A stretch of 64,000 bases of DNA from an uncultured Bacteroidia bacterium (GTDB lineage Bacteria > Bacteroidota > Bacteroidia > NS11-12g > UBA9320). Below, one piece after another: positions 1 to 64,000 of the stretch. Under the pieces are notes generated by a model, which worked only from the letters and a program-made list of their open reading frames with translations, did not search any database and was not told the DNA's origin. The position numbers and the translations under genes are program-made. Location: contig CALSMN010000008.1 of the NCBI GenBank assembly GCA_943787465.1, positions 1 to 64,000 of the forward strand. The letters are read 5' to 3'. Numbering within the stretch: the stretch's first letter is position 1; each line of letters starts with the position of its first letter.

Positions 1-2629
1 GAACATCAAGAAGTTCATAGCTCCACACTTGAGACAGTATATCAGCGTTAAATTTATTTCCTATAATAGATGCACTCTCCAGAAGTCGTCTCCATTTTTC
101 ATCATATTGATCAATAATAGAATGATAAAAACTATCAATATTTTCTGTATTTGGTAAGTAGCTATCATCAATTGGTCTTGATAAAAAATACCCCGCTGGA
201 TCGTAGATTAATATTTTGTCTTTTATCCAACTTTCTATCACCTGAAAGATATATAGCGGTGTTATCTGGCCTATGTTATCATTAGGATCTAATGTTTGAT
301 TAAAAAGATTATTAATTTCATTTAGAGAACTATTTTGGATTTTAAACTGATTATTTTTTTTGCTAAGATTTTTAACAAAATCATTAAGTTTAAAATCTTT
401 TTTATTTAACAGTTTATTTATACTAAAACCAAAGCTTGAATTAGAATTAAGTTCATTTAATTCAGCATATAATTTATCATATGATGGTCCTCTATCTTGC
501 TCATGCACCTTGTTTCTAATGGTTAAAATAATGCACATATTGCCTCTTAAAAATTTATTTCTGTTAACATGCTTTATAAAAGACTTAAAGAATGCATAGC
601 TTTCTTCATCAATCCAATGAATGTCCTCCATTATAAAGATAATTCGCTTTTTATTAGTTTCTAATTTTTCTATGATTTCAATACAAAGGTCTGTTAGAGT
701 TTGGTCTCTACTTTTTGAATATTCATTGATTAATGAGTCTGCTGAAACTATTGAGCTACCAACTTGAACAGCTTTACTCAAAGAATTTTCTATTTTTTGT
801 CCTCTATCTATTGCAAATGCATCTATGTTTAGTAATTTTCTAAATGCTTCTAAAAAGGGTTCATAAGTTGGTGAATTTTCTCCTTGAACCTCATCACAAT
901 CTCCATAATACCAATCCCACCCATTTTTAATAAATCTATTTTTTGATTCAATTAAACTTCTTGTTTTTCCAATTCCTGCAGGACCTGAAATCAACATGAT
1001 GTTTAATTCTTCATCATTAATGTTAGAGGTAATACGATTATAAATATCATTTTCAATATTTATTAAACTATCTACAAAAGGAAACTTTTGGAAATTTTCA
1101 AATTTGATTGAATTTTTAATTTGTGATTTATATCGCTTAATTAAAAAAGAATTGCTGAGGCTATAAACACCATTAAGTGGTAAAATTATAGCAAAAGACA
1201 ATAATAAATTATTAGTATTCAAGCCAGTTAGAATTATTGAATTAAAAATTAGTAATGATATAATTCCAAGAATAAGTCCAATGAATGAAGCCTTTTTTAA
1301 TGCTATATTTTGAGTTGTTGACGAATAATTAAAATATGATTTTGCAAGCAAATCACCAATAATTAATGTAATGAAAACCATAAACAAGTGAGCATATATT
1401 GGGTAATCGTCAAATAAAATTATATAAAATACAAACAAAGGGAAGTAGGATGCATATAGTGATGCATTAGCAAAAAATCGATAACCTTTAAGAGTATGAA
1501 AGCCATCAAGATTCATTCTGTTAACGAAATATAAATTTATTAATGTTGGCATTAAACTCATTCCAAGCGTCAAAAGAGCGATCCATAGTTTTGCTGAAAA
1601 TTCAAGATAATGATCTTCTGGCTCTGGCATTAAATATGATAATGAATAAATTATAAAAAATGATGTTATTGCAGGGATTAAAAAGAACGTTGATACAAAT
1701 CGTATTTTTTTTAAAAATAATTCAATAAGGTCTGTTATTGCGGAGGAACCATTGTTAATTATTTGTCTTATATTCTGATTGAAGAAAGCAAGTGCTGATA
1801 TTAATAAGATTGATTTTAAAAAAAGCAATAATATATTAATAAAGCTTACATGTCTTTTATCATGATTAAAACCTTTTGAATTAAGTGGTTCTGAAAAGCT
1901 ATTTAAATTACTGTAAGTTAGAAATTCTGTTTGAACAAGCCATATTGATTCTTCAATTACATCTAGATCGTCAACTATGAATATTCCAATCTTATCAAGG
2001 TTTAATTTTTCGCAAAGTATAGAAAACATAGATTCATTTAATTCTCCGTTTAAAAGAGATTCTGTTTTATCGTTTCCAAATATTTCTCTTAATTCATTTG
2101 GTTGTAATATATGATGATTTGAGTTTTTATGAATAGTTTGGTTTACGATTTCAAACATTTCATCATTACAATTTTTTCGAATTATTACAGATGTGATATT
2201 GGTGTTTGCGATCGGGACGTTTTGAAGCTCAATGTATTTTGTTGATAATAGTTTTTCAATTGATTCATCATAGGCATATTCAATCGGATCGTCAGCAAAA
2301 CCCATATAATTTGGCAAGCCATTGAAAAACGGGAAGAGCTCAATTTTGTGATTCATATTTTGATCACAAGTAGCCAGCGTTAAATTAATTTTTTCCTTAG
2401 TTAATTTAGCAAATAAATTTTCATTGTCTATTTCAATTATTGAATCACAATAATTACTGGTTAGAGATAAATAATACTTGTTGTTATTTGTATGTCTGGA
2501 TATATAATCAAGTGAAATAACATGCTTTTTGTATCTCTCAATTTTAAGTGAGTCACTTGTGGCTTTTGAATTGATATAATTAAATGATAATATTACTAAA
2601 AGCAGTAATGTTTTAAGATTAGATATCAT
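1..2629 (-). CDS. Membrane-anchored STAND/AAA_16 ATPase with seven TM segments (3' end outside window)
   Basis: Open on the minus strand from ATG 2629 to the window edge with no stop, so at least 876 residues; the C-terminus lies outside. Order read from translation: signal-like N-terminus (about 1-22), an extracytoplasmic region of about 235 residues, seven hydrophobic segments between about 258 and 490, then a P-loop ATPase. Walker A is GPAGIGKT at about 549-556. Walker B is IIFIMEDIHWIDEES at about 663-677, the ED-HW-D form typical of AAA_16/STAND ATPases related to MalT/LuxR and adenylyl-cyclase regulators. No recognised output domain is visible before the edge. The layout (external sensor, 7TM, signalling ATPase) suggests a transmembrane sensor; ligand and output are unknown. 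A TATATTTG -7 element sits 5 bases before the ATG, so the message would be almost leaderless. It lies beside an integrase and a tRNA, so it is probably island cargo. Confidence 0.85.
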   Translation of the reverse strand, partial: MISNLKTLLLLVILSFNYINSKATSDSLKIERYKKHVISLDYISRHTNNNKYYLSLTSNYCDSIIEIDNENLFAKLTKEKINLTLATCDQNMNHKIELFPFFNGLPNYMGFADDPIEYAYDESIEKLLSTKYIELQNVPIANTNITSVIIRKNCNDEMFEIVNQTIHKNSNHHILQPNELREIFGNDKTESLLNGELNESMFSILCEKLNLDKIGIFIVDDLDVIEESIWLVQTEFLTYSNLNSFSEPLNSKGFNHDKRHVSFINILLLFLKSILLISALAFFNQNIRQIINNGSSAITDLIELFLKKIRFVSTFFLIPAITSFFIIYSLSYLMPEPEDHYLEFSAKLWIALLTLGMSLMPTLINLYFVNRMNLDGFHTLKGYRFFANASLYASYFPLFVFYIILFDDYPIYAHLFMVFITLIIGDLLAKSYFNYSSTTQNIALKKASFIGLILGIISLLIFNSIILTGLNTNNLLLSFAIILPLNGVYSLSNSFLIKRYKSQIKNSIKFENFQKFPFVDSLINIENDIYNRITSNINDEELNIMLISGPAGIGKTRSLIESKNRFIKNGWDWYYGDCDEVQGENSPTYEPFLEAFRKLLNIDAFAIDRGQKIENSLSKAVQVGSSIVSADSLINEYSKSRDQTLTDLCIEIIEKLETNKKRIIFIMEDIHWIDEESYAFFKSFIKHVNRNKFLRGNMCIILTIRNKVHEQDRGPSYDKLYAELNELNSNSSFGFSINKLLNKKDFKLNDFVKNLSKKNNQFKIQNSSLNEINNLFNQTLDPNDNIGQITPLYIFQVIESWIKDKILIYDPAGYFLSRPIDDSYLPNTENIDSFYHSIIDQYDEKWRRLLESASIIGNKFNADILSQVWSYELLDV

Positions 2630-2633
2630 TTTA

Positions 2634-2641
2634 CAAATATA
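2634..2641 (-). promoter_or_regulatory. -7 promoter element of the STAND ATPase gene
   Basis: The minus strand reads TATATTTG, matching the Bacteroidota -7 consensus TAnnTTTG. It ends only a few bases before ATG 2629, implying a very short or absent leader. A clear TTTG -33 box is not visible; the region 20 bases upstream is T-rich. Confidence 0.45.
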
Positions 2642-2772
2642 TTTTTAAAAATTATCGATTTAAAATGTGTAATTTAATTGTGAGCGTAACGTTACGTTAA
2701 ACTCTGTAAAATGAAAGTCACTATCCTTTATATTTATAAGTTCTGTTACGTCGTGTTATTTTTTGTCTGTAT

Positions 2773-2791
2773 TTAATCAATCAATGATTAA
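2773..2791 (-). terminator. Weak inverted repeat after the integrase gene
   Basis: TTAATCA and TGATTAA form 7-bp arms with a 5-base loop directly after the integrase stop codon, followed on the minus strand by an A/T-rich stretch. It is short and AT-only, so it is at best a weak terminator. The rest of 2642-2772 shows only a TAACGTTA palindrome and no gene. Confidence 0.25.
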
Positions 2792-3988
2792 TTAGTGTAA
2801 AGTGATTTTATTAAGTCTAGCACTTTCATATTGAAGCTTAGAATGAGAGATTTTCGCATAAATCTGAGTTGTCTTAATATTGGTGTGTCCTAGCCAATGA
2901 CTTACCACCTCTATGGGAACATTATTATCCAAGAGTATTGTTGTAGCACATGTATGCCTGGCAATATGATGAGTTAGATTTTTTTTAATACCACATAAGT
3001 TAGAAATAAACTTTAAGTACCTATTAACTCTCTGATTGGTATAGATTGGTAAAACGTTACCTTTTAAGCTTCTAAATTTTGACCAGTTGTATTTATCTAC
3101 AATTGAAATCGCTGGTTTAATTAGGGGTATTTCTCGTCTTTCTCCGGTTTTAATTTGATCTACTCTAATATGAGGTTCATCATTTATAATTTGAATATCT
3201 TCCATTTTTAGATCTATTGCATCACAAAATCTTAAACCTGTGTAACACGAAAACATAAATATATCCCTTACTTGATCTAAAGATTCATTTTTGGATAAGT
3301 CCAAGCTATTCAATTTATCAAGTTCCTCCTTGGTAAGATATTCTCTGTTCCCCTGTGGGAATGTTAGTTTAAAATGGGCATAAGGATTTATATTCAATTT
3401 ACCTCTAGATATAGCATCACTAAGAATGGTTTTAACTCTTGTATGATGCTTATTGATAGAAGTAATGCTTAATCTGTCTCCTTTATTATTCCATATGATT
3501 TGTCTTAAATAGTCATCAAACTTGGCAATAATGGTTAAATCATAATTTTCGAGTGTGATCTTTTGTCTATTATGTTCGGATAGAAATTTAGTAAGATAAT
3601 TTTGACTAGCAAAGTAGAGTTTACTTGTAGCTTGAGACCAAGAGCCATCTTTTAATTTTCTATCTATGTACTCTTGAAAGTATTCTAATAATAAATCCTC
3701 AGATTTTTTTGATCCTAGTAATTGTATTTTAAGATCTTTAGCGGAGTAATTTATTTTTAGTTCATCAAAATTATTTTTTATGCGATAAATTTTCATCTTT
3801 AGATCAGATAGTCTTTGATTAAAAAGCGAGTTTTTATTAAACTCCTCTTTCTTAGGGTTCCAATCTGATTTTTTACAAGGTAAACCAGTTGTAAATTCTG
3901 CTTTTGTTCGGTTAAAGATAATTTGAGCATAAACCTTAAAACCCGATCCAGAACTTTTAACAGGTTTTAAGTAGAACTTAACCGTCAT
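2792..3988 (-). CDS. Tyrosine recombinase (Bacteroidota island/phage integrase)
   Basis: About 398 residues. It has the Bacteroidota integrase layout: an N-terminal arm-binding beta domain (MTVKFYLKPVKSSGSGF onward), a SAM-like core-binding domain in the middle, and a C-terminal catalytic domain. Catalytic residues visible: Arg in YTGLRFCDAIDL, Lys in IKTGERREIPL, HIARHTCAT, and LGHTNIKTTQIYAKI with the nucleophile Tyr. The open frame extends up to a TTG at 4060, but ATG 3988 gives the canonical family N-terminus and leaves the repeats at 4003-4053 outside the coding region, so I prefer it. The gene starts 172 bases from tRNA-Ala and is transcribed in the same direction, the usual arrangement of an integrase beside its tRNA attachment site. 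Together with the STAND gene it marks an integrated element extending left. Confidence 0.92.
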   Translation of the reverse strand: MTVKFYLKPVKSSGSGFKVYAQIIFNRTKAEFTTGLPCKKSDWNPKKEEFNKNSLFNQRLSDLKMKIYRIKNNFDELKINYSAKDLKIQLLGSKKSEDLLLEYFQEYIDRKLKDGSWSQATSKLYFASQNYLTKFLSEHNRQKITLENYDLTIIAKFDDYLRQIIWNNKGDRLSITSINKHHTRVKTILSDAISRGKLNINPYAHFKLTFPQGNREYLTKEELDKLNSLDLSKNESLDQVRDIFMFSCYTGLRFCDAIDLKMEDIQIINDEPHIRVDQIKTGERREIPLIKPAISIVDKYNWSKFRSLKGNVLPIYTNQRVNRYLKFISNLCGIKKNLTHHIARHTCATTILLDNNVPIEVVSHWLGHTNIKTTQIYAKISHSKLQYESARLNKITLH

Positions 3989-4002
3989 TGTTTTTGATGA
4001 AA

Positions 4003-4053
4003 ATGTTTCAGGTGAAACATTTTTATTCTTTAGGTGAAACATAAGTGAAACAT
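4003..4053. repeat. GTGAAACAT repeat cluster between integrase and tRNA
   Basis: Three direct copies of (A/G)GTGAAACAT occur at about 4011-4020, 4033-4042 and 4044-4053. The first copy also pairs with ATGTTTCA at 4003-4010 to make a perfect 8-bp-arm palindrome with a 2-base centre. Copy spacings are 22 and 11 bp, so all copies lie on one face of the helix. This fits integrase arm-type or excisionase/regulator sites in front of the integrase gene; the function is inferred. Confidence 0.6.
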
Positions 4054-4159
4054 TTTGCAATAAAATTAGGAATAAAATAAAAGTTATTGCAACTCTAAAT
4101 GATGTAACTTATTGACAATGAAAGGCTTTGAAAAAGGTCGAAAAACTCAGAAAGGAAAA

Positions 4160-4236
4160 TGGTGGAGAATACCGGATTCGAACCGGTGGCCTTTTGACTG
4201 CCAGTCAAACGCTCTAGCCAACTGAGCTAATCCCCC
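4160..4236 (-). tRNA. tRNA-Ala(GGC)
   Basis: Cloverleaf on the minus strand: acceptor GGGGGAT pairs ATTCTCC (two G-U pairs), anticodon loop CTGGCAG gives GGC, and the T-arm has GGTTCGAATCC. A CCA follows the discriminator A in the DNA; the other tRNAs in this window do not encode CCA. Its 3' end faces the integrase, making it the likely chromosomal attachment site. A TATCTTTG -7 element lies at 4273-4280. Confidence 0.93.
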
Positions 4237-4272
4237 AAGATAAAGTCATAAATACATTGACTTTTTACATTG

Positions 4273-4280
4273 CAAAGATA
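4273..4280 (-). promoter_or_regulatory. -7 promoter element of tRNA-Ala
   Basis: The minus strand reads TATCTTTGCA about 37 bases before the tRNA 5' end, matching TAnnTTTG. The -33 region is T-rich without a clean TTTG. Confidence 0.5.
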
Positions 4281-4329
4281 AAGAATACCTGAAATAAAAC
4301 CCTTTTCTTTTCCTTAATTTGCAGAACGA

Positions 4330-5185
4330 ATGCCAGACACTTATACCATACACAACGATTTTCTTCAAGTACGTATCAAGCGGAAAGGAGCTGAGTTGTG
4401 CTCAGTAAAGAACAATACATATACTGAATTTATATGGCAGGCATCTCCAATCTGGAATCGCCATGCACCAAATTTATTTCCAATAGTAGGTAGTTTGTTG
4501 GATCACGAATACAGATATAATGATAAAAATATAGCTCTTACTCATCATGGTTTTGCTCGAGATATGGATTTTGATATGTTGCATCAAAGTGAACATTCCA
4601 TCTGCTTTATTCTTCAAAATGATGAATTTACATGGAGGAGTTATCCATTTAAGTTTACATTATTAATCACCTTTACTTTAGAGAATAATTCATTGATACA
4701 GTCCTACAGAGTATTAAACACGGATACGAAAACTATTCCTGTTTCTTTTGGCGGACATCCAGCATTTAATGCAAACCCTATTGGTGATTTTGAAATTTAT
4801 TTTGAATCAAATGAATCCATTTATTCTAACATGCTTGATGGTCCATATATAAGTAATCAATTAAAACCAATAATTGTAGACAACAAAATAAGTTTAGATT
4901 TATTTACCTTTAATGAGGACGCTCTAATCTTTCAAAAACTTCAATCCAAATGGGTTAAGCTGGTACATGCAAAATCCTCTTACGCTGTAAAAGTTGATAT
5001 CACTGATTTTCCCTTATCTGGGAATATGGTCAAAACCAGGTGCTCCTTTTGTTTGTATCGAACCATGGCAGGGGCTGGCGGATTTTACTTCACACAATAA
5101 GGATATTTTTTCAAAAAAAGGAATTATCGCTTTGGGGCAAAATCAGGAAATCAATCGTCAATTTAGTATGGAGTTTACGGGATAG
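4330..5185 (+). pseudogene. Aldose 1-epimerase (LacX-like mutarotase), one-base frameshift near the 3' end
   Basis: Galactose-mutarotase superfamily protein of about 285 residues if read across the shift. The first frame (4330-about 5010) carries THHGFARDMDF and SFGGHPAFN, the family histidine motifs. After VDITDFP the frame drifts to a non-homologous tail ending at 5100. The neighbouring frame continues correctly with YLGIWSKPGAPFVCIEPWQG and runs to 5185. It contains FVCIEPW, whose Glu is the expected general base. The lesion is an extra T in the TTTT run at 5007-5010. In the present reading the catalytic Glu is lost. This could be a real mutation or a homopolymer sequencing error. Expected role: interconversion of sugar anomers in the cytoplasm. 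The gene ends 2 bases from the convergent PorD-like gene. Confidence 0.85.
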
Positions 5186-5186
5186 T

Positions 5187-6074
5187 TTATCCTTTGATAC
5201 GATCGTAGTTAGTTGCATTAGATGGGTCTAATTTCCCAAGGATATCAATAGCTCTATTTTTAAGTCCAGGATCAGCTTTGGAAAAAATTTGAATTAACTC
5301 ATCCCTTTTGGCATTAAAAAAAATCTTAAATGTAACAGAATTAGGAACCCGTTCTTGGATGGATCGAATTTTTTCCAATGATGCATATATTTCTTTTCTA
5401 CCCTCATCATTGTCATCTTTGAATTTATCCAAGCCTACCATGTGATATTGGTAAAAACCAGCTCTGTAAACTTTGAATCGATCATCTAATAATTGATCAA
5501 TGATGTAATATTTATTTCTATTTCCTCGACCATCGCTTGGATTCCACCCAGGAACATTTTGGGACATATTCCGTATTTGAAGTGCTTTATTAAAGTAAGC
5601 TTGTCCTCCTTCAGGGGCGTAGGAGTCAAAATCAATTCCAATAATTACGTTGGCATAGAAAGCTAGTAGTGTGGTTAGTGCCATAAGATTGGCATTTTCT
5701 TGATAGTCTAGGCTTTGAAATTGAGCATATTTAAAGAACCATTCTTGATCAAAATGGCTAAAGAGTGTAGTATTATATGTGGTACCATATACGGGACGTG
5801 TACTCGTTATATTTACTTCTGCTTTGAATTGATCAATGTTAAATTCAGTAATATTGATGACAAAATTGCAATTGATTTTTTCTTGTGGTTGTACCTTATT
5901 GCTAATCCAGTTACGTTGATTCATGAACTGATTGATAGCATTTTGTAAATCATCAAAAATATCCTTATTGGTTGCCTGAATCTGGTCTGTTCTAATTTGG
6001 ATATTGCATTGTAAATCTTGTCCCCATGAGATGGAGCAAATTAGAATAAAAACGAGAGTAAAGTATTTTTTCAT
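5187..6074 (-). CDS. porD: DUF4835 family protein, PorD-like T9SS component
   Basis: 295 residues with a cleavable signal peptide (about 1-18, ending SWGQ), so exported. The sequence matches the DUF4835 family by overall pattern: FNIDQFKAEVNITSTRPVYG, a conserved middle with ALTTLLAFYANVIIGIDFDS, then NQ/GWNPSDGRGNRN. This family is conserved in Bacteroidota next to coaBC and is annotated as type IX secretion protein PorD; the precise role is not settled. The start ATG 6074 overlaps the coaBC stop by 4 bases (ATGA), indicating translational coupling in the operon rpoZ-coaBC-porD. Abundant T9SS cargo elsewhere in the window fits. Symbol moderately sure. Confidence 0.82.
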   Translation of the reverse strand: MKKYFTLVFILICSISWGQDLQCNIQIRTDQIQATNKDIFDDLQNAINQFMNQRNWISNKVQPQEKINCNFVINITEFNIDQFKAEVNITSTRPVYGTTYNTTLFSHFDQEWFFKYAQFQSLDYQENANLMALTTLLAFYANVIIGIDFDSYAPEGGQAYFNKALQIRNMSQNVPGWNPSDGRGNRNKYYIIDQLLDDRFKVYRAGFYQYHMVGLDKFKDDNDEGRKEIYASLEKIRSIQERVPNSVTFKIFFNAKRDELIQIFSKADPGLKNRAIDILGKLDPSNATNYDRIKG

Positions 6075-7258
6075 AAGTAACGGAGCAAAAGTTGAGTAAT
6101 ATCTTGAGATACTTCTAATTTGGATTTAGCGCTATATTGGTGTATTTCTCCATTTTTTTCCAGGATGGTAACTTTATTGGTGTCTTTTCCAAATCCAGCT
6201 TCAGGATCGTTCATTGAATTGAGAACGATGAAATCTAAGTTTTTGGTATTTAATTTTTGTTTGGCGTGTTTTAATTCATCGGTAGTTTCTAATGCGAATC
6301 CGGCAAGTATCTGATTTGGTTTTTTAAGTTTCCCTAATGTTGCAAGTATATCTTTCGTTCGGGTTAATATTAATTGCATTTCGTCTGCTGTTCCCTTTTT
6401 TATTTTTTGGTCAGTATACTGAGCCGGTTTAAAATCAGCTACTGCTGCGGCTAAAATAGCTGCATCGCAACTGGGGAATATCCTGCTGCAGGCATCATAC
6501 ATTTGCTCTGCTGACTCAACATGAGTTAATGTTATGTTGGGGGATAAATTGTGAGATGAAGTAGGTCCTAGAACGAGTTCAACACTAGCGCCAAGACGAG
6601 ATAGAGTATTGGCAATGGCTACACCCATTTTCCCGGAACTGTAATTCCCAATGAAACGAACAGGATCTATTTTTTCATAGGTAGGTCCAGCATTGACAAG
6701 TATTTTTTTTCCTTCCAACAGAGTGGATTGATCAAAATAACGAGCTACAGTTTCACAGATGGTCTCGGGTTCAGACATACGACCCATACCAGATAGACCG
6801 CTAGCTAACTCACCTGAAGTTGCCGAAATTTCAATATTACCAAAACGAATAAGTGTGTCAATATTTTGTGAAGTAGAAGGATGTTGATACATATCTAAAT
6901 CCATAGCCGGAGCAAAAAAAACAGGACAATCTGCGGACAAATAAGTAGCTAACAATAAGTTGTCACATCTCCCCATAGCCATTTTGGAAAGAGTGTTGGC
7001 TGTGGCAGGAGCAATCACCATTGCGTCTGCCCATTTTCCTAGCTCAACATGATTGGTCCACTGGCCAGTTTCTTTAACAAAGAAGTTGGAGTATACGGGA
7101 TGTTTAGATAATGTAGAAAGGGTTAGTGGTGTGATAAAATCTAACGCACTTGGGGTACAAATGATTTTAACATCGGCTCCATTTTTAATGAATAAACGCG
7201 TTAAAACAACTGCTTTATATGCAGCAATTCCTCCGGTTATGCCAAGAAGAATTTTTTT
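6071..7258 (-). CDS. coaBC: Phosphopantothenoylcysteine decarboxylase/synthetase CoaBC
   Basis: Bifunctional coenzyme A biosynthesis enzyme: CoaB joins cysteine to 4'-phosphopantothenate, CoaC decarboxylates the product using FMN. The flavoprotein half reads KKILLGITGGIAAYKA at the N-terminus, then HVELGKWADAMVIAPATANTL and PAMDLDMY. The CoaB half has VNAGPTYEKIDPVRFIGNYSSGKMG, DAAILAAAVADFKP and the K-IKKG region. Total is about 396 residues. The first in-frame ATG is at 7021, inside the decarboxylase domain and 79 codons too late. The conserved upstream reading begins near 7258, overlapping the rpoZ stop, with no ATG, GTG or TTG available. The start is therefore a rare codon such as ATT 7252, or there is an indel in the A7 run at 7252-7258. 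Downstream porD overlaps by 4 bases. Confidence 0.9.
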   Translation of the reverse strand, partial: KKILLGITGGIAAYKAVVLTRLFIKNGADVKIICTPSALDFITPLTLSTLSKHPVYSNFFVKETGQWTNHVELGKWADAMVIAPATANTLSKMAMGRCDNLLLATYLSADCPVFFAPAMDLDMYQHPSTSQNIDTLIRFGNIEISATSGELASGLSGMGRMSEPETICETVARYFDQSTLLEGKKILVNAGPTYEKIDPVRFIGNYSSGKMGVAIANTLSRLGASVELVLGPTSSHNLSPNITLTHVESAEQMYDACSRIFPSCDAAILAAAVADFKPAQYTDQKIKKGTADEMQLILTRTKDILATLGKLKKPNQILAGFALETTDELKHAKQKLNTKNLDFIVLNSMNDPEAGFGKDTNKVTILEKNGEIHQYSAKSKLEVSQDITQLLLRYL

Positions 7259-7586
7259 ATTTGGAATCTTCTTTTGCAGGATTTCTGAAATAAACCTTCT
7301 CGTTTAAAAACTCTTCAATCGCAACAATTGTTGGTTTTGGTAGTCCTTCGTAATGTTTTGAAATTTCAATTTGCTCTCTGTTTTCAAAAATTTCTTCCAA
7401 ATTGTCATGGTCAGAAGCAAATTCGTCCAATTTTGCGACTAATTCTTCTTTGATAGAAGAAGAGATTTGGTTTGCTCTTTTAGAGATGATAGCAACAGAC
7501 TCATATAAATTGTCGGTTGGTAAACTAATCTCACGAGTGTCTCTAGTAATGGTTGAGTTTGGAATCTCTGAATCGTTATTTGTCAT
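7257..7586 (-). CDS. rpoZ: RNA polymerase omega subunit (Bacteroidota type)
   Basis: 109 residues, the size usual for Bacteroidota omega. The core TDNLYESVAIISKRANQISSSIKEEL matches the RpoZ/Rpb6 fold pattern (N-x-Y-E-a-V-x-I-I-a-K-R-A-x-Q). Omega helps assemble and stabilise RNA polymerase by holding beta'. The gene lies between bamD and coaBC, a conserved Bacteroidota order, and its stop overlaps the start region of coaBC. Confidence 0.88.
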   Translation of the reverse strand: MTNNDSEIPNSTITRDTREISLPTDNLYESVAIISKRANQISSSIKEELVAKLDEFASDHDNLEEIFENREQIEISKHYEGLPKPTIVAIEEFLNEKVYFRNPAKEDSK

Positions 7587-7597
7587 GATATTATTTT

Positions 7598-8389
7598 TTA
7601 GTTGGTTTGGGCTAAAACTGCCAGTGTTTTTTCTTTTATTTTTTGAATATCATTGGCATACATGGTCTTGTCGCCAAATTCTTTTTTGAACGCTTCAATT
7701 TTGTTTAAGGTATCTTGATAACGCTCTGCTTGTTTCTTTTGAATACTATTTTTGGCATATCGATATGCAGCATCAACTACCAAGTAGTTTAATTCAGTTC
7801 TGTTTTCAATATCCGGATAGTCGTCAATTGCGTTTTGGCAGGCAACAATTGCACTGTTGTAATACCCTAATTCATAATAGAGTTTGGCGTTTTCGTAAAT
7901 CTTTTTAAGAATCTTTTGTCGAAGAATATCGATTTTGTCATTGCAATCTGATACGTATGTACTATTGGGGTATTTATTTATGAATGCTTGCAAATCATTG
8001 ATAGCCTCTTTTGTTGGACGTTGATCTAGTTCATGTGGCATTGATCGCTTAAATTTACAAAGAGCAGACATGTATAAAGCTTCTTCTTTTTTATCGCTTT
8101 GTGAATATATTTCAACAAAATTGTTGAAATGGTAACCAGCCAAAAGATATTCTTGATTTCCATAGTACGAATAAGCGTACAAATATTGAATTTCTTCCCG
8201 CTCAGATCGGCCATAGTACAAGCCCAAAAGTTCTTCCAGAAGAGGTTGAGCCCTGAGGTAATCCTTGGCTTTATAGTATTTTTTAGCAGCGTCTAATTTT
8301 TCTTGAGGAGTGCCATCTTTCACCAGTTTCTGATAACTGGAACAAGAGGCAAATAAAAACACGAATGATATGTAAACTAAATTTCTCAC
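7598..8389 (-). CDS. bamD: Outer membrane assembly lipoprotein BamD
   Basis: A lipoprotein of the BAM complex that inserts beta-barrel proteins in the outer membrane. The mature part is a run of TPR-like helices (AKKYYKAKDYLRAQPLLEEL, YLYAYSYYGNQEYLLAGYHF, YYNSAIVACQNAIDDYP). The open frame reaches ATG 8422, but a good promoter -7 element (TATCTTTG, 8403-8410) lies inside that extra N-terminus. GTG 8389 is preceded by TTGGAG and gives MRNLVYISFVFLFASC, a standard lipoprotein signal with the lipobox Cys at residue 16. I therefore place the start at GTG 8389 (about 263 residues). Divergent from the serine palmitoyltransferase gene. Confidence 0.88.
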   Translation of the reverse strand: MRNLVYISFVFLFASCSSYQKLVKDGTPQEKLDAAKKYYKAKDYLRAQPLLEELLGLYYGRSEREEIQYLYAYSYYGNQEYLLAGYHFNNFVEIYSQSDKKEEALYMSALCKFKRSMPHELDQRPTKEAINDLQAFINKYPNSTYVSDCNDKIDILRQKILKKIYENAKLYYELGYYNSAIVACQNAIDDYPDIENRTELNYLVVDAAYRYAKNSIQKKQAERYQDTLNKIEAFKKEFGDKTMYANDIQKIKEKTLAVLAQTN

Positions 8390-8402
8390 TCCAAAATGTG
8401 TG

Positions 8403-8433
8403 CAAAGATAATCATATTTCATATCATTTTCAA
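8403..8433 (-). promoter_or_regulatory. bamD promoter
   Basis: Minus strand: TTG (8431-8433), 20-bp spacer, TATCTTTG (8403-8410) followed by CACA. It matches the Bacteroidota sigma-A consensus. Transcription would begin just before GTG 8389, excluding the upstream ATG 8422. Confidence 0.6.
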
Positions 8434-8505
8434 TAAACTTTCATGTTAATATGGGCCTTTTCGCATGAATGCATAAAATTATTATGAGATGCTTAACAAT
8501 GATGA

Positions 8506-8534
8506 TTGCCAAAATACATAACGTATTATCTTTG
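8506..8534 (+). promoter_or_regulatory. Serine palmitoyltransferase gene promoter
   Basis: TTG at 8506-8508, an 18-bp spacer, and TATCTTTG at 8527-8534 followed by CACA, the same -7 context as the divergent bamD promoter. The 5' leader would be about 18 bases. Confidence 0.6.
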
Positions 8535-8557
8535 CACAAAATAAGTAATATTTTACA

Positions 8558-9802
8558 ATGGATTTATTTGATAAAATTGCAAACAAAGTAAGCCCTCTTG
8601 GTCAATTTGCAGCAGATGCACATCACTATTATACATTCCCAAAATTAGAAGGTGAATTAGCTCCAAGAATGATATTTAGGGGCAAAGAAGTGCTTAACTG
8701 GAGTTTGAATAACTATCTTGGTTTGGGGAATCATCCAGATGTAAGAAAAGCAGATGCCGAAGCGGCATCTCAGTATGGCTGTGCCTATCCTATGGGTGCT
8801 AGAATGATGTCTGGTAACACCGATTATCATGAAGAATTAGAAAAGCAGTTAGCAGAATTTGAACAAAAGGAGGACGCTATTTTATTGAATTTTGGTTATC
8901 AAGGTATTTTATCAGCGATTGATGCACTAGTTGATCGAAGAGATGTTATTGTGTATGATGCAGAATCGCACGCATGTATCATTGACGGAGTAAGACTTCA
9001 TCAAGGTAAAAGATTCGTTTATGCTCATAATGATATTGAAAATTTAGAGAAACAGCTGGAACGAGCTACTAAAATGGCTAATGAACAGGGTGGTGCAATT
9101 TTAGTCATCACAGAGGGTGTGTTTGGTATGAGCGGAAATCAAGGAAAACTCAAAGAAGTGGTTGCATTAAAATCTAAATTTGAGTTCAGATTAATGGTTG
9201 ATGATGCTCATGGTTTTGGTACACTTGGGCCAAATGGGGAAGGAGCAGGAGTGGAGCAGGGTATACAGGCTGATATTGATGTGTATTTTTCAACTTTTGC
9301 AAAATCTATGGCAAGTATCGGTGCATTTATTGCTGGTGACAATGTGATTATCAATTACTTACGATATAGTATGAGATCTCAAATATTTGCAAAATCATTA
9401 CCGATGACATTTGTCAAAGGAGCGATCAAACGTCTGGAAATGTTAAGAACTCAACCCGAACATAAAGCAAACCTATGGAAAATTGTAAATGCTCTTCAAG
9501 GTGGCTTGAAAGCAGAAGGTTTCAATATAGGTTCTACTACATCATGTGTAACTCCAGTTATCTTGAAAGGCAATGTTGCAGAGGCTACACACTTGACTCA
9601 CGATCTACGAGAGAATTATAATATTTTCTGTTCAATTGTAGTTTATCCTGTGGTTCCAAAAGATGTGATTATGCTTCGACTTATTCCAACAGCTTCACAT
9701 ACATTGGCAGATGTAGAAGAAACGATTAAAGCTTTTCAGGACATTAAAGGTAAACTTTTGCAAGGTGATTATAAAGCAGAAACCCTAGCAGCATTTAATT
9801 GA
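8558..9802 (+). CDS. spt: Serine palmitoyltransferase-type alpha-oxoamine synthase
   Basis: 414 residues, PLP-dependent fold type I (KBL/BioF/SPT family). It condenses serine with an acyl-CoA to 3-ketosphinganine, the first step of Bacteroidota sphingolipid synthesis. Visible: DAESHACIIDG (His stacking on PLP), VDDAHGFGTLG (Asp and His contacting the cofactor) and FSTFAKSMASIG with the Schiff-base Lys249. The long N-terminus and NNYLGLGNHPDVRKA resemble bacterial SPT more than 2-amino-3-ketobutyrate ligase. The alternative, a 2-amino-3-ketobutyrate CoA ligase, is less likely without a threonine dehydrogenase neighbour. Stop overlaps the TTG start of the next gene. Confidence 0.82.
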   Translation: MDLFDKIANKVSPLGQFAADAHHYYTFPKLEGELAPRMIFRGKEVLNWSLNNYLGLGNHPDVRKADAEAASQYGCAYPMGARMMSGNTDYHEELEKQLAEFEQKEDAILLNFGYQGILSAIDALVDRRDVIVYDAESHACIIDGVRLHQGKRFVYAHNDIENLEKQLERATKMANEQGGAILVITEGVFGMSGNQGKLKEVVALKSKFEFRLMVDDAHGFGTLGPNGEGAGVEQGIQADIDVYFSTFAKSMASIGAFIAGDNVIINYLRYSMRSQIFAKSLPMTFVKGAIKRLEMLRTQPEHKANLWKIVNALQGGLKAEGFNIGSTTSCVTPVILKGNVAEATHLTHDLRENYNIFCSIVVYPVVPKDVIMLRLIPTASHTLADVEETIKAFQDIKGKLLQGDYKAETLAAFN

Positions 9803-10701
9803 TTTTTCGATTTTTAAGTCGACTTAAGCGTTACATAGAAATTTCAAATTACGAAAGATTAGGCTTTTTTGTCTTATTTTTTATTGTACTCCTCATTTCA
9901 GCATATTATTATTTTAAGCACAGTCACTTGACAGCATTAGACTCGCCAACCGATAGTGAGATGATAGCTTTCATAAACAGAAATCAGTCTTTTTTTGAAG
10001 AAGAATCAATGACAAATGTGCCAACAAATGTTGATGATAAGACTGAGGCTAATGTTCAATTATTTAATCCAAATACAGATAGCTATGAATTAATGATTCA
10101 AAAAGGTCTTTCAAATCACATAGCAAAAAATATATTAAATTATAGGAAGAAAGGCGGCGTTTTCAGGATAAAGAGTGATTTAAAAAAAATATATACCATA
10201 AATGATTACTACTACAATCAAATAAAGAATTCCATTGATTTACCTCTAAGAAAAAATAAAACTAGACAAAAAAGTGGTTATGTGATTACGCCAAAATCAT
10301 TTCATATTGCTATTAATTCCTGTCATTCAAATGATCTTATTCAATTAAAAGGAATAGGTCCAGTTTTGGCTGAAAGAATTCTTAAATTTCGAGATAAACT
10401 CGGTGGTTTTTATAATTTTAATCAATTGTATGAGGTTTATGGATTGCCCAAAGAAACTACCGATAGTATTAAAAGATATATACAAATAGATAGTTCATAT
10501 ATTCAACCAACTATAGCCATTAATTCATCTGGAGTAAAAGAATTAGCATCACATCCATACGTTTCATACAAGGAAGCTAAAATGATTGTTAATTTTCGTG
10601 AACAACATGGTTTTTTTAAAACAAAAGAGGATTTGACTCAGTTGAAAATCATAGATAAAATTTTTATTCAAAGAATAATGCCCTATATAAACCTAAACTA
10701 A
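9799..10701 (+). CDS. Membrane-anchored helix-hairpin-helix (ComEA-like) protein
   Basis: 300 residues from a TTG that overlaps the previous stop (TTGA), so translation is likely coupled. No ATG precedes the membrane segment. One TM helix lies at about 22-40 (LGFFVLFFIVLLISAYYYF). The rest holds several HhH units resembling ComEA: VQLFNPNTDSYELMIQKGLSNHIAKNI, ISINSCHSNDLIQLKGIGPVLAERI and IAINSSGVKELASHPYVSYKEAKMI. HhH domains bind DNA backbone. ComEA proteins bind incoming DNA during uptake, but a role here is only inferred because no other competence gene is adjacent. Confidence 0.75.
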   Translation: MIFRFLSRLKRYIEISNYERLGFFVLFFIVLLISAYYYFKHSHLTALDSPTDSEMIAFINRNQSFFEEESMTNVPTNVDDKTEANVQLFNPNTDSYELMIQKGLSNHIAKNILNYRKKGGVFRIKSDLKKIYTINDYYYNQIKNSIDLPLRKNKTRQKSGYVITPKSFHIAINSCHSNDLIQLKGIGPVLAERILKFRDKLGGFYNFNQLYEVYGLPKETTDSIKRYIQIDSSYIQPTIAINSSGVKELASHPYVSYKEAKMIVNFREQHGFFKTKEDLTQLKIIDKIFIQRIMPYINLN

Positions 10702-10752
10702 TTTTCATGAAACGTGTTAGCATAGTATAATTGCAAAAATAAAAATCCAACA

Positions 10753-11892
10753 ATGAATTTTGAACAATCTGAAACCCAAAAACTCATCAGACAAGCTGCT
10801 AAAGACTTCGCCGAAAAACATATTCGACCTTATGTAATGGAATGGGATGAAGATCAATATTTCCCTAGATCTTTATTTAGATTAATGGGAGAACAGGGAT
10901 TTATGGGAATTTTGGTTCCTGAAGAGTATGGAGGATCAGGATTAGGTTATTTTGAGTATTCTGCAGTAGTTGATGAAATAGCACAAGTTTGTGGCTCAAT
11001 AGGATTATCTACGGCAGCCCACAATTCATTATGTACTGGACATATCTCATATTTTGGTAATGATCATCAGAAATCCAAGTATTTACCCAAATTAAGTACA
11101 GGTGAATATCTCGGCGCATGGGGATTGACAGAACCTAACACAGGAAGTGATGCTATGCGAATGAAAACAACTGCTAAAAAAGTGGATGGTGGTTGGGTAA
11201 TCAATGGCACAAAAAATTGGATAACACATGGTCTTTCTGGAGATATTGCTGTTGTTTTGGCAAGAACAGGTGAATTACTAGACAGTAGAGGAATTTCAGC
11301 ATTTATAGTTGAAAGGGAAACACCTGGTTTCAAGGGAGGTAAAAAAGAAAATAAATTAGGTATGAGAGCTTCAGAAACGGCAGAAATGATCTTTGAAGAT
11401 TGTTTCGTTCCTGATGATGCACTTTTGGGACAAGAGGGACAAGGTTTTATTCAGGCAATGAAAATATTAGACGGTGGTAGGATTTCAATTGCTGCATTGT
11501 CGCTTGGTATAGCTAAGGGTGCTTATTTTGCATCAGTCAAGTATAGCCAAGAAAGAGAGCAGTTTGGTAAGCCTATCTCTAGTTTCCAGGCAATTAGCTT
11601 TAAGTTGGCCGATATGGCAACTCAAATTGAAGCTTCTCAGTTGCTTATTGATCAATCCTGTTATCTAAAAAATGAGGGATTACCTATGACAAAAGAGAGC
11701 GCAATGGCTAAGTATTATGCTTCTGAAGTATCTGTTCAGGTCAGTACAGAAGCGATTCAGATATTTGGTGGGTATGGATATACAAAAGATTTCCCAGTGG
11801 AAAAGTACTACAGAGATTCAAAACTTTGTACCATTGGTGAAGGGACATCAGAGATACAGAAATTGGTAATTTCAAGACAAATTTTAAAATAA
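10753..11892 (+). CDS. Acyl-CoA dehydrogenase (short/branched-chain type)
   Basis: 379 residues, full length for FAD-dependent acyl-CoA dehydrogenases, which introduce the alpha-beta double bond during fatty acid or branched amino acid breakdown. Motifs: [15 protein letters not shown] and [14 protein letters not shown] (FAD and substrate loops), [32 protein letters not shown], and the C-terminal [15 protein letters not shown], where the Glu of GEGT is the catalytic base position. Electrons pass to ETF. It stands alone on the plus strand after the HhH gene; a TATAATTG -7-like element lies at 10726-10733. Confidence 0.92.
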
Positions 11893-11922
11893 TTTGAAAA
11901 ATTAAAATAAAAACTAAATTTG
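11893..11922 (+). promoter_or_regulatory. rpsU promoter
   Basis: TTTG at 11893-11896, an 18-bp spacer, TAAATTTG at 11915-11922, followed by CAC; ATG is 17 bases further. It starts right after the acyl-CoA dehydrogenase stop. Confidence 0.6.
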
Positions 11923-11938
11923 CACTCCTTTATATAAA

Positions 11939-12127
11939 ATGTTATTAATAAATCTAAAAGAAAACGATACAATCGACAAAGCTCTCAAGAAGTATAAAAA
12001 AAAGTTTGAGAAAACTGGTGTTGTAAAAGAGTTGCGAGACAGACAGCAGTTCACCAAACCTTCTGTTAAAAGAAGAAAACAGCTGATTAAGGCAAGATAC
12101 AAGCAATTTCTTAATAACCCCAAGTAA
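11939..12127 (+). CDS. rpsU: Ribosomal protein bS21
   Basis: 62 residues, very basic. Pattern typical of bS21: ENDTIDKALKKYKKKFEKTGV followed by a basic C-terminus (KPSVKRRKQLIKARYKQ). Small-subunit protein near the anti-Shine-Dalgarno region of 16S rRNA. In Bacteroidota bS21 takes part in occluding the anti-SD, which fits the scarcity of SD sequences here. Followed by xerC and hpf. Confidence 0.93.
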   Translation: MLLINLKENDTIDKALKKYKKKFEKTGVVKELRDRQQFTKPSVKRRKQLIKARYKQFLNNPK

Positions 12128-12150
12128 TATTTAGTTAAGAAAACTCATCT

Positions 12151-12158
12151 TATTTTTG
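12151..12158 (+). promoter_or_regulatory. -7 promoter element before xerC
   Basis: TATTTTTG matches TAnnTTTG and is 16 bases before ATG 12175. No clean TTTG lies at the -33 distance; transcription could also read through from rpsU. Confidence 0.4.
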
Positions 12159-12174
12159 TATATTGTGCACAATA

Positions 12175-13068
12175 ATGACCGGTGTACATCACAAGCTTAT
12201 TTCTAAATATGCCGATTATTTATCTAATAATCGAATGTATTCGAAGCATACTGTACTATCATACACACGAGATTTAAATCAATATCATCAGTTTGTTCAG
12301 CAGTTTAGTGGTCATAATTTCCTTCCTAATTCAAAATCATTAAGACTTTGGGTAAGATTACTTGCAAAAGAAAAAAAATCCGAAAAAACAATACATCGTA
12401 AAGTTAGCTCAGTAAAATCATTTGCAAAATTTTTATTCATTACTGGTGAAATAAAAGAATCAATTTCCATCGAGTTGCAACTGCCCAAATTGAAAAAGCA
12501 GATACCTACCTATGTAAAGGAAAAAGACATGGAACATCTGTTAGAATCGTTCCAATGGGATAGTTCAGATTATAAATCTTGTTTAGCATACACCATCTTT
12601 TCTTGTTTTTATCATACAGGAATGAGACGATCCGAGTTAATATCATTAAGTTCAAGGCAATTTAATGCCTACAATCAAGAAATCAAAGTAATAGGTAAGG
12701 GTAGTAAAGAGCGAATAATACCACTGAGTAATGAAATCATATCTCAGCTCAATGCATTCACTGAAGTTAAAACTAAACAAGGCATTCAATCTGAATTTAT
12801 TTTTTGTGACAAAAAAGGCAATAAGTTATCGGACAAGCAAGTATATATTATTGTGAAAAGATTTTTGGATAAGACATTTTCCAATAAAAAAAGTCCTCAT
12901 GTACTCCGCCATAGTTTTGCAACCCATTTGCTTCAAAATGGAGCAGATATTAATGCAATTAAAGAGCTCTTGGGGCACAGTAGTCTATCTGCTACTCAGA
13001 TATATGCACACAATGATATTTCACAATTGAAGAAAATTTATAAAAAAACACATCCATTTTCAGAATAA
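12175..13068 (+). CDS. xerC: Tyrosine recombinase XerC/XerD-like
   Basis: 297 residues from ATG 12175 (the open frame also allows TTG 12163). N-terminal SAM-like core-binding domain ([25 protein letters not shown]) and C-terminal catalytic domain. Catalytic set: Arg in [13 protein letters not shown], Lys in [23 protein letters not shown] (His and Arg), [15 protein letters not shown] (His and nucleophilic Tyr). The length and lack of an arm-binding domain fit the housekeeping chromosome-dimer recombinase acting at dif, unlike the island integrase at 2792-3988. Conserved position between rpsU and hpf. Confidence 0.9.
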
Positions 13069-13090
13069 GAATAACTAAAAATAAAAAATT

Positions 13091-13390
13091 ATGAACACAC
13101 AAATTCAAGCCATTCACTTTAAAGCAGATAAAAAACTAATTGATTTTATTGAAAATAAAATAACTAAGCTGGAGACATTTCACGATGGAATCATAGATGC
13201 TCAAGTTTTTTTAAAATTGGAAAATACGCAAATCAAAGAAAATAAAACTATTGAAATCAAAATTAATATTAAACAAACCAGTTTTATACAGACAGAAACA
13301 TCTTTAACCTTTGAGGCTGCAACGGACTTAGCCATTGAATCCTTAAAAAAGCAGATAAAGCGATACAAAGGTAAAATAGAAGATCGTTAG
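13091..13390 (+). CDS. hpf: Ribosome hibernation promoting factor (short HPF/RaiA family)
   Basis: 99 residues, beta-alpha-beta-beta-beta-alpha pattern of the HPF/RaiA family: IQAIHFKADKKLIDFIENKI at the start and ATDLAIESLKKQIKRYKGKI at the end. It lacks the C-terminal dimerisation domain of long HPF. It binds the decoding centre of idle ribosomes. It ends about 60 bases before the tRNA operon promoter. Confidence 0.9.
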   Translation: MNTQIQAIHFKADKKLIDFIENKITKLETFHDGIIDAQVFLKLENTQIKENKTIEIKINIKQTSFIQTETSLTFEAATDLAIESLKKQIKRYKGKIEDR

Positions 13391-13448
13391 TTCGCCAGAT
13401 AAGGTTATGTACACTTTAAGATATTTACATTTTTTTTTACATTTTGAG

Positions 13449-13479
13449 TTTGTTCAATTAAACTAAATACATACCTTTG
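13449..13479 (+). promoter_or_regulatory. Promoter of the tRNA-tuf operon
   Basis: TTTG at 13449-13452, exactly 19 bp, TACCTTTG at 13472-13479. It is the cleanest match to the Bacteroidota consensus in the window, as expected for a highly expressed tRNA and EF-Tu transcript. The first tRNA starts about 70 bases downstream. Confidence 0.75.
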
Positions 13480-13551
13480 CCGTCCTTAAAATAGCGAGGG
13501 TAGAGAAATACATTTAGTTCTTTGAGTTAAATCCTTGATTTTAAGCATATT

Positions 13552-13624
13552 GCCGCCTTAGCTCAGTTGGTAGAGCAGCTGATTTGTAATCAGCCGGTCG
13601 TTGGTTCGAGTCCAATAGGCGGCT
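13552..13624 (+). tRNA. tRNA-Thr(TGT)
   Basis: Acceptor GCCGCCT pairs AGGCGGC; anticodon loop TTTGTAA gives TGT; T-loop GGTTCGAGTCC. 73 bases, CCA not encoded. First of four clustered tRNAs before tuf. Confidence 0.95.
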
Positions 13625-13631
13625 CTTTTCT

Positions 13632-13712
13632 GGGGAGATACCAGAGCGGTCAAATGGGGCAGACTGTAAATCTGCTGCTTCGGCTACGTAGGTTCGAATC
13701 CTACTCTCCCCA
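13632..13712 (+). tRNA. tRNA-Tyr(GTA)
   Basis: Acceptor GGGGAGA pairs TCTCCCC; anticodon loop CTGTAAA gives GTA; long variable arm (TGCTGCTTCGGCTACGTA) as in class II tRNAs. 81 bases. Confidence 0.95.
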
Positions 13713-13745
13713 CATTTTTAAAGGGAAAAGAAAACAATATGAAAT

Positions 13746-13818
13746 GCGGGAGTAGCTCAGTTGGTAGAGCGACAGCCTTCCAAGCTGTAGGTCGCGGGTT
13801 CGAGCCTCGTCTCCCGCT
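13746..13818 (+). tRNA. tRNA-Gly(TCC)
   Basis: Acceptor GCGGGAG pairs CTCCCGC; anticodon loop CTTCCAA gives TCC; T-arm CGGGTTCGAGCC. 73 bases. Confidence 0.95.
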
Positions 13819-13937
13819 CTGTACTTTTAAGTGTAAACTTAAAAGTAATGTAAAGTATACTTTACGAAATTGGGTCAGTGAAGAGAATTATGCAGATCTC
13901 ATTACGCTGTTCCTTTGATATACTGTTTGTGTAACAA

Positions 13938-14009
13938 GCCGACGTAGCTCAGGGGTAGAGCGTTTCCTTGGTAAGGAAGAGGTCGTGGGTTCAATTCCCA
14001 TCGTTGGCT
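13938..14009 (+). tRNA. tRNA-Thr(GGT)
   Basis: Acceptor GCCGACG pairs CGTTGGC with a G-U pair; anticodon loop TTGGTAA gives GGT; T-arm GGGTTCAATTCCC. 72 bases, 41 bases before the tuf start. Confidence 0.95.
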
Positions 14010-14050
14010 CACATATAAATAATAAGAAGAAAGAATAATTAAAATTTATC

Positions 14051-15238
14051 ATGTCAAAAGCAACATTTGATCGTTCGAAAGAACACGTAAACATTGGAAC
14101 TATCGGACACGTAGATCACGGTAAAACAACCTTGACTGCTGCGATCAGTTCTGTACTCTCTAGTCAAGGACTAGCTGAAAAAACAGATTTCGGTACTATC
14201 GATTCTGCTCCCGAAGAGAAAGAAAGAGGTATCACTATTAACACGGCTCACATTGAGTACCAAACCAATTCCAGACATTATGCTCACGTAGATTGTCCTG
14301 GTCACGCTGATTATGTTAAGAACATGGTTACGGGTGCTGCTCAAATGGATGGTGCAATACTTGTTGTTGCAGCAACTGATGGACCTATGCCACAAACAAA
14401 AGAACATATCCTTCTTGCAAGACAAGTGGGTGTGCCTAGATTAGTTGTGTTTATGAACAAAGTTGACATGGTAGATGACGAAGAATTATTAGAGCTAGTT
14501 GAAATTGAAATCAGAGAACTTTTAGGTTTTTATGAGTTTGATGAAGATAATACTCCTATCATCCAAGGTTCTGCTCTTGGAGCACTTAACGGAGATGATA
14601 AATGGGTGTCAACTGTGCAAGAATTAATGAATGCTGTAGATGAATGGATTCCTGTTCCTCCTCGTTTGACAGATCAGCCTTTCCTTATGCCAGTTGAGGA
14701 TGTATTTTCTATTACAGGTAGAGGTACAGTTGCTACGGGTAGAATAGAAAGAGGTGTCATAAATGTATCCGATCCAGTAGAAATTATTGGTATGGGTGCT
14801 GAGAATTTAAAATCTGTTTGTACTGGTGTGGAGATGTTTAGAAAATTACTAGACAGAGGTCAAGCTGGAGACAACGCTGGTATTTTGTTAAGAGGTATTG
14901 AGAAAACGGATATTCGAAGAGGAATGGTAATCATTGCTCCTGGATCAGTGAAGCCTCATACTAAATTCAAAGCTGAGATTTATGTACTTTCAAAAGAAGA
15001 AGGTGGACGTCACACTCCATTCTTTAATAAGTATCGTCCGCAGTTCTATTTCAGAACAACTGACGTAACTGGAGAAATCATGTTGCCAGACGGTACTGAA
15101 ATGGTAATGCCAGGTGATAACGTAAGTATTACGGTAGAACTTATCAATGCAGTAGCAATGGAGAAAGGATTAAAATTCGCTATCCGTGAGGGTGGTAGAA
15201 CAGTAGGTGCTGGTCAGGTAACTGAAATTATCGAATAA
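14051..15238 (+). CDS. tuf: Elongation factor Tu
   Basis: 395 residues, full length. GTP-binding motifs [10 protein letters not shown] (G1), GITINTAH (G2), [12 protein letters not shown] (G3) and NKVD (G4), followed by the two beta-barrel domains ([23 protein letters not shown]). It delivers aminoacyl-tRNA to the ribosome. It is cotranscribed with four upstream tRNAs and followed by tRNA-Trp and secE. Confidence 0.98.
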
Positions 15239-15262
15239 TCCTATTAAATAAATAAGGCACAA

Positions 15263-15336
15263 ACGGGTGTAGCTCAGCTGGCCAGAGCACTGGTCTCCAA
15301 AACCAGGTGTCGGGAGTTCGAATCTCTCCACCCGTG
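15263..15336 (+). tRNA. tRNA-Trp(CCA)
   Basis: Acceptor ACGGGTG pairs CACCCGT; anticodon loop CTCCAAA gives CCA; T-arm GGGAGTTCGAATCTCTC. 74 bases, between tuf and secE as usual in Bacteroidota. Confidence 0.95.
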
Positions 15337-15353
15337 CAAAAAAGAAAATATAA

Positions 15354-15548
15354 ATGAGTAAGATAGTAGAAATTTGGAAAAATACCACAGACGAGTTAGT
15401 TAACAAGGTGACTTGGCCTTCTTGGGACGAACTTAGAAGCAGTACAACTATTGTTCTAATCGCATCTATTTTATTCGCCTTAGTAATTTTATTAATAGAT
15501 AAATTATTCGGTGGTGTTATGGATATCTTATATAGTTTATTACAATAA
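15354..15548 (+). CDS. secE: Preprotein translocase subunit SecE
   Basis: 64 residues, the short single-membrane-span SecE form. The amphipathic helix with conserved ELVNKVTWPSWDELRSST precedes one TM helix (TIVLIASILFALVILLI). It clamps SecY in the SecYEG channel. Located between tRNA-Trp and nusG. Confidence 0.95.
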   Translation: MSKIVEIWKNTTDELVNKVTWPSWDELRSSTTIVLIASILFALVILLIDKLFGGVMDILYSLLQ

Positions 15549-15550
15549 GC

Positions 15551-16108
15551 ATGATGACCACAGATAAAGCCCAAGAAGAATTTAAATGGTACGTGGTTCG
15601 TGCCATTAGTGGGTCTGAAAAGAAGGTAAAGGCTATTATAGAGTCTGAACTTGCCTATGCTAAACTTACTAAGTTTGTGCCCGAAATTTTAATACCTACT
15701 CAAAAGGTATATGAAATTAAAAATGGAAAAAAAACATCAAAAGAAAAGAGTTATTTTCCTGGATACATTCTAATTCACGCCAATCTTGTTGGTGAAGTTA
15801 TACCAACTATCCGTGCTGTTAATGGTGTTGTTGGTTTCTTAGGTCAAGATGGTGAACCTGTTCCTATGCGTCAATCTGAAGTAAATCGAATTTTTGGTCA
15901 GGTTGATGATAGTAATCAAGAAGGGGAGAGCGCTATTAATCCATATATCGTCGGTGAATTTGTCAAAGTAACTGATGGACCATTTAGTGGTTTTAGTGGT
16001 GTGATTGAAGAGGTGAATGAAGAGAAGAAAAAATTAAAAGTAATGGTGAAGATTTTCGGTAGAAAAACACCATTAGAATTAAATTATATACAAGTAGAAA
16101 AAGAATAA
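15551..16108 (+). CDS. nusG: Transcription termination/antitermination factor NusG
   Basis: 185 residues. NGN domain ([20 protein letters not shown] ... [12 protein letters not shown]) binds RNA polymerase; the C-terminal KOW domain ([21 protein letters not shown]) contacts Rho or the ribosome. Two adjacent Met codons at 15551 and 15554; either may start. 2 bases after secE. Confidence 0.96.
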
Positions 16109-16113
16109 GCTTC

Positions 16114-16557
16114 ATGGCAAAGCAAATAAAAGGTTTCGTAAAATTACAAGTTCGAGGTGGTGCAGCTAATCCTGCTCCTCCTGTTGGTCCTGCACTAGGT
16201 GCTAAAGGAGTTAATATCATGGATTTCTGTAAGCAATTCAATGGTAGAACACAAGATAAAGCTGGTAAAGTTCTTCCAGTGGTCATCACTGTTTATCAAG
16301 ACAACTCATTTGATTTCATTATCAAAACACCACCAGCTGCAGCACAGTTATTAGAAGCAGCCAAGAAAAAAAGTGGTTCTTCAGAACCGAATCGTGTAAA
16401 AGTAGCTAAAGTTACTTGGGATCAAATCAAAACTATAGCAGAAGACAAAATGGCGGACTTAAATGCTATGACTACTGCTTCAGCAATGAAAATGGTAGCT
16501 GGCACTGCAAGAAGTATGGGTATTACTGTTACCGGACAGTTTCCGGAAGATAATTAA
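16114..16557 (+). CDS. rplK: Ribosomal protein uL11
   Basis: 147 residues. [20 protein letters not shown] at the N-terminus and [17 protein letters not shown] at the C-terminus are diagnostic. It forms the L11 stalk base that binds translation factors. 5 bases after nusG. Confidence 0.97.
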
Positions 16558-16575
16558 TATTATCGATTTTAAATA

Positions 16576-17271
16576 ATGGGAAAATTAACAAAAAAAAGAA
16601 AGGAAGCTTTATCATTATATGATAGAGACGCTGTCTACAGTCTCAACGAGGCGTGTACGATAGTTAAGAAAATTACAACAACTAAATTTGATTCCTCGGT
16701 TGACCTAGACGTAAAATTAGGTGTAGATCCTCGTCAAGCTAATCAAATGGTTAGAGGTACTGCCTCATTACCTCACGGAATTGGTAAAGAAGTTCGTGTC
16801 TTAGCTTTGGTTACTCCAGATAAGGAGCAAGAAGCTAAAGACGCAGGTGCCGATTTTGTTGGGTTGGACGAGTATGTTTCTAAAATTGAAGGTGGTTGGT
16901 TAGACATTGATGTCATTATTACTATGCCAGCAGTTATGGGAAAAATAGGTAGATTAGGTCGAGTTTTAGGACCAAGAAACCTAATGCCTAATCCCAAAAG
17001 TGGAACTGTAACAATGGATATTGGTAAAGCAGTAACTGAGATAAAAGCAGGTAAAATTGATTTTAAAGTAGATAAGACCGGAATTATTCATACTTCAGTT
17101 GGAAAAGTTTCTTTTGATGCAGATAAGATATACGATAATGCTAAAGAATTGATTGATACCTTGAATCGACTAAAACCAAGTTCTTCAAAAGGGACCTATT
17201 TTCAGAGTATTACGGTATCAAGTACGATGAGTCCTGGTATTAAAGTTGATACAAAAACATTAACTGTATAA
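16576..17271 (+). CDS. rplA: Ribosomal protein uL1
   Basis: 231 residues. Diagnostic [20 protein letters not shown]-type region and [20 protein letters not shown]. It binds 23S rRNA at the L1 stalk and can repress its own L11-L1 mRNA. Directly follows rplK. Confidence 0.97.
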
Positions 17272-17291
17272 CCCTTTAGAAAAATACAGCA

Positions 17292-17813
17292 ATGAACAAA
17301 AACGAAAAAAATAGTATAATAGATGAATTAGTAGATAATTTAAAGGAATACCAGTATGTATACGTTACTGATAGTTCTAATTTATCCGCTAATTCCAATA
17401 ACGACTTACGAAAGTTGTTACATAAAAATGGTGTCAAAATGCAGGTTATCAAAAACACCTTTGTCCACAAAGCTTTAGAACGGAGTGAGACAGAGTGGGG
17501 AGACCTTAAAGACACATTAATAGGTACAACTGCACTCTTATTTGCTTCCAATCCTAAAGCACCTGCTATCGCTATAAAAGAGTTTCGTAAAAAAAGCGAT
17601 AGACCGTTACTTAAAGGGGCTTACATTGATTCTGACATCTTCATAGGTGATGACCAACTAGGTACACTAGTTGATTTGAAAACCAGAGAAGAACTTGTCG
17701 GAGACATTATCGGTCTGCTACGTTCACCAGCAAACAACGTTATCTCTTCACTAAAATCTGGAGGGAATACGATTGCGGGTCTTATCAAAGCACTAGCCGA
17801 ACGAGAAAATTAA
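17292..17813 (+). CDS. rplJ: Ribosomal protein uL10
   Basis: 173 residues. Pattern of L10: LVDNLKEYQYVYVTDSSNLS, MQVIKNTFVHKALE, and a helical C-terminus (GLIKALAERE) that binds bL12 dimers. Base of the L7/L12 stalk. Confidence 0.96.
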   Translation: MNKNEKNSIIDELVDNLKEYQYVYVTDSSNLSANSNNDLRKLLHKNGVKMQVIKNTFVHKALERSETEWGDLKDTLIGTTALLFASNPKAPAIAIKEFRKKSDRPLLKGAYIDSDIFIGDDQLGTLVDLKTREELVGDIIGLLRSPANNVISSLKSGGNTIAGLIKALAEREN

Positions 17814-17850
17814 TTAATTTAAAAAACAACAATTTAAAACAACAAAAACA

Positions 17851-18231
17851 ATGGCTGACATTAAAAAATTAGCAGAAGAATTGGTAAATTTATCAGTAAA
17901 AGATGTTAACGAATTAGCTACTGTGCTTAAAGATGAGTACGGTATTGAGCCCGCAGCAGCGGCAGTAGCAGTTGCAGCAGGACCCGCAGCAGGCGGTGAC
18001 GCTGGAGGAGGTGATGAACAAACTGAATTCACAGTAATCCTAAAATCTGCAGGAGCTTCAAAGTTAAACGTAGTTAAAGCTGTAAAAACTTTAACAGGTC
18101 TTGGACTTAAAGAAGCAAAAGAATTAGTAGACTCAGCTCCAAAGGAAATCAAAGAGAATGTTTCTAAAGATGAAGCAGATGCTTTAAAAGCAGCCTTAGA
18201 AGAAGCAGGAGCTGAAGTTGAGCTTAAATAA
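17851..18231 (+). CDS. rplL: Ribosomal protein bL12
   Basis: 126 residues. N-terminal dimerisation helices, an Ala/Gly-rich hinge (about 33-50) and the C-terminal domain [20 protein letters not shown] with [16 protein letters not shown]. It recruits translation GTPases. Followed by an intrinsic terminator-like hairpin before rpoB. Confidence 0.97.
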
Positions 18232-18250
18232 TTATTAAATAATTCGCGTT

Positions 18251-18290
18251 CGAAAGACCCCTGAAATCAGTGGGTCTTTCGGCGTTTTAT
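18251..18290 (+). terminator. Hairpin between rplL and rpoB
   Basis: CGAAAGACCC (18251-18260) pairs with GGGTCTTTCG (18272-18281), and CTGA/TCAG extends the stem inside the loop; GCGTTTTATT follows. Probably a partial terminator that lowers rpoBC relative to ribosomal proteins. Confidence 0.8.
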
Positions 18291-18329
18291 TAATTTTCTA
18301 TTCCATTAACACCAAAAAATAACAACACC

Positions 18330-21300
18330 TTGTCATCAAAATATAACGAAAGAATAAATTTTGGGAAAATCGCTAAAGTGATTGATTACCCAGATTTCTT
18401 GGATGTTCAGTTGAAATCTTTTCAAGAGTTTTTTCAACTTCAAACATCCTCGGAAGACCGAAAATTTGAAGGATTGTTCAAAGTTTTCAGTGAAAATTTC
18501 CCCATTACTGATACTCGTAACATTTTTGTTCTCGAATTTTTAGACTACTTTGTTGATCCACCTAGATACACAATTCAAGAATGTATCGAGCGAGGTCTAA
18601 CTTATGCTGTCCCTCTCAAAGCTAAATTAAAACTAAGCTGTAATGATGTTGAGCATGAGGATTTTGAAACGGTTGTTCAAGACGTTTATCTTGGTACACT
18701 TCCATATATGACTCCTACTGGATCATTTATCATTAATGGAGCTGAACGTGTTATTGTTTCTCAGTTACACCGTTCTCCGGGTGTATTTTTTGGTCAATCC
18801 TACCATACCAACGGTACTAAGCTATATTCTGCTAGAATCATTCCTTTTAAAGGAAGTTGGATCGAATTTGCTACAGATGTTAACAATGTCATGTATGCTT
18901 ATATTGACCGTAAGAAAAAATTCCCTGTTACAACATTGCTTAGAGCAATTGGATATGAAACAGACAAAGATATTCTAGACTTATTTGGTCTCGCTGAGGA
19001 CGTTAAAGTTACAAAGTCAGGACTTAAAAAAGTTTTAGGTAGAAGGTTGGCAGCTAGAGTATTACGTTCATGGATTGAAGATTTTGTGGATGAAGACACA
19101 GGGGAAGTAGTGTCAATTGAAAGAAATGAGGTTGTTATTGAACGTGACACAGTTCTTGAGGAAGATCACTTAGCTGAAATTCTGGAATCAGGTGTTAAAA
19201 CTATTATTTTAAGTAAAGAGAATGATGATAAAAATGATTTCCAAATTATTTTAAATACTCTTCAAAAGGATACATCTAACTCGGGCAAGGAAGCAGTAGA
19301 ACATATTTATCGTCAGTTACGTAATACAGATCCACCAGATGAAGAAACAGCTCGTGGTATTATCGAACGATTGTTCTTCTCCGATAAACGTTATGACTTA
19401 GGAGAAGTTGGAAGATACAGGATCAACAAAAAATTAGAATTAGACATCGATAGCAATATTCGAGTTCTAACAAATAGAGATATTATATCCATAATTCAGT
19501 ATTTAATTGAATTAGTAAACTCTAGAACTGATGTAGATGATATAGACCACTTAAGTAATAGAAGAGTTCGTACAGTTGGTGAACAATTATACAATCAATT
19601 TGGTGTGGGTCTTGCCCGTATGGCAAGAACTATACGTGAACGAATGAATATAAGAGATAATGAGGTATTTACACCAACTGATTTGGTGAATGCAAGAACT
19701 TTATCTTCAGTTATAAATTCATTTTTTGGAACCAACCAACTATCTCAATTTATGGATCAAACCAACCCATTGGCAGAGATAACCCACAAAAGAAGAATGT
19801 CTGCTCTTGGACCAGGAGGTTTGTCAAGAGAAAGAGCAGGATTTGAGGTAAGGGATGTTCACTACACTCATTATGGTCGATTATGTACTATCGAAACACC
19901 TGAGGGGCCAAATATTGGACTGATATCTTCATTATGTGTTCATGCAAAAATAAACAACTTAGGATTTATCGAAACTCCTTATCGAAAGGTTGAAAATGGA
20001 AGAGTAAAAGTAGAAGAAGATGTAATTTATTTGAGTGCAGAGGAAGAAGATGAACATATTATAGCTCAAGCGAATTCGCCATTTGATAAAAAAGGAAATT
20101 TATCCAATGATTTAATAAAAGCCAGATTTGAGGGTGATTTTCCTATCGAAGATAAAAATAAGATAGATTACATGGACGTAGCTCCAAATCAGATTGTATC
20201 TATTGCTGCATCGTTGATTCCATTCTTAGAACATGACGATGCTAACCGTGCATTGATGGGGTCTAACATGCAACGTCAAGCGGTGCCTATCATGAATCCA
20301 GAAGCTCCTATTGTAGGTACTGGTCTTGAAGCGCAAGTAGCTAAAGATTCAAGAACTCAATTACTATCAGAGGGTAATGGAGTGGTAGAGTATGTTGATG
20401 CAGATGAAATTAGAATAAAGTATGATTATACTGATGATGATATGCTTGCCAGTTTCATTGGAGATACTAAAACCTATTACTTAACTAAATTTAGAAGAAC
20501 AAACCAAAATATGGTTGTTAATCTAAGACCTATTGTAGAAAGAGGCGATAAAGTAGTTGAAGGGCAAGTCTTAAGTGAGGGGTATGGTACACAAGGAGGT
20601 GAATTAGCACTTGGTCGAAATCTCAAAGTAGCATTCATGCCTTGGCAGGGATATAACTTTGAAGATGCAATTGTAATTTCAGAAAAAGTAGTCAAAGATG
20701 ATTATTTTACATCTATACACATCACAGAACATGATGTAGAGGTTAGAGATACTAAACGCGGAATTGAAGAATTAACCAATGATATTCCTAATGTTAGTGA
20801 AGAAGCTACTAAAAATCTAGATGAAAATGGATTAATTCGCGTCGGTGCACTAATTAAAGAAGGAGATATTCTAATTGGTAAAATTACACCAAAAGGAGAA
20901 TCTGAACCTTCACCAGAGGAAAAATTACTTCGAGCAATTTTTGGAGATAAAGCAGGTGACGTAAAAGATGCATCCCTTAAAGCAACACCATCCAAAGAAG
21001 GTGTTGTTGTCGCCAAACAGCTATTTGTTCGACGTAAGAAAGATAGAGCCAACAAAGCAGATGATAAAACTAAATTGACAAAACTTGAAAAAGATCATCT
21101 GGATGAGTTGGATAAATTAAGAGCTATTTTACTGGATAAATTATATAAATTACTTTCGGGTAAAACCTCCGCAGGCGTTCAAAATGTATATTACGAAGAT
21201 GTCATTTCTAAAGGTACCAAATTTACGCTTAAAAACATAGCATCTATTGACTTTACCACTGTTTCATACAATAATTGGACATCTGATGATCATACAAACA

Positions 21301-22136
21301 CTCTGATTGGCAGAATATTAACCAATTATAAATCTAAATATACGGATATTTCCACCTCCTATAAAAGAGAACAGTTTACGATTAGTGTTGGAGACGAACT
21401 TCCAACGGGTATACTCAAACTTGCAAAAGTTTACGTTGCTAAAAAACGTAAATTAAAAGTAGGAGATAAGATGGCAGGTAGACATGGTAATAAGGGTATT
21501 GTTGCTAAAATAGTTCCAGAAGAAGATATGCCCTATCTTGAGGATGGAACACCTGTAGAAATTGTACTTAATCCTTTAGGTGTACCTTCTCGTATGAACT
21601 TGGGACAGATATATGAAACTGTATTAGGATGGGCTGGAAGCGAACTCGGTTTAAACTTTGGAACACCAATTTTTGATGGTGCATCTGAAGCAGAAATTGA
21701 TGAACAAATAGCGAAAGCTGGTCTTCCACAATTTGGGTCTGCTCAATTATACAATGGCCTCACAGGAGAAAAATTCCATCAAAAAACTACGGTTGGAATT
21801 ATGTACATGCTCAAACTTGGTCACATGGTAGATGATAAAATGCATTCTCGTTCTATTGGACCATACTCACTCATTACACAACAACCTCTGGGTGGTAAAG
21901 CACAATTTGGAGGTCAACGTTTTGGTGAAATGGAGGTATGGGCATTAGAAGCATTTGGCGCAGCTAATATACTCAGAGAGATACTTACCGTTAAGTCTGA
22001 CGATATAATAGGCAGAGCTAAGGCTTATGAAGCTATTGTTAAAGGAGAAAATATGGTTGAGCCAGGTCTTCCAGAATCATTTAACGTACTGTTACATGAA
22101 TTGAGAGGTTTAGGTATTGAATTAACTTTTGATTAA
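18330..22136 (+). CDS. rpoB: RNA polymerase beta subunit
   Basis: 1268 residues. Complete beta subunit with the rifampicin-pocket region ([37 protein letters not shown]), the [14 protein letters not shown] catalytic-side motif and the C-terminal [13 protein letters not shown]. The start is TTG 18330; no ATG precedes it in frame and [15 protein letters not shown] fits family N-termini. It is about 100 bases after the rplL hairpin and 21 bases before rpoC. Confidence 0.97.
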
Positions 22137-22157
22137 AATTATAAAGATTAGAAAATA

Positions 22158-25100
22158 ATGTCAAATAAAAAAGATATAAAAATTAAGTCTAATTTTAAGA
22201 AACTTAGAATAGGTTTATCCTCACCTGAAGTTGTTTTACAACGTTCATTTGGTGAAGTCACCAAACCTGAAACTATCAATTACAGATCATACAAACCAGA
22301 GATGGGTGGTTTGTTCTGTGAGAGAATATTTGGACCTGTTAAGGATTACGAATGTCATTGTGGAAAGTATAAGAGAATTAGATATAAAGGAATAGTATGT
22401 GATCGTTGTGGGGTTGAAGTTACTGAGAAAAAAGTACGTAGAGAGCGGATGGGTCATATTGAGCTCGTAGTACCTATCGTTCACATTTGGTACTTTAAAT
22501 CATTACCCAATAAAATTGGTTATTTAATCGGTCTTCCTTCTAAAAAATTAGAAATGATTGTTTACTATGAGAGATACATTGTAATTCAATCAGGAATTAA
22601 GGAAGCAGACGGAGTGAACTACCTTGATTTCTTAACTGAAGAAGAATATCTTGACATTCTAGATTCATTACCAAAAGAAAATCAATATTTAGATGATAAT
22701 GACCCTAATAAATTTATCGCCAAAATGGGTGGTGAAGCTATTTGGGATTTGTTAGCTAGACTCGATTTAGATGATTTATCATTTAGTTTAAGACATCAAG
22801 CAGCAAATGAAACTTCTCAGCAACGTAAAAATGAGGCACTTAAAAGACTAAATGTTATCGAAAGTTTCAGAGCATCAACCAAAACGGGTGAAAATAGACC
22901 GGAGTGGATGATTCTTAAAATGCTTCCGGTTATTCCACCTGAGCTTAGACCTCTTGTTCCACTGGATGGGGGAAGATTTGCTACCTCAGATTTAAATGAT
23001 TTATATAGACGAGTAATTATTAGAAATAACCGTCTAAAACGATTAATGGAAATTAAAGCTCCTGAAGTAATTCTTAGAAATGAGAAACGAATGCTTCAAG
23101 AGGCAGTAGATTCTTTATTAGACAATACGCGAAGAGCTAATGCTGTAAAAGCTACAGGAAATAGACCGCTTAAATCATTGAGTGATATGCTTAAGGGTAA
23201 GCAAGGTCGTTTCCGTCAAAATTTATTAGGTAAGCGTGTGGATTATTCTGGTCGTTCAGTCATTGTGGTTGGACCGAACTTAAAACTTCATGAGTGTGGT
23301 TTACCTAAAGGAATGGCTGCAGAGCTATTCAAGCCATTCATTATCAGAAAGTTGATTGAGCGTGGAATCGTAAAAACAGTTAAATCTGCTAAGAAAATTG
23401 TAGATAAAAAAGAACCAGTTATTTGGGAAATTTTGGAGAATATTTTAAAAGGTCATCCGATTCTTTTAAATCGTGCTCCAACGCTTCACAGATTGGGTAT
23501 TCAAGCTTTCCAACCTAAATTAGTTGAAGGTAAAGCTATTCGTTTACACCCACTTGTTTGTACAGGATTTAACGCAGATTTTGATGGTGACCAAATGGCT
23601 GTTCACGTACCATTAGGTAACGCAGCAGTATTGGAAGCTCAAATTCTAATGTTAGCTTCTCATAACATTCTTAATCCAGCCAATGGTGCTCCCATTGCCG
23701 TACCTTCTCAAGATATGGTTTTAGGTCTATACTATATGACCAAAATGAGAAGATCTACTAAAAATGAGTCCGTAAAGGGAGAAGGACTGACTTTTTACAG
23801 TTTTGAAGAGGTTGAAATTGCTTACAATGAAGGTAAAGCTGATCTAAATGCAGTAATCAATGTTAGAACCGGTGTAAAAGAAGATGGTCAAATTGTCCAA
23901 AAAATAATTGAAACTTCTGTTGGAAGAGTGATCTTCAATAAGAATGTTCCGGAAAAAATTGGATTTATTAATACGTTACTTACCAAAAAATCTTTACGAG
24001 ATATTATTGGGGAGATGATAAAAGAAGTAGGGGTTGCCGCAACTGCAAAATTCCTAGACGAAATCAAGAGCTTAGGTTTTTACTATGCATTTAGAGGAGG
24101 TCTTTCTTTCAATATTTCTCACGTCTTAGTTCCTTCTGCTAAAGAAGAACTTGTTGAATCTGCTCGCAAGGAAGTAGAGGAAATTACTTTCAATTATGAA
24201 AATGGTTTCATTACCAACAATGAGCGATACAATCAGGTTATTGATATCTGGACAAGAATTAATTCAAAAGTAGCAGATGCTCTATTGCACGATATCGCTA
24301 CTGATGATCAAGGATTCAATCCAATATATATGATGCTTGATTCTGGAGCAAGGGGTTCCAAAGAACAAATTCGTCAGTTAGGTGGAATGAGGGGATTGAT
24401 GGCTAAGCCACAGAAAAAATTAGGTACTGGAGGGACAGGTGAAATTATCGAAAATCCAATTCTCTCTAATTTTAGAGAAGGGCTTTCAATTTTGGAATAT
24501 TTCATTTCAACTCACGGTGCTCGAAAAGGTCTGGCGGATACGGCACTTAAAACTGCAGATGCTGGTTATTTGACCAGAAGGCTTCATGATGTAGCACAAG
24601 ATGTTGTAGTATCTATTGAAGATTGTAACACTTTAAGAGGATTTGAAGTTCGCACATTAAAAGAGAACGATGAGGTAATTGATAGTCTTTTTGATCGTAT
24701 TGTAGGTAGAGTTTCTTTACTAGACATTCATCACCCAGAAACAGATGAAATTATTGTAAAAGCTGGTCAAGAAATTAATGAAGATAATGCCAAAATTGTT
24801 GAAGAAGCAGGAATTGAATCAGTAGAAATTAGATCTGTGATGACTTGTGAGTCAAAACAAGGGGTATGTGCCAAATGCTATGGTAGAAATTTAGCTACTG
24901 GAAGACCTGTGCAAGCAGGAGAGGCAGTGGGTGTAATTGCTGCTCAATCCATTGGTGAGCCTGGCACACAGCTTACATTAAGAACTTTCCACGTGGGGGG
25001 TACTGCTTCTAACATAGCTCAAGATTCTCAGTTAATTTCTAAATATAATTCTGTTGTTGAGTTCGATGAAGTTAAAACGGTTCCTGGTAAAGATCAAAAT

Positions 25101-26477
25101 GGGAATGATGTTGGAATTGTTGTTGGAAGATCTGGTGAAATTAAATTATTAGATTCGAAAACGAAAGAAGTCCTAATTATTAATAATATTCCCTACGGTT
25201 CTTTCTTGTATGTTGATGAAAAACAAAAATTGAAGAAAGGTGATAAAATCTGTTCTTGGGATCCGTATAATGCAGTTATTTTATCAGATTTAGATGGTAA
25301 AGTAGAATTTGTTGATCTCAAAGAAGGAGTCTCTTTCACTGTTGAGATGGATGAGGCAACTGGATACAAAGAAAAAGTAATTACTGATTCTAGAGATAAG
25401 AAAATCAATCCGGCCATTCATATCATTGGGAAAAAAGGTGAAATCTTAAAAGAACTGAACGTTCCGGTAGGTGCCCACCTTTCTGTTGAAGATGGGGCGA
25501 AGGTGAAAGGCGGTACTATAATTGCCAAAATCCCTCGTGTTGTTGGTAAAACAAGTGATATTACGGGAGGTTTACCTAGGGTAACTGAACTTTTTGAAGC
25601 TCGTAACCCATCTAATCCTGCAGTTGTTTCAGAGATTGATGGTGTAGTTACTTATGGTGGTATCAAACGAGGTAACCGTGAGATAACAATTCAATCTAAA
25701 GAAGGAATTGGAAAGAAATATTTAATTTCTTTATCAAAACATATCTTAGTTCAAGATGGTGATTTTGTTAGAGCCGGAACTCCTTTGTCTGATGGTTCGA
25801 TTACACCACAAGATATTCTATCAATTGAAGGTATTTCTGCAGTTCAAAACTATATTGTTAATGGTATCCAAGAAGTATATAGACTTCAAGGGGTGAAAAT
25901 TAATGATAAGCATATTGAAGTAATCATCAAACAAATGATGCAAAAAGTAGCAGTTATTGAATCTGGAGATACAATGTTCCTTGAAGGTTCAGCCGTGGAT
26001 AAAATTGTATTCAAAGAGGAAAATGATTTACTTTATGACAAGCGTGTTGTAACAGATCCAGGGGATTCAAATGAAGTGAAAGCGGGAGAGATTCTTACGT
26101 TGAGAAGATTGAGAGATTTAAACTCATCACTAAAACGTAAAGACATGAAAGTAATTGAGGTTAGAGAAGCTCTTACAGCTACATCTGGTCCATTATTACA
26201 GGGGATTACTAAGGCTTCTCTTGGCACTCACAGTTTTATGTCTGCTGCATCCTTCCAAGAAACAACTAAAGTTCTAAATGAAGCTGCAATTGCAGGTAAA
26301 GTTGACGATATGCTCGGTCTTAAAGAAAATGTAATTGTAGGGCACCTTATTCCTGCAGGTACTGGACTAAGAGCATACGAAAATTTAGTAGTAGGTTCTC
26401 AAGAAGAATATGATATGTTAAAAGCTGCCAAAAATGAAGCTTCTACAGAAGAAGAGTCAGTCGAAGTAGTATCATAA
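22158..26477 (+). CDS. rpoC: RNA polymerase beta' subunit
   Basis: 1439 residues. The N-terminal zinc finger is visible ([20 protein letters not shown]), the catalytic [12 protein letters not shown] motif carries the three Asp that hold Mg2+, and the second zinc site is [13 protein letters not shown]. The bridge helix and trigger-loop regions ([19 protein letters not shown]) are intact. It ends 25 bases before a strong terminator. Confidence 0.98.
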
Positions 26478-26501
26478 TATCATTCAAATAGTTAAGACTT
26501 A

Positions 26502-26530
26502 GGGGTAGCATAAATGTTACCCCTTTTTTA
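26502..26530 (+). terminator. Intrinsic terminator after rpoC
   Basis: GGGGTA (26502-26507) pairs with TACCCC (26518-26523), strengthened by CAT/ATG inside, then a T6 run. It ends the rplKAJL-rpoBC transcription unit. Confidence 0.85.
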
Positions 26531-26578
26531 TTTTTTTCTATTAAGCAATTATTAAAAAAAAATATGTTGATTTGAGGT

Positions 26579-26893
26579 ATGAAAGAACAAAAACAAGGGA
26601 ACCAAATTGATATTGAGTTATCGGAAGATGTAGCAGAGGGTATTTATAGTAATTTAGCTATAATTTCTCATTCAAATTCAGAATTCGTAATTGACTTTAT
26701 TCGTATGTTGCCAGGCACTCCTAAAGCCAAAGTGAAAAGTAGAATTATACTCAGCCCTCAACATGCCAAAAGACTGAGAGCTGCTCTAACGGATAATATA
26801 GATAAATTCGAAGCTAATTTCGGAAATATAGAAATGCAAGAAAGCACACCTCAATTTCCGCCAATGAATTTTGGTCCTACTGGCGAAGCATAG
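26579..26893 (+). CDS. DUF3467 family protein
   Basis: 104 residues. Matches DUF3467 by the pattern YSNLAIISHSNSEFVIDFIRMLPG followed by SRIILSPQHAKRLRAALTDNI and a Pro-rich tail. Cytoplasmic by lack of signal or TM. Function not known; it commonly follows rpoC in Bacteroidota. It has its own transcription after the rpoC terminator. Confidence 0.85.
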   Translation: MKEQKQGNQIDIELSEDVAEGIYSNLAIISHSNSEFVIDFIRMLPGTPKAKVKSRIILSPQHAKRLRAALTDNIDKFEANFGNIEMQESTPQFPPMNFGPTGEA

Positions 26894-26896
26894 ACC

Positions 26897-27442
26897 CTAC
26901 TGAATAGCTAATGTTTTAGATAATTTATTGTATTCGGGTTCGATCTCGTAAAATGACTTTTTTATGTCTTTTGATCTTGAAATTAATTCATCGATATCTG
27001 TTCTTTCTTTCCTAATGTATTGTTTGAATTCTTCAGTACTAATCGTCTTATTTTGTATATCAAGCATCAAGTTATCAAGCTGTTTTTTGAGTTCATTTTG
27101 TTCTTTCATACAGAAGTCATGTTCTTTTATTTGTTTTGAATATATTTTTCTAATGACTTTATATCTCCCTAATTGGAGTCCAAGTTCATTGTCAATTTCT
27201 TCAGTGTATTCATTCGTATAAAATTTTAAAACAGTATTTATTTCAGTAATTCTTAATTGAAATAAATTGACATCAATGTTCAATCTATCGGTGTTGCTGT
27301 CTAATTTTTCCTGTAATTTTATAAGAGCATTTTCGGCTTTAAAATTATGGTTTGAGCATTTGACAAAGGAAATAATGATACCAATTAAACATAAAATAAA
27401 TAACAGTTTGGTATTCTCTAAATAGCTTCTAAATTTGAACAT
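26897..27442 (-). CDS. Membrane-anchored coiled-coil protein, unknown function
   Basis: 181 residues, not recognised. One N-terminal TM helix (about 13-27, LLFILCLIGIIISFV) is followed by a charged, Lys/Glu-rich helical region of about 150 residues with heptad-like spacing (ENALIKLQEKLDSN ... QNELKKQLDNLMLDI). The Cys after VK at about 29 has a poor lipobox, so a TM anchor is more likely than a lipoprotein. Its ATG (27442) overlaps the divergent chrA start region by 8 bases. It ends 3 bases from the convergent DUF3467 gene. Confidence 0.6.
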   Translation of the reverse strand: MFKFRSYLENTKLLFILCLIGIIISFVKCSNHNFKAENALIKLQEKLDSNTDRLNIDVNLFQLRITEINTVLKFYTNEYTEEIDNELGLQLGRYKVIRKIYSKQIKEHDFCMKEQNELKKQLDNLMLDIQNKTISTEEFKQYIRKERTDIDELISRSKDIKKSFYEIEPEYNKLSKTLAIQ

Positions 27443-28724
27443 TGTGGCAAATAAAACGACTAAAAGTTTAAAAAAGATAAAAGCATATATCTTTTTAAAA
27501 GATGTATTCCTTATTGCTATATCAGCGTATGGTGGTCCATCGATGCATCTTGCTCTATACCAAAAACGTTTAGTTGAAGAAAAAAAATATTTAACTACAA
27601 CCGATTTACTTGAGTTGTATTCACTAGCTCAGATGCTTCCTGGTCCTTCTTCAACCCAGACTTTAGTGAGTATCGGTTATAAGTTTGGGGGCCCATTCCT
27701 GGCATTTTTAACACTCCTAATATGGGTTTTTCCTGCTTTTCTATTACTCACGGTTTGTGCTATTTTCATAGGCTTATTTCAAGATTCAGCATTAAATTAT
27801 CTCAGGTTTGTAACTCCTGTAGCTGTTGCTTTTATACTGATAGCAGGTATTAATATGATAAAAAAATCAATTGACTCAAAACAAGGTTATTTTCTAGCGT
27901 CAATGGCTTTTGTTGTTGCGGCTTTATTGAGGCATCCATTGGATACGATTATTAATATGAAAACACCATGGATATTCCCAATCGTACTAGTATTAGGAGG
28001 TATAATATCTTATATAGGGCATCGCGAAATTTTACCTAAACATGAACCAATTAAAGTACAAATACCATGGAAATTTTTGGTTGCTTTCATTGGTATTTTT
28101 GTGAGTGCTGGTATTTTTGGTAATCTATATTCCAATCCATTTGTCTTGCTTTTTGAGAATAGTTATCGTTTTGGAAGTTTAGTTTTCGGTGGTGGAAATG
28201 TATTAATTCCCATGATGCTTGAACAGTATGTTAATCATGCTGGTTATATGACTTCTGAGCAGTTTATTAATGGGGTTGGATTAGTTCAAGCCATACCCGG
28301 ACCGGTATTCACTATTTCAAGTTATACGGGTGCTACAGCGATGCAAAATGCTAATTTAGTAAGCCAAATTTTTGGATCAATTTCAAGTACTATTGGTATT
28401 TTCCTTCCAGGAGCATTGCTTATTTTTTTTATTTATCCAATTTGGAAGCAAATAAAGTCTCATCCTATTATCGTTAAAGCTCTCCCTGGAGTCATTGCTG
28501 CATCTTGTGGGTTAGTTCTTGCTGCTGCTTATCTCATGTTTCTGCCTGTAGGTTTCAATTGGGTAGAGGAAGGGAGTTTTTATTACACCAATTTAGATAC
28601 ACATCATCTTGTTAATATAGTTCCTATACTCATTATCATCATAACTTCACTGTTACTTCTTAAAACAAAAATAAAGTCGCCTTGGTATATTATAGTAGCA
28701 ATACTTGCTGGTATTTTTCTATAA
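27435..28724 (+). CDS. chrA: Chromate transporter family protein (two-CHR-domain ChrA)
   Basis: 429 residues, long-chain form with two fused CHR halves. Half one has AYGGPSMHLALYQKRLVEEK and AQMLPGPSSTQT; half two has FGGGNVLIPMMLEQYVNHAG and GLVQAIPGPVFTISSYTG. There are about 10-12 membrane segments. The family exports chromate (with sulfate-like substrates possible). The start is TTG 27435 or, more modestly, GTG 27444; both lie on or beside the divergent neighbour's ATG. No other metal-resistance genes are nearby, so the substrate is uncertain. Confidence 0.88.
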   Translation: MNIVANKTTKSLKKIKAYIFLKDVFLIAISAYGGPSMHLALYQKRLVEEKKYLTTTDLLELYSLAQMLPGPSSTQTLVSIGYKFGGPFLAFLTLLIWVFPAFLLLTVCAIFIGLFQDSALNYLRFVTPVAVAFILIAGINMIKKSIDSKQGYFLASMAFVVAALLRHPLDTIINMKTPWIFPIVLVLGGIISYIGHREILPKHEPIKVQIPWKFLVAFIGIFVSAGIFGNLYSNPFVLLFENSYRFGSLVFGGGNVLIPMMLEQYVNHAGYMTSEQFINGVGLVQAIPGPVFTISSYTGATAMQNANLVSQIFGSISSTIGIFLPGALLIFFIYPIWKQIKSHPIIVKALPGVIAASCGLVLAAAYLMFLPVGFNWVEEGSFYYTNLDTHHLVNIVPILIIIITSLLLLKTKIKSPWYIIVAILAGIFL

Positions 28725-28732
28725 AGTAAAAA

Positions 28733-29500
28733 TCAGTATTTCATGATTTTTTTTGTAAAGGTCTTATTACTGCTATCAGTTGTTCTTAATATGTAAAGTC
28801 CGGATGTTAAAAAGGATAAGTTTAAATTTGTTTCATAACCTTGCATAATCATTTTACCATTAAGATCGGTAAGTATGTAATTAACAGGACTTTCTGCTAA
28901 TGTTATAAGACTCTGAGTAGGATTAGGGTAATAAGTAATATTTTCAGGTGATTCTCCTTGGTTAACATCACCAATGGTTACATTATCGAAGTAGATAATA
29001 TTTTCTTTAGTTCTATTTCTAAAATCTGGGAAAATAACAATTTGATCATAGGTTATTCCAATTCTTGAACTAAAGTCAAATTCTAATTTTTCCCATTCAT
29101 TTATTTTTGTGTTTGTAATTTTAATTTCTCCCAAGGAGGCATTAGATGTTTCCACAAGTTTGATACCGATAGGGCTTCTAACTGATTTATATACCATAAT
29201 AGTGATGATTGGATTTTCCGGATCAATTATAAATGATCCAATATCTGATTGATGTAGGCTTTCACATCCTGCAAATGGAGCACCTTGAGCCCTAGCTGTA
29301 AATTTGGCCACCTTTTCACTTCTATTGATGTCATCGGGGAATGGATTTTCGATAATTTCTAAAGGTGGATTATTATCATTTTCAAAGGTTCTCCAAGACC
29401 AATCTGCACCAAAACCATCGGATTCAAAATTGACAGGAACATTTTGAGCTTCTATCATTAATGGAATCATTAAGTAGAAAATTATGGATATTTTTTTCAT
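28733..29500 (-). CDS. Secreted T9SS cargo protein, putative carbohydrate-binding
   Basis: About 255 residues from ATG 29500; an upstream TTG at 29530 would add a non-signal extension. Signal peptide MKKISIIFYLMIPLMIEAQ. The middle is a beta-rich jelly-roll-like region (NFESDGFGADWSWRTFENDN ... IIYFDNVTIGD) of the kind found in glycan-binding modules. The C-terminus is a T9SS type A sorting domain (ITYYPNPTQSLITL ... ILRTTDSSNKTFTKKIMKY). It lies last in the SusC2-SusD2 operon, so it is probably a surface glycan-binding protein. No catalytic residues recognised. Confidence 0.72.
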   Translation of the reverse strand: MKKISIIFYLMIPLMIEAQNVPVNFESDGFGADWSWRTFENDNNPPLEIIENPFPDDINRSEKVAKFTARAQGAPFAGCESLHQSDIGSFIIDPENPIITIMVYKSVRSPIGIKLVETSNASLGEIKITNTKINEWEKLEFDFSSRIGITYDQIVIFPDFRNRTKENIIYFDNVTIGDVNQGESPENITYYPNPTQSLITLAESPVNYILTDLNGKMIMQGYETNLNLSFLTSGLYILRTTDSSNKTFTKKIMKY

Positions 29501-29515
29501 GAATTTTTTAAATAA

Positions 29516-29549
29516 ATAAGGGGATATCAATATAACGAAATCCCCTTAT
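29516..29549 (-). terminator. Hairpin between susD and downstream cargo gene
   Basis: ATAAGGGGAT pairs with ATCCCCTTAT around a 14-base loop, then T-rich sequence on the minus strand. It lies between susD and the T9SS cargo gene and probably attenuates transcription into the latter. Confidence 0.6.
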
Positions 29550-29571
29550 TATTAATTAAATAATAATTAAT

Positions 29572-31197
29572 TTATTGAAATAATGATGGATCTGGATAAG
29601 TTGTTAAGTTGGGAGCAAGTTGTGTTTCTTCCAACGATAAAGGAAGCCATAAGTGGTTATCTGAAAAATTTGACTCTTTATCTCCATCACCAGTAAATAA
29701 ACTACTATTTGCTCTCCCAGAACGAACGAGATCAAACCATCGGTCTCCTTCACAAGCTAGTTCTGATCTCCGCTCATACCAAATCAAATCAAGCAAATTC
29801 CATCCTTCCTGACTCATCACTGTAGTTGCATTTCTAAAATTACCAGTATTATCACCAGGTCCTGCAGCTCTTTCTCTAACCATATCAATATACTGAATTG
29901 CATCACCATCAGAACCTCCACTTCGATGAATGGACTCTGCTAACATTAATAAAACATCAGCATAGCGGAAAACTTGAGAATTTTGAGATTTAGTTAAATG
30001 TTCATTTCCGCCATTGATATTAGTACCTGCATATGCTTTAAAATTCGGATACTTTTCTTGCCAATATCCAGTATAATCAACAGGATTGCTCTGTGTTTCA
30101 TCTATCACTGTATTGCAAGATAAATTAGAATCAGCGATTTCTTTTGCTAATTCTTCATTGGATGCGATTGCTACATTTCTTCTAAATGTATCATCTGCAA
30201 GGAAATGATTCCATAAACTTGATGTAACCATCATAAATCCCCATCCAGCTTCATATCTTGGGTGACTGGCACATAATCCTCGAATTCCACAAAGTTGAAT
30301 CATTCCATTTCCATCTACACTCTCAAATGATCCCCAATCACTTGACCATAATGCATTATGTTGAATTTCAAAAACAGATTCTTGGGTATTTCTTACATTA
30401 AATGAGAATATATTTCGCATATCGTCCTCTAATTGATAAATACCTAAATCTACTACTTGTTGGAAAGCATCAGCAGCTTTACCAAATAATGCAGGATCAT
30501 CATTTTTTAAATCTGCCCAATACAAGTATGCTTTTCCCATCAAAGTTAAAGCTGCTCCTTTTGTAGCTCTACCTTCTTCACCCGCTTTTGGTGTAAGTGG
30601 TAGTTTAGCTGCAGCAGCTTCACAATCATTTACAACTTGCTGCATTAACGCTGACATAGAACTTCTTTTCAGGTTGATATCATCAGGGTTTAACATTTGG
30701 GTAACCACTGGGACAGGTCCAAAGTGCTTAAATAATTCAAAATGATAGTATGCACGCAAGAATAGAGCTTCTGCTTTGTATACATCAACTACTGGTGACT
30801 CTACTTCTGAAAGTTCAAGAAGTGCATTTGCTCTGCTTATACCAATGTAGTTTCTTCTATACATCGGATGAATTACTGTATTAGTATTAGTGTTGGTGAA
30901 GTCATCAAATTCTTGCCATCCAGGTTGATCATTATTAGTTGCATCACCTCCAGCGTTAGCATTATCTGATCTTATTTCACCATACATCGTTGGTGAAATC
31001 CATTGCCCAAAACCCATGGACCATCCTATAGGGTCATAGACTCCTATAAGGGCTGCACCAATTTGATTTTCAGTTTTATAATAGTTGTTAGATAGAAACT
31101 CATTGACAGGTTCTACTTCTAAATTTTCTTTCTTACAGGATACAATAAGTATGCTGCAAACACTTAAAGTTAAAAGATATTTAAATAATTTTTTCAT
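29572..31197 (-). CDS. susD: SusD/RagB-like outer membrane lipoprotein (pair 2)
   Basis: 541 residues. Lipoprotein signal with lipobox Cys21 (SILIVSC). SusD hallmarks: N-terminal VNEFLSNNYYKTENQIGAALIG, TPR-like helices (AEALFLRAYYHFELFKHFGP), and C-terminal YADVLLMLAESIHRSG and ERRSELACEGDRWFDLVR. It caps the SusC transporter and holds glycans. 12 bases after susC2. The substrate is inferred from neighbours (beta-glucan). Confidence 0.93.
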   Translation of the reverse strand: MKKLFKYLLTLSVCSILIVSCKKENLEVEPVNEFLSNNYYKTENQIGAALIGVYDPIGWSMGFGQWISPTMYGEIRSDNANAGGDATNNDQPGWQEFDDFTNTNTNTVIHPMYRRNYIGISRANALLELSEVESPVVDVYKAEALFLRAYYHFELFKHFGPVPVVTQMLNPDDINLKRSSMSALMQQVVNDCEAAAAKLPLTPKAGEEGRATKGAALTLMGKAYLYWADLKNDDPALFGKAADAFQQVVDLGIYQLEDDMRNIFSFNVRNTQESVFEIQHNALWSSDWGSFESVDGNGMIQLCGIRGLCASHPRYEAGWGFMMVTSSLWNHFLADDTFRRNVAIASNEELAKEIADSNLSCNTVIDETQSNPVDYTGYWQEKYPNFKAYAGTNINGGNEHLTKSQNSQVFRYADVLLMLAESIHRSGGSDGDAIQYIDMVRERAAGPGDNTGNFRNATTVMSQEGWNLLDLIWYERRSELACEGDRWFDLVRSGRANSSLFTGDGDKESNFSDNHLWLPLSLEETQLAPNLTTYPDPSLFQ

Positions 31198-31209
31198 GTT
31201 TTTTTTTAT

Positions 31210-34200
31210 TTAAAATGTGATATTTAATCCTCCCCCAATAGAGATATTATTTGGATAGAATCCTTTATCAATTCCAGTGTCTAAAATCCATCCATTGGTT
31301 CCAATGTCTGGATCAAACCCACGATAGTTTGTTAATGTAAAAAGATTTGTACCAGTAAGGTAGATCTTAAGGTTCTGAACTTTTGCTTTTTCTAACCACT
31401 CTTTGGGCACATTCCATCCAAATTGAAGATTTCTTAATCGAAGGAATGTCCCATCTTCCACATAAAAATCGGATGGACGTTGATTACCATTAAGGTCAGA
31501 TGAAGTTAATCTTGGGAGTTCTGAAGATGGATTTTCTTCTGTCCATCGATCCAACCAGAATGTTTGATAGTTTCCAAAGGTGATATCAGATCGTTCGTAA
31601 GTTCTATAAATCTGATGACCAATTTGGGAATTAAATACTGTACTGAGGAAAAATCCTTTATAATCAAAATTAAGACTTAAACCAATGATATGCTTTGGCC
31701 ATGGATTGCCTATATCTCCTAAATCGTCAGTATTGATAACACCATCTCCATTTCTATCTACAAACTTGATATCCCCGGGCTTAGCTTTGGGCTGTAGTTT
31801 AGTACCTTCACTATTTACATAGTTGTCAATTTCTTCAGTTGTTTGAAAAATGCCATCGGTAGTATACCCAATAAAATGTCCAACTGAATACCCTTCAGAC
31901 ATTCTTGTAATTGGCGTATTTCGAACAGGCCAAGACCATCCATTTAGGTACCCTGCATCTCCCGCAACTTGAATAACTTCATTTCTGAAATGGGTATAGT
32001 TCAAGTTAGTATTAATTTTGATTGCTCGAAATCTGGTTTGGTATCCTATAGAGGCTTCTATCCCTCGGTTTCTTATTTCACCAAGATTTGATATAGGATT
32101 ATTGGTAGCACCAATATATCCAGGTATATTTTGCTCCATCAAAAGGTCTCTAGTCTTTTTCTGATAAATATCAAGTTCTAAAGAAAGTTTGTTGTTAAAC
32201 ATACTCATTTCCACACCAAAATCTAGTTGCTCACTCTCTTCCCATTTTACATTTGGATTGGGAGGTCCGGCTAAAGCAGTCCCTGTATTTAGTGCTTGAT
32301 TTGAAGTGCCAAAAGCATAGGTGTATATATTTTGAACACGTGTAACATAACTTAAAGGCGAAATACGGTCAGAACCGTTAATACCCCAAGAAGCTCTTAA
32401 TTTTAAAAAACTAATATGATTTGAATTGAAGAAGTCTTCTTTATCTACAACCCAACCTAATGCAGCTGAAGGAAAGACACCAAAACGATTATTTTCTCCA
32501 AAGTTAGACGACCCATCTCTTCGTACAGTTGCTGTGAATAGGTATTTTTCATCAAAGTTGTATATTATTCTTCCAAATGTACTGATAAGGAAGTAGTCGA
32601 CATTTGCGGATCCATATGCAAGATCCAAGGTGTCTTGACCTGCATCTAAATAATGGAAATTGGGATTGAATGCTGCATCAGCAGGAATATTTGAGGTAGA
32701 TCCACCCAACTGTCTAAATTGGTTGTGTCTATACGTAGTTCCTAGTAAGACATCAAAATTATGTTTTTCGTTTAAAGTCGTATTGTAATTGATGGTATTT
32801 TCCCACTGTATTCCTTGAAAATTTCCAGAACCTTGCGATACATCATTGGTTAAGTTCATTGCTGATGGGTGCAAGTTGTATGAAGGAGTGAAAGTTCTGA
32901 AATCGTACCAATTGGCATCAATACCTAAATCTGATTTCATTGTTAAGCCAGGTAATGGGTTTATTTCTAAATAGATGTTTCCTAAAATTTGATCCGATTT
33001 GCCATCGCCATTTATCAAAAATAGACGACTCATTGGGTTGATATATTCTTTCTGAACCCAAGGAGATTGAGCAAAACCAAATTGAGCATCAGGGTCTAGA
33101 ACTGGTGTGATAGGATCGTATGCAAAAGCGTCACTTTGTATGCCTCCAAAAGCATTATTAGTTCCAATATTATTATTAATGGTTCTGTTCAGATATAAAC
33201 TATTGCCTACTGTAATGTAATCTTTAATTTTTTTTGTCGAATTTACTCGAAAAGCATATCGTTTGTAATTGGATTTTTCGCCTCCAATTACGCCATTTTG
33301 ATCCCAATAATCTAGAGAAATGTAGGAGTTTTTGAGTGAGGCAGTAACTCTGTGGTTTATCATACTAGCAGGATTGAATATTTCTTCCATCCAATTAGTA
33401 TTATGTATGAGTGGATCACCTACTTCAGGAAATCCAAGTCGGTTTAGCGCAACCTCTTGTCTTGCATTTCTATATTTTTCACGAGTAAGCATAACATAAT
33501 CTTCCGAACCAAGCATTTCAGGTAATCTCCATGGTTGAGAATTCAAGTAACTCATACCGTAAGTAAACGTTCCTGCTTCAGCATTACTGCCACTTTTAGT
33601 AGTTATTATAACTACTCCATTTGCAGCTCTAGCACCATAAATTGCTCCAGAAGCTGCATCTTTGAGAACATCGATGGATTCAACATCATTGGGGTTAATA
33701 TTATCAATATTACCTACCTGAATACCATCTACAATATATAGCGGTGAGTTATCACCATTAGTACTGACACCTCGTATGAGTAATGATTTACTTGCTCCAG
33801 GTTGACCGCTAGATTCGTTTATTATAATACCGGCCATTTGGCCTTCCATAGTAGAAGCCACATCAGGAAGAGCAATGCCCTCTAATTGTTTAGATTCAAT
33901 TTTAGAAACGGAACCAGTAGATACTTTCTTTTTTTGTCTACCATATCCCACGACTACAAGTTCATCAAATTGATTTAATATTTCGGAGATAGATATTTTA
34001 ATGGTATTATATGAGTTTATGGTTACCGTTTTTTTAGAGTAACCAACATAGGTTACGTCAATTTTGACGGGCAGTTTTTGAACAGTAAGTGTAAAATTTC
34101 CATTTTCATCAGTAATTGCTCCGATCGATGTGCCAACTATTTGAACACTTGCTCCGAGTAATACTTCTCCAGACTCATTATCTACTATCTGACCTTGAAT

Positions 34201-34296
34201 ATTTCCAGTTTGTCCATAAGAAAAAATGGGTATAAATGCCAAGATAAGTAGAATAATTTTAAAAGGTCTTTGTAAATAGCTTGTAAAAACATTCAT
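31210..34296 (-). CDS. susC: SusC/RagA-type TonB-linked outer membrane transporter (pair 2)
   Basis: 1028 residues. Signal peptide (ending FSYGQ), a CarboxypepD_reg-like domain (about 32-112; GNIQGQIVDNESGEVLLGAS), a plug domain (DELVVVGYGRQKK, DVESIDVLKDAASGAIYGARAANGV) and a 22-strand-type beta barrel ending NISIGGGLNITF. It imports oligosaccharides with its SusD partner, driven by TonB. It is separated from the upstream T9SS gene by a perfect 22-bp hairpin, so it likely has its own promoter or is attenuated. Confidence 0.95.
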   Translation of the reverse strand: MNVFTSYLQRPFKIILLILAFIPIFSYGQTGNIQGQIVDNESGEVLLGASVQIVGTSIGAITDENGNFTLTVQKLPVKIDVTYVGYSKKTVTINSYNTIKISISEILNQFDELVVVGYGRQKKKVSTGSVSKIESKQLEGIALPDVASTMEGQMAGIIINESSGQPGASKSLLIRGVSTNGDNSPLYIVDGIQVGNIDNINPNDVESIDVLKDAASGAIYGARAANGVVIITTKSGSNAEAGTFTYGMSYLNSQPWRLPEMLGSEDYVMLTREKYRNARQEVALNRLGFPEVGDPLIHNTNWMEEIFNPASMINHRVTASLKNSYISLDYWDQNGVIGGEKSNYKRYAFRVNSTKKIKDYITVGNSLYLNRTINNNIGTNNAFGGIQSDAFAYDPITPVLDPDAQFGFAQSPWVQKEYINPMSRLFLINGDGKSDQILGNIYLEINPLPGLTMKSDLGIDANWYDFRTFTPSYNLHPSAMNLTNDVSQGSGNFQGIQWENTINYNTTLNEKHNFDVLLGTTYRHNQFRQLGGSTSNIPADAAFNPNFHYLDAGQDTLDLAYGSANVDYFLISTFGRIIYNFDEKYLFTATVRRDGSSNFGENNRFGVFPSAALGWVVDKEDFFNSNHISFLKLRASWGINGSDRISPLSYVTRVQNIYTYAFGTSNQALNTGTALAGPPNPNVKWEESEQLDFGVEMSMFNNKLSLELDIYQKKTRDLLMEQNIPGYIGATNNPISNLGEIRNRGIEASIGYQTRFRAIKINTNLNYTHFRNEVIQVAGDAGYLNGWSWPVRNTPITRMSEGYSVGHFIGYTTDGIFQTTEEIDNYVNSEGTKLQPKAKPGDIKFVDRNGDGVINTDDLGDIGNPWPKHIIGLSLNFDYKGFFLSTVFNSQIGHQIYRTYERSDITFGNYQTFWLDRWTEENPSSELPRLTSSDLNGNQRPSDFYVEDGTFLRLRNLQFGWNVPKEWLEKAKVQNLKIYLTGTNLFTLTNYRGFDPDIGTNGWILDTGIDKGFYPNNISIGGGLNITF

Positions 34297-34349
34297 AAAT
34301 TTTCAGGTTATTTGGGTTGAATTAATTTTTGATAAAAAAGGTTCAATAA

Positions 34350-34397
34350 GGACCAAAAAAAAGATTTTCATAACAATGAAAATCTTTTTTTTGGTCC
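34350..34397 (-). terminator. Perfect 22-bp-arm hairpin between duplicated-domain gene and susC
   Basis: Arms at 34350-34371 and 34376-34397 are fully complementary with a 4-base AACA loop. Each arm contains GGACC, an A8/T8 run and GATTTTCAT. It sits 17 bases after the 430-residue gene's stop codon and 54 bases before the susC start. It works as a terminator in either direction. Confidence 0.85.
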
Positions 34398-34413
34398 ATT
34401 CAGCTATCGATGA

Positions 34414-35706
34414 TTAATCTAATATTAATCGTTTAACAGAAGTTTTATTGTCAGTCATAACCTGAACCATATAAATTCCTCTATTTAATGAGGATACATT
34501 AACCGTTTGATTGGAGGTGATTTCTGAGGAAGTGTATACAATTTTTCCAGTTATATCCAAGATAGTAACATTTGTCAACCGCTCATCAGAAGTGACATTG
34601 ATTTCATTTGTAGCTGGATTTGGATAAACGTTAAATAAATTTCTATCAACGGTTTTAACGCTTCCTTGATCTGCTTCTTTGTTAAAAACAAAATGCCAGA
34701 ATCCTCCACCAAAATTGATGTCAATAGTCATGGTCATTCCATCATTAGAAAATGCAACAGGGTAAGAGATAGATGCAACAGCATCAGCAGGATTAGTAAG
34801 TTCGCCATTGTTGTGAACTTTAGCTAAACCTAAATAAGCGCCAGTACCTTCGATAGTTACTTCGCTAGTTGATTCATCAAAAGACCACGTAGCAATAGCA
34901 GATCCATCGTGAGGAGCTACTGGTGTTGCACAGCCTTCAGCTGCAGCACCTTGCCAAGTTTCGATCCAAGTTTGATCTCCAACAACATTTTCAAAAGATC
35001 CATCAGCGTTGAAAACGTATTCGTCATCGAAAAGGCAAGCTCTCGTAGTTACATCAGCTTCGGTGTTAGACCACCAGCCGAAATCTCCTTCAGTAGGACC
35101 CACTGCTAAAGCTTGAGCAACTGGAGCAAGCTTCCAAGTTCCGTCTACTGAACCAGTTTCTTGTGCTGCTTCTTTGTTAAATACAAAATGCCAGAATCCT
35201 CCACCAAAATTGATGTCAATAGTCATGGTCATTCCATCATTAGAAAATGCAACAGGGTAAGAGATAGATGCAACAGCATCAGCAGGATTAGTAAGTTCGC
35301 CATTGTTGTGAACTTTAGCTAAACCTAAATAAGCGCCAGCACCTTCGATAGTTACTTCGCTAGTTGATTCATCAAAAGACCACGTAGCAATAGCAGATCC
35401 ATCGTGAGGAGCTACTGGTGTTGCACAGCCTTCAGCTGCAGCACCTTGCCAAGTTTCGATCCAAGTTTGATCTCCAACAACATTTTCAAAAGATCCATCA
35501 GCGTTGAAAACGTATTCGTCATCAAAAAGGCAAGCTCTCGTAGTTACATCAGCTTCGGTGTTAGACCACCAGCCGAAATCTCCTTCAGTAGGGCCTACTG
35601 CTAAAGCTTGAGCAACTGGAGCAAGTTTCCAAGTTCCTTCAACCTGACCAAAAGCAGTAGAAAAAGAAACTGTTGCTAATAAAAATAATAAGTAAATTTT
35701 TTTCAT
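34414..35706 (-). CDS. Secreted T9SS protein with two near-identical glycan-binding-like domains
   Basis: 430 residues. Signal peptide (about 1-20, ending TAFGQ). Two tandem copies of a 165-residue unit start at VEGTWKLAPVAQALAVGP (about 22) and VDGTWKLAPVAQALAVGP (about 187). The C-terminus is a T9SS type A sorting domain (VYPNPATNEINVT ... VKRLILD). The copies differ by only about two residues. Each unit shares its pattern (W-x-GVGP, FDDEYVFNADGSF, aromatic C-terminal strand GGGFWHFVFNK) with the C-terminal domain of the PKD lipoprotein at 41556-42440. Its place in the PUL and its secretion suggest surface beta-glucan binding. No catalytic motif seen. Divergent from the NUDIX regulator. Confidence 0.8.
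   Translation of the reverse strand: MKKIYLLFLLATVSFSTAFGQVEGTWKLAPVAQALAVGPTEGDFGWWSNTEADVTTRACLFDDEYVFNADGSFENVVGDQTWIETWQGAAAEGCATPVAPHDGSAIATWSFDESTSEVTIEGAGAYLGLAKVHNNGELTNPADAVASISYPVAFSNDGMTMTIDINFGGGFWHFVFNKEAAQETGSVDGTWKLAPVAQALAVGPTEGDFGWWSNTEADVTTRACLFDDEYVFNADGSFENVVGDQTWIETWQGAAAEGCATPVAPHDGSAIATWSFDESTSEVTIEGTGAYLGLAKVHNNGELTNPADAVASISYPVAFSNDGMTMTIDINFGGGFWHFVFNKEADQGSVKTVDRNLFNVYPNPATNEINVTSDERLTNVTILDITGKIVYTSSEITSNQTVNVSSLNRGIYMVQVMTDNKTSVKRLILD
34669..35645. repeat. 495-bp tandem duplication inside the T9SS gene
   Basis: About 34669-35150 repeats at about 35164-35645 with a 495-bp period. By eye I find only about six base differences, e.g. GTACC/GCACC and GGACCC/GGGCCT, mostly silent. 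This indicates a very recent in-frame duplication or continuing gene conversion. Confidence 0.9.
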
Positions 35707-35728
35707 GTGTTTATGTATTTTAATTGTT

Positions 35729-35769
35729 CAAAGCTAAATAAAAAACTTTAAGTAAAAAATACTATAAGT
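35729..35769 (-). promoter_or_regulatory. Promoter and operator-like repeats of the duplicated-domain gene
   Basis: The minus strand has TAGCTTTG (35729-35736), a good -7 element. ACTTTAAGT (35745-35753) lies in the spacer and ACTATAAGT (35761-35769) just upstream of the -33 position, 16 bp apart. Both are near-palindromes and sit between this gene and the divergent NUDIX regulator. ACTATAAGT recurs upstream of susC1. Confidence 0.5.
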
Positions 35770-35816
35770 TATTTTTTCGATTAATTTTGAATTGATATTA
35801 TTAACAAATTATCAGG

Positions 35817-36542
35817 ATGAATTCGCCAAGCAATTTCTTTATTTCCGAAAATAATGTGCCGTTTATCGACTACTTCAAGTTTGGTATATCGGTAGATTGT
35901 GTCATTTTTGGATACAGCAAAGGAAGAGTTCGCATATTGTTAATTGAACGTGATGCTGATCCATTCAAAAACAGTTGGGCTTTACCGGGAGATCTAGTCT
36001 CCTTAAATTCCAATTTGGATGATGCAGCTAATGATGTGCTAAAAAATTTAACGGGTATAGACAATATTTTCATGGAACAGTTCTATTCATTTGGTGAAAT
36101 GGACCGTCATCCTGCAGGAAGAGTAGTTACCGTAGGTTATTATTCTCTTGTAGAAAATAAAAATTATAATCCAGTTGCTTCTTCTTGGGCAAAATCAATA
36201 CAATGGTTTGATATATACAATTTGCCTGAATTAGCTTTTGATCATAAAAAAATAGTTATGCGCGGTATTCAAACATTGAAACGAAGGGTGAGATATCGTC
36301 CTGTGGGTTTTGAATTATTGCCAGTAAAATTTACACTAACTGAATTGCAAGATTTATACGAGGCATTACTTGACTCCAAGTTTGATAAACCCAACTTTAG
36401 AAAGAAAATATTAAGTATGGATCTATTGATACCTTTGAATGAAACTCAAGGAAATGTCTCACATAGACCAGCAAAACTGTATAAATTTGACGAAAAAAGA
36501 TACGAACTCCTCAAAGATGATGGATTTGTTTTTGATATCTAG
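35817..36542 (+). CDS. NUDIX-type transcriptional regulator (NrtR/AraR-like)
   Basis: 241 residues. N-terminal NUDIX-fold domain (VDCVIFGYSKGRVRILLIERDADPF, NSWALPGDLVSL) and C-terminal winged-helix domain (ELLPVKFTLTELQDLYEALL ... NFRKKILSM) as in NrtR-family repressors. The Nudix box is degraded: where REXXEEXG is expected it reads DDAANDVLKNLTG, so hydrolysis is unlikely and the fold probably senses a ligand. In Bacteroidota such proteins control sugar-use genes. It heads a plus-strand operon with the sodium symporter and GH3, and is divergent from the PUL secreted-protein gene. The ligand is inferred to be a sugar or sugar phosphate. Confidence 0.85.
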   Translation: MNSPSNFFISENNVPFIDYFKFGISVDCVIFGYSKGRVRILLIERDADPFKNSWALPGDLVSLNSNLDDAANDVLKNLTGIDNIFMEQFYSFGEMDRHPAGRVVTVGYYSLVENKNYNPVASSWAKSIQWFDIYNLPELAFDHKKIVMRGIQTLKRRVRYRPVGFELLPVKFTLTELQDLYEALLDSKFDKPNFRKKILSMDLLIPLNETQGNVSHRPAKLYKFDEKRYELLKDDGFVFDI

Positions 36543-36565
36543 AAATAAAATTAACAAAAAAACCT

Positions 36566-38152
36566 ATGCAAATACTGTCATTTATAAGCTTCACCCTATT
36601 GGTAGCTATCATATCCTATTACAAGAGCAGAAAAAATGATGAAAATACATCTGATGGATATTTCCTAGGGGGTAGAAGTCTTACAGGTATTGTCATTGCA
36701 GGTTCATTGTTACTCACTAATTTGTCTACCGAACAAATTGTAGGTTTAAATGGTGCAGCATTCAAAGAAGGAATTTTAGTAATGGCATGGGAAACGCTTG
36801 CAGCTATAGCGATGGTCATTACGGCTTTTTTCTTATTGCCCCGATATCTTAAAGGTGGTATTACTACGGTACCTCAGTTTCTGGAACGTAGATATGATAA
36901 AATGACACGGACTATTGCATCAGGATTGTTTTTGACTGGGTATGCTGTCATTTTGCTTCCCATCGTGCTTTATTCTGGCGCACTTGCTATCAATTCCATG
37001 TTTGATTTTCCTGAATTAATGGGTGTATCTAAAGACAGTGCGCTATGGATTACCGTCTGGGCCATAGGTATTATTGGAGCAATATATGCCATTTTTGGTG
37101 GGTTAAAGGCTGTGGCTGTATCGGACACCATTAATGCTATTGGGCTTTTGATAGGTGGTTTAATGATACCTGTTTTTGGTCTATTAGCTGTAGGTAAAGG
37201 AAATATGTTAACTGGAATACATACATTAGTTGAGTCTAATCCAGATAAGTTTGTTTCTGTTGGTGGTCCAGAATCATCTATTCCGTTTGGTACTATTTTT
37301 ACAGGAATGATGTTAGTTCAATTATTCTATTGGGGAACCAATCAAGCCATCATTCAGCGTGCCTTGGGCGCTAAGGATTTAAGAGAAGGCCAAAAAGGAT
37401 TACTGTATGCTGCGGTTTTAAAAATTTTAGGTCCTCTTATTGTTGTTTTGCCCGGAATTATTGCTTTTCATATGTTTGGAAATTCATTAATAAATCCAGA
37501 TGAAGCATACCCACTCTTAGTAAAAAGTGTATTGCCTACTGTTTTGGTTGGTTTTTTTGCGGCGGTATTATTCGGTGCTATTCTGAGTTCGTTTAACTCT
37601 GCTCTTAATAGTTCGGTGACACTTTTTGGATTAGACATCTACAAAGAATATATCAATAAAGAAGCGAATGAAAAGACAACCGTAAAGGCAGGTAAATTAT
37701 TTGGAACGATACTCGCTATTATTTCTATGTGTATTGCTCCGCTGCTGATTCATGCTTCAGATGGATTATTTGCATATTTACAAGAGGTAAATGGTATTTA
37801 TAGTATTCCTATTCTAACGATTATTGTTGTTGGATATTCGACTAAATTTGTCCCTGCAATAGCTGCAAAAATTGGTATAATATCCGGGTCTATTCTTTAT
37901 GTTATTAGCCAGTTTATTATCAAGCCCTACGTGATAGGTGCAAATGACTATCCTCATTTTTTACATATCATGGCCATTTTATTTGTATTGAATGTAATGA
38001 TCATGCTAATTATAGGTAAGCTATATCCTCGTGAAATAGAATACACTCAAAAATACACCGAGCAAGTTGATATCAGACCATGGAAGTATGCTTTAGTTAC
38101 GGGAGTTGTGATATGCGTTGTTGTCATTTCTAGTTTTATTTATTTTTCTTAA
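36566..38152 (+). CDS. Sodium:solute symporter (SSS family), probable glucose/galactose transporter
   Basis: 528 residues with about 13-14 membrane helices. SSS motifs: DGYFLGGRSLTGIVIAGSLLL and LSTEQIVGLNGAAF near the N-terminus, YAIFGGLKAVAVSDTINAIG, and GAILSSFNSALNSSVTLFGLDIYK. This is close to the SglT/SLC5 sugar branch. It lies between the NUDIX regulator (23-base gap) and the GH3 beta-glucosidase (16-base gap), so it likely brings in glucose released in the periplasm. Confidence 0.88.
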   Translation: MQILSFISFTLLVAIISYYKSRKNDENTSDGYFLGGRSLTGIVIAGSLLLTNLSTEQIVGLNGAAFKEGILVMAWETLAAIAMVITAFFLLPRYLKGGITTVPQFLERRYDKMTRTIASGLFLTGYAVILLPIVLYSGALAINSMFDFPELMGVSKDSALWITVWAIGIIGAIYAIFGGLKAVAVSDTINAIGLLIGGLMIPVFGLLAVGKGNMLTGIHTLVESNPDKFVSVGGPESSIPFGTIFTGMMLVQLFYWGTNQAIIQRALGAKDLREGQKGLLYAAVLKILGPLIVVLPGIIAFHMFGNSLINPDEAYPLLVKSVLPTVLVGFFAAVLFGAILSSFNSALNSSVTLFGLDIYKEYINKEANEKTTVKAGKLFGTILAIISMCIAPLLIHASDGLFAYLQEVNGIYSIPILTIIVVGYSTKFVPAIAAKIGIISGSILYVISQFIIKPYVIGANDYPHFLHIMAILFVLNVMIMLIIGKLYPREIEYTQKYTEQVDIRPWKYALVTGVVICVVVISSFIYFS

Positions 38153-38168
38153 ATTTAATTTTTTTTTC

Positions 38169-40409
38169 ATGAAATCATTTTCAAAATTAATTCTACTATT
38201 TTCCTTCATTATTTTGACAGGATTCAATTTTCCTATATGTAAGGACAATCCAACCCACGATATTGATAAACTAATAAAAAAAATGACCCTAAAACAAAAA
38301 GTGGGTCAAATGACACAACTCAATCTAGACGTAATCTCAGTTGGAGAAATTTTTAACCTCAAAGAACCACATCAATTGGATTCTGCAAAACTTCGAAAGG
38401 CACTTGTTGAATATGGCGTGGGCAGTATACTAAATGTTGGGGGACATGCTTACAGCCTTGAGCATTGGAACTCTATTATTAAAGAAATTCAATCTGTTGC
38501 TACCAAAGAAACTAATTTAAGGATACCTGTTTTGTACGGAATAGACGCAATTCATGGTGCTAATTATCTGTTAAATGGTACTTTATTCCCACAACCACTA
38601 GCCCAAGCAGCCACTTTTAATCCGGTTATGGTAGAAAAAGCAGCACAAATGACGGCCTATGAAACGCGTGCCTCTGGAATTCCATGGAATTTTTCACCTG
38701 TACTAGATGTGGCTCGTCAACCGCTCTGGAGTAGAGTATTCGAAACATATGGTGAGGATGTCTATGTGTGTAAAAGAATGGGAGTTGCGACTATACAAGG
38801 ATATCAAGGTAAAGACGCTTCTGATCCATATAGAGTGTCTAGTTGTATGAAACATTTTCTAGGATATAGTTGGTCATTTACCGGTAAGGACAGAACCTCT
38901 TCCTATATTCCAGACATTCAACTAAGAGAATATTTTCTGCCTACTTTTGAGGCAGCCATTGATGCAGGCTCTCTTAGTGTAATGATTAATTCAGGTGACG
39001 TTAATGGTATTCCAGTACATGCTAACAAATCCCTTCTTACTGATTTGTTGCGCAATGAGTTGGGTTTCGATGGAGTAGCAGTAACAGATTGGGAAGATAT
39101 TATCAAATTATATCAATTTCATAAAGTGGCATCTTCTTTAAAAGAGGCTGTTAAAATGGCAATCAATGCAGGTATAGATATGAGTATGGTACCTAACGAT
39201 TATCAATTTTCAGATTTATTATTGGAGCTTGTTGAAGAGGGTGAAGTTCCAATGGAACGTATTGATGAGTCCGTAAAAAGAATTTTATTAATGAAAAAAC
39301 GCTTAGGCTTATTTGATAATCCATTTACTCCAGATAGCCACTCCTATCCTTTGGTTGCATCGGATAGTTTTTCAAATCACAGTTATAAAATAGCTTCAGA
39401 GGCAATTACACTGCTAAAAAATAATGACCAAGTTCTTCCTTTATCTAACGATCAAAAAATATTTTGTACAGGACCAATGGCTCATTCGTTAACTATGATA
39501 AATGGATCCTGGTCGAGAACTTGGCAGGGTACTGATCCTGTATGGGATGATCAGTCAAAAAATACGATATTAGAAGCACTTCGTACTAATTTCTCTAATG
39601 TATCTTTTGAGCAAGGTTGTGATTTTGATAGTTTTCAGAATATAGAAGCCGCTATTCAAAAAGCTAAAAATTCAGATATTATACTCGCCTGTATGGGGGA
39701 GTATCCTTCTACAGAAAAACCTGGGGATATACATTCACTTGAAATGGAGCGTGCCCAACTGGACTATATCAAGGAATTATCAACTCTTGGAAAACCAATT
39801 ATTCTAGTCTTAGTTCAGAATAGAACCCGTATTATTCGAGAAATTGAACCCTTATGTTCAGCCATCATTATGGCATATCAACCTTCTGAAAATGGCTCTT
39901 TAGCAGTTGCTGATATCTTAAATGGTAAAGTGAATCCCAGTGGTAAATTACCAGTAACCTATCCAAGAAATGTGAATTCTTTACTGTTGTATGATCATCG
40001 ATATACGGATGAACTCAATATAGATTTTGGTCTTGAAGCATTTAATCCACAATATGAATTTGGCCATGGTTTGAGTTATACAAACTTTAACTATTCGGAT
40101 TTAAATGTAAATGTAGATTCAACCAAACAACAAATACATATTCAAGTAAAAGTCACAAATACAGGAACCCTTGATGGTAAAGAAACTGTTCTTGCTTTTG
40201 TTTCGGATAACACAGCAAGTGTAGCTCCATCTGTCAAGCGTTTGCGTTATTTTGAGAAATCAATGATCTCCTCTGGAGAAACTAAATTACTTGATTTTTC
40301 AATTGATTGGTCTGATTTAGCCTTTGTGAATGCTAATGGGAAATGGATCAGAGAAAAAGGAAGTTACACCATAACTATTGGTAGTTTAACTCAAAATATT
40401 TACTTCTAA
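38169..40409 (+). CDS. bglX: GH3 beta-glucosidase (BglX-like)
   Basis: About 746 residues from ATG 38169; the open frame extends to 38118 but only this start gives a clean signal peptide (MKSFSKLILLFSFIILTGF). GH3 N-domain with GIDAIHGANYL, SCMKHFLGYS and LGFDGVAVTDWED, where Asp307 is the nucleophile. Then the alpha/beta sandwich C-domain (ASEAITLLKNNDQVLPLS) and a fibronectin-III-like end (EFGHGLSYTNFNYSDL). Periplasmic, removing glucose from beta-oligosaccharides. Convergent with the GH16 gene with only 12 bases between. Confidence 0.93.
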   Translation: MKSFSKLILLFSFIILTGFNFPICKDNPTHDIDKLIKKMTLKQKVGQMTQLNLDVISVGEIFNLKEPHQLDSAKLRKALVEYGVGSILNVGGHAYSLEHWNSIIKEIQSVATKETNLRIPVLYGIDAIHGANYLLNGTLFPQPLAQAATFNPVMVEKAAQMTAYETRASGIPWNFSPVLDVARQPLWSRVFETYGEDVYVCKRMGVATIQGYQGKDASDPYRVSSCMKHFLGYSWSFTGKDRTSSYIPDIQLREYFLPTFEAAIDAGSLSVMINSGDVNGIPVHANKSLLTDLLRNELGFDGVAVTDWEDIIKLYQFHKVASSLKEAVKMAINAGIDMSMVPNDYQFSDLLLELVEEGEVPMERIDESVKRILLMKKRLGLFDNPFTPDSHSYPLVASDSFSNHSYKIASEAITLLKNNDQVLPLSNDQKIFCTGPMAHSLTMINGSWSRTWQGTDPVWDDQSKNTILEALRTNFSNVSFEQGCDFDSFQNIEAAIQKAKNSDIILACMGEYPSTEKPGDIHSLEMERAQLDYIKELSTLGKPIILVLVQNRTRIIREIEPLCSAIIMAYQPSENGSLAVADILNGKVNPSGKLPVTYPRNVNSLLLYDHRYTDELNIDFGLEAFNPQYEFGHGLSYTNFNYSDLNVNVDSTKQQIHIQVKVTNTGTLDGKETVLAFVSDNTASVAPSVKRLRYFEKSMISSGETKLLDFSIDWSDLAFVNANGKWIREKGSYTITIGSLTQNIYF

Positions 40410-40421
40410 AAATATTGATTT

Positions 40422-41540
40422 TTATTGAAATACCCGGATATAGTCGACGTGTAACTTTTGAGGAAATTCAGTAGTCGTATCAGGTGAACCTGGCCAAATT
40501 CCTCCAACTGCTACGTTAAAAATGAAGAAGAATTTTTCATGAAATTCAGACATCTGACTTTGAGTAATTTCAATGGTGTTATACAGTATATTATCTCTGT
40601 ACCAACGGATTTTAGTTTCATCCCATACAATAGAGAATACGTGAAATTCTTTTGAGAAATCACTTCCAGATAAGTAATTACTGTTTCCATATTCAGCGTG
40701 TTCTCCATTATGTTCCCAATGCACAGTACCATGAACTCTGCTATCAGACTTTCCATTTTTACTACCTCCTACAAGCTCCATAATGTCAATTTCTCCACAT
40801 GCTGGCCACGAAACCTCATCTATAGCATCACCCAGCATCCAAAGTGCAGGCCATAGCCCCTGACCCTTTGGTAAAGCTGCTCTAATATCTACTCTACCAT
40901 AGAGGAATGATTGCTTATTTTTAGTTGTAATTCTGGATGATGTGTATGAATGATTGCCAAAGTTTTGTTGTTTTGCAGTAATTGTCAAATAACCATTTTT
41001 AACTTCTAGATTTTCTTTGCGGTAATATTGTAATTCATTATTTCCCCACCCCCAATCACCATTACCAATCTCATAATTCCAATCGTTTGGATTGAGTTGA
41101 TTGCCCTCAAATTCATCTTGCCATACAAGCGTATATCCATCATAACTGAGTGGCGAAGTATATCCCTTAAGAGGCACACCATTGGTGTCCGTATTTGAAG
41201 ATAAATTTATTGTGATAGTATCCAATTTTTCAATAAATATTTCAGGATTAAGGTGTGCACGAGTTCTTATAACAAATATGCCTGAGTTCTTATAGGTGTG
41301 TTCAGCATTTCCATTAATATCTTCAATTTTTTCACTATACGCTCCATCTTCAAAATAGATGGTAAAATAATTTTCGTCTGTTGCTGTGGCAGAAACAGAA
41401 ACTAATCCCTCTAGACTGGGGGAGATTTTTATTTCAGTTTGAAGGTTTCTAGGTGGCTCAAGTTTAGCTTCAGGTTCTTCAACGTTACAGGAAATTAAGG
41501 AATAGGATAGGAGTGTTATGCCAATTAATCGGATAATCAT
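40422..41540 (-). CDS. GH16 endo-beta-1,3-glucanase (laminarinase-type) lipoprotein
   Basis: 372 residues. Lipobox Cys18 (SYSLISC), so outer-membrane anchored. A PKD-like N-terminal module (about 40-115) precedes the GH16 domain starting at GYTLVWQDEFEGNQLNPNDW. The catalytic motif GEIDIMELVG gives Glu250 (nucleophile), Asp252 and Glu255 (acid/base), the extended E-x-D-x-x-E form with Met that marks laminarinases. WPALWMLG and HGTVHWEHNG shape the cleft. Last gene of the susC1-susD1-PKD-GH16 operon; 15 bases after the PKD gene. Confidence 0.93.
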   Translation of the reverse strand: MIIRLIGITLLSYSLISCNVEEPEAKLEPPRNLQTEIKISPSLEGLVSVSATATDENYFTIYFEDGAYSEKIEDINGNAEHTYKNSGIFVIRTRAHLNPEIFIEKLDTITINLSSNTDTNGVPLKGYTSPLSYDGYTLVWQDEFEGNQLNPNDWNYEIGNGDWGWGNNELQYYRKENLEVKNGYLTITAKQQNFGNHSYTSSRITTKNKQSFLYGRVDIRAALPKGQGLWPALWMLGDAIDEVSWPACGEIDIMELVGGSKNGKSDSRVHGTVHWEHNGEHAEYGNSNYLSGSDFSKEFHVFSIVWDETKIRWYRDNILYNTIEITQSQMSEFHEKFFFIFNVAVGGIWPGSPDTTTEFPQKLHVDYIRVFQ

Positions 41541-41555
41541 AGATTTATTTTTAAA

Positions 41556-42440
41556 TTATTGAACAGGGACTAATCTAAAATACCAAGCAAGACTACTAAA
41601 TGCATCTTCAGCTCTAATTAACAGTACATTTTCTTCTATTTTCACAATTTTAAATTTACGTGTTCCACAATACATGCCAATGAATGTTTTTCCGGATAAA
41701 GTTAACGTTGTGTCATTCTCTCCCTCTTCAATTTTCCATGTTTCATCATATTGGTTAGCTAAAGGTGCCGTATAATCATTTGAATTTTGATATCCACCAG
41801 GGTATTCACCCTCTGCTCCAGGCGATCCGTCATCATTTAAGTTGACAAATACATTTCCATTGGTGATGTGATCAAATTTAAATCCATTGATTTTGAATAT
41901 ATACTGATCATCATACATACCTGTCCCAGCTTTTTCTCCAGGATTTGCAGCATAATATTCCGGGACATCTCCAAGTGCCGAACTGGGATTAGGACCTACA
42001 CCAAAATGCCCTGCATTAGCAGTGTCCATAACCCAAGCCTTGTAACCTGGGCCATTTATTCCTCCTGTTAACAACGTATATAGTGGATTACTGATTAAGG
42101 AAAGATCATCTTCGGCTATTGTTACTGTCTGAGATGTACTAGCACTTCCACCACGGTCAAAAATGGTCAAAGTGACTATATAGGTTCCAGCATAAGGATA
42201 TGACCCTTGAGCATTTACTCCTTCACCTTTTGTTCCGTTGCCAAAATCCCATTTAGCATTGATATTTGGATTTTGAGCAGTAAAGCTGATGATATTGGGT
42301 GTGTTAGTACTGGCCTCATAATAAAATGCTGCATCAACTTCTGAAGGAGCAGGACCTAGAGTTGGTCTCTCCTCAGAACAGCTAATCAATCCTAGTAAAA
42401 GTCCCAATACTGTTGTGTTAAATATTATTTTCTTCATCAT
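41556..42440 (-). CDS. PKD-domain surface glycan-binding lipoprotein
   Basis: 294 residues. Lipobox Cys21 (GLISC). PKD domain (about 35-110; ISFTAQNPNINAKWDFGNGTKG ... AGTYIVTLTIFD). The C-terminal domain (about 118-294; GYKAWVMDTANAGHFGVGPN, MYDDQYIFKINGFKFDH, aromatic final strand LAWYFRLVPVQ) resembles the repeated unit of the 34414-35706 protein. Its place between susD and GH16 is the SusE/SGBP position, so it most likely binds beta-glucan at the cell surface. No catalytic residues recognised. Confidence 0.82.
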   Translation of the reverse strand: MMKKIIFNTTVLGLLLGLISCSEERPTLGPAPSEVDAAFYYEASTNTPNIISFTAQNPNINAKWDFGNGTKGEGVNAQGSYPYAGTYIVTLTIFDRGGSASTSQTVTIAEDDLSLISNPLYTLLTGGINGPGYKAWVMDTANAGHFGVGPNPSSALGDVPEYYAANPGEKAGTGMYDDQYIFKINGFKFDHITNGNVFVNLNDDGSPGAEGEYPGGYQNSNDYTAPLANQYDETWKIEEGENDTTLTLSGKTFIGMYCGTRKFKIVKIEENVLLIRAEDAFSSLAWYFRLVPVQ

Positions 42441-42450
42441 ATGAATAGAT

Positions 42451-43920
42451 TTAATAGTTTTTATTTTGATTCCAATTACCTCCTGCTAAATCAATCTCAA
42501 CTTGTGGAATTGGAAAAAGTTCATGTTTGCCAGTTACAAACCCGTCAATACTTTGGGCTGCTTTTCCAGTCCTTACTAGGTCAAAAAAACGATGACCTTC
42601 TCCAGACAACTCTAGTCTTCTTTCTGCCCAAATAGCTTCAGTTAATTGGTTTCCACTCGCATTAATTTCAGACATTTTAGCTCTTTTTCTCACTTGATTC
42701 AGATAGTTGGTGGCTTTTGCATCATCGGGAGATGTCGCTCTATTATGTGCTTCAGCAGCCATTAGTAAAACGTCAGCGTAGCGAATTACATGATAATTTA
42801 CGGGACTTGTTAAGTCATTGTCGGGTAATCCAATCTCTGCCTTCTTTTTTATATACTTATTATTATAATACCCTGTATGTCCTCCGCCACCTTCGGCATA
42901 TTTTACTGAGGGATTAGCATTTTTGAAAGCCTCAATATCTAATATAGATGCATCTCTCCTGAGATCGGATGGATTAAAAGCATCATATAAATTTTGGGTT
43001 GGTAAATTATAACTGTTTCCATCACCATAAGTCGGTCCCTCAAATTGTCGTATACCTTGGAATCCAGGGGCAGCATTGCCTTCTAAGCAAATCAGGCAGT
43101 CATATCCACCACCCTCTGCTCCTGTATATTGTATATCAAATACGGTCTCTGTATGGCCTTCATTTGCAACTGTAAATAAGTCGGTATATTTATCAATTAA
43201 CATGTATTCATTTTGATCAATTATTTGATCAAAGGTCATAGCTGCTGCATCAAATTTATTCTGATATAGATATGCTTTACCTAGTAAAGCTAAACAGGCG
43301 CCTTTGGTTATTCTTCCTTTGGTAGGATTTTTCCAGTCTAAAATTGAAGCGGCATATATAAGGTCTTTTTCTATTTGAGCATATACTTCAGATTTGGGTG
43401 TACGGTCAATTTTTGTTACCTCATCAGCACCAATTCTCTTGTCTATAACTAAGGGAACATCTCCAAAATATTTCACTAATTCAAAATAGTAATAGGCTCT
43501 TAGAAATCTAGCTTGAGCTATAATTTTATCTTTTCCTTCAAAATCAATATTGTCTTTAAATTCCAATAAATAGTTTGCCCTAGTTATTCCTGAATAATTC
43601 CATCTGAAAATACTTCTTAATTCATTATTAACAGCATCATGGTTCATATTATCTATTTCGTGAAGTCCTTCTGTATCATTGACACTTTCTCCACCTGCAA
43701 TAGAATTATCAGATGCAATTTCTCCTACCCACACTGTCATGAAAGAAGACTGGAGTAAATCATAGGCTCCAGTAAGTGCTCGATCGTAATCAAGCGGAGT
43801 TAGAAAGTAATTTTCAGCATCTTGTGTGTATAATGGATCTATATCAAGAAATTTTTTACAACTAAAAATTGATGGGAAGATGAAAATTAATATAAAGAGT
43901 GATGTTATTTTTTTTGTCAT
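42451..43920 (-). CDS. susD: SusD/RagB-like outer membrane lipoprotein (pair 1)
   Basis: 489 residues. Lipobox Cys21 (PSIFSC). SusD family pattern: KKFLDIDPLYTQDAENYFLTP, AQARFLRAYYYFELVKYFGDV, GACLALLGKAYLYQNKFDAA, HVIRYADVLLMAAEAHNRA, and ERRLELSGEGHRFFDLVRTG. 12 bases after susC1 and 10 before the PKD gene. It is clearly divergent from pair 2, so the two pairs may prefer different glycan forms. Confidence 0.94.
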   Translation of the reverse strand: MTKKITSLFILIFIFPSIFSCKKFLDIDPLYTQDAENYFLTPLDYDRALTGAYDLLQSSFMTVWVGEIASDNSIAGGESVNDTEGLHEIDNMNHDAVNNELRSIFRWNYSGITRANYLLEFKDNIDFEGKDKIIAQARFLRAYYYFELVKYFGDVPLVIDKRIGADEVTKIDRTPKSEVYAQIEKDLIYAASILDWKNPTKGRITKGACLALLGKAYLYQNKFDAAAMTFDQIIDQNEYMLIDKYTDLFTVANEGHTETVFDIQYTGAEGGGYDCLICLEGNAAPGFQGIRQFEGPTYGDGNSYNLPTQNLYDAFNPSDLRRDASILDIEAFKNANPSVKYAEGGGGHTGYYNNKYIKKKAEIGLPDNDLTSPVNYHVIRYADVLLMAAEAHNRATSPDDAKATNYLNQVRKRAKMSEINASGNQLTEAIWAERRLELSGEGHRFFDLVRTGKAAQSIDGFVTGKHELFPIPQVEIDLAGGNWNQNKNY

Positions 43921-43932
43921 GAATATCTTGAA

Positions 43933-46900
43933 TTAAAATTTAAGAGAAATACCTGCCATTATTGTTCTAGCTTGAGGGTAGAATCCATAATCGATTCCTG
44001 ATGCAAGAGCTCCACCTACAGAGCCAATATCTGGATCGAATCCTTGGTATTTGGTCAGGGTTAATAGATTATTGGCTGCGATATATATCCTTGCAGAACT
44101 TATACTAACGTGTTGAGTTATTTTTGGATTTAAGGTATATCCTAATTGTATGTTTTTAAGTCTTAAAAATGATCCATCTTCTACATAAAAATCAGAGAAA
44201 ATAGTGTTTTTGTTAGCTCCAGTTGTAATTCTGGGATTAATATTTGTAGAATTTGTTCCTGTCCATCGGTCAATATTATATGCGAGTTGGTTAGCATACG
44301 GCTGTTGACGTTCATAATTTCGAATAATATCTTGGCCTAAGGCAGCAAATAAGTTTGCTGAAAAATCAAAACCTTCATAGCTAATATTAATATTATAACC
44401 CAGAGTAACTTTAGGTATTGGGGTGCCTAACATGGTTTTATCGGAGTTGTCATTAAAGCTAATGATTCCGTCACCATTTTGATCTATAAAACGTAGATCT
44501 CCAGGCACAGCTCCATCTTGTTTTACAGGTGAATTATCAATTTCTTCTTGAGATTGGAAAATTCCGTCTGTTTGGTAACCTATAAAGTAACCAATTGGAA
44601 ATCCTTTTTCAAATCGTGTAGCAACACCGCCGCCAATTCCAAACGCAGCACCCGGAATGAATTCTATTCCCTCAGGAATTTTCACCACTTCGTTTTTGAT
44701 CCATGTGCCATTGATGCCAGTACTTATATTTATTTTTTTACGAATTTTAGTGGAATACATGAGTTCAATTTCAACCCCTTTATTAGAAACATCCCCGGCA
44801 TTTATGATAGGGGGATAACTGCCTGCACCTGCAGTACCAAGAACTCCAGAAACGTCTGGTTGAAATAATAAATCTTTAGTATTTTTTATAAAGTAATTTA
44901 AAGTTAAATCAAATGAATGAAAAATTTTCATATCAGCACCTACATTGAATTGTCGAGTAGTCTCCCATTTAAGGTCAGGATTACCTGCTCTACCAATAGC
45001 AACTCCTTGTGTAATAATGTCATTAAAAACATAGACGCCCTCTCCATTAAGTAGACCTCTGTATGCAAAATTAGGAATCTGATCGTTTCCACTAATTCCA
45101 TAACTTAATCGTAATTTAAGGAATTTGATACGATCAATATCATAGAAATCTTCTTCAGAAAGTAACCATGATCCAGATAAGGTAGGGAAGATACCAAATC
45201 TATTATTGGGACCAAACTTTGACGAGCCATCTCGTCGAACGATTAATGACCCATTATATTTTGAACCCATACTATATTGAGCTCTCAAAAAACCAGAGAC
45301 TAATCTTTCCTGAAATTGAAACGAATTAGTATTATTTAAAAATCCACCTTCAGCTAAATTAGCTGAGATGTCAGCATAATCAATGGAATTATTAGGAATA
45401 TTGTACGCAGTACCTCCTAATCCTTTGCCATTTCTACTAAATATGGATACACCAGCAGTAGTTTTAATGGTGTGTATTTTTTTGAATTGAAATGAGTGGT
45501 TAATGAAACTTTCAAAGTTTATATCACTGTAAGTTGATCTACCTTCATAGACACTCGCTCCACGATCAATCAATATCCCAGGAGCAATTTCCACTTGTGT
45601 AGGATCTAGTTGTTCGTTCAATGCTGTATTCTGAGATTTACCAGGTCCGTACCAAGTAAGCGGTGAGAAAACTTTGTTATCAACTAAGGCGTAATTATAG
45701 TTGAATCGATTAGTGAAGGTTAGGTTTTTAGTGATATCAAATGCTATTTCTTCTTTCCCAACAAATTTATCTACCCATGCAGTATTGTACGTGTTTTGCA
45801 TTTGTGCTACAGGATTAATGATATCACTCACTTCTTCTAAATAAGAGAAATTGTTATTTTCATCACGTATTGGCTCAGTTGGAAATGCATTAATGGTATT
45901 GTAGAGTACTGAACCTATTCCATTCTCCGGAAGAGCATTCCTCTCTTCGTTGGTATATAGAAATACACTAGATAACCTCATCCGTTGACTCATTTCCGTG
46001 TTAAGATTGACACGTGCATTAAATCGAGTAAAATTTGATTTGTCAAGACCAACAATTCCATCTTGTGAATAGTAGCTCCCTCCGACGGAATAGGTAGTTT
46101 TTTCTGTACCCCCAGATACAGTAATATTATAATTCTGGACAATTGCATTTTGAAAAATAGCATCTTGCCAATCAGTACCTGTGCCAAGGTTGGTATTCTG
46201 AAAAGGAACATCTAGACCACCATTGGCATGCATTTCATTTTTAAGAACAGCATATTCTCGAGCATTGAGAAGATCAAGTTTCTTGGTAGCTTGTTGCATG
46301 CCCGTATACGCACTCAGTTCAATTCTAGGTTTAACATTTCTTCGTCCTTTTTTTGTTTCTATAAGAATCACACCATTAGCTGCCCTTACACCATAAATAC
46401 CTGCTGTTGCATCCTTAAGAACGTTTATAGATTCAATATCATTGGGGTTAAGCGCATTTAAACCCTCAGAATCATACACGACTCCATCAACCAATATGAG
46501 GGGGTCATTATCACCAAAAGTTGAAAGTCCTCGAATGCGTATACTGGATGATCCTCCGGGTGATCCAGAGTTAGTACTAATATTCACACCAGAAATTTGA
46601 CCTTGCAATGCTTGATCAATTCTAGGAATATTTAATTTTTGAAGTTCTTCTCCTATTAAATTGGCATTTGCCCCAGTAAATTCTTTTTTGGTAGAGGTTC
46701 CATAACCCACGACCATTACCTGATTGAGATTATTTGAAATTTCTGAGAGTATAATGTTTACCGTGGATCTTCCATTTACTTTAATTTGTTTGGTTTTGTA
46801 ACCAGAGTAGGATGTTACCAATATGGCATTTGACAAATCGATGTTAGCTATTTTGTAAAAGCCATTTTCATCAGATATACTGCCCATGTTAGTCCCTTTA

Positions 46901-47031
46901 ACAACGACAGCGGCTCCGATTATTTTTTCACCAAGACTGTCAGATAATGTACCTGAAACAGTGCCATTTTGTCCAAAGGATGCTATTAAATAAAATAAGG
47001 ATATGAAAACAAGTAAACTTCTTTTTATCAT
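43933..47031 (-). CDS. susC: SusC/RagA-type TonB-linked outer membrane transporter (pair 1)
   Basis: 1032 residues. Signal peptide (ending IASFGQ), carboxypeptidase-D-regulatory-like domain (GTVSGTLSDSLGEKIIGAAV), plug (VMVVGYGTSTKK, DIESINVLKDATAGIYGVRAANGV) and barrel ending ARTIMAGISLKF. It heads a tight four-gene operon with susD1, PKD lipoprotein and GH16. The upstream region 47032-47159 has operator-like inverted repeats and no other gene. Confidence 0.95.
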   Translation of the reverse strand: MIKRSLLVFISLFYLIASFGQNGTVSGTLSDSLGEKIIGAAVVVKGTNMGSISDENGFYKIANIDLSNAILVTSYSGYKTKQIKVNGRSTVNIILSEISNNLNQVMVVGYGTSTKKEFTGANANLIGEELQKLNIPRIDQALQGQISGVNISTNSGSPGGSSSIRIRGLSTFGDNDPLILVDGVVYDSEGLNALNPNDIESINVLKDATAGIYGVRAANGVILIETKKGRRNVKPRIELSAYTGMQQATKKLDLLNAREYAVLKNEMHANGGLDVPFQNTNLGTGTDWQDAIFQNAIVQNYNITVSGGTEKTTYSVGGSYYSQDGIVGLDKSNFTRFNARVNLNTEMSQRMRLSSVFLYTNEERNALPENGIGSVLYNTINAFPTEPIRDENNNFSYLEEVSDIINPVAQMQNTYNTAWVDKFVGKEEIAFDITKNLTFTNRFNYNYALVDNKVFSPLTWYGPGKSQNTALNEQLDPTQVEIAPGILIDRGASVYEGRSTYSDINFESFINHSFQFKKIHTIKTTAGVSIFSRNGKGLGGTAYNIPNNSIDYADISANLAEGGFLNNTNSFQFQERLVSGFLRAQYSMGSKYNGSLIVRRDGSSKFGPNNRFGIFPTLSGSWLLSEEDFYDIDRIKFLKLRLSYGISGNDQIPNFAYRGLLNGEGVYVFNDIITQGVAIGRAGNPDLKWETTRQFNVGADMKIFHSFDLTLNYFIKNTKDLLFQPDVSGVLGTAGAGSYPPIINAGDVSNKGVEIELMYSTKIRKKINISTGINGTWIKNEVVKIPEGIEFIPGAAFGIGGGVATRFEKGFPIGYFIGYQTDGIFQSQEEIDNSPVKQDGAVPGDLRFIDQNGDGIISFNDNSDKTMLGTPIPKVTLGYNINISYEGFDFSANLFAALGQDIIRNYERQQPYANQLAYNIDRWTGTNSTNINPRITTGANKNTIFSDFYVEDGSFLRLKNIQLGYTLNPKITQHVSISSARIYIAANNLLTLTKYQGFDPDIGSVGGALASGIDYGFYPQARTIMAGISLKF

Positions 47032-47064
47032 ATTATAGTATGTTTTGAATTACGAATATATACA

Positions 47065-47097
47065 ATACTTATGGTCAAAAAAACTATAAGTATACTT
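47065..47097 (-). promoter_or_regulatory. Operator-like inverted repeats before susC1
   Basis: ATACTTAT (47065-47072) and ATAAGTAT (47086-47093) are 8-bp inverted arms, and AAGTATACTT (47088-47097) is a perfect 10-bp palindrome. ACTATAAGT (47083-47091) repeats the motif found before the duplicated-domain gene. A TATATTCG -7-like element lies at 47053-47060. Candidate site for the NUDIX regulator. Confidence 0.4.
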
Positions 47098-47159
47098 TGT
47101 TAGTTTGATAAAGCATAGATATATAGTATGCTTAGATTTATTAGTAGAGGTGCAAGCTG

Positions 47160-48035
47160 CTAACTAATTCCATCACGCTCTATTGCTTTATCAATTTTAA
47201 GTATCATGCCTTGGAGTGCTTTTCCTGGGCCTATTTCAGTAAATTTAATTGCCCCATTTTTAATCATATTTTGAATGGATTGAGTCCATTTTACAGGTGC
47301 AGTTAACTGAGCTATCAAATTCTTTTTTATTTGTAAAGGATCAATTTCAGCTAGTGTACTTACATTTTGAAATATGGGACAACTAGGAGTGTTAAAAATA
47401 GTATTCTCAATTGCTAAAGCTAATTTTTCTCGTGCAGGCTCCATGAGAGGAGAATGAAATGCTCCACTCACTGGAAGTTTCATAGCTCTTCTTGCTCCTT
47501 TTGAAGTTAGAATTTCGCAAGCTTTATCAATACCTGAGATTGTGCCAGATATGACTAATTGTCCGGGGCAGTTATAATTAGCAGCTACTACAATTTCGTC
47601 AATAGAATCGCATACTTGCTCGACAGTACTATCGTCAAGACCAATGATAGCTGCCATAGTACTTGGGGTGATCTCGCATGCTTTCTGCATCGCTTCTGCT
47701 CTTATAGCCACGAGTTTCAATCCATCATCAAAATTGAGGCAATGATTAGCAACTAATGCAGATAATTCACCTAAACTATGACCAGCAACCATATCTGGAT
47801 TAAATTGAGGTAGTGTTTTTGCCAATATCACTGAATGGAGAAAAACAGCAGGTTGTGTAATTTTAGTCTGTTTGAGTTCTTCATCGGTACCCTCAAACAT
47901 GGTTTTTGTGATTTCAAATCCTAAGATTTCATTGGCTTTTTCAAAAAGAGCTTTTGCTTCACTGTTGGTGTTGTATAGCTCTCGACCCATGCCTATATAT
48001 TGAGCACCCTGACCGGGAAAGATAAATGCGTTCAT
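47160..48035 (-). CDS. fabD: Malonyl-CoA:ACP transacylase FabD
   Basis: 291 residues, full length. FIFPGQGAQYIGMG at the N-terminus, catalytic Ser87 in VAGHSLGE and His194 in SGAFHSPLM. It loads malonyl onto acyl carrier protein for fatty acid synthesis. Last gene of relA-fur-purA-fabD, 1 base after purA. Confidence 0.96.
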   Translation of the reverse strand: MNAFIFPGQGAQYIGMGRELYNTNSEAKALFEKANEILGFEITKTMFEGTDEELKQTKITQPAVFLHSVILAKTLPQFNPDMVAGHSLGELSALVANHCLNFDDGLKLVAIRAEAMQKACEITPSTMAAIIGLDDSTVEQVCDSIDEIVVAANYNCPGQLVISGTISGIDKACEILTSKGARRAMKLPVSGAFHSPLMEPAREKLALAIENTIFNTPSCPIFQNVSTLAEIDPLQIKKNLIAQLTAPVKWTQSIQNMIKNGAIKFTEIGPGKALQGMILKIDKAIERDGIS

Positions 48036-48036
48036 G

Positions 48037-49302
48037 TTATTTTTTAATCGTTTGATCTCTTCCTGGTCCTACAGAAATGATTCGAATAGGGGTAGAGATA
48101 TGTTGTTCTACAGCTTGAATATAATTTTGGAATGTTTCGGGTAAATCACGATGATTTTTTATTTGTGAAATATCTTCTTTCCATCCTGGATGAGATTCAT
48201 ATTGTGATCTAAAATTATCAACGTTTAAGTCAAAAGGTACTTCATTAGTTTGCATTAAGTCTCCTTTGTAGCTGGTCCCCACTAGAACCTCTTCAAAACC
48301 ACTTAAACAGTCAGCTTTCATCATACAAAGCTCATCAACTCCACTCAACATGATGGCGTATTTTAAAGCAACGATATCTAGCCATCCAGTTCTTCGAGGC
48401 CTTCCTGTTGTTGCACCATATTCATTACCGACATCCCTAATACGTTGCCCTATTTCATTATCTAATTCAGATGGAAATGGTCCACTTCCAACCCGTGTAC
48501 AGTATGCTTTGAAAATACCAATCACTTTATGGATATGCTTGGGTGCTATTCCTAAACCAGTAGAAACACCACCAACGGTTGTATTGCTTGAGGTGACAAA
48601 AGGATAGGAACCGAAATCAATATCTAACATACTCCCTTGAGCACCTTCAGCTAGAATATTATGATTGTCTGTAATGTGTTGATTGATAAGGTACTCGCTA
48701 TTAACAAACTGAAATTTTCTCAACCTTTCGACAGAAGTGAAAAATTCTTCTTCCATCGCTTCTAAATTAAAGTCGGTGAAGCCAAATTGCTCAACTAACT
48801 GAAGGGATCTTTTCTTTTTCTCATGATAATTTTGTTCAAAATTGGGTGCAAATATTTCCCCAATTCGTAGGCCACCTCTACCAATTTTTTCTCTGTATGT
48901 TGGTCCAATTCCTCTGAGGGTACTTCCTATTTTTTTGTCCCCCTTACTCCATTCACTAGCAGCATCGAGTATTTTATGAGTAGGCATGATGATGTGAGCC
49001 TTGTATGAAATTCTCAAATTGTGCATCACATTGGCACCAGCAGCAACGGTTCTGTCAATTTCAGCCATAAATAATACGGGGTCAATCACTACCCCATTGC
49101 CAATGATATTCACGCAATTTTCGTGAAAAATACCTGAGGGTATGGTGTTGAGAACATGCTTTATTCCATTAAATTCTAAAGAATGCCCTGCATTTGGCCC
49201 TCCTTGAAAACGAGCAACTACATCATACTTAGGTGTTAGATAATCTGCAATTTTACCTTTTCCCTCGTCACCCCACTGGAGTCCTAATAATACATCTACC
49301 AT
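48037..49302 (-). CDS. purA: Adenylosuccinate synthetase
   Basis: 421 residues. LGLQWGDEGKGKIADYL (GTP loop with catalytic Asp12), GGPNAGHSLEF (catalytic His), GPTYREKIGRGGLRIGE, TTTGRPRRTGWLD and the C-terminal VGPGRDQTI. It converts IMP and aspartate to adenylosuccinate. Its start directly follows the fur stop. Confidence 0.97.
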   Translation of the reverse strand: MVDVLLGLQWGDEGKGKIADYLTPKYDVVARFQGGPNAGHSLEFNGIKHVLNTIPSGIFHENCVNIIGNGVVIDPVLFMAEIDRTVAAGANVMHNLRISYKAHIIMPTHKILDAASEWSKGDKKIGSTLRGIGPTYREKIGRGGLRIGEIFAPNFEQNYHEKKKRSLQLVEQFGFTDFNLEAMEEEFFTSVERLRKFQFVNSEYLINQHITDNHNILAEGAQGSMLDIDFGSYPFVTSSNTTVGGVSTGLGIAPKHIHKVIGIFKAYCTRVGSGPFPSELDNEIGQRIRDVGNEYGATTGRPRRTGWLDIVALKYAIMLSGVDELCMMKADCLSGFEEVLVGTSYKGDLMQTNEVPFDLNVDNFRSQYESHPGWKEDISQIKNHRDLPETFQNYIQAVEQHISTPIRIISVGPGRDQTIKK

Positions 49303-49800
49303 TTATTTTTTTTCTACTATTTTAACTTGATTGTCACAGTTTTTACATAGTCCTAGCTCATCTACTTGTGGATCACCAAAAAGATTAAGTGAATGTCTTG
49401 AAACTTCAAAATTGAGCAATTCACCCATTTTAGATGTTATTTGTTGGATTCTAGGATCGCAAAATTCCATCACTTTACCACAAGTGTTGCATATGATATG
49501 GTCATGTTGTTTATAGCCATACGCTTGCTCAAATTGAGCCATGTTTTGCCCAAATTGATGTTTAATTACTAAGCCACATTCTTGAAGTAAGTCTAATGTA
49601 TTATATACAGTAGCTCTGCTCACATGGTAATTTCTATTCTTCATTTGAATATATAGAGTGTCCACATCAAAGTGTTTTTTGTTGCTGTATATTTCATCCA
49701 ATATAGCATAGCGCTCTGGAGTTCTTCTTTGACCTTTTTTTTCTAGATATTTTGTAAATAGGCGCTCTACGTCCTCTTTTATTATGTTGTTATCTTCCAT
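49303..49800 (-). CDS. fur: Fur-family metal-dependent transcriptional regulator
   Basis: 165 residues. Winged helix (GQRRTPERYAILDEIYSNKKHFDVDTLYIQ, VSRATVYNTLDLLQECGLV) and dimerisation domain with metal ligands QHDHIIC and two zinc CxxC pairs (CNTC, CKNC). Paralogues PerR and Zur cannot be ruled out, but Fur fits the position between relA and purA common in Bacteroidota. Confidence 0.9.
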   Translation of the reverse strand: MEDNNIIKEDVERLFTKYLEKKGQRRTPERYAILDEIYSNKKHFDVDTLYIQMKNRNYHVSRATVYNTLDLLQECGLVIKHQFGQNMAQFEQAYGYKQHDHIICNTCGKVMEFCDPRIQQITSKMGELLNFEVSRHSLNLFGDPQVDELGLCKNCDNQVKIVEKK

Positions 49801-49809
49801 CTGTTCAAT

Positions 49810-52014
49810 TCATTCTAATTCTAAAGCAGCTCGGCTTACTTTTAAGTACTGATCTATGCTACTCAATTCTTTCATTAGCTGCTCTAAGTGAGCCTTGTCC
49901 GAGACAATTACTTTTAAATTACCAATAAAAGTTCCATCTAAGGATTCAAAACTGATGGATTTCATGTTTACTTTCAACTGTTTGGAAATAATGTCAGTAA
50001 CTTTACTTACGAGACCTAAAGAATCAATGCCAGATATTTTTAATGTAGCCTCAAATGTTTCTTCAATATTTTCTTGATTTGCCCATCTTGCTTTAATAAT
50101 CCTATATCCATATTTTGACATTAGATTTTGAGCATTTTTACAATTTGTTTGATGAATTTTTACTTCTCCACCTACAGTAATAAAACCCACCACTTGGTCT
50201 CCTGGAATAGGATTACAACAGTTAGAAAGTAAATAATCAAAATTGATGGAAGCGTCCCCGATAATTAATTCTTTTGATGATTTTATATCTGATGGAGAAT
50301 TTTCTTGTCGTCGAGTTCCTGGCTTATGTTTTGACTTAGTTTCAATTAATATTTTTTGAAGTTTAATTTTTTCTTTATCTAAAGTTCCAGAACCTATTCT
50401 AAAATTTAATTCCAATTCATCTTCTAAATTAAAAAATTGAACCAACTTATTTAAATTTTGAGTATTGTACTCAAATCCAGCATTTTTCATTTTTCGTTCC
50501 AACGCTTCTTTTCCAATGGATGCAACTATACGTTTATCATCTTTTAAGCTTTGTTTAATTTTATTTTTAGCCTTTGATGTTTTTACAAAGCTCAACCAAT
50601 CTTTGTTCGGTTTTTGTTTTGCTGAAGTTAAAATTTCTATCTGATCTCCATTCTGAATTTCATAGCTCAGAGGAACTAATTTTCCATTTACTTTTGCTCC
50701 TAGACATTTTGCCCCAATTTCGGTATGAATATCAAATGCAAAATCTAATGATGTAGCTCCTTTAGGTAGTTTTTTTAACAATCCTTTGGGAGTGAAGGCA
50801 AATACTTCTTTGGCATATAAATTCATTTTAAATTCATCCAAAAAATCAAGAGCATTACTCTCTTGATTTTCAATAATTTCACGAATTTGGTTTAACCAAT
50901 TATCAAGGTTTTCTGCAGTTTCTTTCGAATTTTCATTTTGTTTATATTTCCAATGAGCCGCATATCCCTTCTCCGCAATTGTATCCATTCGGGTACTGCG
51001 AATTTGTACTTCAACCCATTGTCCTTTAGGTCCCATCACTGTGGTATGCAGACTTTCATATCCATTACTCTTGGGTATACTAATCCAATCTCTTAGTCGT
51101 TCGGGATTTGGTTTAAAAATGCTCGTTATTATGGAATATACATTCCAGCAGTCCATTTTTTCGTCTTCAGGTTCGCTGTCAAGTGTAATTCGTATGGCAA
51201 ACAAATCATAAACATCTTCAAATTCAAGTTGTTTATTGACCATTTTCGAATAGATGCTATAGATGGATTTGGGTCTTCCTTTAATTTCGTATTTTACCCC
51301 TAATTCTTCTAACTCAACTTTTATGGGTTTGATAAATGATCGGATATATCTACTACGTTGTTCCTTTGTTGCATTTAACTTTTGCTTTAGATTCTGATAA
51401 AGCGTTGGTTGTGTATATTTAAGTGATAAATCTTCTAACTCTGTTTTGATGGCGTATAGTCCCAAACGGTGTGCTAATGGGGCATAGATAAAATTTGTTT
51501 CAGAAGCAATTTTTAACTGACCTTTATCACTCATGTGTTCTAGCGTTCTCATATTGTGTAAGCGGTCACACAGTTTTATGAGAATTACACGAACATCATT
51601 TGCCATGGTTAGAAGCATCTTCCTAAAATTTTCAGCTTGAGGAGAATTTGTATCATAAACTCCAGATATTTTAGTTAGACCGTCTATGATATTTGCCTCT
51701 TTTTCTCCAAATTCTTGTCTTATATCATCTAACGTTACATCAGTATCTTCTACTACGTCATGTAATAGAGCGCATACGATTGAGGTCGTGCCAAGACCAA
51801 TTTCCTCAGCAGCAATTCTTGCTACTGCAATTGGATGGTATATGTATGGTTCTCCGGATTTTCTCCGCATTTGACTGTGAGCATCTACTGCTTTTTCAAA
51901 CGCTTTCCGGATAACAGTAATATCTCCTTTCTCTCTTGACCATTTTGATACACGAAGTAGCTGCCGGTATTTATTTACAATTTCTTTATTTTCTATTAGA
52001 TTTTTGTTTTCCAC
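49810..52014 (-). CDS. rsh: Bifunctional (p)ppGpp synthetase/hydrolase RelA/SpoT
   Basis: 734 residues. The HD hydrolase domain keeps HDVVED (LLHDVVEDTDVT). The synthetase domain has LRDWISIPKSNGYESLHTTV; the basic RLRD motif matches the RXKD form of bifunctional SpoT-type enzymes rather than RelA's acidic EXDD. Then TGS (FAFTPKGLLKKLPKGATSLDFAF) and a C-terminal ACT domain. It sets the stringent response. First gene of the relA-fur-purA-fabD operon. Confidence 0.95.
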   Translation of the reverse strand: MENKNLIENKEIVNKYRQLLRVSKWSREKGDITVIRKAFEKAVDAHSQMRRKSGEPYIYHPIAVARIAAEEIGLGTTSIVCALLHDVVEDTDVTLDDIRQEFGEKEANIIDGLTKISGVYDTNSPQAENFRKMLLTMANDVRVILIKLCDRLHNMRTLEHMSDKGQLKIASETNFIYAPLAHRLGLYAIKTELEDLSLKYTQPTLYQNLKQKLNATKEQRSRYIRSFIKPIKVELEELGVKYEIKGRPKSIYSIYSKMVNKQLEFEDVYDLFAIRITLDSEPEDEKMDCWNVYSIITSIFKPNPERLRDWISIPKSNGYESLHTTVMGPKGQWVEVQIRSTRMDTIAEKGYAAHWKYKQNENSKETAENLDNWLNQIREIIENQESNALDFLDEFKMNLYAKEVFAFTPKGLLKKLPKGATSLDFAFDIHTEIGAKCLGAKVNGKLVPLSYEIQNGDQIEILTSAKQKPNKDWLSFVKTSKAKNKIKQSLKDDKRIVASIGKEALERKMKNAGFEYNTQNLNKLVQFFNLEDELELNFRIGSGTLDKEKIKLQKILIETKSKHKPGTRRQENSPSDIKSSKELIIGDASINFDYLLSNCCNPIPGDQVVGFITVGGEVKIHQTNCKNAQNLMSKYGYRIIKARWANQENIEETFEATLKISGIDSLGLVSKVTDIISKQLKVNMKSISFESLDGTFIGNLKVIVSDKAHLEQLMKELSSIDQYLKVSRAALELE

Positions 52015-52102
52015 GGTTCAATTGTCTGATGCGAATTTATAGATTAAAATAGTTAATTGATGTGTGTATATCTATTGTTTTTTTTCTTGATTTAAACACC
52101 TA

Positions 52103-52138
52103 AAAAAAAGGAAGTAAATTTCTTTACTTCCTTTTTTT
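52103..52138 (-). terminator. Intrinsic terminator after the large T9SS surface protein gene
   Basis: GGAAGTAAA (52110-52118) pairs with TTTACTTCC (52123-52131), flanked by A7 and T7 runs, so it can act on either strand. It stops minus-strand transcription from the 52161-56852 gene before the relA region. Confidence 0.85.
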
Positions 52139-52160
52139 GATTTTTTACCATCCATTTCAT

Positions 52161-55100
52161 TTACCGAATAAGGGTAATGGTACCGGTATAGGTGTATACT
52201 TCGTCATTCAGAGCGGTTACGTTCAGTTGGTAAGCGTAGACATCTTGTTGAGCGGGCTGTCCTTTATACATACCGTTCCATTTTTCGTTAACGTCATTGG
52301 TGATAAACATAATTTCACCCCATCGGTCAAAGACAATAAGTTCCATTGTTTTTTCTCCACTAATGATTGCTTTAAATCCTTCATTTTGATTAGGGCCGGA
52401 TGCATTTGGTGTAAATGCATTGGGGATAAATACGATCAAATCTGGACCAATGACCACGCATGAGTTAAATTCATCGGAGCATCCTTTATTGGTAGTTACT
52501 TTGAGGTTTACACAATACTCTGCGGTATCGGTAGGGTAATAGTGCGATGGATTTTCTTCAGAGGATACGTCATCTGAGGAATTCGGGTCACCAAAATCCC
52601 AATCAAACTGATCAATGACACTACCATTAATAGGGTCAACGGTACTCGTATTGGTAAATATAAAACGAGGAAGAGCCGCCGTAGTGTAATTATTGGGGTT
52701 AGGCACAAAGCTAGCTATCGGAATAGGATTGATAAGTACAGAGTTAGTGATGGTCGTATCACAACCTTTATCAGAGGTGACCACCAAAGTGATGATAGCT
52801 TGACCATCATTGGTATAAGTCACGGTATTATTAGCTAAGTTGGCACTGTTTCCATTGCCTAAATTCCAAGCATATGTTGCAGTAACAGGGTCAATCTCGT
52901 TGTTAAACACCACACCCAAATCCGTAGTTACAGGATTACAACCCTCGGGGTTACTATTGGTAATGGTAGCCTCAGGAATAGGGTTAATGATAATTTCAAA
53001 AGAGCCATTGACATCCGAGCAAGAAGCAAGCCCTCCAGCATTAGCTCCAATTCTAAAGGTATCTGCTTTTTGATTTTGTAGCGTAAGAGTGATGATACCT
53101 TCGCCTAATGTATTATCAATAGCACCCGCATTAATACGATCTCTATTGCCATAAATATTGGTAGGGATCCAAATTAGGCTGGAGTTGTTGGTAGCCGAAA
53201 TAGGAAGGGTAAGAGGCATAACCATTTCTCCTTTATTGCGACAGTATACGGCATTGGTAGGTAGGGATATGGTTGGTTTAGGATCTACCTGAGCATCAAT
53301 GGAGTCTACATTGCTACAACCCGTAGAAGCATCGGTATAGTTATAGTATAGATTAATGATATCTCCGTTACCCACAAGTGCTGCAGAACTGGGGCTAAAT
53401 TTGTTTCCACCTACAATAGCTGAGGGGTCGTTACTAGACCAAGCACCTCCGGCAGGCGTAGCGTTTAGGGTTACATCAGCAGCTGTTTCACATAGGCGTT
53501 TAGGGGTAAGTGGAGTCAGGTTGATGGCTGGCAGTGGGTTGATACGTAGGGTAGTATCCTTAAAGGTGGGACAACCCGTAGCCGTATGCGTGTATCTAAT
53601 TTTCCATGAGTTTGGAGTAATGTTTGAGTTAGCCATGGGCACACTATTGAAAGTGTTGATGGAGTTGTTGGATATTCCTCCTAGGTCGTTGGTATCACGG
53701 TAAGTAGTAGGTACATCTACTACAGACCAAATACCATCGGTTAGGTTTACATCCATCAGATTATTTAAGTCAACGACTCCTTCGTCATAACATAAATCTC
53801 TGTGAGCAGAGAAGGTAAGTTTAGGTACTTTAGAAACTTCGATAGAAACGGTATCCTTGGCTCTACATCCAAATCGATTGACGTATGTAAATTCAAGGAC
53901 AATAGTATCGGTATTACTATTTTGGATAGTGTAGACAGATTCGTCGAGTTTTAGCCAGTAATCAGGGGCAAACTGAGATCCTCTATTTTCGAGCATATCG
54001 GCAAAGAATCGGTTATTCGTAGAATTAGAGTCCAAGCATTTCCAGGAAGGAGAACCCAGCGAGGTGTTCGAAGGGCTAATGACTACATCATCATCTAAAC
54101 GAATAGCTCCAATATCTTGGCAGTACACTCGATCTTGAAGGATCATTTTAGGTAAACTATTAATGGTAATACGTATGGAGTCTTTATTGACACAAAGTGT
54201 GTTGGGTTCGGTGTAGGTGTATACAGCATACTTATCAATGGAAGCAGCAGGAGCAACGATCAAACCGCACCCTGCATCGGTATCAAAAGTTCCACCAGAG
54301 ATGAGGCTAGGAGTAGAGGTACAGCTCCAAAACCCTGTAGTTGGATTACCGGCTGGAGTGGTCAGTTTAAAGCCAAGACTAATAGGGCCATAATCGCAGC
54401 AAACGGATTCGTCGGTACCGAGTACAATATTGGGCAAGGGATTGACAAAAACCTTCATGGTATCATCATCGAAACATTCAACACCCCCTTGGGTGATGTA
54501 AAGTTCTAGTCGATAATCTTCATCATCGGTGGCAACAATATCGTATTGATCATTGGTTCCAAGGATGACGGTATTGATATTGGTAGGGGTAATATCGGAC
54601 CATCGATAGAGTCCAGTATTAGAATTGCCGGCGGTATCCATGCCTTGAGCACGCAGTAGGATAGTTTCGTTGAGACACAAGGTGGTATCATTGCCAGCAA
54701 AAGCTGTGACGGTGTCGTTGACGTTCAAGAACATCGTATCGGTATCCATGCAATTGAGGCTGTCAATAACTTTTATAACATAGATACCTGCTTTGTGTAT
54801 GGTGACACTATCCTTGGTGTCAAATAATACACCATTATGATACCATTCTTTAAATAAGGTATCCCCTTGAACAAGTGTATCTCCCATAATTGGATCGACC
54901 CAATATGCTGAATCTAAATTAGGTACAATGAGAATACTATCGTAAGAGCATATACGTGGATCTGGAGGCAGCTTAGCTAAGGGATTTGACTTTAAAAATA
55001 CCTGAACAGTATCTTCAGCTGAACAGCCGGATGCATCTTTGATGAAGATACTGACTGCAGTATCATATTGGACATTGGGTATAGAAAGTAAGAACGAATC

Positions 55101-56852
55101 TTTATTATTTGTAGTGTCAGCGGTTGCATTTTTAAGGAATGTTCCATCATTAGTCACACCCATGGTACTCCATTGATAAGTCACAGGTGCGTTGTAATTA
55201 CTGAGGTAAGGTTTAAATAAAATATCCGTTCCAGCACATACAAAGGTGTCTTGACCAATAGATAGATCTGCCTCTAAAAGTGGGGGCACAACGAGCGTAT
55301 CAACAAAAGTACTAGGACAATTGATAGGACTATTATTTAATGCAAGTTGAATGTAATACAGTCCGCCTTTTTTAAATTGAATGGTGTCTTGTTTTGAGGT
55401 ACTTAGAAAATTTCCAGTTTTCTTGAAAGAAGCTATTTTCCTACTGAACACAATATTATTATTAGAGTCTAATATAGTCCAATTGTACGAAGCAGTACCT
55501 TTAAATCCGTCACTTAAAACAGCTTCGATAGGATACACCCCACAATCCATGGTATCGATATCAATGGTTGCCTGAGCACGAGGCTTTACCTTGATACGGA
55601 ATGCACGAACAGAAACAGCATTCAGTGGACATGCATCATCTCTTGCGGTTACTGTAAAGGAATAGGGAAGGTTACTAGCTTGACCCGCACCGGGTGTCCA
55701 ACAAAATCTACCAGTTTGAAGACGAGCAGTAGGATTGGTTACCGTGAATGTAGCTCCAGGAATACCTTTATTCCAACTTATAGTAACTGTATCTGGAGCA
55801 GGCAACGGAGCAGGTGGAGGAGGAACAAACTGGGGGTCATTTGTTGTGATATTGAAACAAAGTTGACTTCCTTCACAAACGTCATAGGTATAGGGACCAT
55901 TTACAATGGGCGGTTTATTCCCGGGGCACGATTTGACAATAAATTGCATATCCCGTCGGGTTTTACCAATAACTTCATATTTGCCTTTTGCATTTTTACG
56001 CCATTCGGTAATTTCGATGACTGCCACCGTAACCTCACTACAGTTAGTAGGCGTGAGAACAATATCGCCAGTTAATGGATCGAGGTAAAGCCCTATAGGT
56101 GGATTTCCACCAGGGATAGGTGCTCCTCCGTTGGGTCGAGGATCATATACGGTAAATGGATTTAAATAGGTAAACTGACCACTATATGATGTATTGTTAT
56201 TATACCCACGTTGTGGATTAGCCCAAGCGTAGGACAGTGAGTCAAAGTTGGCTGTATCTAGTGCTCCATTATTAAAATAAAACGGTTGATCACAGCATAG
56301 AATTGCTATAGGTTCAGAAGTAAGAGCAGGTGATGTATTACAGGGCGCTTTATTCAAATCAATAGTACAATCGGTGTATAGTGTACCGCTGGGACCTGTT
56401 GTGATGGCTCCATTTCGAGCATTAATAGCTCCACCAATTACAATTTGACCAGAACATTTGGCTAAAGCACTGAGTGGAGAAGTATTAAAGTCTAATGTAC
56501 CAGTGTAGGTATGTTCTTCAACTCCTTCTCCAGTTCCGTATGTGTTGGAAGGTTTACATCTTGATGGTTCAGTGGCACATACAGGAGTAATTTCTCGTAT
56601 AGATTTAAGAGTAAGAGTAGCAGTTCTACTACCTCCAGAAGTACAACGGATAGTTAATGCTCCTCCGTTATTAAGACCAATACCTCTGCAATCTCGGTAC
56701 CATTTTAAGGTGATTTCAAATTTTAAGGTATCGACACAACGATAAGTAATGTCAGCTCCCATCATGTGGGTGGCTTTAGCGCTTTGTGAGAAAAAAATAA
56801 ACGGGATCAAAAACAAAAAAGGAATTAATCGCCTGTGTAAAAATTTTGCCAT
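52161..56852 (-). CDS. Large T9SS type B surface protein (gliding-motility-associated C-terminal domain)
   Basis: 1563 residues from ATG 56852; the frame opens at a TTG two codons earlier. Signal peptide (about 1-27), then THMMGADITYRCVDTLKFEI, a conserved N-terminal module of large Bacteroidota surface proteins. Many Ig-like/PKD-type beta repeats follow, with recurring phrases such as TVCVNKDSIRITIN. A PKD domain is near the C-terminus (IDQFDWDFGDPNSSD). The final about 85 residues (FIPNAFTPNASGPNQNEGF ... VFDRWGEIMF ... YTGTITLIR) form the T9SS type B sorting domain. Probably an adhesin-like surface fibre. Base composition is richer in GC than its neighbours. It stands alone between a terminator and a divergent dehydrogenase. 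Confidence 0.88.
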   Translation of the reverse strand: MAKFLHRRLIPFLFLIPFIFFSQSAKATHMMGADITYRCVDTLKFEITLKWYRDCRGIGLNNGGALTIRCTSGGSRTATLTLKSIREITPVCATEPSRCKPSNTYGTGEGVEEHTYTGTLDFNTSPLSALAKCSGQIVIGGAINARNGAITTGPSGTLYTDCTIDLNKAPCNTSPALTSEPIAILCCDQPFYFNNGALDTANFDSLSYAWANPQRGYNNNTSYSGQFTYLNPFTVYDPRPNGGAPIPGGNPPIGLYLDPLTGDIVLTPTNCSEVTVAVIEITEWRKNAKGKYEVIGKTRRDMQFIVKSCPGNKPPIVNGPYTYDVCEGSQLCFNITTNDPQFVPPPPAPLPAPDTVTISWNKGIPGATFTVTNPTARLQTGRFCWTPGAGQASNLPYSFTVTARDDACPLNAVSVRAFRIKVKPRAQATIDIDTMDCGVYPIEAVLSDGFKGTASYNWTILDSNNNIVFSRKIASFKKTGNFLSTSKQDTIQFKKGGLYYIQLALNNSPINCPSTFVDTLVVPPLLEADLSIGQDTFVCAGTDILFKPYLSNYNAPVTYQWSTMGVTNDGTFLKNATADTTNNKDSFLLSIPNVQYDTAVSIFIKDASGCSAEDTVQVFLKSNPLAKLPPDPRICSYDSILIVPNLDSAYWVDPIMGDTLVQGDTLFKEWYHNGVLFDTKDSVTIHKAGIYVIKVIDSLNCMDTDTMFLNVNDTVTAFAGNDTTLCLNETILLRAQGMDTAGNSNTGLYRWSDITPTNINTVILGTNDQYDIVATDDEDYRLELYITQGGVECFDDDTMKVFVNPLPNIVLGTDESVCCDYGPISLGFKLTTPAGNPTTGFWSCTSTPSLISGGTFDTDAGCGLIVAPAASIDKYAVYTYTEPNTLCVNKDSIRITINSLPKMILQDRVYCQDIGAIRLDDDVVISPSNTSLGSPSWKCLDSNSTNNRFFADMLENRGSQFAPDYWLKLDESVYTIQNSNTDTIVLEFTYVNRFGCRAKDTVSIEVSKVPKLTFSAHRDLCYDEGVVDLNNLMDVNLTDGIWSVVDVPTTYRDTNDLGGISNNSINTFNSVPMANSNITPNSWKIRYTHTATGCPTFKDTTLRINPLPAINLTPLTPKRLCETAADVTLNATPAGGAWSSNDPSAIVGGNKFSPSSAALVGNGDIINLYYNYTDASTGCSNVDSIDAQVDPKPTISLPTNAVYCRNKGEMVMPLTLPISATNNSSLIWIPTNIYGNRDRINAGAIDNTLGEGIITLTLQNQKADTFRIGANAGGLASCSDVNGSFEIIINPIPEATITNSNPEGCNPVTTDLGVVFNNEIDPVTATYAWNLGNGNSANLANNTVTYTNDGQAIITLVVTSDKGCDTTITNSVLINPIPIASFVPNPNNYTTAALPRFIFTNTSTVDPINGSVIDQFDWDFGDPNSSDDVSSEENPSHYYPTDTAEYCVNLKVTTNKGCSDEFNSCVVIGPDLIVFIPNAFTPNASGPNQNEGFKAIISGEKTMELIVFDRWGEIMFITNDVNEKWNGMYKGQPAQQDVYAYQLNVTALNDEVYTYTGTITLIR

Positions 56853-57034
56853 GCTCAAGATTGTTAGTTACAGTATTGCAAGTTACATTAAATTATATTA
56901 AAAGTAAAATTTTCAAACCAAAAACTTACAGAAAAAAGAATATCAGAAAAATTTTCAAATGCATTCACCTAGACATCCATTTCTGATTTGTAATAAGTTG
57001 ATTTATAATCCAAAAAGTGCAAATTTGCATGATA

Positions 57035-58108
57035 ATGAAATGTATTTCTAGTGATGAATTATCCATCTTTTGCAAGCAATTATTTTCTGTATTAGGAGCA
57101 AATGAAAATGATGCTATAACAGCTAGTGACGTGTTAATTTCTGCGGATCTTCGTGGTGTTGACAGTCATGGCGTTTCTCGTTTAACCGGATATGTTAATT
57201 TATGGGAATCTGGAAGAATCAACATGAATCCAGAGGTAAGAATTATCCGTGAAAATAAATCAACATTTACCATTGATGGAGACCGTGGATTAGGTTTGGT
57301 TGTAGCCCCGAGAGCAATGGATATGGCTATTGATCGCGCGAAAATATATGGATCAGGTTGGAGTGCAATTCAAAATAGTAATCATTTTGGAATAGCAGGA
57401 TATCATGCGATGAAAGCGCTCAGTCACGATATGATTGGAATGGCCATGACTAATGCCACTCCCTTTATTCCTCCAACCCATGGTAAAGAGCCGATGCTAG
57501 GGACAAACCCTATTGCATATGCATTTCCTGCAGGGGAGCAACAACCTCTAGTTATGGATCTGGCCACATCATCAGTGGCTCGAGGAAAAATTGAAATTGC
57601 GCGTAGGGAAAATAAACATATACCATTGGGTTGGATGTTAGATAAGCATGGAAATCCTAGTCAAAATATTGATGAGCTCAAAGATGGAGGTATGTTGACA
57701 CCACTAGGTAGTCTAGAAGAATTAGGAAGTCATAAAGGTTATGCGTTAGGTAGTTTTGTTGATATTCTATCGGGAGTTTTATCGGGTGCAAATTTTGGGA
57801 AATGGGTTCCTCCATTTGTTAGTTTTTTACCCCTTTTACCTGAACTTCCCGGTAAAGGGTTGGGTCATTTTGTGGGTGCTATGGAAGTGGATGGTTTTCG
57901 ATCGGTTGAGGAATTTAAGTTGAATATGGATGTATGGATTTCGTCTTTTAAAAATGCAAAACGTATTGATGAAAATCAGCCTATATATGTGCCTGGTGAA
58001 AAAGAATTTAATATCGAGAAAGAACGCTCAATTACAGGAATTCCTCTTAATGATCAGGTCTTTAGAGATCTTGAAGAATTGAGTAAAAAGTTTCATATTA
58101 AACTATAG
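57035..58108 (+). CDS. Malate/L-lactate dehydrogenase family (LDH_2) oxidoreductase
   Basis: About 357 residues. NAD(P)-dependent type 2 malate/lactate/ureidoglycolate dehydrogenase fold: ADLRGVDSHGVSRLTGYV, TFTIDGDRGLGLVVAPRAMD, GMAMTNATPFIPPTHGKEPMLGTNPIAYAFPAG, DLATSSVARGKIEIA and GGMLTPLGSLEELGSHKGYAL. The open frame allows GTG 57017, ATG 57029 and ATG 57035; a CAAATTTG -7-like element at 57020-57027 argues for the last. Substrate (malate, lactate or a related 2-hydroxy acid) cannot be chosen from sequence. The divergent gap 56853-57034 shows no other feature. Confidence 0.87.
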   Translation: MKCISSDELSIFCKQLFSVLGANENDAITASDVLISADLRGVDSHGVSRLTGYVNLWESGRINMNPEVRIIRENKSTFTIDGDRGLGLVVAPRAMDMAIDRAKIYGSGWSAIQNSNHFGIAGYHAMKALSHDMIGMAMTNATPFIPPTHGKEPMLGTNPIAYAFPAGEQQPLVMDLATSSVARGKIEIARRENKHIPLGWMLDKHGNPSQNIDELKDGGMLTPLGSLEELGSHKGYALGSFVDILSGVLSGANFGKWVPPFVSFLPLLPELPGKGLGHFVGAMEVDGFRSVEEFKLNMDVWISSFKNAKRIDENQPIYVPGEKEFNIEKERSITGIPLNDQVFRDLEELSKKFHIKL

Positions 58109-58719
58109 ATTTTATTCCAAGATAGCGGGGCGTTTTCTTGGTATAGTCGAGATAGTTTTGTCCATGCTTTGATGTCAAATACGCCTCTTCTAATCTAATT
58201 TGTAGCGTAATCAGCATCCATTCTATTATCCATAAAAACAAGGTCAGGATGTTAGGTAAAATGAGAAAAAGGCTCAAAAAAATTCCTGTCAAACATACAA
58301 AGAATGGATTTCTTGAATACCCAAAAATTCCATGGGTAATTCATGTTGTTTTACTCGTATAATCAATACCCATTCTCCAGCTATTTTTCATTTCTTTTTG
58401 GCTCAGGATTGCTAGAATAGAGCAGATAGTCAGGCAGATTAATCCCAAATATATAAATGCATTTTGCTTAATGAACTTAATTGGATGTAGGTGATTCATA
58501 CTACTGGGATAAATTCCTTGGATAACAAGGGATATGATGGTGGTATAATGAACTACTTTGAAATACATACCCAACAAACTTTGGATAGTGTCATCTTTTG
58601 GAAGTTGGTTGATAACCGCATTTGTTTTTTCTGAAATACGTTTGTTTTGGATAACATAAACGTAATAAAAAAAACAGGACGATATAGATTGGAAGAGCAT
58701 AAGCAATGAGTTGATTCAT
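58098..58719 (-). pseudogene. Isoprenylcysteine methyltransferase-like (ICMT/PEMT) membrane protein, broken twice
   Basis: Reconstructed length about 206 residues, ICMT-type methyltransferase. ATG 58719 gives MNQLIAYALPIYIVLFF, then a T8 run (58667-58674) shifts the frame; with one T fewer it continues YYVYVIQNKRISEKTNAV. The protein goes on to KNSWRMGIDYTSKTT, where an in-frame TGA (58341-58343) interrupts it. The same frame resumes with ITHGIFGYSRNPFF, the SAM-binding GIY-YSRNP signature, and ends with QIRLEEAYLTSKHGQNYLDY, the family C-terminus. Two independent lesions in different places argue for real decay rather than a single read error. Several TM helices. The 3' end overlaps the convergent dehydrogenase gene by 11 bases. 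Confidence 0.85.
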
Positions 58720-58768
58720 AGAGAAAAAATATTGATTAATTTCGCAATAAATTTAGTATCGAATACCC

Positions 58769-60826
58769 ATGAAAAAAACATTTCTTTTTATAGTAGCTAT
58801 TTCAATAATATATGCCTGCAAAAGCAGACAAGGTATAAGTCAAGTTGAAGTGTCAACTCAAATGGAAAATTCAATAGACGAAAACCGTTTTGCAGATTTG
58901 AAAATACTCAGTTACGATGCATCGGGTATAAATGACTTATCAACCAAACAAAAAGAGTTGGTCTATTATTTGTCTCAGGCTGCTTTGAGTGGGAGGGAAA
59001 TTATCTATGCTCAAAATTACAAGCATAATATCCAATTAAAACGAATTTTTGAAACCATTTACAAAACGTATTCGGGAGATAAAACATCAACGGACTGGAA
59101 GAATTTTGAAATTTATTTGAAACGATTCTGGTTTTCAAATGGGATTCATCATCATTATGCAGAGAAAAAGTTTTTACCGGATTTTTCACAAGACTATTTC
59201 CTTGAATTATTTAATAATAGCTCCTTCCTTTTTGCACCAATGCTCAAAGGAGAAACAAAAGAGGATATGTTAGCTAAATTATTGCCTGTGATTTTTGATC
59301 CTACAATAGATGCTAAGAAAGTAGTAAAAGATAAAGGGGTAGATAAAGTAGCATTGAGTGCAAACAACTACTATGGTGAAGGAGTTACGGAGGCAGAGGC
59401 TATCGCTCATTATGCTAAAATGGGTACATCAGGAGAGAAAACCCCCGTAGAGTATGGTTTGAATTCTCGATTAGTTAGAAGAAATGGTCAATTGGTTGAT
59501 TTAATATACAAATCTGGGGGTCTATACGGTAATGCCATAGATCGCATTATTTATTGGTTGCAAAAAGCAAAAACAGTAGCCGAAAATCAAGCTCAAGCAA
59601 ATCATATAGGGATGTTAATCGATTATTTTACAACGGGAGATTTGAAACAATGGGATGCAACTAACATCAACTGGCTCAAAAGTACCGATGGAGATATTGA
59701 TTTTATTTTAGGTTTCATTGAAGTATATGGAGATGCTATAGGATATAAAGGAGCCTACGAGTCAGTTATTCAAATGAATGACAAAGAAGCATCCAAAAGA
59801 ATGGCTGTTCTAAGTGAAAATGCTCAATATTTTGAGGATCATAGCTCCATCATGGAAGCGCACAAAAAAGAAAATGTGGTAGGGGTTAGTTACCGAGTAA
59901 TTAATGCTGCCATGGAGGCTGGAGATGCAGCACCTTCCACACCTATTGGAATAAATCTACCCAATAGTAATTGGATTAGAAGTACCCATGGAAGTAAATC
60001 AATCAGTCTTGGAAATATTGTTGAGGCTTATAATTCATCGGGAGGGAATAGTTCTTTAAATGAGTTTTACTTTGATGAAAATGTTAGAGCTAGAATCAAA
60101 AAACATGGCAAACTGAGTAGTAAAATGCATACGGCGATGCATGAAGTTATTGGTCACGCATCTGGTAAAATCAATGATGGGGTTGGTACTCCCAAAGAAA
60201 CGCTTAAAAACTATAGTAATACTTTAGAAGAAGCTAGAGCAGATCTAGTTGCTTTATACTATATCTATGACCAAAAGTTAGTTGACCTAGGCTTAATGCC
60301 AAGTATAGAGGTCGGTATGGCTGAATATGATAGCTATATTGCCAATGGTATGATGCTTCAGTTGAGAAGATTGGAGGAGGGTGAAAATATCGAAGAAGAT
60401 CACATGCGAAATAGACAATTGAATGCCTCTTGGGCCTATGAAAAAGGGTTGAAAGATAATGTGATCGAAAAGAAAATCATGGATAATAAAACATATTTTG
60501 TGATTCATGATTATGCTAAACTACGTGTAATTTTTGGAGAGCTATTGCGTGAAATTCAACGCATAAAATCTGAAGGTGATTATGTCGCTGCTGAAGCATT
60601 AGTAGAAGGGTATGGTGTACAAGTTGATGCAGCAATCCATAAAGAAGTATTAAACCGATATGAAAGTTTAGATTTAGCTCCATACAGTGGTTTTGTTCAA
60701 CCAAAGTTGGTTGCGGAATATGATAATGAGGGTCGCTTCATTGACTTGAAAGTAACTAGTGAGGGATATGTAGAGCAAATGATACGTTTTGGAGAAGAGT
60801 ATGCTTTTGTATATCCTGGTGAATAA
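58769..60826 (+). CDS. Dipeptidyl peptidase III (peptidase family M49) lipoprotein
   Basis: 685 residues. Lipobox Cys17 (SIIYAC). The M49 zinc motif HEVIGH lies at 458-463 and the second motif EEARADLVAL at about 487-496 gives the third ligand Glu. The HEXXGH form, with one extra residue compared with HEXXH, is diagnostic of this family. It releases dipeptides from peptide N-termini, here in the periplasm or at the surface. Heads a unit with the small membrane peptide and ung. Confidence 0.93.
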   Translation: MKKTFLFIVAISIIYACKSRQGISQVEVSTQMENSIDENRFADLKILSYDASGINDLSTKQKELVYYLSQAALSGREIIYAQNYKHNIQLKRIFETIYKTYSGDKTSTDWKNFEIYLKRFWFSNGIHHHYAEKKFLPDFSQDYFLELFNNSSFLFAPMLKGETKEDMLAKLLPVIFDPTIDAKKVVKDKGVDKVALSANNYYGEGVTEAEAIAHYAKMGTSGEKTPVEYGLNSRLVRRNGQLVDLIYKSGGLYGNAIDRIIYWLQKAKTVAENQAQANHIGMLIDYFTTGDLKQWDATNINWLKSTDGDIDFILGFIEVYGDAIGYKGAYESVIQMNDKEASKRMAVLSENAQYFEDHSSIMEAHKKENVVGVSYRVINAAMEAGDAAPSTPIGINLPNSNWIRSTHGSKSISLGNIVEAYNSSGGNSSLNEFYFDENVRARIKKHGKLSSKMHTAMHEVIGHASGKINDGVGTPKETLKNYSNTLEEARADLVALYYIYDQKLVDLGLMPSIEVGMAEYDSYIANGMMLQLRRLEEGENIEEDHMRNRQLNASWAYEKGLKDNVIEKKIMDNKTYFVIHDYAKLRVIFGELLREIQRIKSEGDYVAAEALVEGYGVQVDAAIHKEVLNRYESLDLAPYSGFVQPKLVAEYDNEGRFIDLKVTSEGYVEQMIRFGEEYAFVYPGE

Positions 60827-60832
60827 ATTTAT

Positions 60833-60973
60833 ATGTCTAATAAATTTTTGAAGATAGTGATATTACTTGGGTTCGTCTCTGTTTTTGTTGGTTCAGCAAT
60901 TTGGATGTACAAAAACTATGTGGTACCCAATAGTCCCTATCACACCGAGCTTAAACTTCGAGGGAGTAAGTGA
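60833..60973 (+). CDS. 46-residue single-pass membrane peptide
   Basis: ATG 60833 to TGA 60973, 46 residues: MSNKFLKIVILLGFVSVF at the start, one TM helix (about 5-25), then a short polar tail rich in Tyr, Pro and Lys. It starts 6 bases after the DPP III stop and its stop overlaps the GTG start of ung (GTGA), so it looks translated and coupled. No family recognised. It could be a truncated remnant of a larger membrane protein. Confidence 0.55.
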   Translation: MSNKFLKIVILLGFVSVFVGSAIWMYKNYVVPNSPYHTELKLRGSK

Positions 60974-61647
60974 AAATAGCATTACCTTCTTGTTGGAGAA
61001 ATGTGCTTCGTGTTGAGATGGAAGCTGCGTATTTTAGGAAATTATGTTCATTTATTGATCAAAAGCGTGATGAAAAAGTACCCATTTTTCCGTTGGAGGA
61101 GGAGGTATTTTTTGCGTTCAATCAAACACCATTACAACAGGTTAAAGTGGTCATTGTAGGGCAAGATCCATATCATGGAGAAAATCAGGCTCATGGTCTT
61201 TGCTTTTCAGTAAGAAAAGGAAATAAAATTCCTCCTTCACTTCGAAATATATTTAAAGAATTAGAGACAGATATATCGTGCAGAATTCCCAATCATGGAG
61301 ATTTGACTGCTTGGACACGTCAAGGTATTTTTTTATTAAATAGCATTCTTACGGTTGAACAAAAATCACCCAAAAGCCATGAAAATAAAGGTTGGGAAAT
61401 TTTCACAGATCACGTAATTCAGATTCTTTCTGACCAGCATGAAAGAATAGCTTTTATATTGTGGGGTGAATATGCTCAAAAGAAGAAAAAATATATTGAT
61501 GAACTCAAACATTTGATTATTGAGTCGCCCCATCCTGCTGCTGAAATATATACAGGAGGCAAAGCAGGTTTTTTTGGAAGCAAACCTTTTTCAAAAGTAA
61601 ATTCATTTTTGAGTAATCCTATTAACTGGACTTTAGATGACTTATAA
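60970..61647 (+). CDS. ung: Uracil-DNA glycosylase, family 1
   Basis: 225 residues. VIVGQDPYHGENQAHGLCFS (water-activating Asp in GQDPYHG), FLLNSILTVEQKSP and the C-terminal ESPHPAAE, the family HPSPLS equivalent with the catalytic His. It removes uracil from DNA. The start is GTG 60970 overlapping the previous stop. Its 3' end overlaps lipB by 6 bases (convergent). Confidence 0.95.
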   Translation: MKIALPSCWRNVLRVEMEAAYFRKLCSFIDQKRDEKVPIFPLEEEVFFAFNQTPLQQVKVVIVGQDPYHGENQAHGLCFSVRKGNKIPPSLRNIFKELETDISCRIPNHGDLTAWTRQGIFLLNSILTVEQKSPKSHENKGWEIFTDHVIQILSDQHERIAFILWGEYAQKKKKYIDELKHLIIESPHPAAEIYTGGKAGFFGSKPFSKVNSFLSNPINWTLDDL

Positions 61648-62307
61648 GCTATTTTCTGAGTTCGTAGATTGTCCAATCCATAATTCAGTGAATTTTTCAA
61701 CAAATTGATCCTTGAATTCATCCATTGTACAATTATTCTTTTCATTTTTAATGGATGTGACTTGTTTGTCAGATATACCACAGGGAATGATATAATTGAA
61801 ATAATCAAGATTAGTGGATATATTCAGGGCAAATCCGTGCATACTTACTCCATTTTTGATGCGTATACCAATAGCTCCAATTTTTCTTGGAATCTCATTT
61901 TTATTACCCACCCAAATCCCAGTTAAACCCTCAATTTGATACGCTTTGATTTTGAAATGAGCTAAGGTGTTTATTATAGAATCTTCCAAGATTTCTACAT
62001 ACTTTCTCACCCCAACTCCTATTTTTCGTAAGTTAATGATAGGATAACAGACTAGCTGGCCTGGACCATGATAGGTAATATCTCCGCCCCGATCAGTTTG
62101 ATGAAGAGTTGCCCCTATGCTAGTTAGAAGATTAGGTTTTAATAATAAATGAGTCGCATTTGCACTTTTACCTAATGTGAAAACATGATCATGTTGACAA
62201 AATAAAAGGGAATTTTGCTCACCATTTAGTATATTATGATGAGTTGTTTGCTGGATTTTTAAGGCATCCGTATATTGAATTAGTCCTATGTTTTTAACGT
62301 CAAACAA
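61642..62307 (-). CDS. lipB: Octanoyl-[ACP]:protein octanoyltransferase LipB
   Basis: 221 residues. DRGGDITYHGPGQLVCYPII motif, KIGAIGIRI with the catalytic Lys, and YIIPCGISDKQVTS with the catalytic Cys. It transfers octanoate to lipoyl domains before LipA adds sulfur. One base after the lnt gene, probably cotranscribed. Confidence 0.95.
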   Translation of the reverse strand: MFDVKNIGLIQYTDALKIQQTTHHNILNGEQNSLLFCQHDHVFTLGKSANATHLLLKPNLLTSIGATLHQTDRGGDITYHGPGQLVCYPIINLRKIGVGVRKYVEILEDSIINTLAHFKIKAYQIEGLTGIWVGNKNEIPRKIGAIGIRIKNGVSMHGFALNISTNLDYFNYIIPCGISDKQVTSIKNEKNNCTMDEFKDQFVEKFTELWIGQSTNSENSL

Positions 62308-62308
62308 A

Positions 62309-63884
62309 TCAGTTTTTTCTTTTTACTAACATCCCTAGAATAAAAAATACACCCATAAAACTAGCTAATCGTCCCAAATAGTCACCGTAAGTAGCATAAA
62401 AAGTCATATTTTGAAAGGGATATACGTCAACGGCAATAATGTCTTTTTCCCACCATGAGGTTTGTTCTTGTATCCTGCCCAGTTTATCTATTCGACAAGT
62501 AATGCCTGTATTGGCACTTCGAAGTACTTCTCTTCTATTTTCAATGGCTCTGAGTGATGACATAATGCATGTGTTGTTTATATCCATCTGTATCTCTCCA
62601 CCAGCCATCATTGGTAATTACCAAAAGTATTTCAGCACCTTTCCTGCAAAATTGGGCTACATGACCAGAAAAAACACTTTCATAACAAATCAATGGAGCA
62701 AGGTTTGGTTTATTACCTGCATTAAAAACTAGGGCCTCTTTATCTGAGCCCAAACTGCCTGAAACTCCACCAAGATTAATCGATAGAAAACTCAAAAAAC
62801 CAAATAATTTAGGATAAGGAAGTATTTCTGCACCTGGGACTAATTTACCTTTATGGTAAAAATCAATATTTTTTGTGCTATCAATAATTAAAGCAGTATT
62901 GTAACTATCATAAAATTCACCACTTTCTGTTTGGCGTGCGGTGGAGGATAAACGTTCGTTTTTATTAAAAAATTTATAGGTTGAGATGCCTGAAACTAAA
63001 TGAATTTGGGGGTATTTTTTAACAAAATGTTTTACTATTCTTATGCTTGTAAATCTATCTAGATTTTTCTCATCTACATACTCAACAATAGCAGTTTCAG
63101 GTAAAATCACATAGTCGATGCTATCGTTCATTTTTGTTTCTATTAAAGATAGCATTTCTTTAAAATTAGAAATCTCGGTAGTAGTATTGAATTTAGTATA
63201 GGGATCTATGTTGGGTTGCACCAATAAGGCTTTTCTCGGACGATTCTGCATTTCAATGGCGTCATAATCTTTGGAATGAGTGAGATAAAAGGGTATAGAA
63301 ATGAGTGCTGGAACACAAATCGTAGTGAATGATATTATCCAAGCTGATTTTGTCTTTTTTGTAATGGCTATGTACCAACATATATTGGCTACTAAAACCC
63401 AAAGACTTCCTCCTAAAACGCCAGTAATCTCGTACCATTGGACAACTTCATTATGCTTTGCAAAGATATTACCCAATGTGAACCAGGGCCAGGTGATTTG
63501 CCAATTGAGGTGTAAATACTCAAATGATAGCCATAAGGCAACAAAGATTAAAAATGCTTTTTCATCGGATACAATTTTTCTACCTTTTCTGTATCCTAAC
63601 CAGGGAAGATACATTAATCCAGCATTTGCAAACAGCATAAAAATACTGGAATAAAAATCAGCAAATCCAACCCACCAAGAGATGACTAGATTCCATAAAA
63701 ATAGTGACAGATAAATGAGCCAACCACTTTTGGGATAATCGTGTGTTCTTTGTTCCAAAAGGAATAATGGAACAAATGCAATAAAGCTAAGAAAAAACAA
63801 ATCTCGTGGAGGCCAAGAGAGCCAAAACAAAATGGCCGGTGCTAGGGTATATAGTATGAGAAGTATCTTCTTATTTTTTATCAT
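62309..63884 (-). pseudogene. lnt: Apolipoprotein N-acyltransferase Lnt, one-base frameshift
   Basis: About 525 residues if read through. N-terminal TM block, then a nitrilase-type domain with VILPETAIVE (Glu), YHKGKLVPGAE (Lys) and LICYESVF (Cys), the complete catalytic triad. After NDGWWRDTDGYKQHMHY the frame is lost and stops at 62541. The other frame supplies SLRAIENRREVLRSANTG and the last TM helix, ending at 62309. Removing one T (about 62560) restores HYASLRAIENRRE. This final part is conserved, so the protein as written would lack its C-terminal helix. It adds the third acyl chain to lipoproteins. Start ATG 63884 overlaps rsmI by 14 bases. Confidence 0.88.
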
Positions 63885-64000
63885 AACCAGCGATCATTAG
63901 TACAAATTCACCCTTTGGTTCATGTTGCATAAAATGAGCTAAAAGTTCAGTTGCAGTTCCACGAATATATTCTTCAAATTTTTTAGTTAATTCTCTACCA
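63871..64000 (-). CDS. rsmI: 16S rRNA 2'-O-ribose C1402 methyltransferase RsmI (C-terminal end, partial)
   Basis: 43 residues before the stop at 63871; the rest is right of the window. GRELTKKFEEYIRGTATELL and PKGEFVLMIAG match the RsmI C-terminus. It methylates C1402 with RsmH. It overlaps the lnt start, suggesting one transcript rsmI-lnt-lipB. Confidence 0.85.
   Translation of the reverse strand, partial: GRELTKKFEEYIRGTATELLAHFMQHEPKGEFVLMIAGYDKK

What the first reader, a model, noticed from the sequence alone, without database searches (positions are those of the whole stretch)
1..2629. Membrane sensor with a STAND/AAA_16 ATPase, apparent island cargo
The gene combines a signal peptide, about 235 residues of unassigned extracytoplasmic sequence, seven membrane helices and a STAND-type ATPase with intact Walker A (GPAGIGKT) and a MEDIHWID Walker B. 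STAND ATPases are usually soluble switches in defence or signalling. A seven-helix receptor directly feeding one is an architecture I do not recognise. The external domain has a loose alpha/beta pattern (IELFPFFNGLPNYMGFADDP) that could hint at a TolB/CsgG-like fold, but this is weak. Next to an integrase and a tRNA it could be an accessory sensing or anti-phage system.
Basis: partly seen in the sequence, partly recalled or inferred. Interest (0 to 1): 0.65.

Follow-up and report, generated by a model that had tools for sequence, protein, structure and literature searches.

The report
Seven-helix membrane STAND ATPase on island
A mobile island in a marine Bacteroidota bacterium carries a rare kind of switch protein that joins a cell-envelope domain and seven membrane helices to an immune-type (STAND) ATPase, and its relatives sit beside outer-membrane and cytoskeleton-like genes, which suggests an undescribed envelope-watching signalling system.

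Summary
ORF 2..2629(-) encodes a signal peptide, ~235 extracytoplasmic residues, seven membrane helices and a STAND/AAA_16 ATPase. It is cut by the contig end (876 aa; the two full-length relatives that align throughout have 1490 and 1613 aa). The missing C-terminus, read from relatives, is helical and weakly TPR-like; in a divergent branch it ends in a TerB domain. The island is real: a 20-bp att core at the 3' end of tRNA-Ala, serial insertions, an empty site in a congener, and integrases 93-96% identical to the window's beside a core gene that is only 62% identical. The family is rare (5/108 genomes of the order, 3/395 of a class sample, only the window genome in a 395-genome phylum sample). 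Wherever enough flanking DNA exists, a DUF481-like outer-membrane gene lies on the same contig (6/6), and some loci also hold DUF4407/OmpA/DUF350 or tubulin/vWA/OmpA modules. I infer a trans-envelope STAND switch. Direction of signalling is unresolved; an anti-phage role has no direct support.

The parts
2..2629 (-). 7TM-STAND gene, 876 aa of an estimated 1490-1610 (3' part lost at contig end)
   Evidence: full-length relatives L008 (1613 aa), L010 (1490 aa)
2564..2629 (-). signal peptide (aa 1-22)
   Evidence: hydropathy; conserved in position in relatives
1859..2563 (-). extracytoplasmic domain (aa 23-257): three helices, then an alpha/beta domain
   Evidence: AF2 model pLDDT 65.6
1910..2215 (-). 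alpha/beta core (aa 139-240) resembling LpoB/CsgG/TolB-N fold
   Evidence: pLDDT about 70-88 over most of it; Foldseek LpoB 4q6l E=2.7e-3 prob 0.99
1139..1858 (-). seven membrane helices (aa 258-497)
545..1021 (-). AAA_16 / STAND P-loop domain (aa 537-695)
   Evidence: Pfam E=1.7e-13
962..985 (-). Walker A GPAGIGKT
608..637 (-). Walker B FIMEDIHWID
2..424 (-). GxP-like motif (ITPLYIFQV, nt 239-265) and start of winged-helix-like segment (LLESASIIGNKF, nt 50-85); cut by contig end
   Evidence: sequence; motif names assigned by eye
2792..4060 (-). tyrosine integrase, 422 aa (Arm-DNA-bind_5, SAM_5, Phage_integrase)
   Evidence: Pfam; 95.8% and 92.7% identical proteins at the same tRNA in G003 and G007
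4156..4175 (.). attachment core AAAATGGTGGAGAATACCGG, spanning the tRNA-Ala 3' end
   Evidence: exact copy at L050:11330-11349; variants at L050:12969-12988 and at the C10 tRNA
4160..4236 (-). tRNA-Ala (GGC), integration target

Best explanation
The gene encodes an inner-membrane STAND switch that links the periplasm to the cytoplasm. A periplasmic LpoB/CsgG-like domain touches a conserved envelope component, probably involving a partner outer-membrane barrel (DUF481-like). A change there is passed through seven helices to the cytoplasmic P-loop/GxP/winged-helix module, which exchanges nucleotide and oligomerises as STANDs do. The C-terminal helical repeats (TPR-like, or repeats ending in TerB in a sister branch) then recruit the output. 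It travels as cargo of a tyrosine-integrase island in tRNA-Ala. Shown by computation: topology, motifs, island, rarity, partner linkage in relatives. Inferred: partner contact, direction of signalling, oligomerisation, output.
For: Topology and motifs. Outer-domain fold. The outer domain is as conserved as the membrane and ATPase parts (60/59/49% to L007, 45/42/39% to L008), while the C-terminus diverges fastest (L008-L010 15% against 28-30%); this fits a conserved envelope contact better than a fast-evolving foreign ligand. Partner: in six of six genomes with usable flanks a DUF481-like gene, the only copy in five of them, lies on the contig of the STAND gene (product of contig/genome length fractions 1.8e-12). 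In G008, same genus, the STAND gene is the last gene of a tight run: DUF4407, 399 aa, OmpA, 553 aa, DUF350, 4HBT, FMN glutamate synthase, STAND; gaps are about 13 bp or less and two pairs overlap. Island.
Against: In most STAND proteins the N-terminal part is the effector and the C-terminal repeats the sensor, which would reverse the direction. The window's own contig and its nearest relatives (L007, L009) show no DUF481-like gene; their STAND genes abut contig ends. None was found in the whole assemblies G000, G016 and G579 either. L008's DUF481-like gene is weakly similar (21% to L010's; E about 2e-7). DUF481-like genes also occur without this STAND family (12 genomes of the order; for example G053 and G047). 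Five of the six linked DUF481 genes built the search profile; only G684 is independent. The fold match rests on a three-sequence, moderate-confidence model.
Confidence: 0.5

Rival explanations
1. Inside-out: the C-terminal repeats sense a cytoplasmic signal (a phage protein or metabolite), the STAND core oligomerises, and the seven-helix plus LpoB/CsgG-like part is the effector that permeabilises the inner membrane or misdirects envelope enzymes.
For: Matches the usual STAND order, effector-NOD-repeat sensor. The C-terminus is the fastest-changing and exchanged part (TPR-like or TerB). Mobile island cargo. CsgG-class domains make pores or activate cell-wall synthases (general knowledge).
Against: A signal peptide and a ~235-residue periplasmic domain on seven helices is more receptor-like; no PADLOC match; few defence genes nearby.
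Confidence: 0.3
2. A defence system in the strict sense: it detects phage adsorption or injection damage at the envelope and triggers abortive infection.
For: STAND ATPases are common in defence; island location; one relative (G106) has a DUF262 HEC-06/Orf5-type gene about 17 kb away and a tubulin/vWA/OmpA module of the kind called a conflict system.
Against: PADLOC negative for the window gene, its integrase and two relatives. A clear defence gene was seen at one locus only, and not every neighbour was scanned. Not found in phage or plasmid collections.
Confidence: 0.15
3. A housekeeping envelope-stress regulator that happens to have been caught in an island.
For: Relatives sit with envelope genes (OmpA, DUF4407, DUF350); PF13191 ATPases are often regulators (general knowledge).
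Against: Very patchy: 5/108 of the order, 3/395 of a class sample including the window genome.
Confidence: 0.1

Closest known systems
STAND NTPases of the AAA_16/MalT type with C-terminal TPR
   Same: AAA_16 match above cut-off, Walker A and B, GxP-like motif and winged-helix-like segment (by eye), TPR-like C-terminus in relatives
   Different: An N-terminal signal peptide, periplasmic domain and seven membrane helices; family members known to me are mostly soluble or linked to kinase or cyclase domains
LpoB / CsgG / TolB-N / PelC / FlgT fold class
   Same: Order of helices and strands; Foldseek top hits
   Different: No sequence match; here fused to membrane helices and an ATPase rather than a lipoprotein or secreted protein
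FtsZl1-vWA-OmpA predicted membrane-remodelling system (PMC2875224) and GAP1-N2 tubulin systems (PMC7159879)
   Same: Two relatives' genomes carry a tubulin-like, vWA-like, OmpA cluster: in G106 on the STAND contig, in G633 on another contig
   Different: Window locus shows none of these; the STAND gene is not described as a component in the passages I read
7TMR-DISM receptors
   Same: Signal peptide, outer domain, seven helices, cytoplasmic output
   Different: No Pfam 7TMR-DISM match; output is a STAND ATPase, not a kinase or cyclase

Membership tests
STAND NTPase (AAA_16 type) | P-loop domain with intact Walker A and Walker B | tested here: met
   PF13191 51.9 bits against cut-off 32.6; GPAGIGKT, FIMEDIHWID
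STAND NTPase (AAA_16 type) | GxP motif and winged helix after the P-loop core | tested here: inconclusive
   ITPLYIFQV (aa 789-797) and LLESASIIGNKF (aa 849-860), assigned by eye; no structure made for this part
STAND NTPase (AAA_16 type) | C-terminal superstructure-forming repeats | tested here: inconclusive
   Window is truncated; relatives give weak TPR matches, best E=0.0017 in L010, below gathering score
STAND NTPase (AAA_16 type) | Nucleotide-driven oligomerisation | not testable with these tools
   needs biochemistry
CsgG/TolB-N/LpoB fold class | Shared fold | tested here: inconclusive
   Foldseek LpoB E=2.7e-3 and 3.7e-3, prob 0.99, and several other class members in the list, but the model is of moderate confidence and no match is below E=0.001; leans towards met
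CsgG/TolB-N/LpoB fold class | Sequence-profile match | tested here: not met
   Pfam and PDB sequence searches with A7
7TMR-DISM receptor | 7TMR-DISM_7TM or DISM extracellular domain match | tested here: not met
   No such match up to E=1
Avs / known defence STAND | Match to PADLOC-DB models | tested here: not met
   no family up to E=1; relatives L010 and L011 none
KAP NTPase | Membrane helices inserted within the P-loop domain; KAP profile match | tested here: not met
   helices precede the domain; no KAP match up to E=1
Integrative island at a tRNA | Integrase, att repeat, empty site | tested here: met
   att core copies in C10, empty site tRNA-Ala/queA in G009, near-identical integrases in G003 and G007; the far end of the window's own element was not found

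The most novel reading that the evidence does not exclude
An undescribed class of trans-envelope STAND machines: an outer-membrane barrel plus, in some loci, OmpA/DUF4407/DUF350 or tubulin/vWA modules, controlled by an inner-membrane STAND with an LpoB-like periplasmic domain, spread by tRNA islands in marine Bacteroidota; it would be among the first NLR-type ATPases to sense, or act on, the cell envelope directly.
Probability: 0.3. Interest if true: 0.8.

Novelty: new variant of a known kind. Interest (0 to 1): 0.52.

Why it matters
NLR/STAND switches are known mainly as soluble sensors. A version wired through seven membrane helices to a periplasmic LpoB/CsgG-like domain would show how such a switch can read or act on the envelope, and would give the orphan DUF481/DUF4407/DUF350/OmpA and tubulin-vWA clusters of Bacteroidota a candidate controller that can be tested.

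Tried and rejected
Recovering the missing C-terminus from the window's own assembly: a search with L008 residues 871-1613 found only the contig edge. Viral contigs, phages and plasmids: no relatives. Sequence-level identity of the outer domain by Pfam and PDB sequence: nothing. First AF2 model (outer domain plus helices, pLDDT 57) gave no significant fold match; modelling the outer domain alone did better. L013 (G173) rejected as a family member: an ordinary cyclase-AAA_16-TPR protein. Defence-island reading: not supported. Known 7TMR-DISM, KAP or Avs membership: rejected on profile searches. Literature searches found no description of this architecture in the open-access library.

Full report
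What is there. The window's first ORF (2..2629, minus strand, 876 aa) is cut by the end of its contig: the window is G000:C8:1-64000 of a 64,224-base contig. It has a signal peptide, an extracytoplasmic part (aa 23-257), seven membrane helices (aa 258-497) and a P-loop ATPase domain. Pfam finds only AAA_16 above cut-off (E=1.7e-13); Walker A is GPAGIGKT (549-556) and Walker B FIMEDIHWID (665-674). A TPLYI motif (aa 790-794) and an LLESASIIGNKF segment (849-860) look like the GxP motif and winged helix of MalT-type STANDs; that assignment is by eye. Hydropathy gives six clear helices and one sub-threshold helix, with K/R-rich loops after helices 1, 3, 5 and 7: N-out, ATPase inside. AF2 also shows seven long helices.

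Relatives and the missing C-terminus. Homologues with the same architecture are L007 (55%), L008 (44%, 1613 aa), L009/G016 (45%), L010/G049 (31%, 1490 aa), L011/G008 (20%, 1547 aa), L012+L019/G106, L026/G633 (1344 aa) and L027/G684 (about 1600 aa, degenerate Walker A). The C-terminus of L010 shows weak TPR matches, and L012 ends in a TerB domain (E=1.1e-6); L011 is homologous to L012 over that region. The window's own C-terminus was not found in the rest of its assembly. The family is rare: 5 of 108 genomes in the order, 3 of 395 in a class sample including the window genome, and only the window genome in a 395-genome phylum sample. It was not found in viral contigs, phages or plasmids.

The outer domain. 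No sequence match exists in Pfam or PDB sequences. An AF2 model of aa 20-262 from three sequences has mean pLDDT 65.6, with most of the alpha/beta part at about 70-88. Its best PDB matches are LpoB C-terminal domains (4q6l E=2.7e-3 and 4q6z E=3.7e-3, both probability 0.99), then GNA1162 (probability 0.82), with CsgG, PelC and FlgT lower in the list. None passes E=0.001, so this is suggestive, but several independent members of one fold class appear.

The island. A 20-bp core, AAAATGGTGGAGAATACCGG, covers the 3' end of tRNA-Ala (window 4156-4175). Contig C10 of the same assembly ends in a stretch 98.6% identical to window 4149-6001, including the tRNA, and carries an exact core copy at L050:11330 and a variant at L050:12969: serial insertions. 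In G003 and G007 the same tRNA is followed by integrases 95.8% and 92.7% identical to the window's, while the neighbouring epimerase is about 62% identical, so the integrase is mobile. G009 has tRNA-Ala next to queA with no insert; G008 has other cargo whose protein fragments are 95-100% identical to those in C10. The far end of the window's own element is not assembled, and the integrase-STAND link is seen directly only here. Integrase fragments of the same type lie at contig ends in L010 and L020, the G049 and G008 STAND contigs.

Genomic partners of relatives. A DUF481-like outer-membrane gene recurs. In whole-genome searches, six genomes with usable flanking sequence (G008, G049, G106, G633, G684, G580) each have it on the STAND contig; it is the only copy in five of them. 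The product of contig/genome length fractions is 1.8e-12; five of these six genes built the profile, so only G684 is an independent prediction. No copy was found in G000, G016 or G579, whose STAND genes abut contig ends, nor in six control genomes of related lineages. Across the order the gene occurs in 15 of 108 genomes; co-occurrence alone is modest (Fisher p=0.019), so physical linkage is the stronger evidence. It also occurs without this STAND: with the DUF4407 module in G053, and near kinase, phosphatase and FHA-type genes (read by eye) in G047. In G008 the STAND gene ends a tight run of genes: DUF4407, 399 aa, OmpA, 553 aa, DUF350, 4HBT, FMN glutamate synthase, STAND. G684 shares DUF4407, OmpA, the ~550-aa protein and DUF350. 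G106 has on its STAND contig, and G633 on another contig, a cluster with a tubulin-like protein (G106: Tubulin_2 E=2e-4, below gathering score), a vWA-like protein named by eye, a ~1200-aa protein and OmpA. This resembles the FtsZl1-vWA-OmpA predicted system (PMC2875224) and the tubulin-type GAP1-N2 systems (PMC7159879).

How it may work. Region by region, the outer domain is as conserved as the membrane and ATPase parts, and the C-terminus changes fastest and is exchanged. I favour an envelope-coupled STAND switch whose outer domain contacts a conserved envelope partner (0.5). The reverse direction, with the membrane part as effector and the C-terminal repeats as sensor, follows the classical STAND layout and stays open (0.3). 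Direct anti-phage function has no specific support.

Verdict. Observation confirmed; interpretation partly supported. This is a new variant of a known kind (STAND NTPases), on a real tRNA-Ala island.

Noticed in passing
window 4149-6001 and G000:C10 end (L050 15447-17300): Two contigs of the same assembly overlap with 98.6% identity, and C10's epimerase copy is broken by frameshifts; this suggests strain variants or a low-quality contig end, and explains why the island is only half assembled.
   Followed up: partly
L050 11330-15457: Tandem attachment cores with small cargo between them (AraC/DoxX-like genes, an esterase-like gene) at tRNA-Ala; the AraC cargo is nearly identical in another species (G008).
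   Followed up: partly
L007 6995-7573, L008 771-1433, L009 1937-2521: A ~200-aa protein family beginning near 'EIYGW', without a recognised Pfam family for the two tested, lies close to the STAND gene in all three nearest relatives that have flanking sequence.
   Followed up: no
L008 8116-8859, L009 2566-3162, L010 10896-11471: A small protein of unknown family near three STAND genes, looking by eye like a PD-(D/E)XK nuclease.
   Followed up: no
L012 3157-4086: A gene weakly matching pentameric ligand-gated ion channels (E=1e-5, below gathering score) directly follows the G106 STAND gene.
   Followed up: no
L073 12031-20000, L074 8350-16525, L011 536-2077: Repeated paralogous TPR-type proteins beginning 'MTSNHLLLYRLAELMLE' lie near DUF481-like genes; family not identified.
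   Followed up: no
L027 7638-11129: A second STAND-like TPR protein (weak Avs2 match, E=7.5e-7) a few hundred bases from the G684 member.
   Followed up: no
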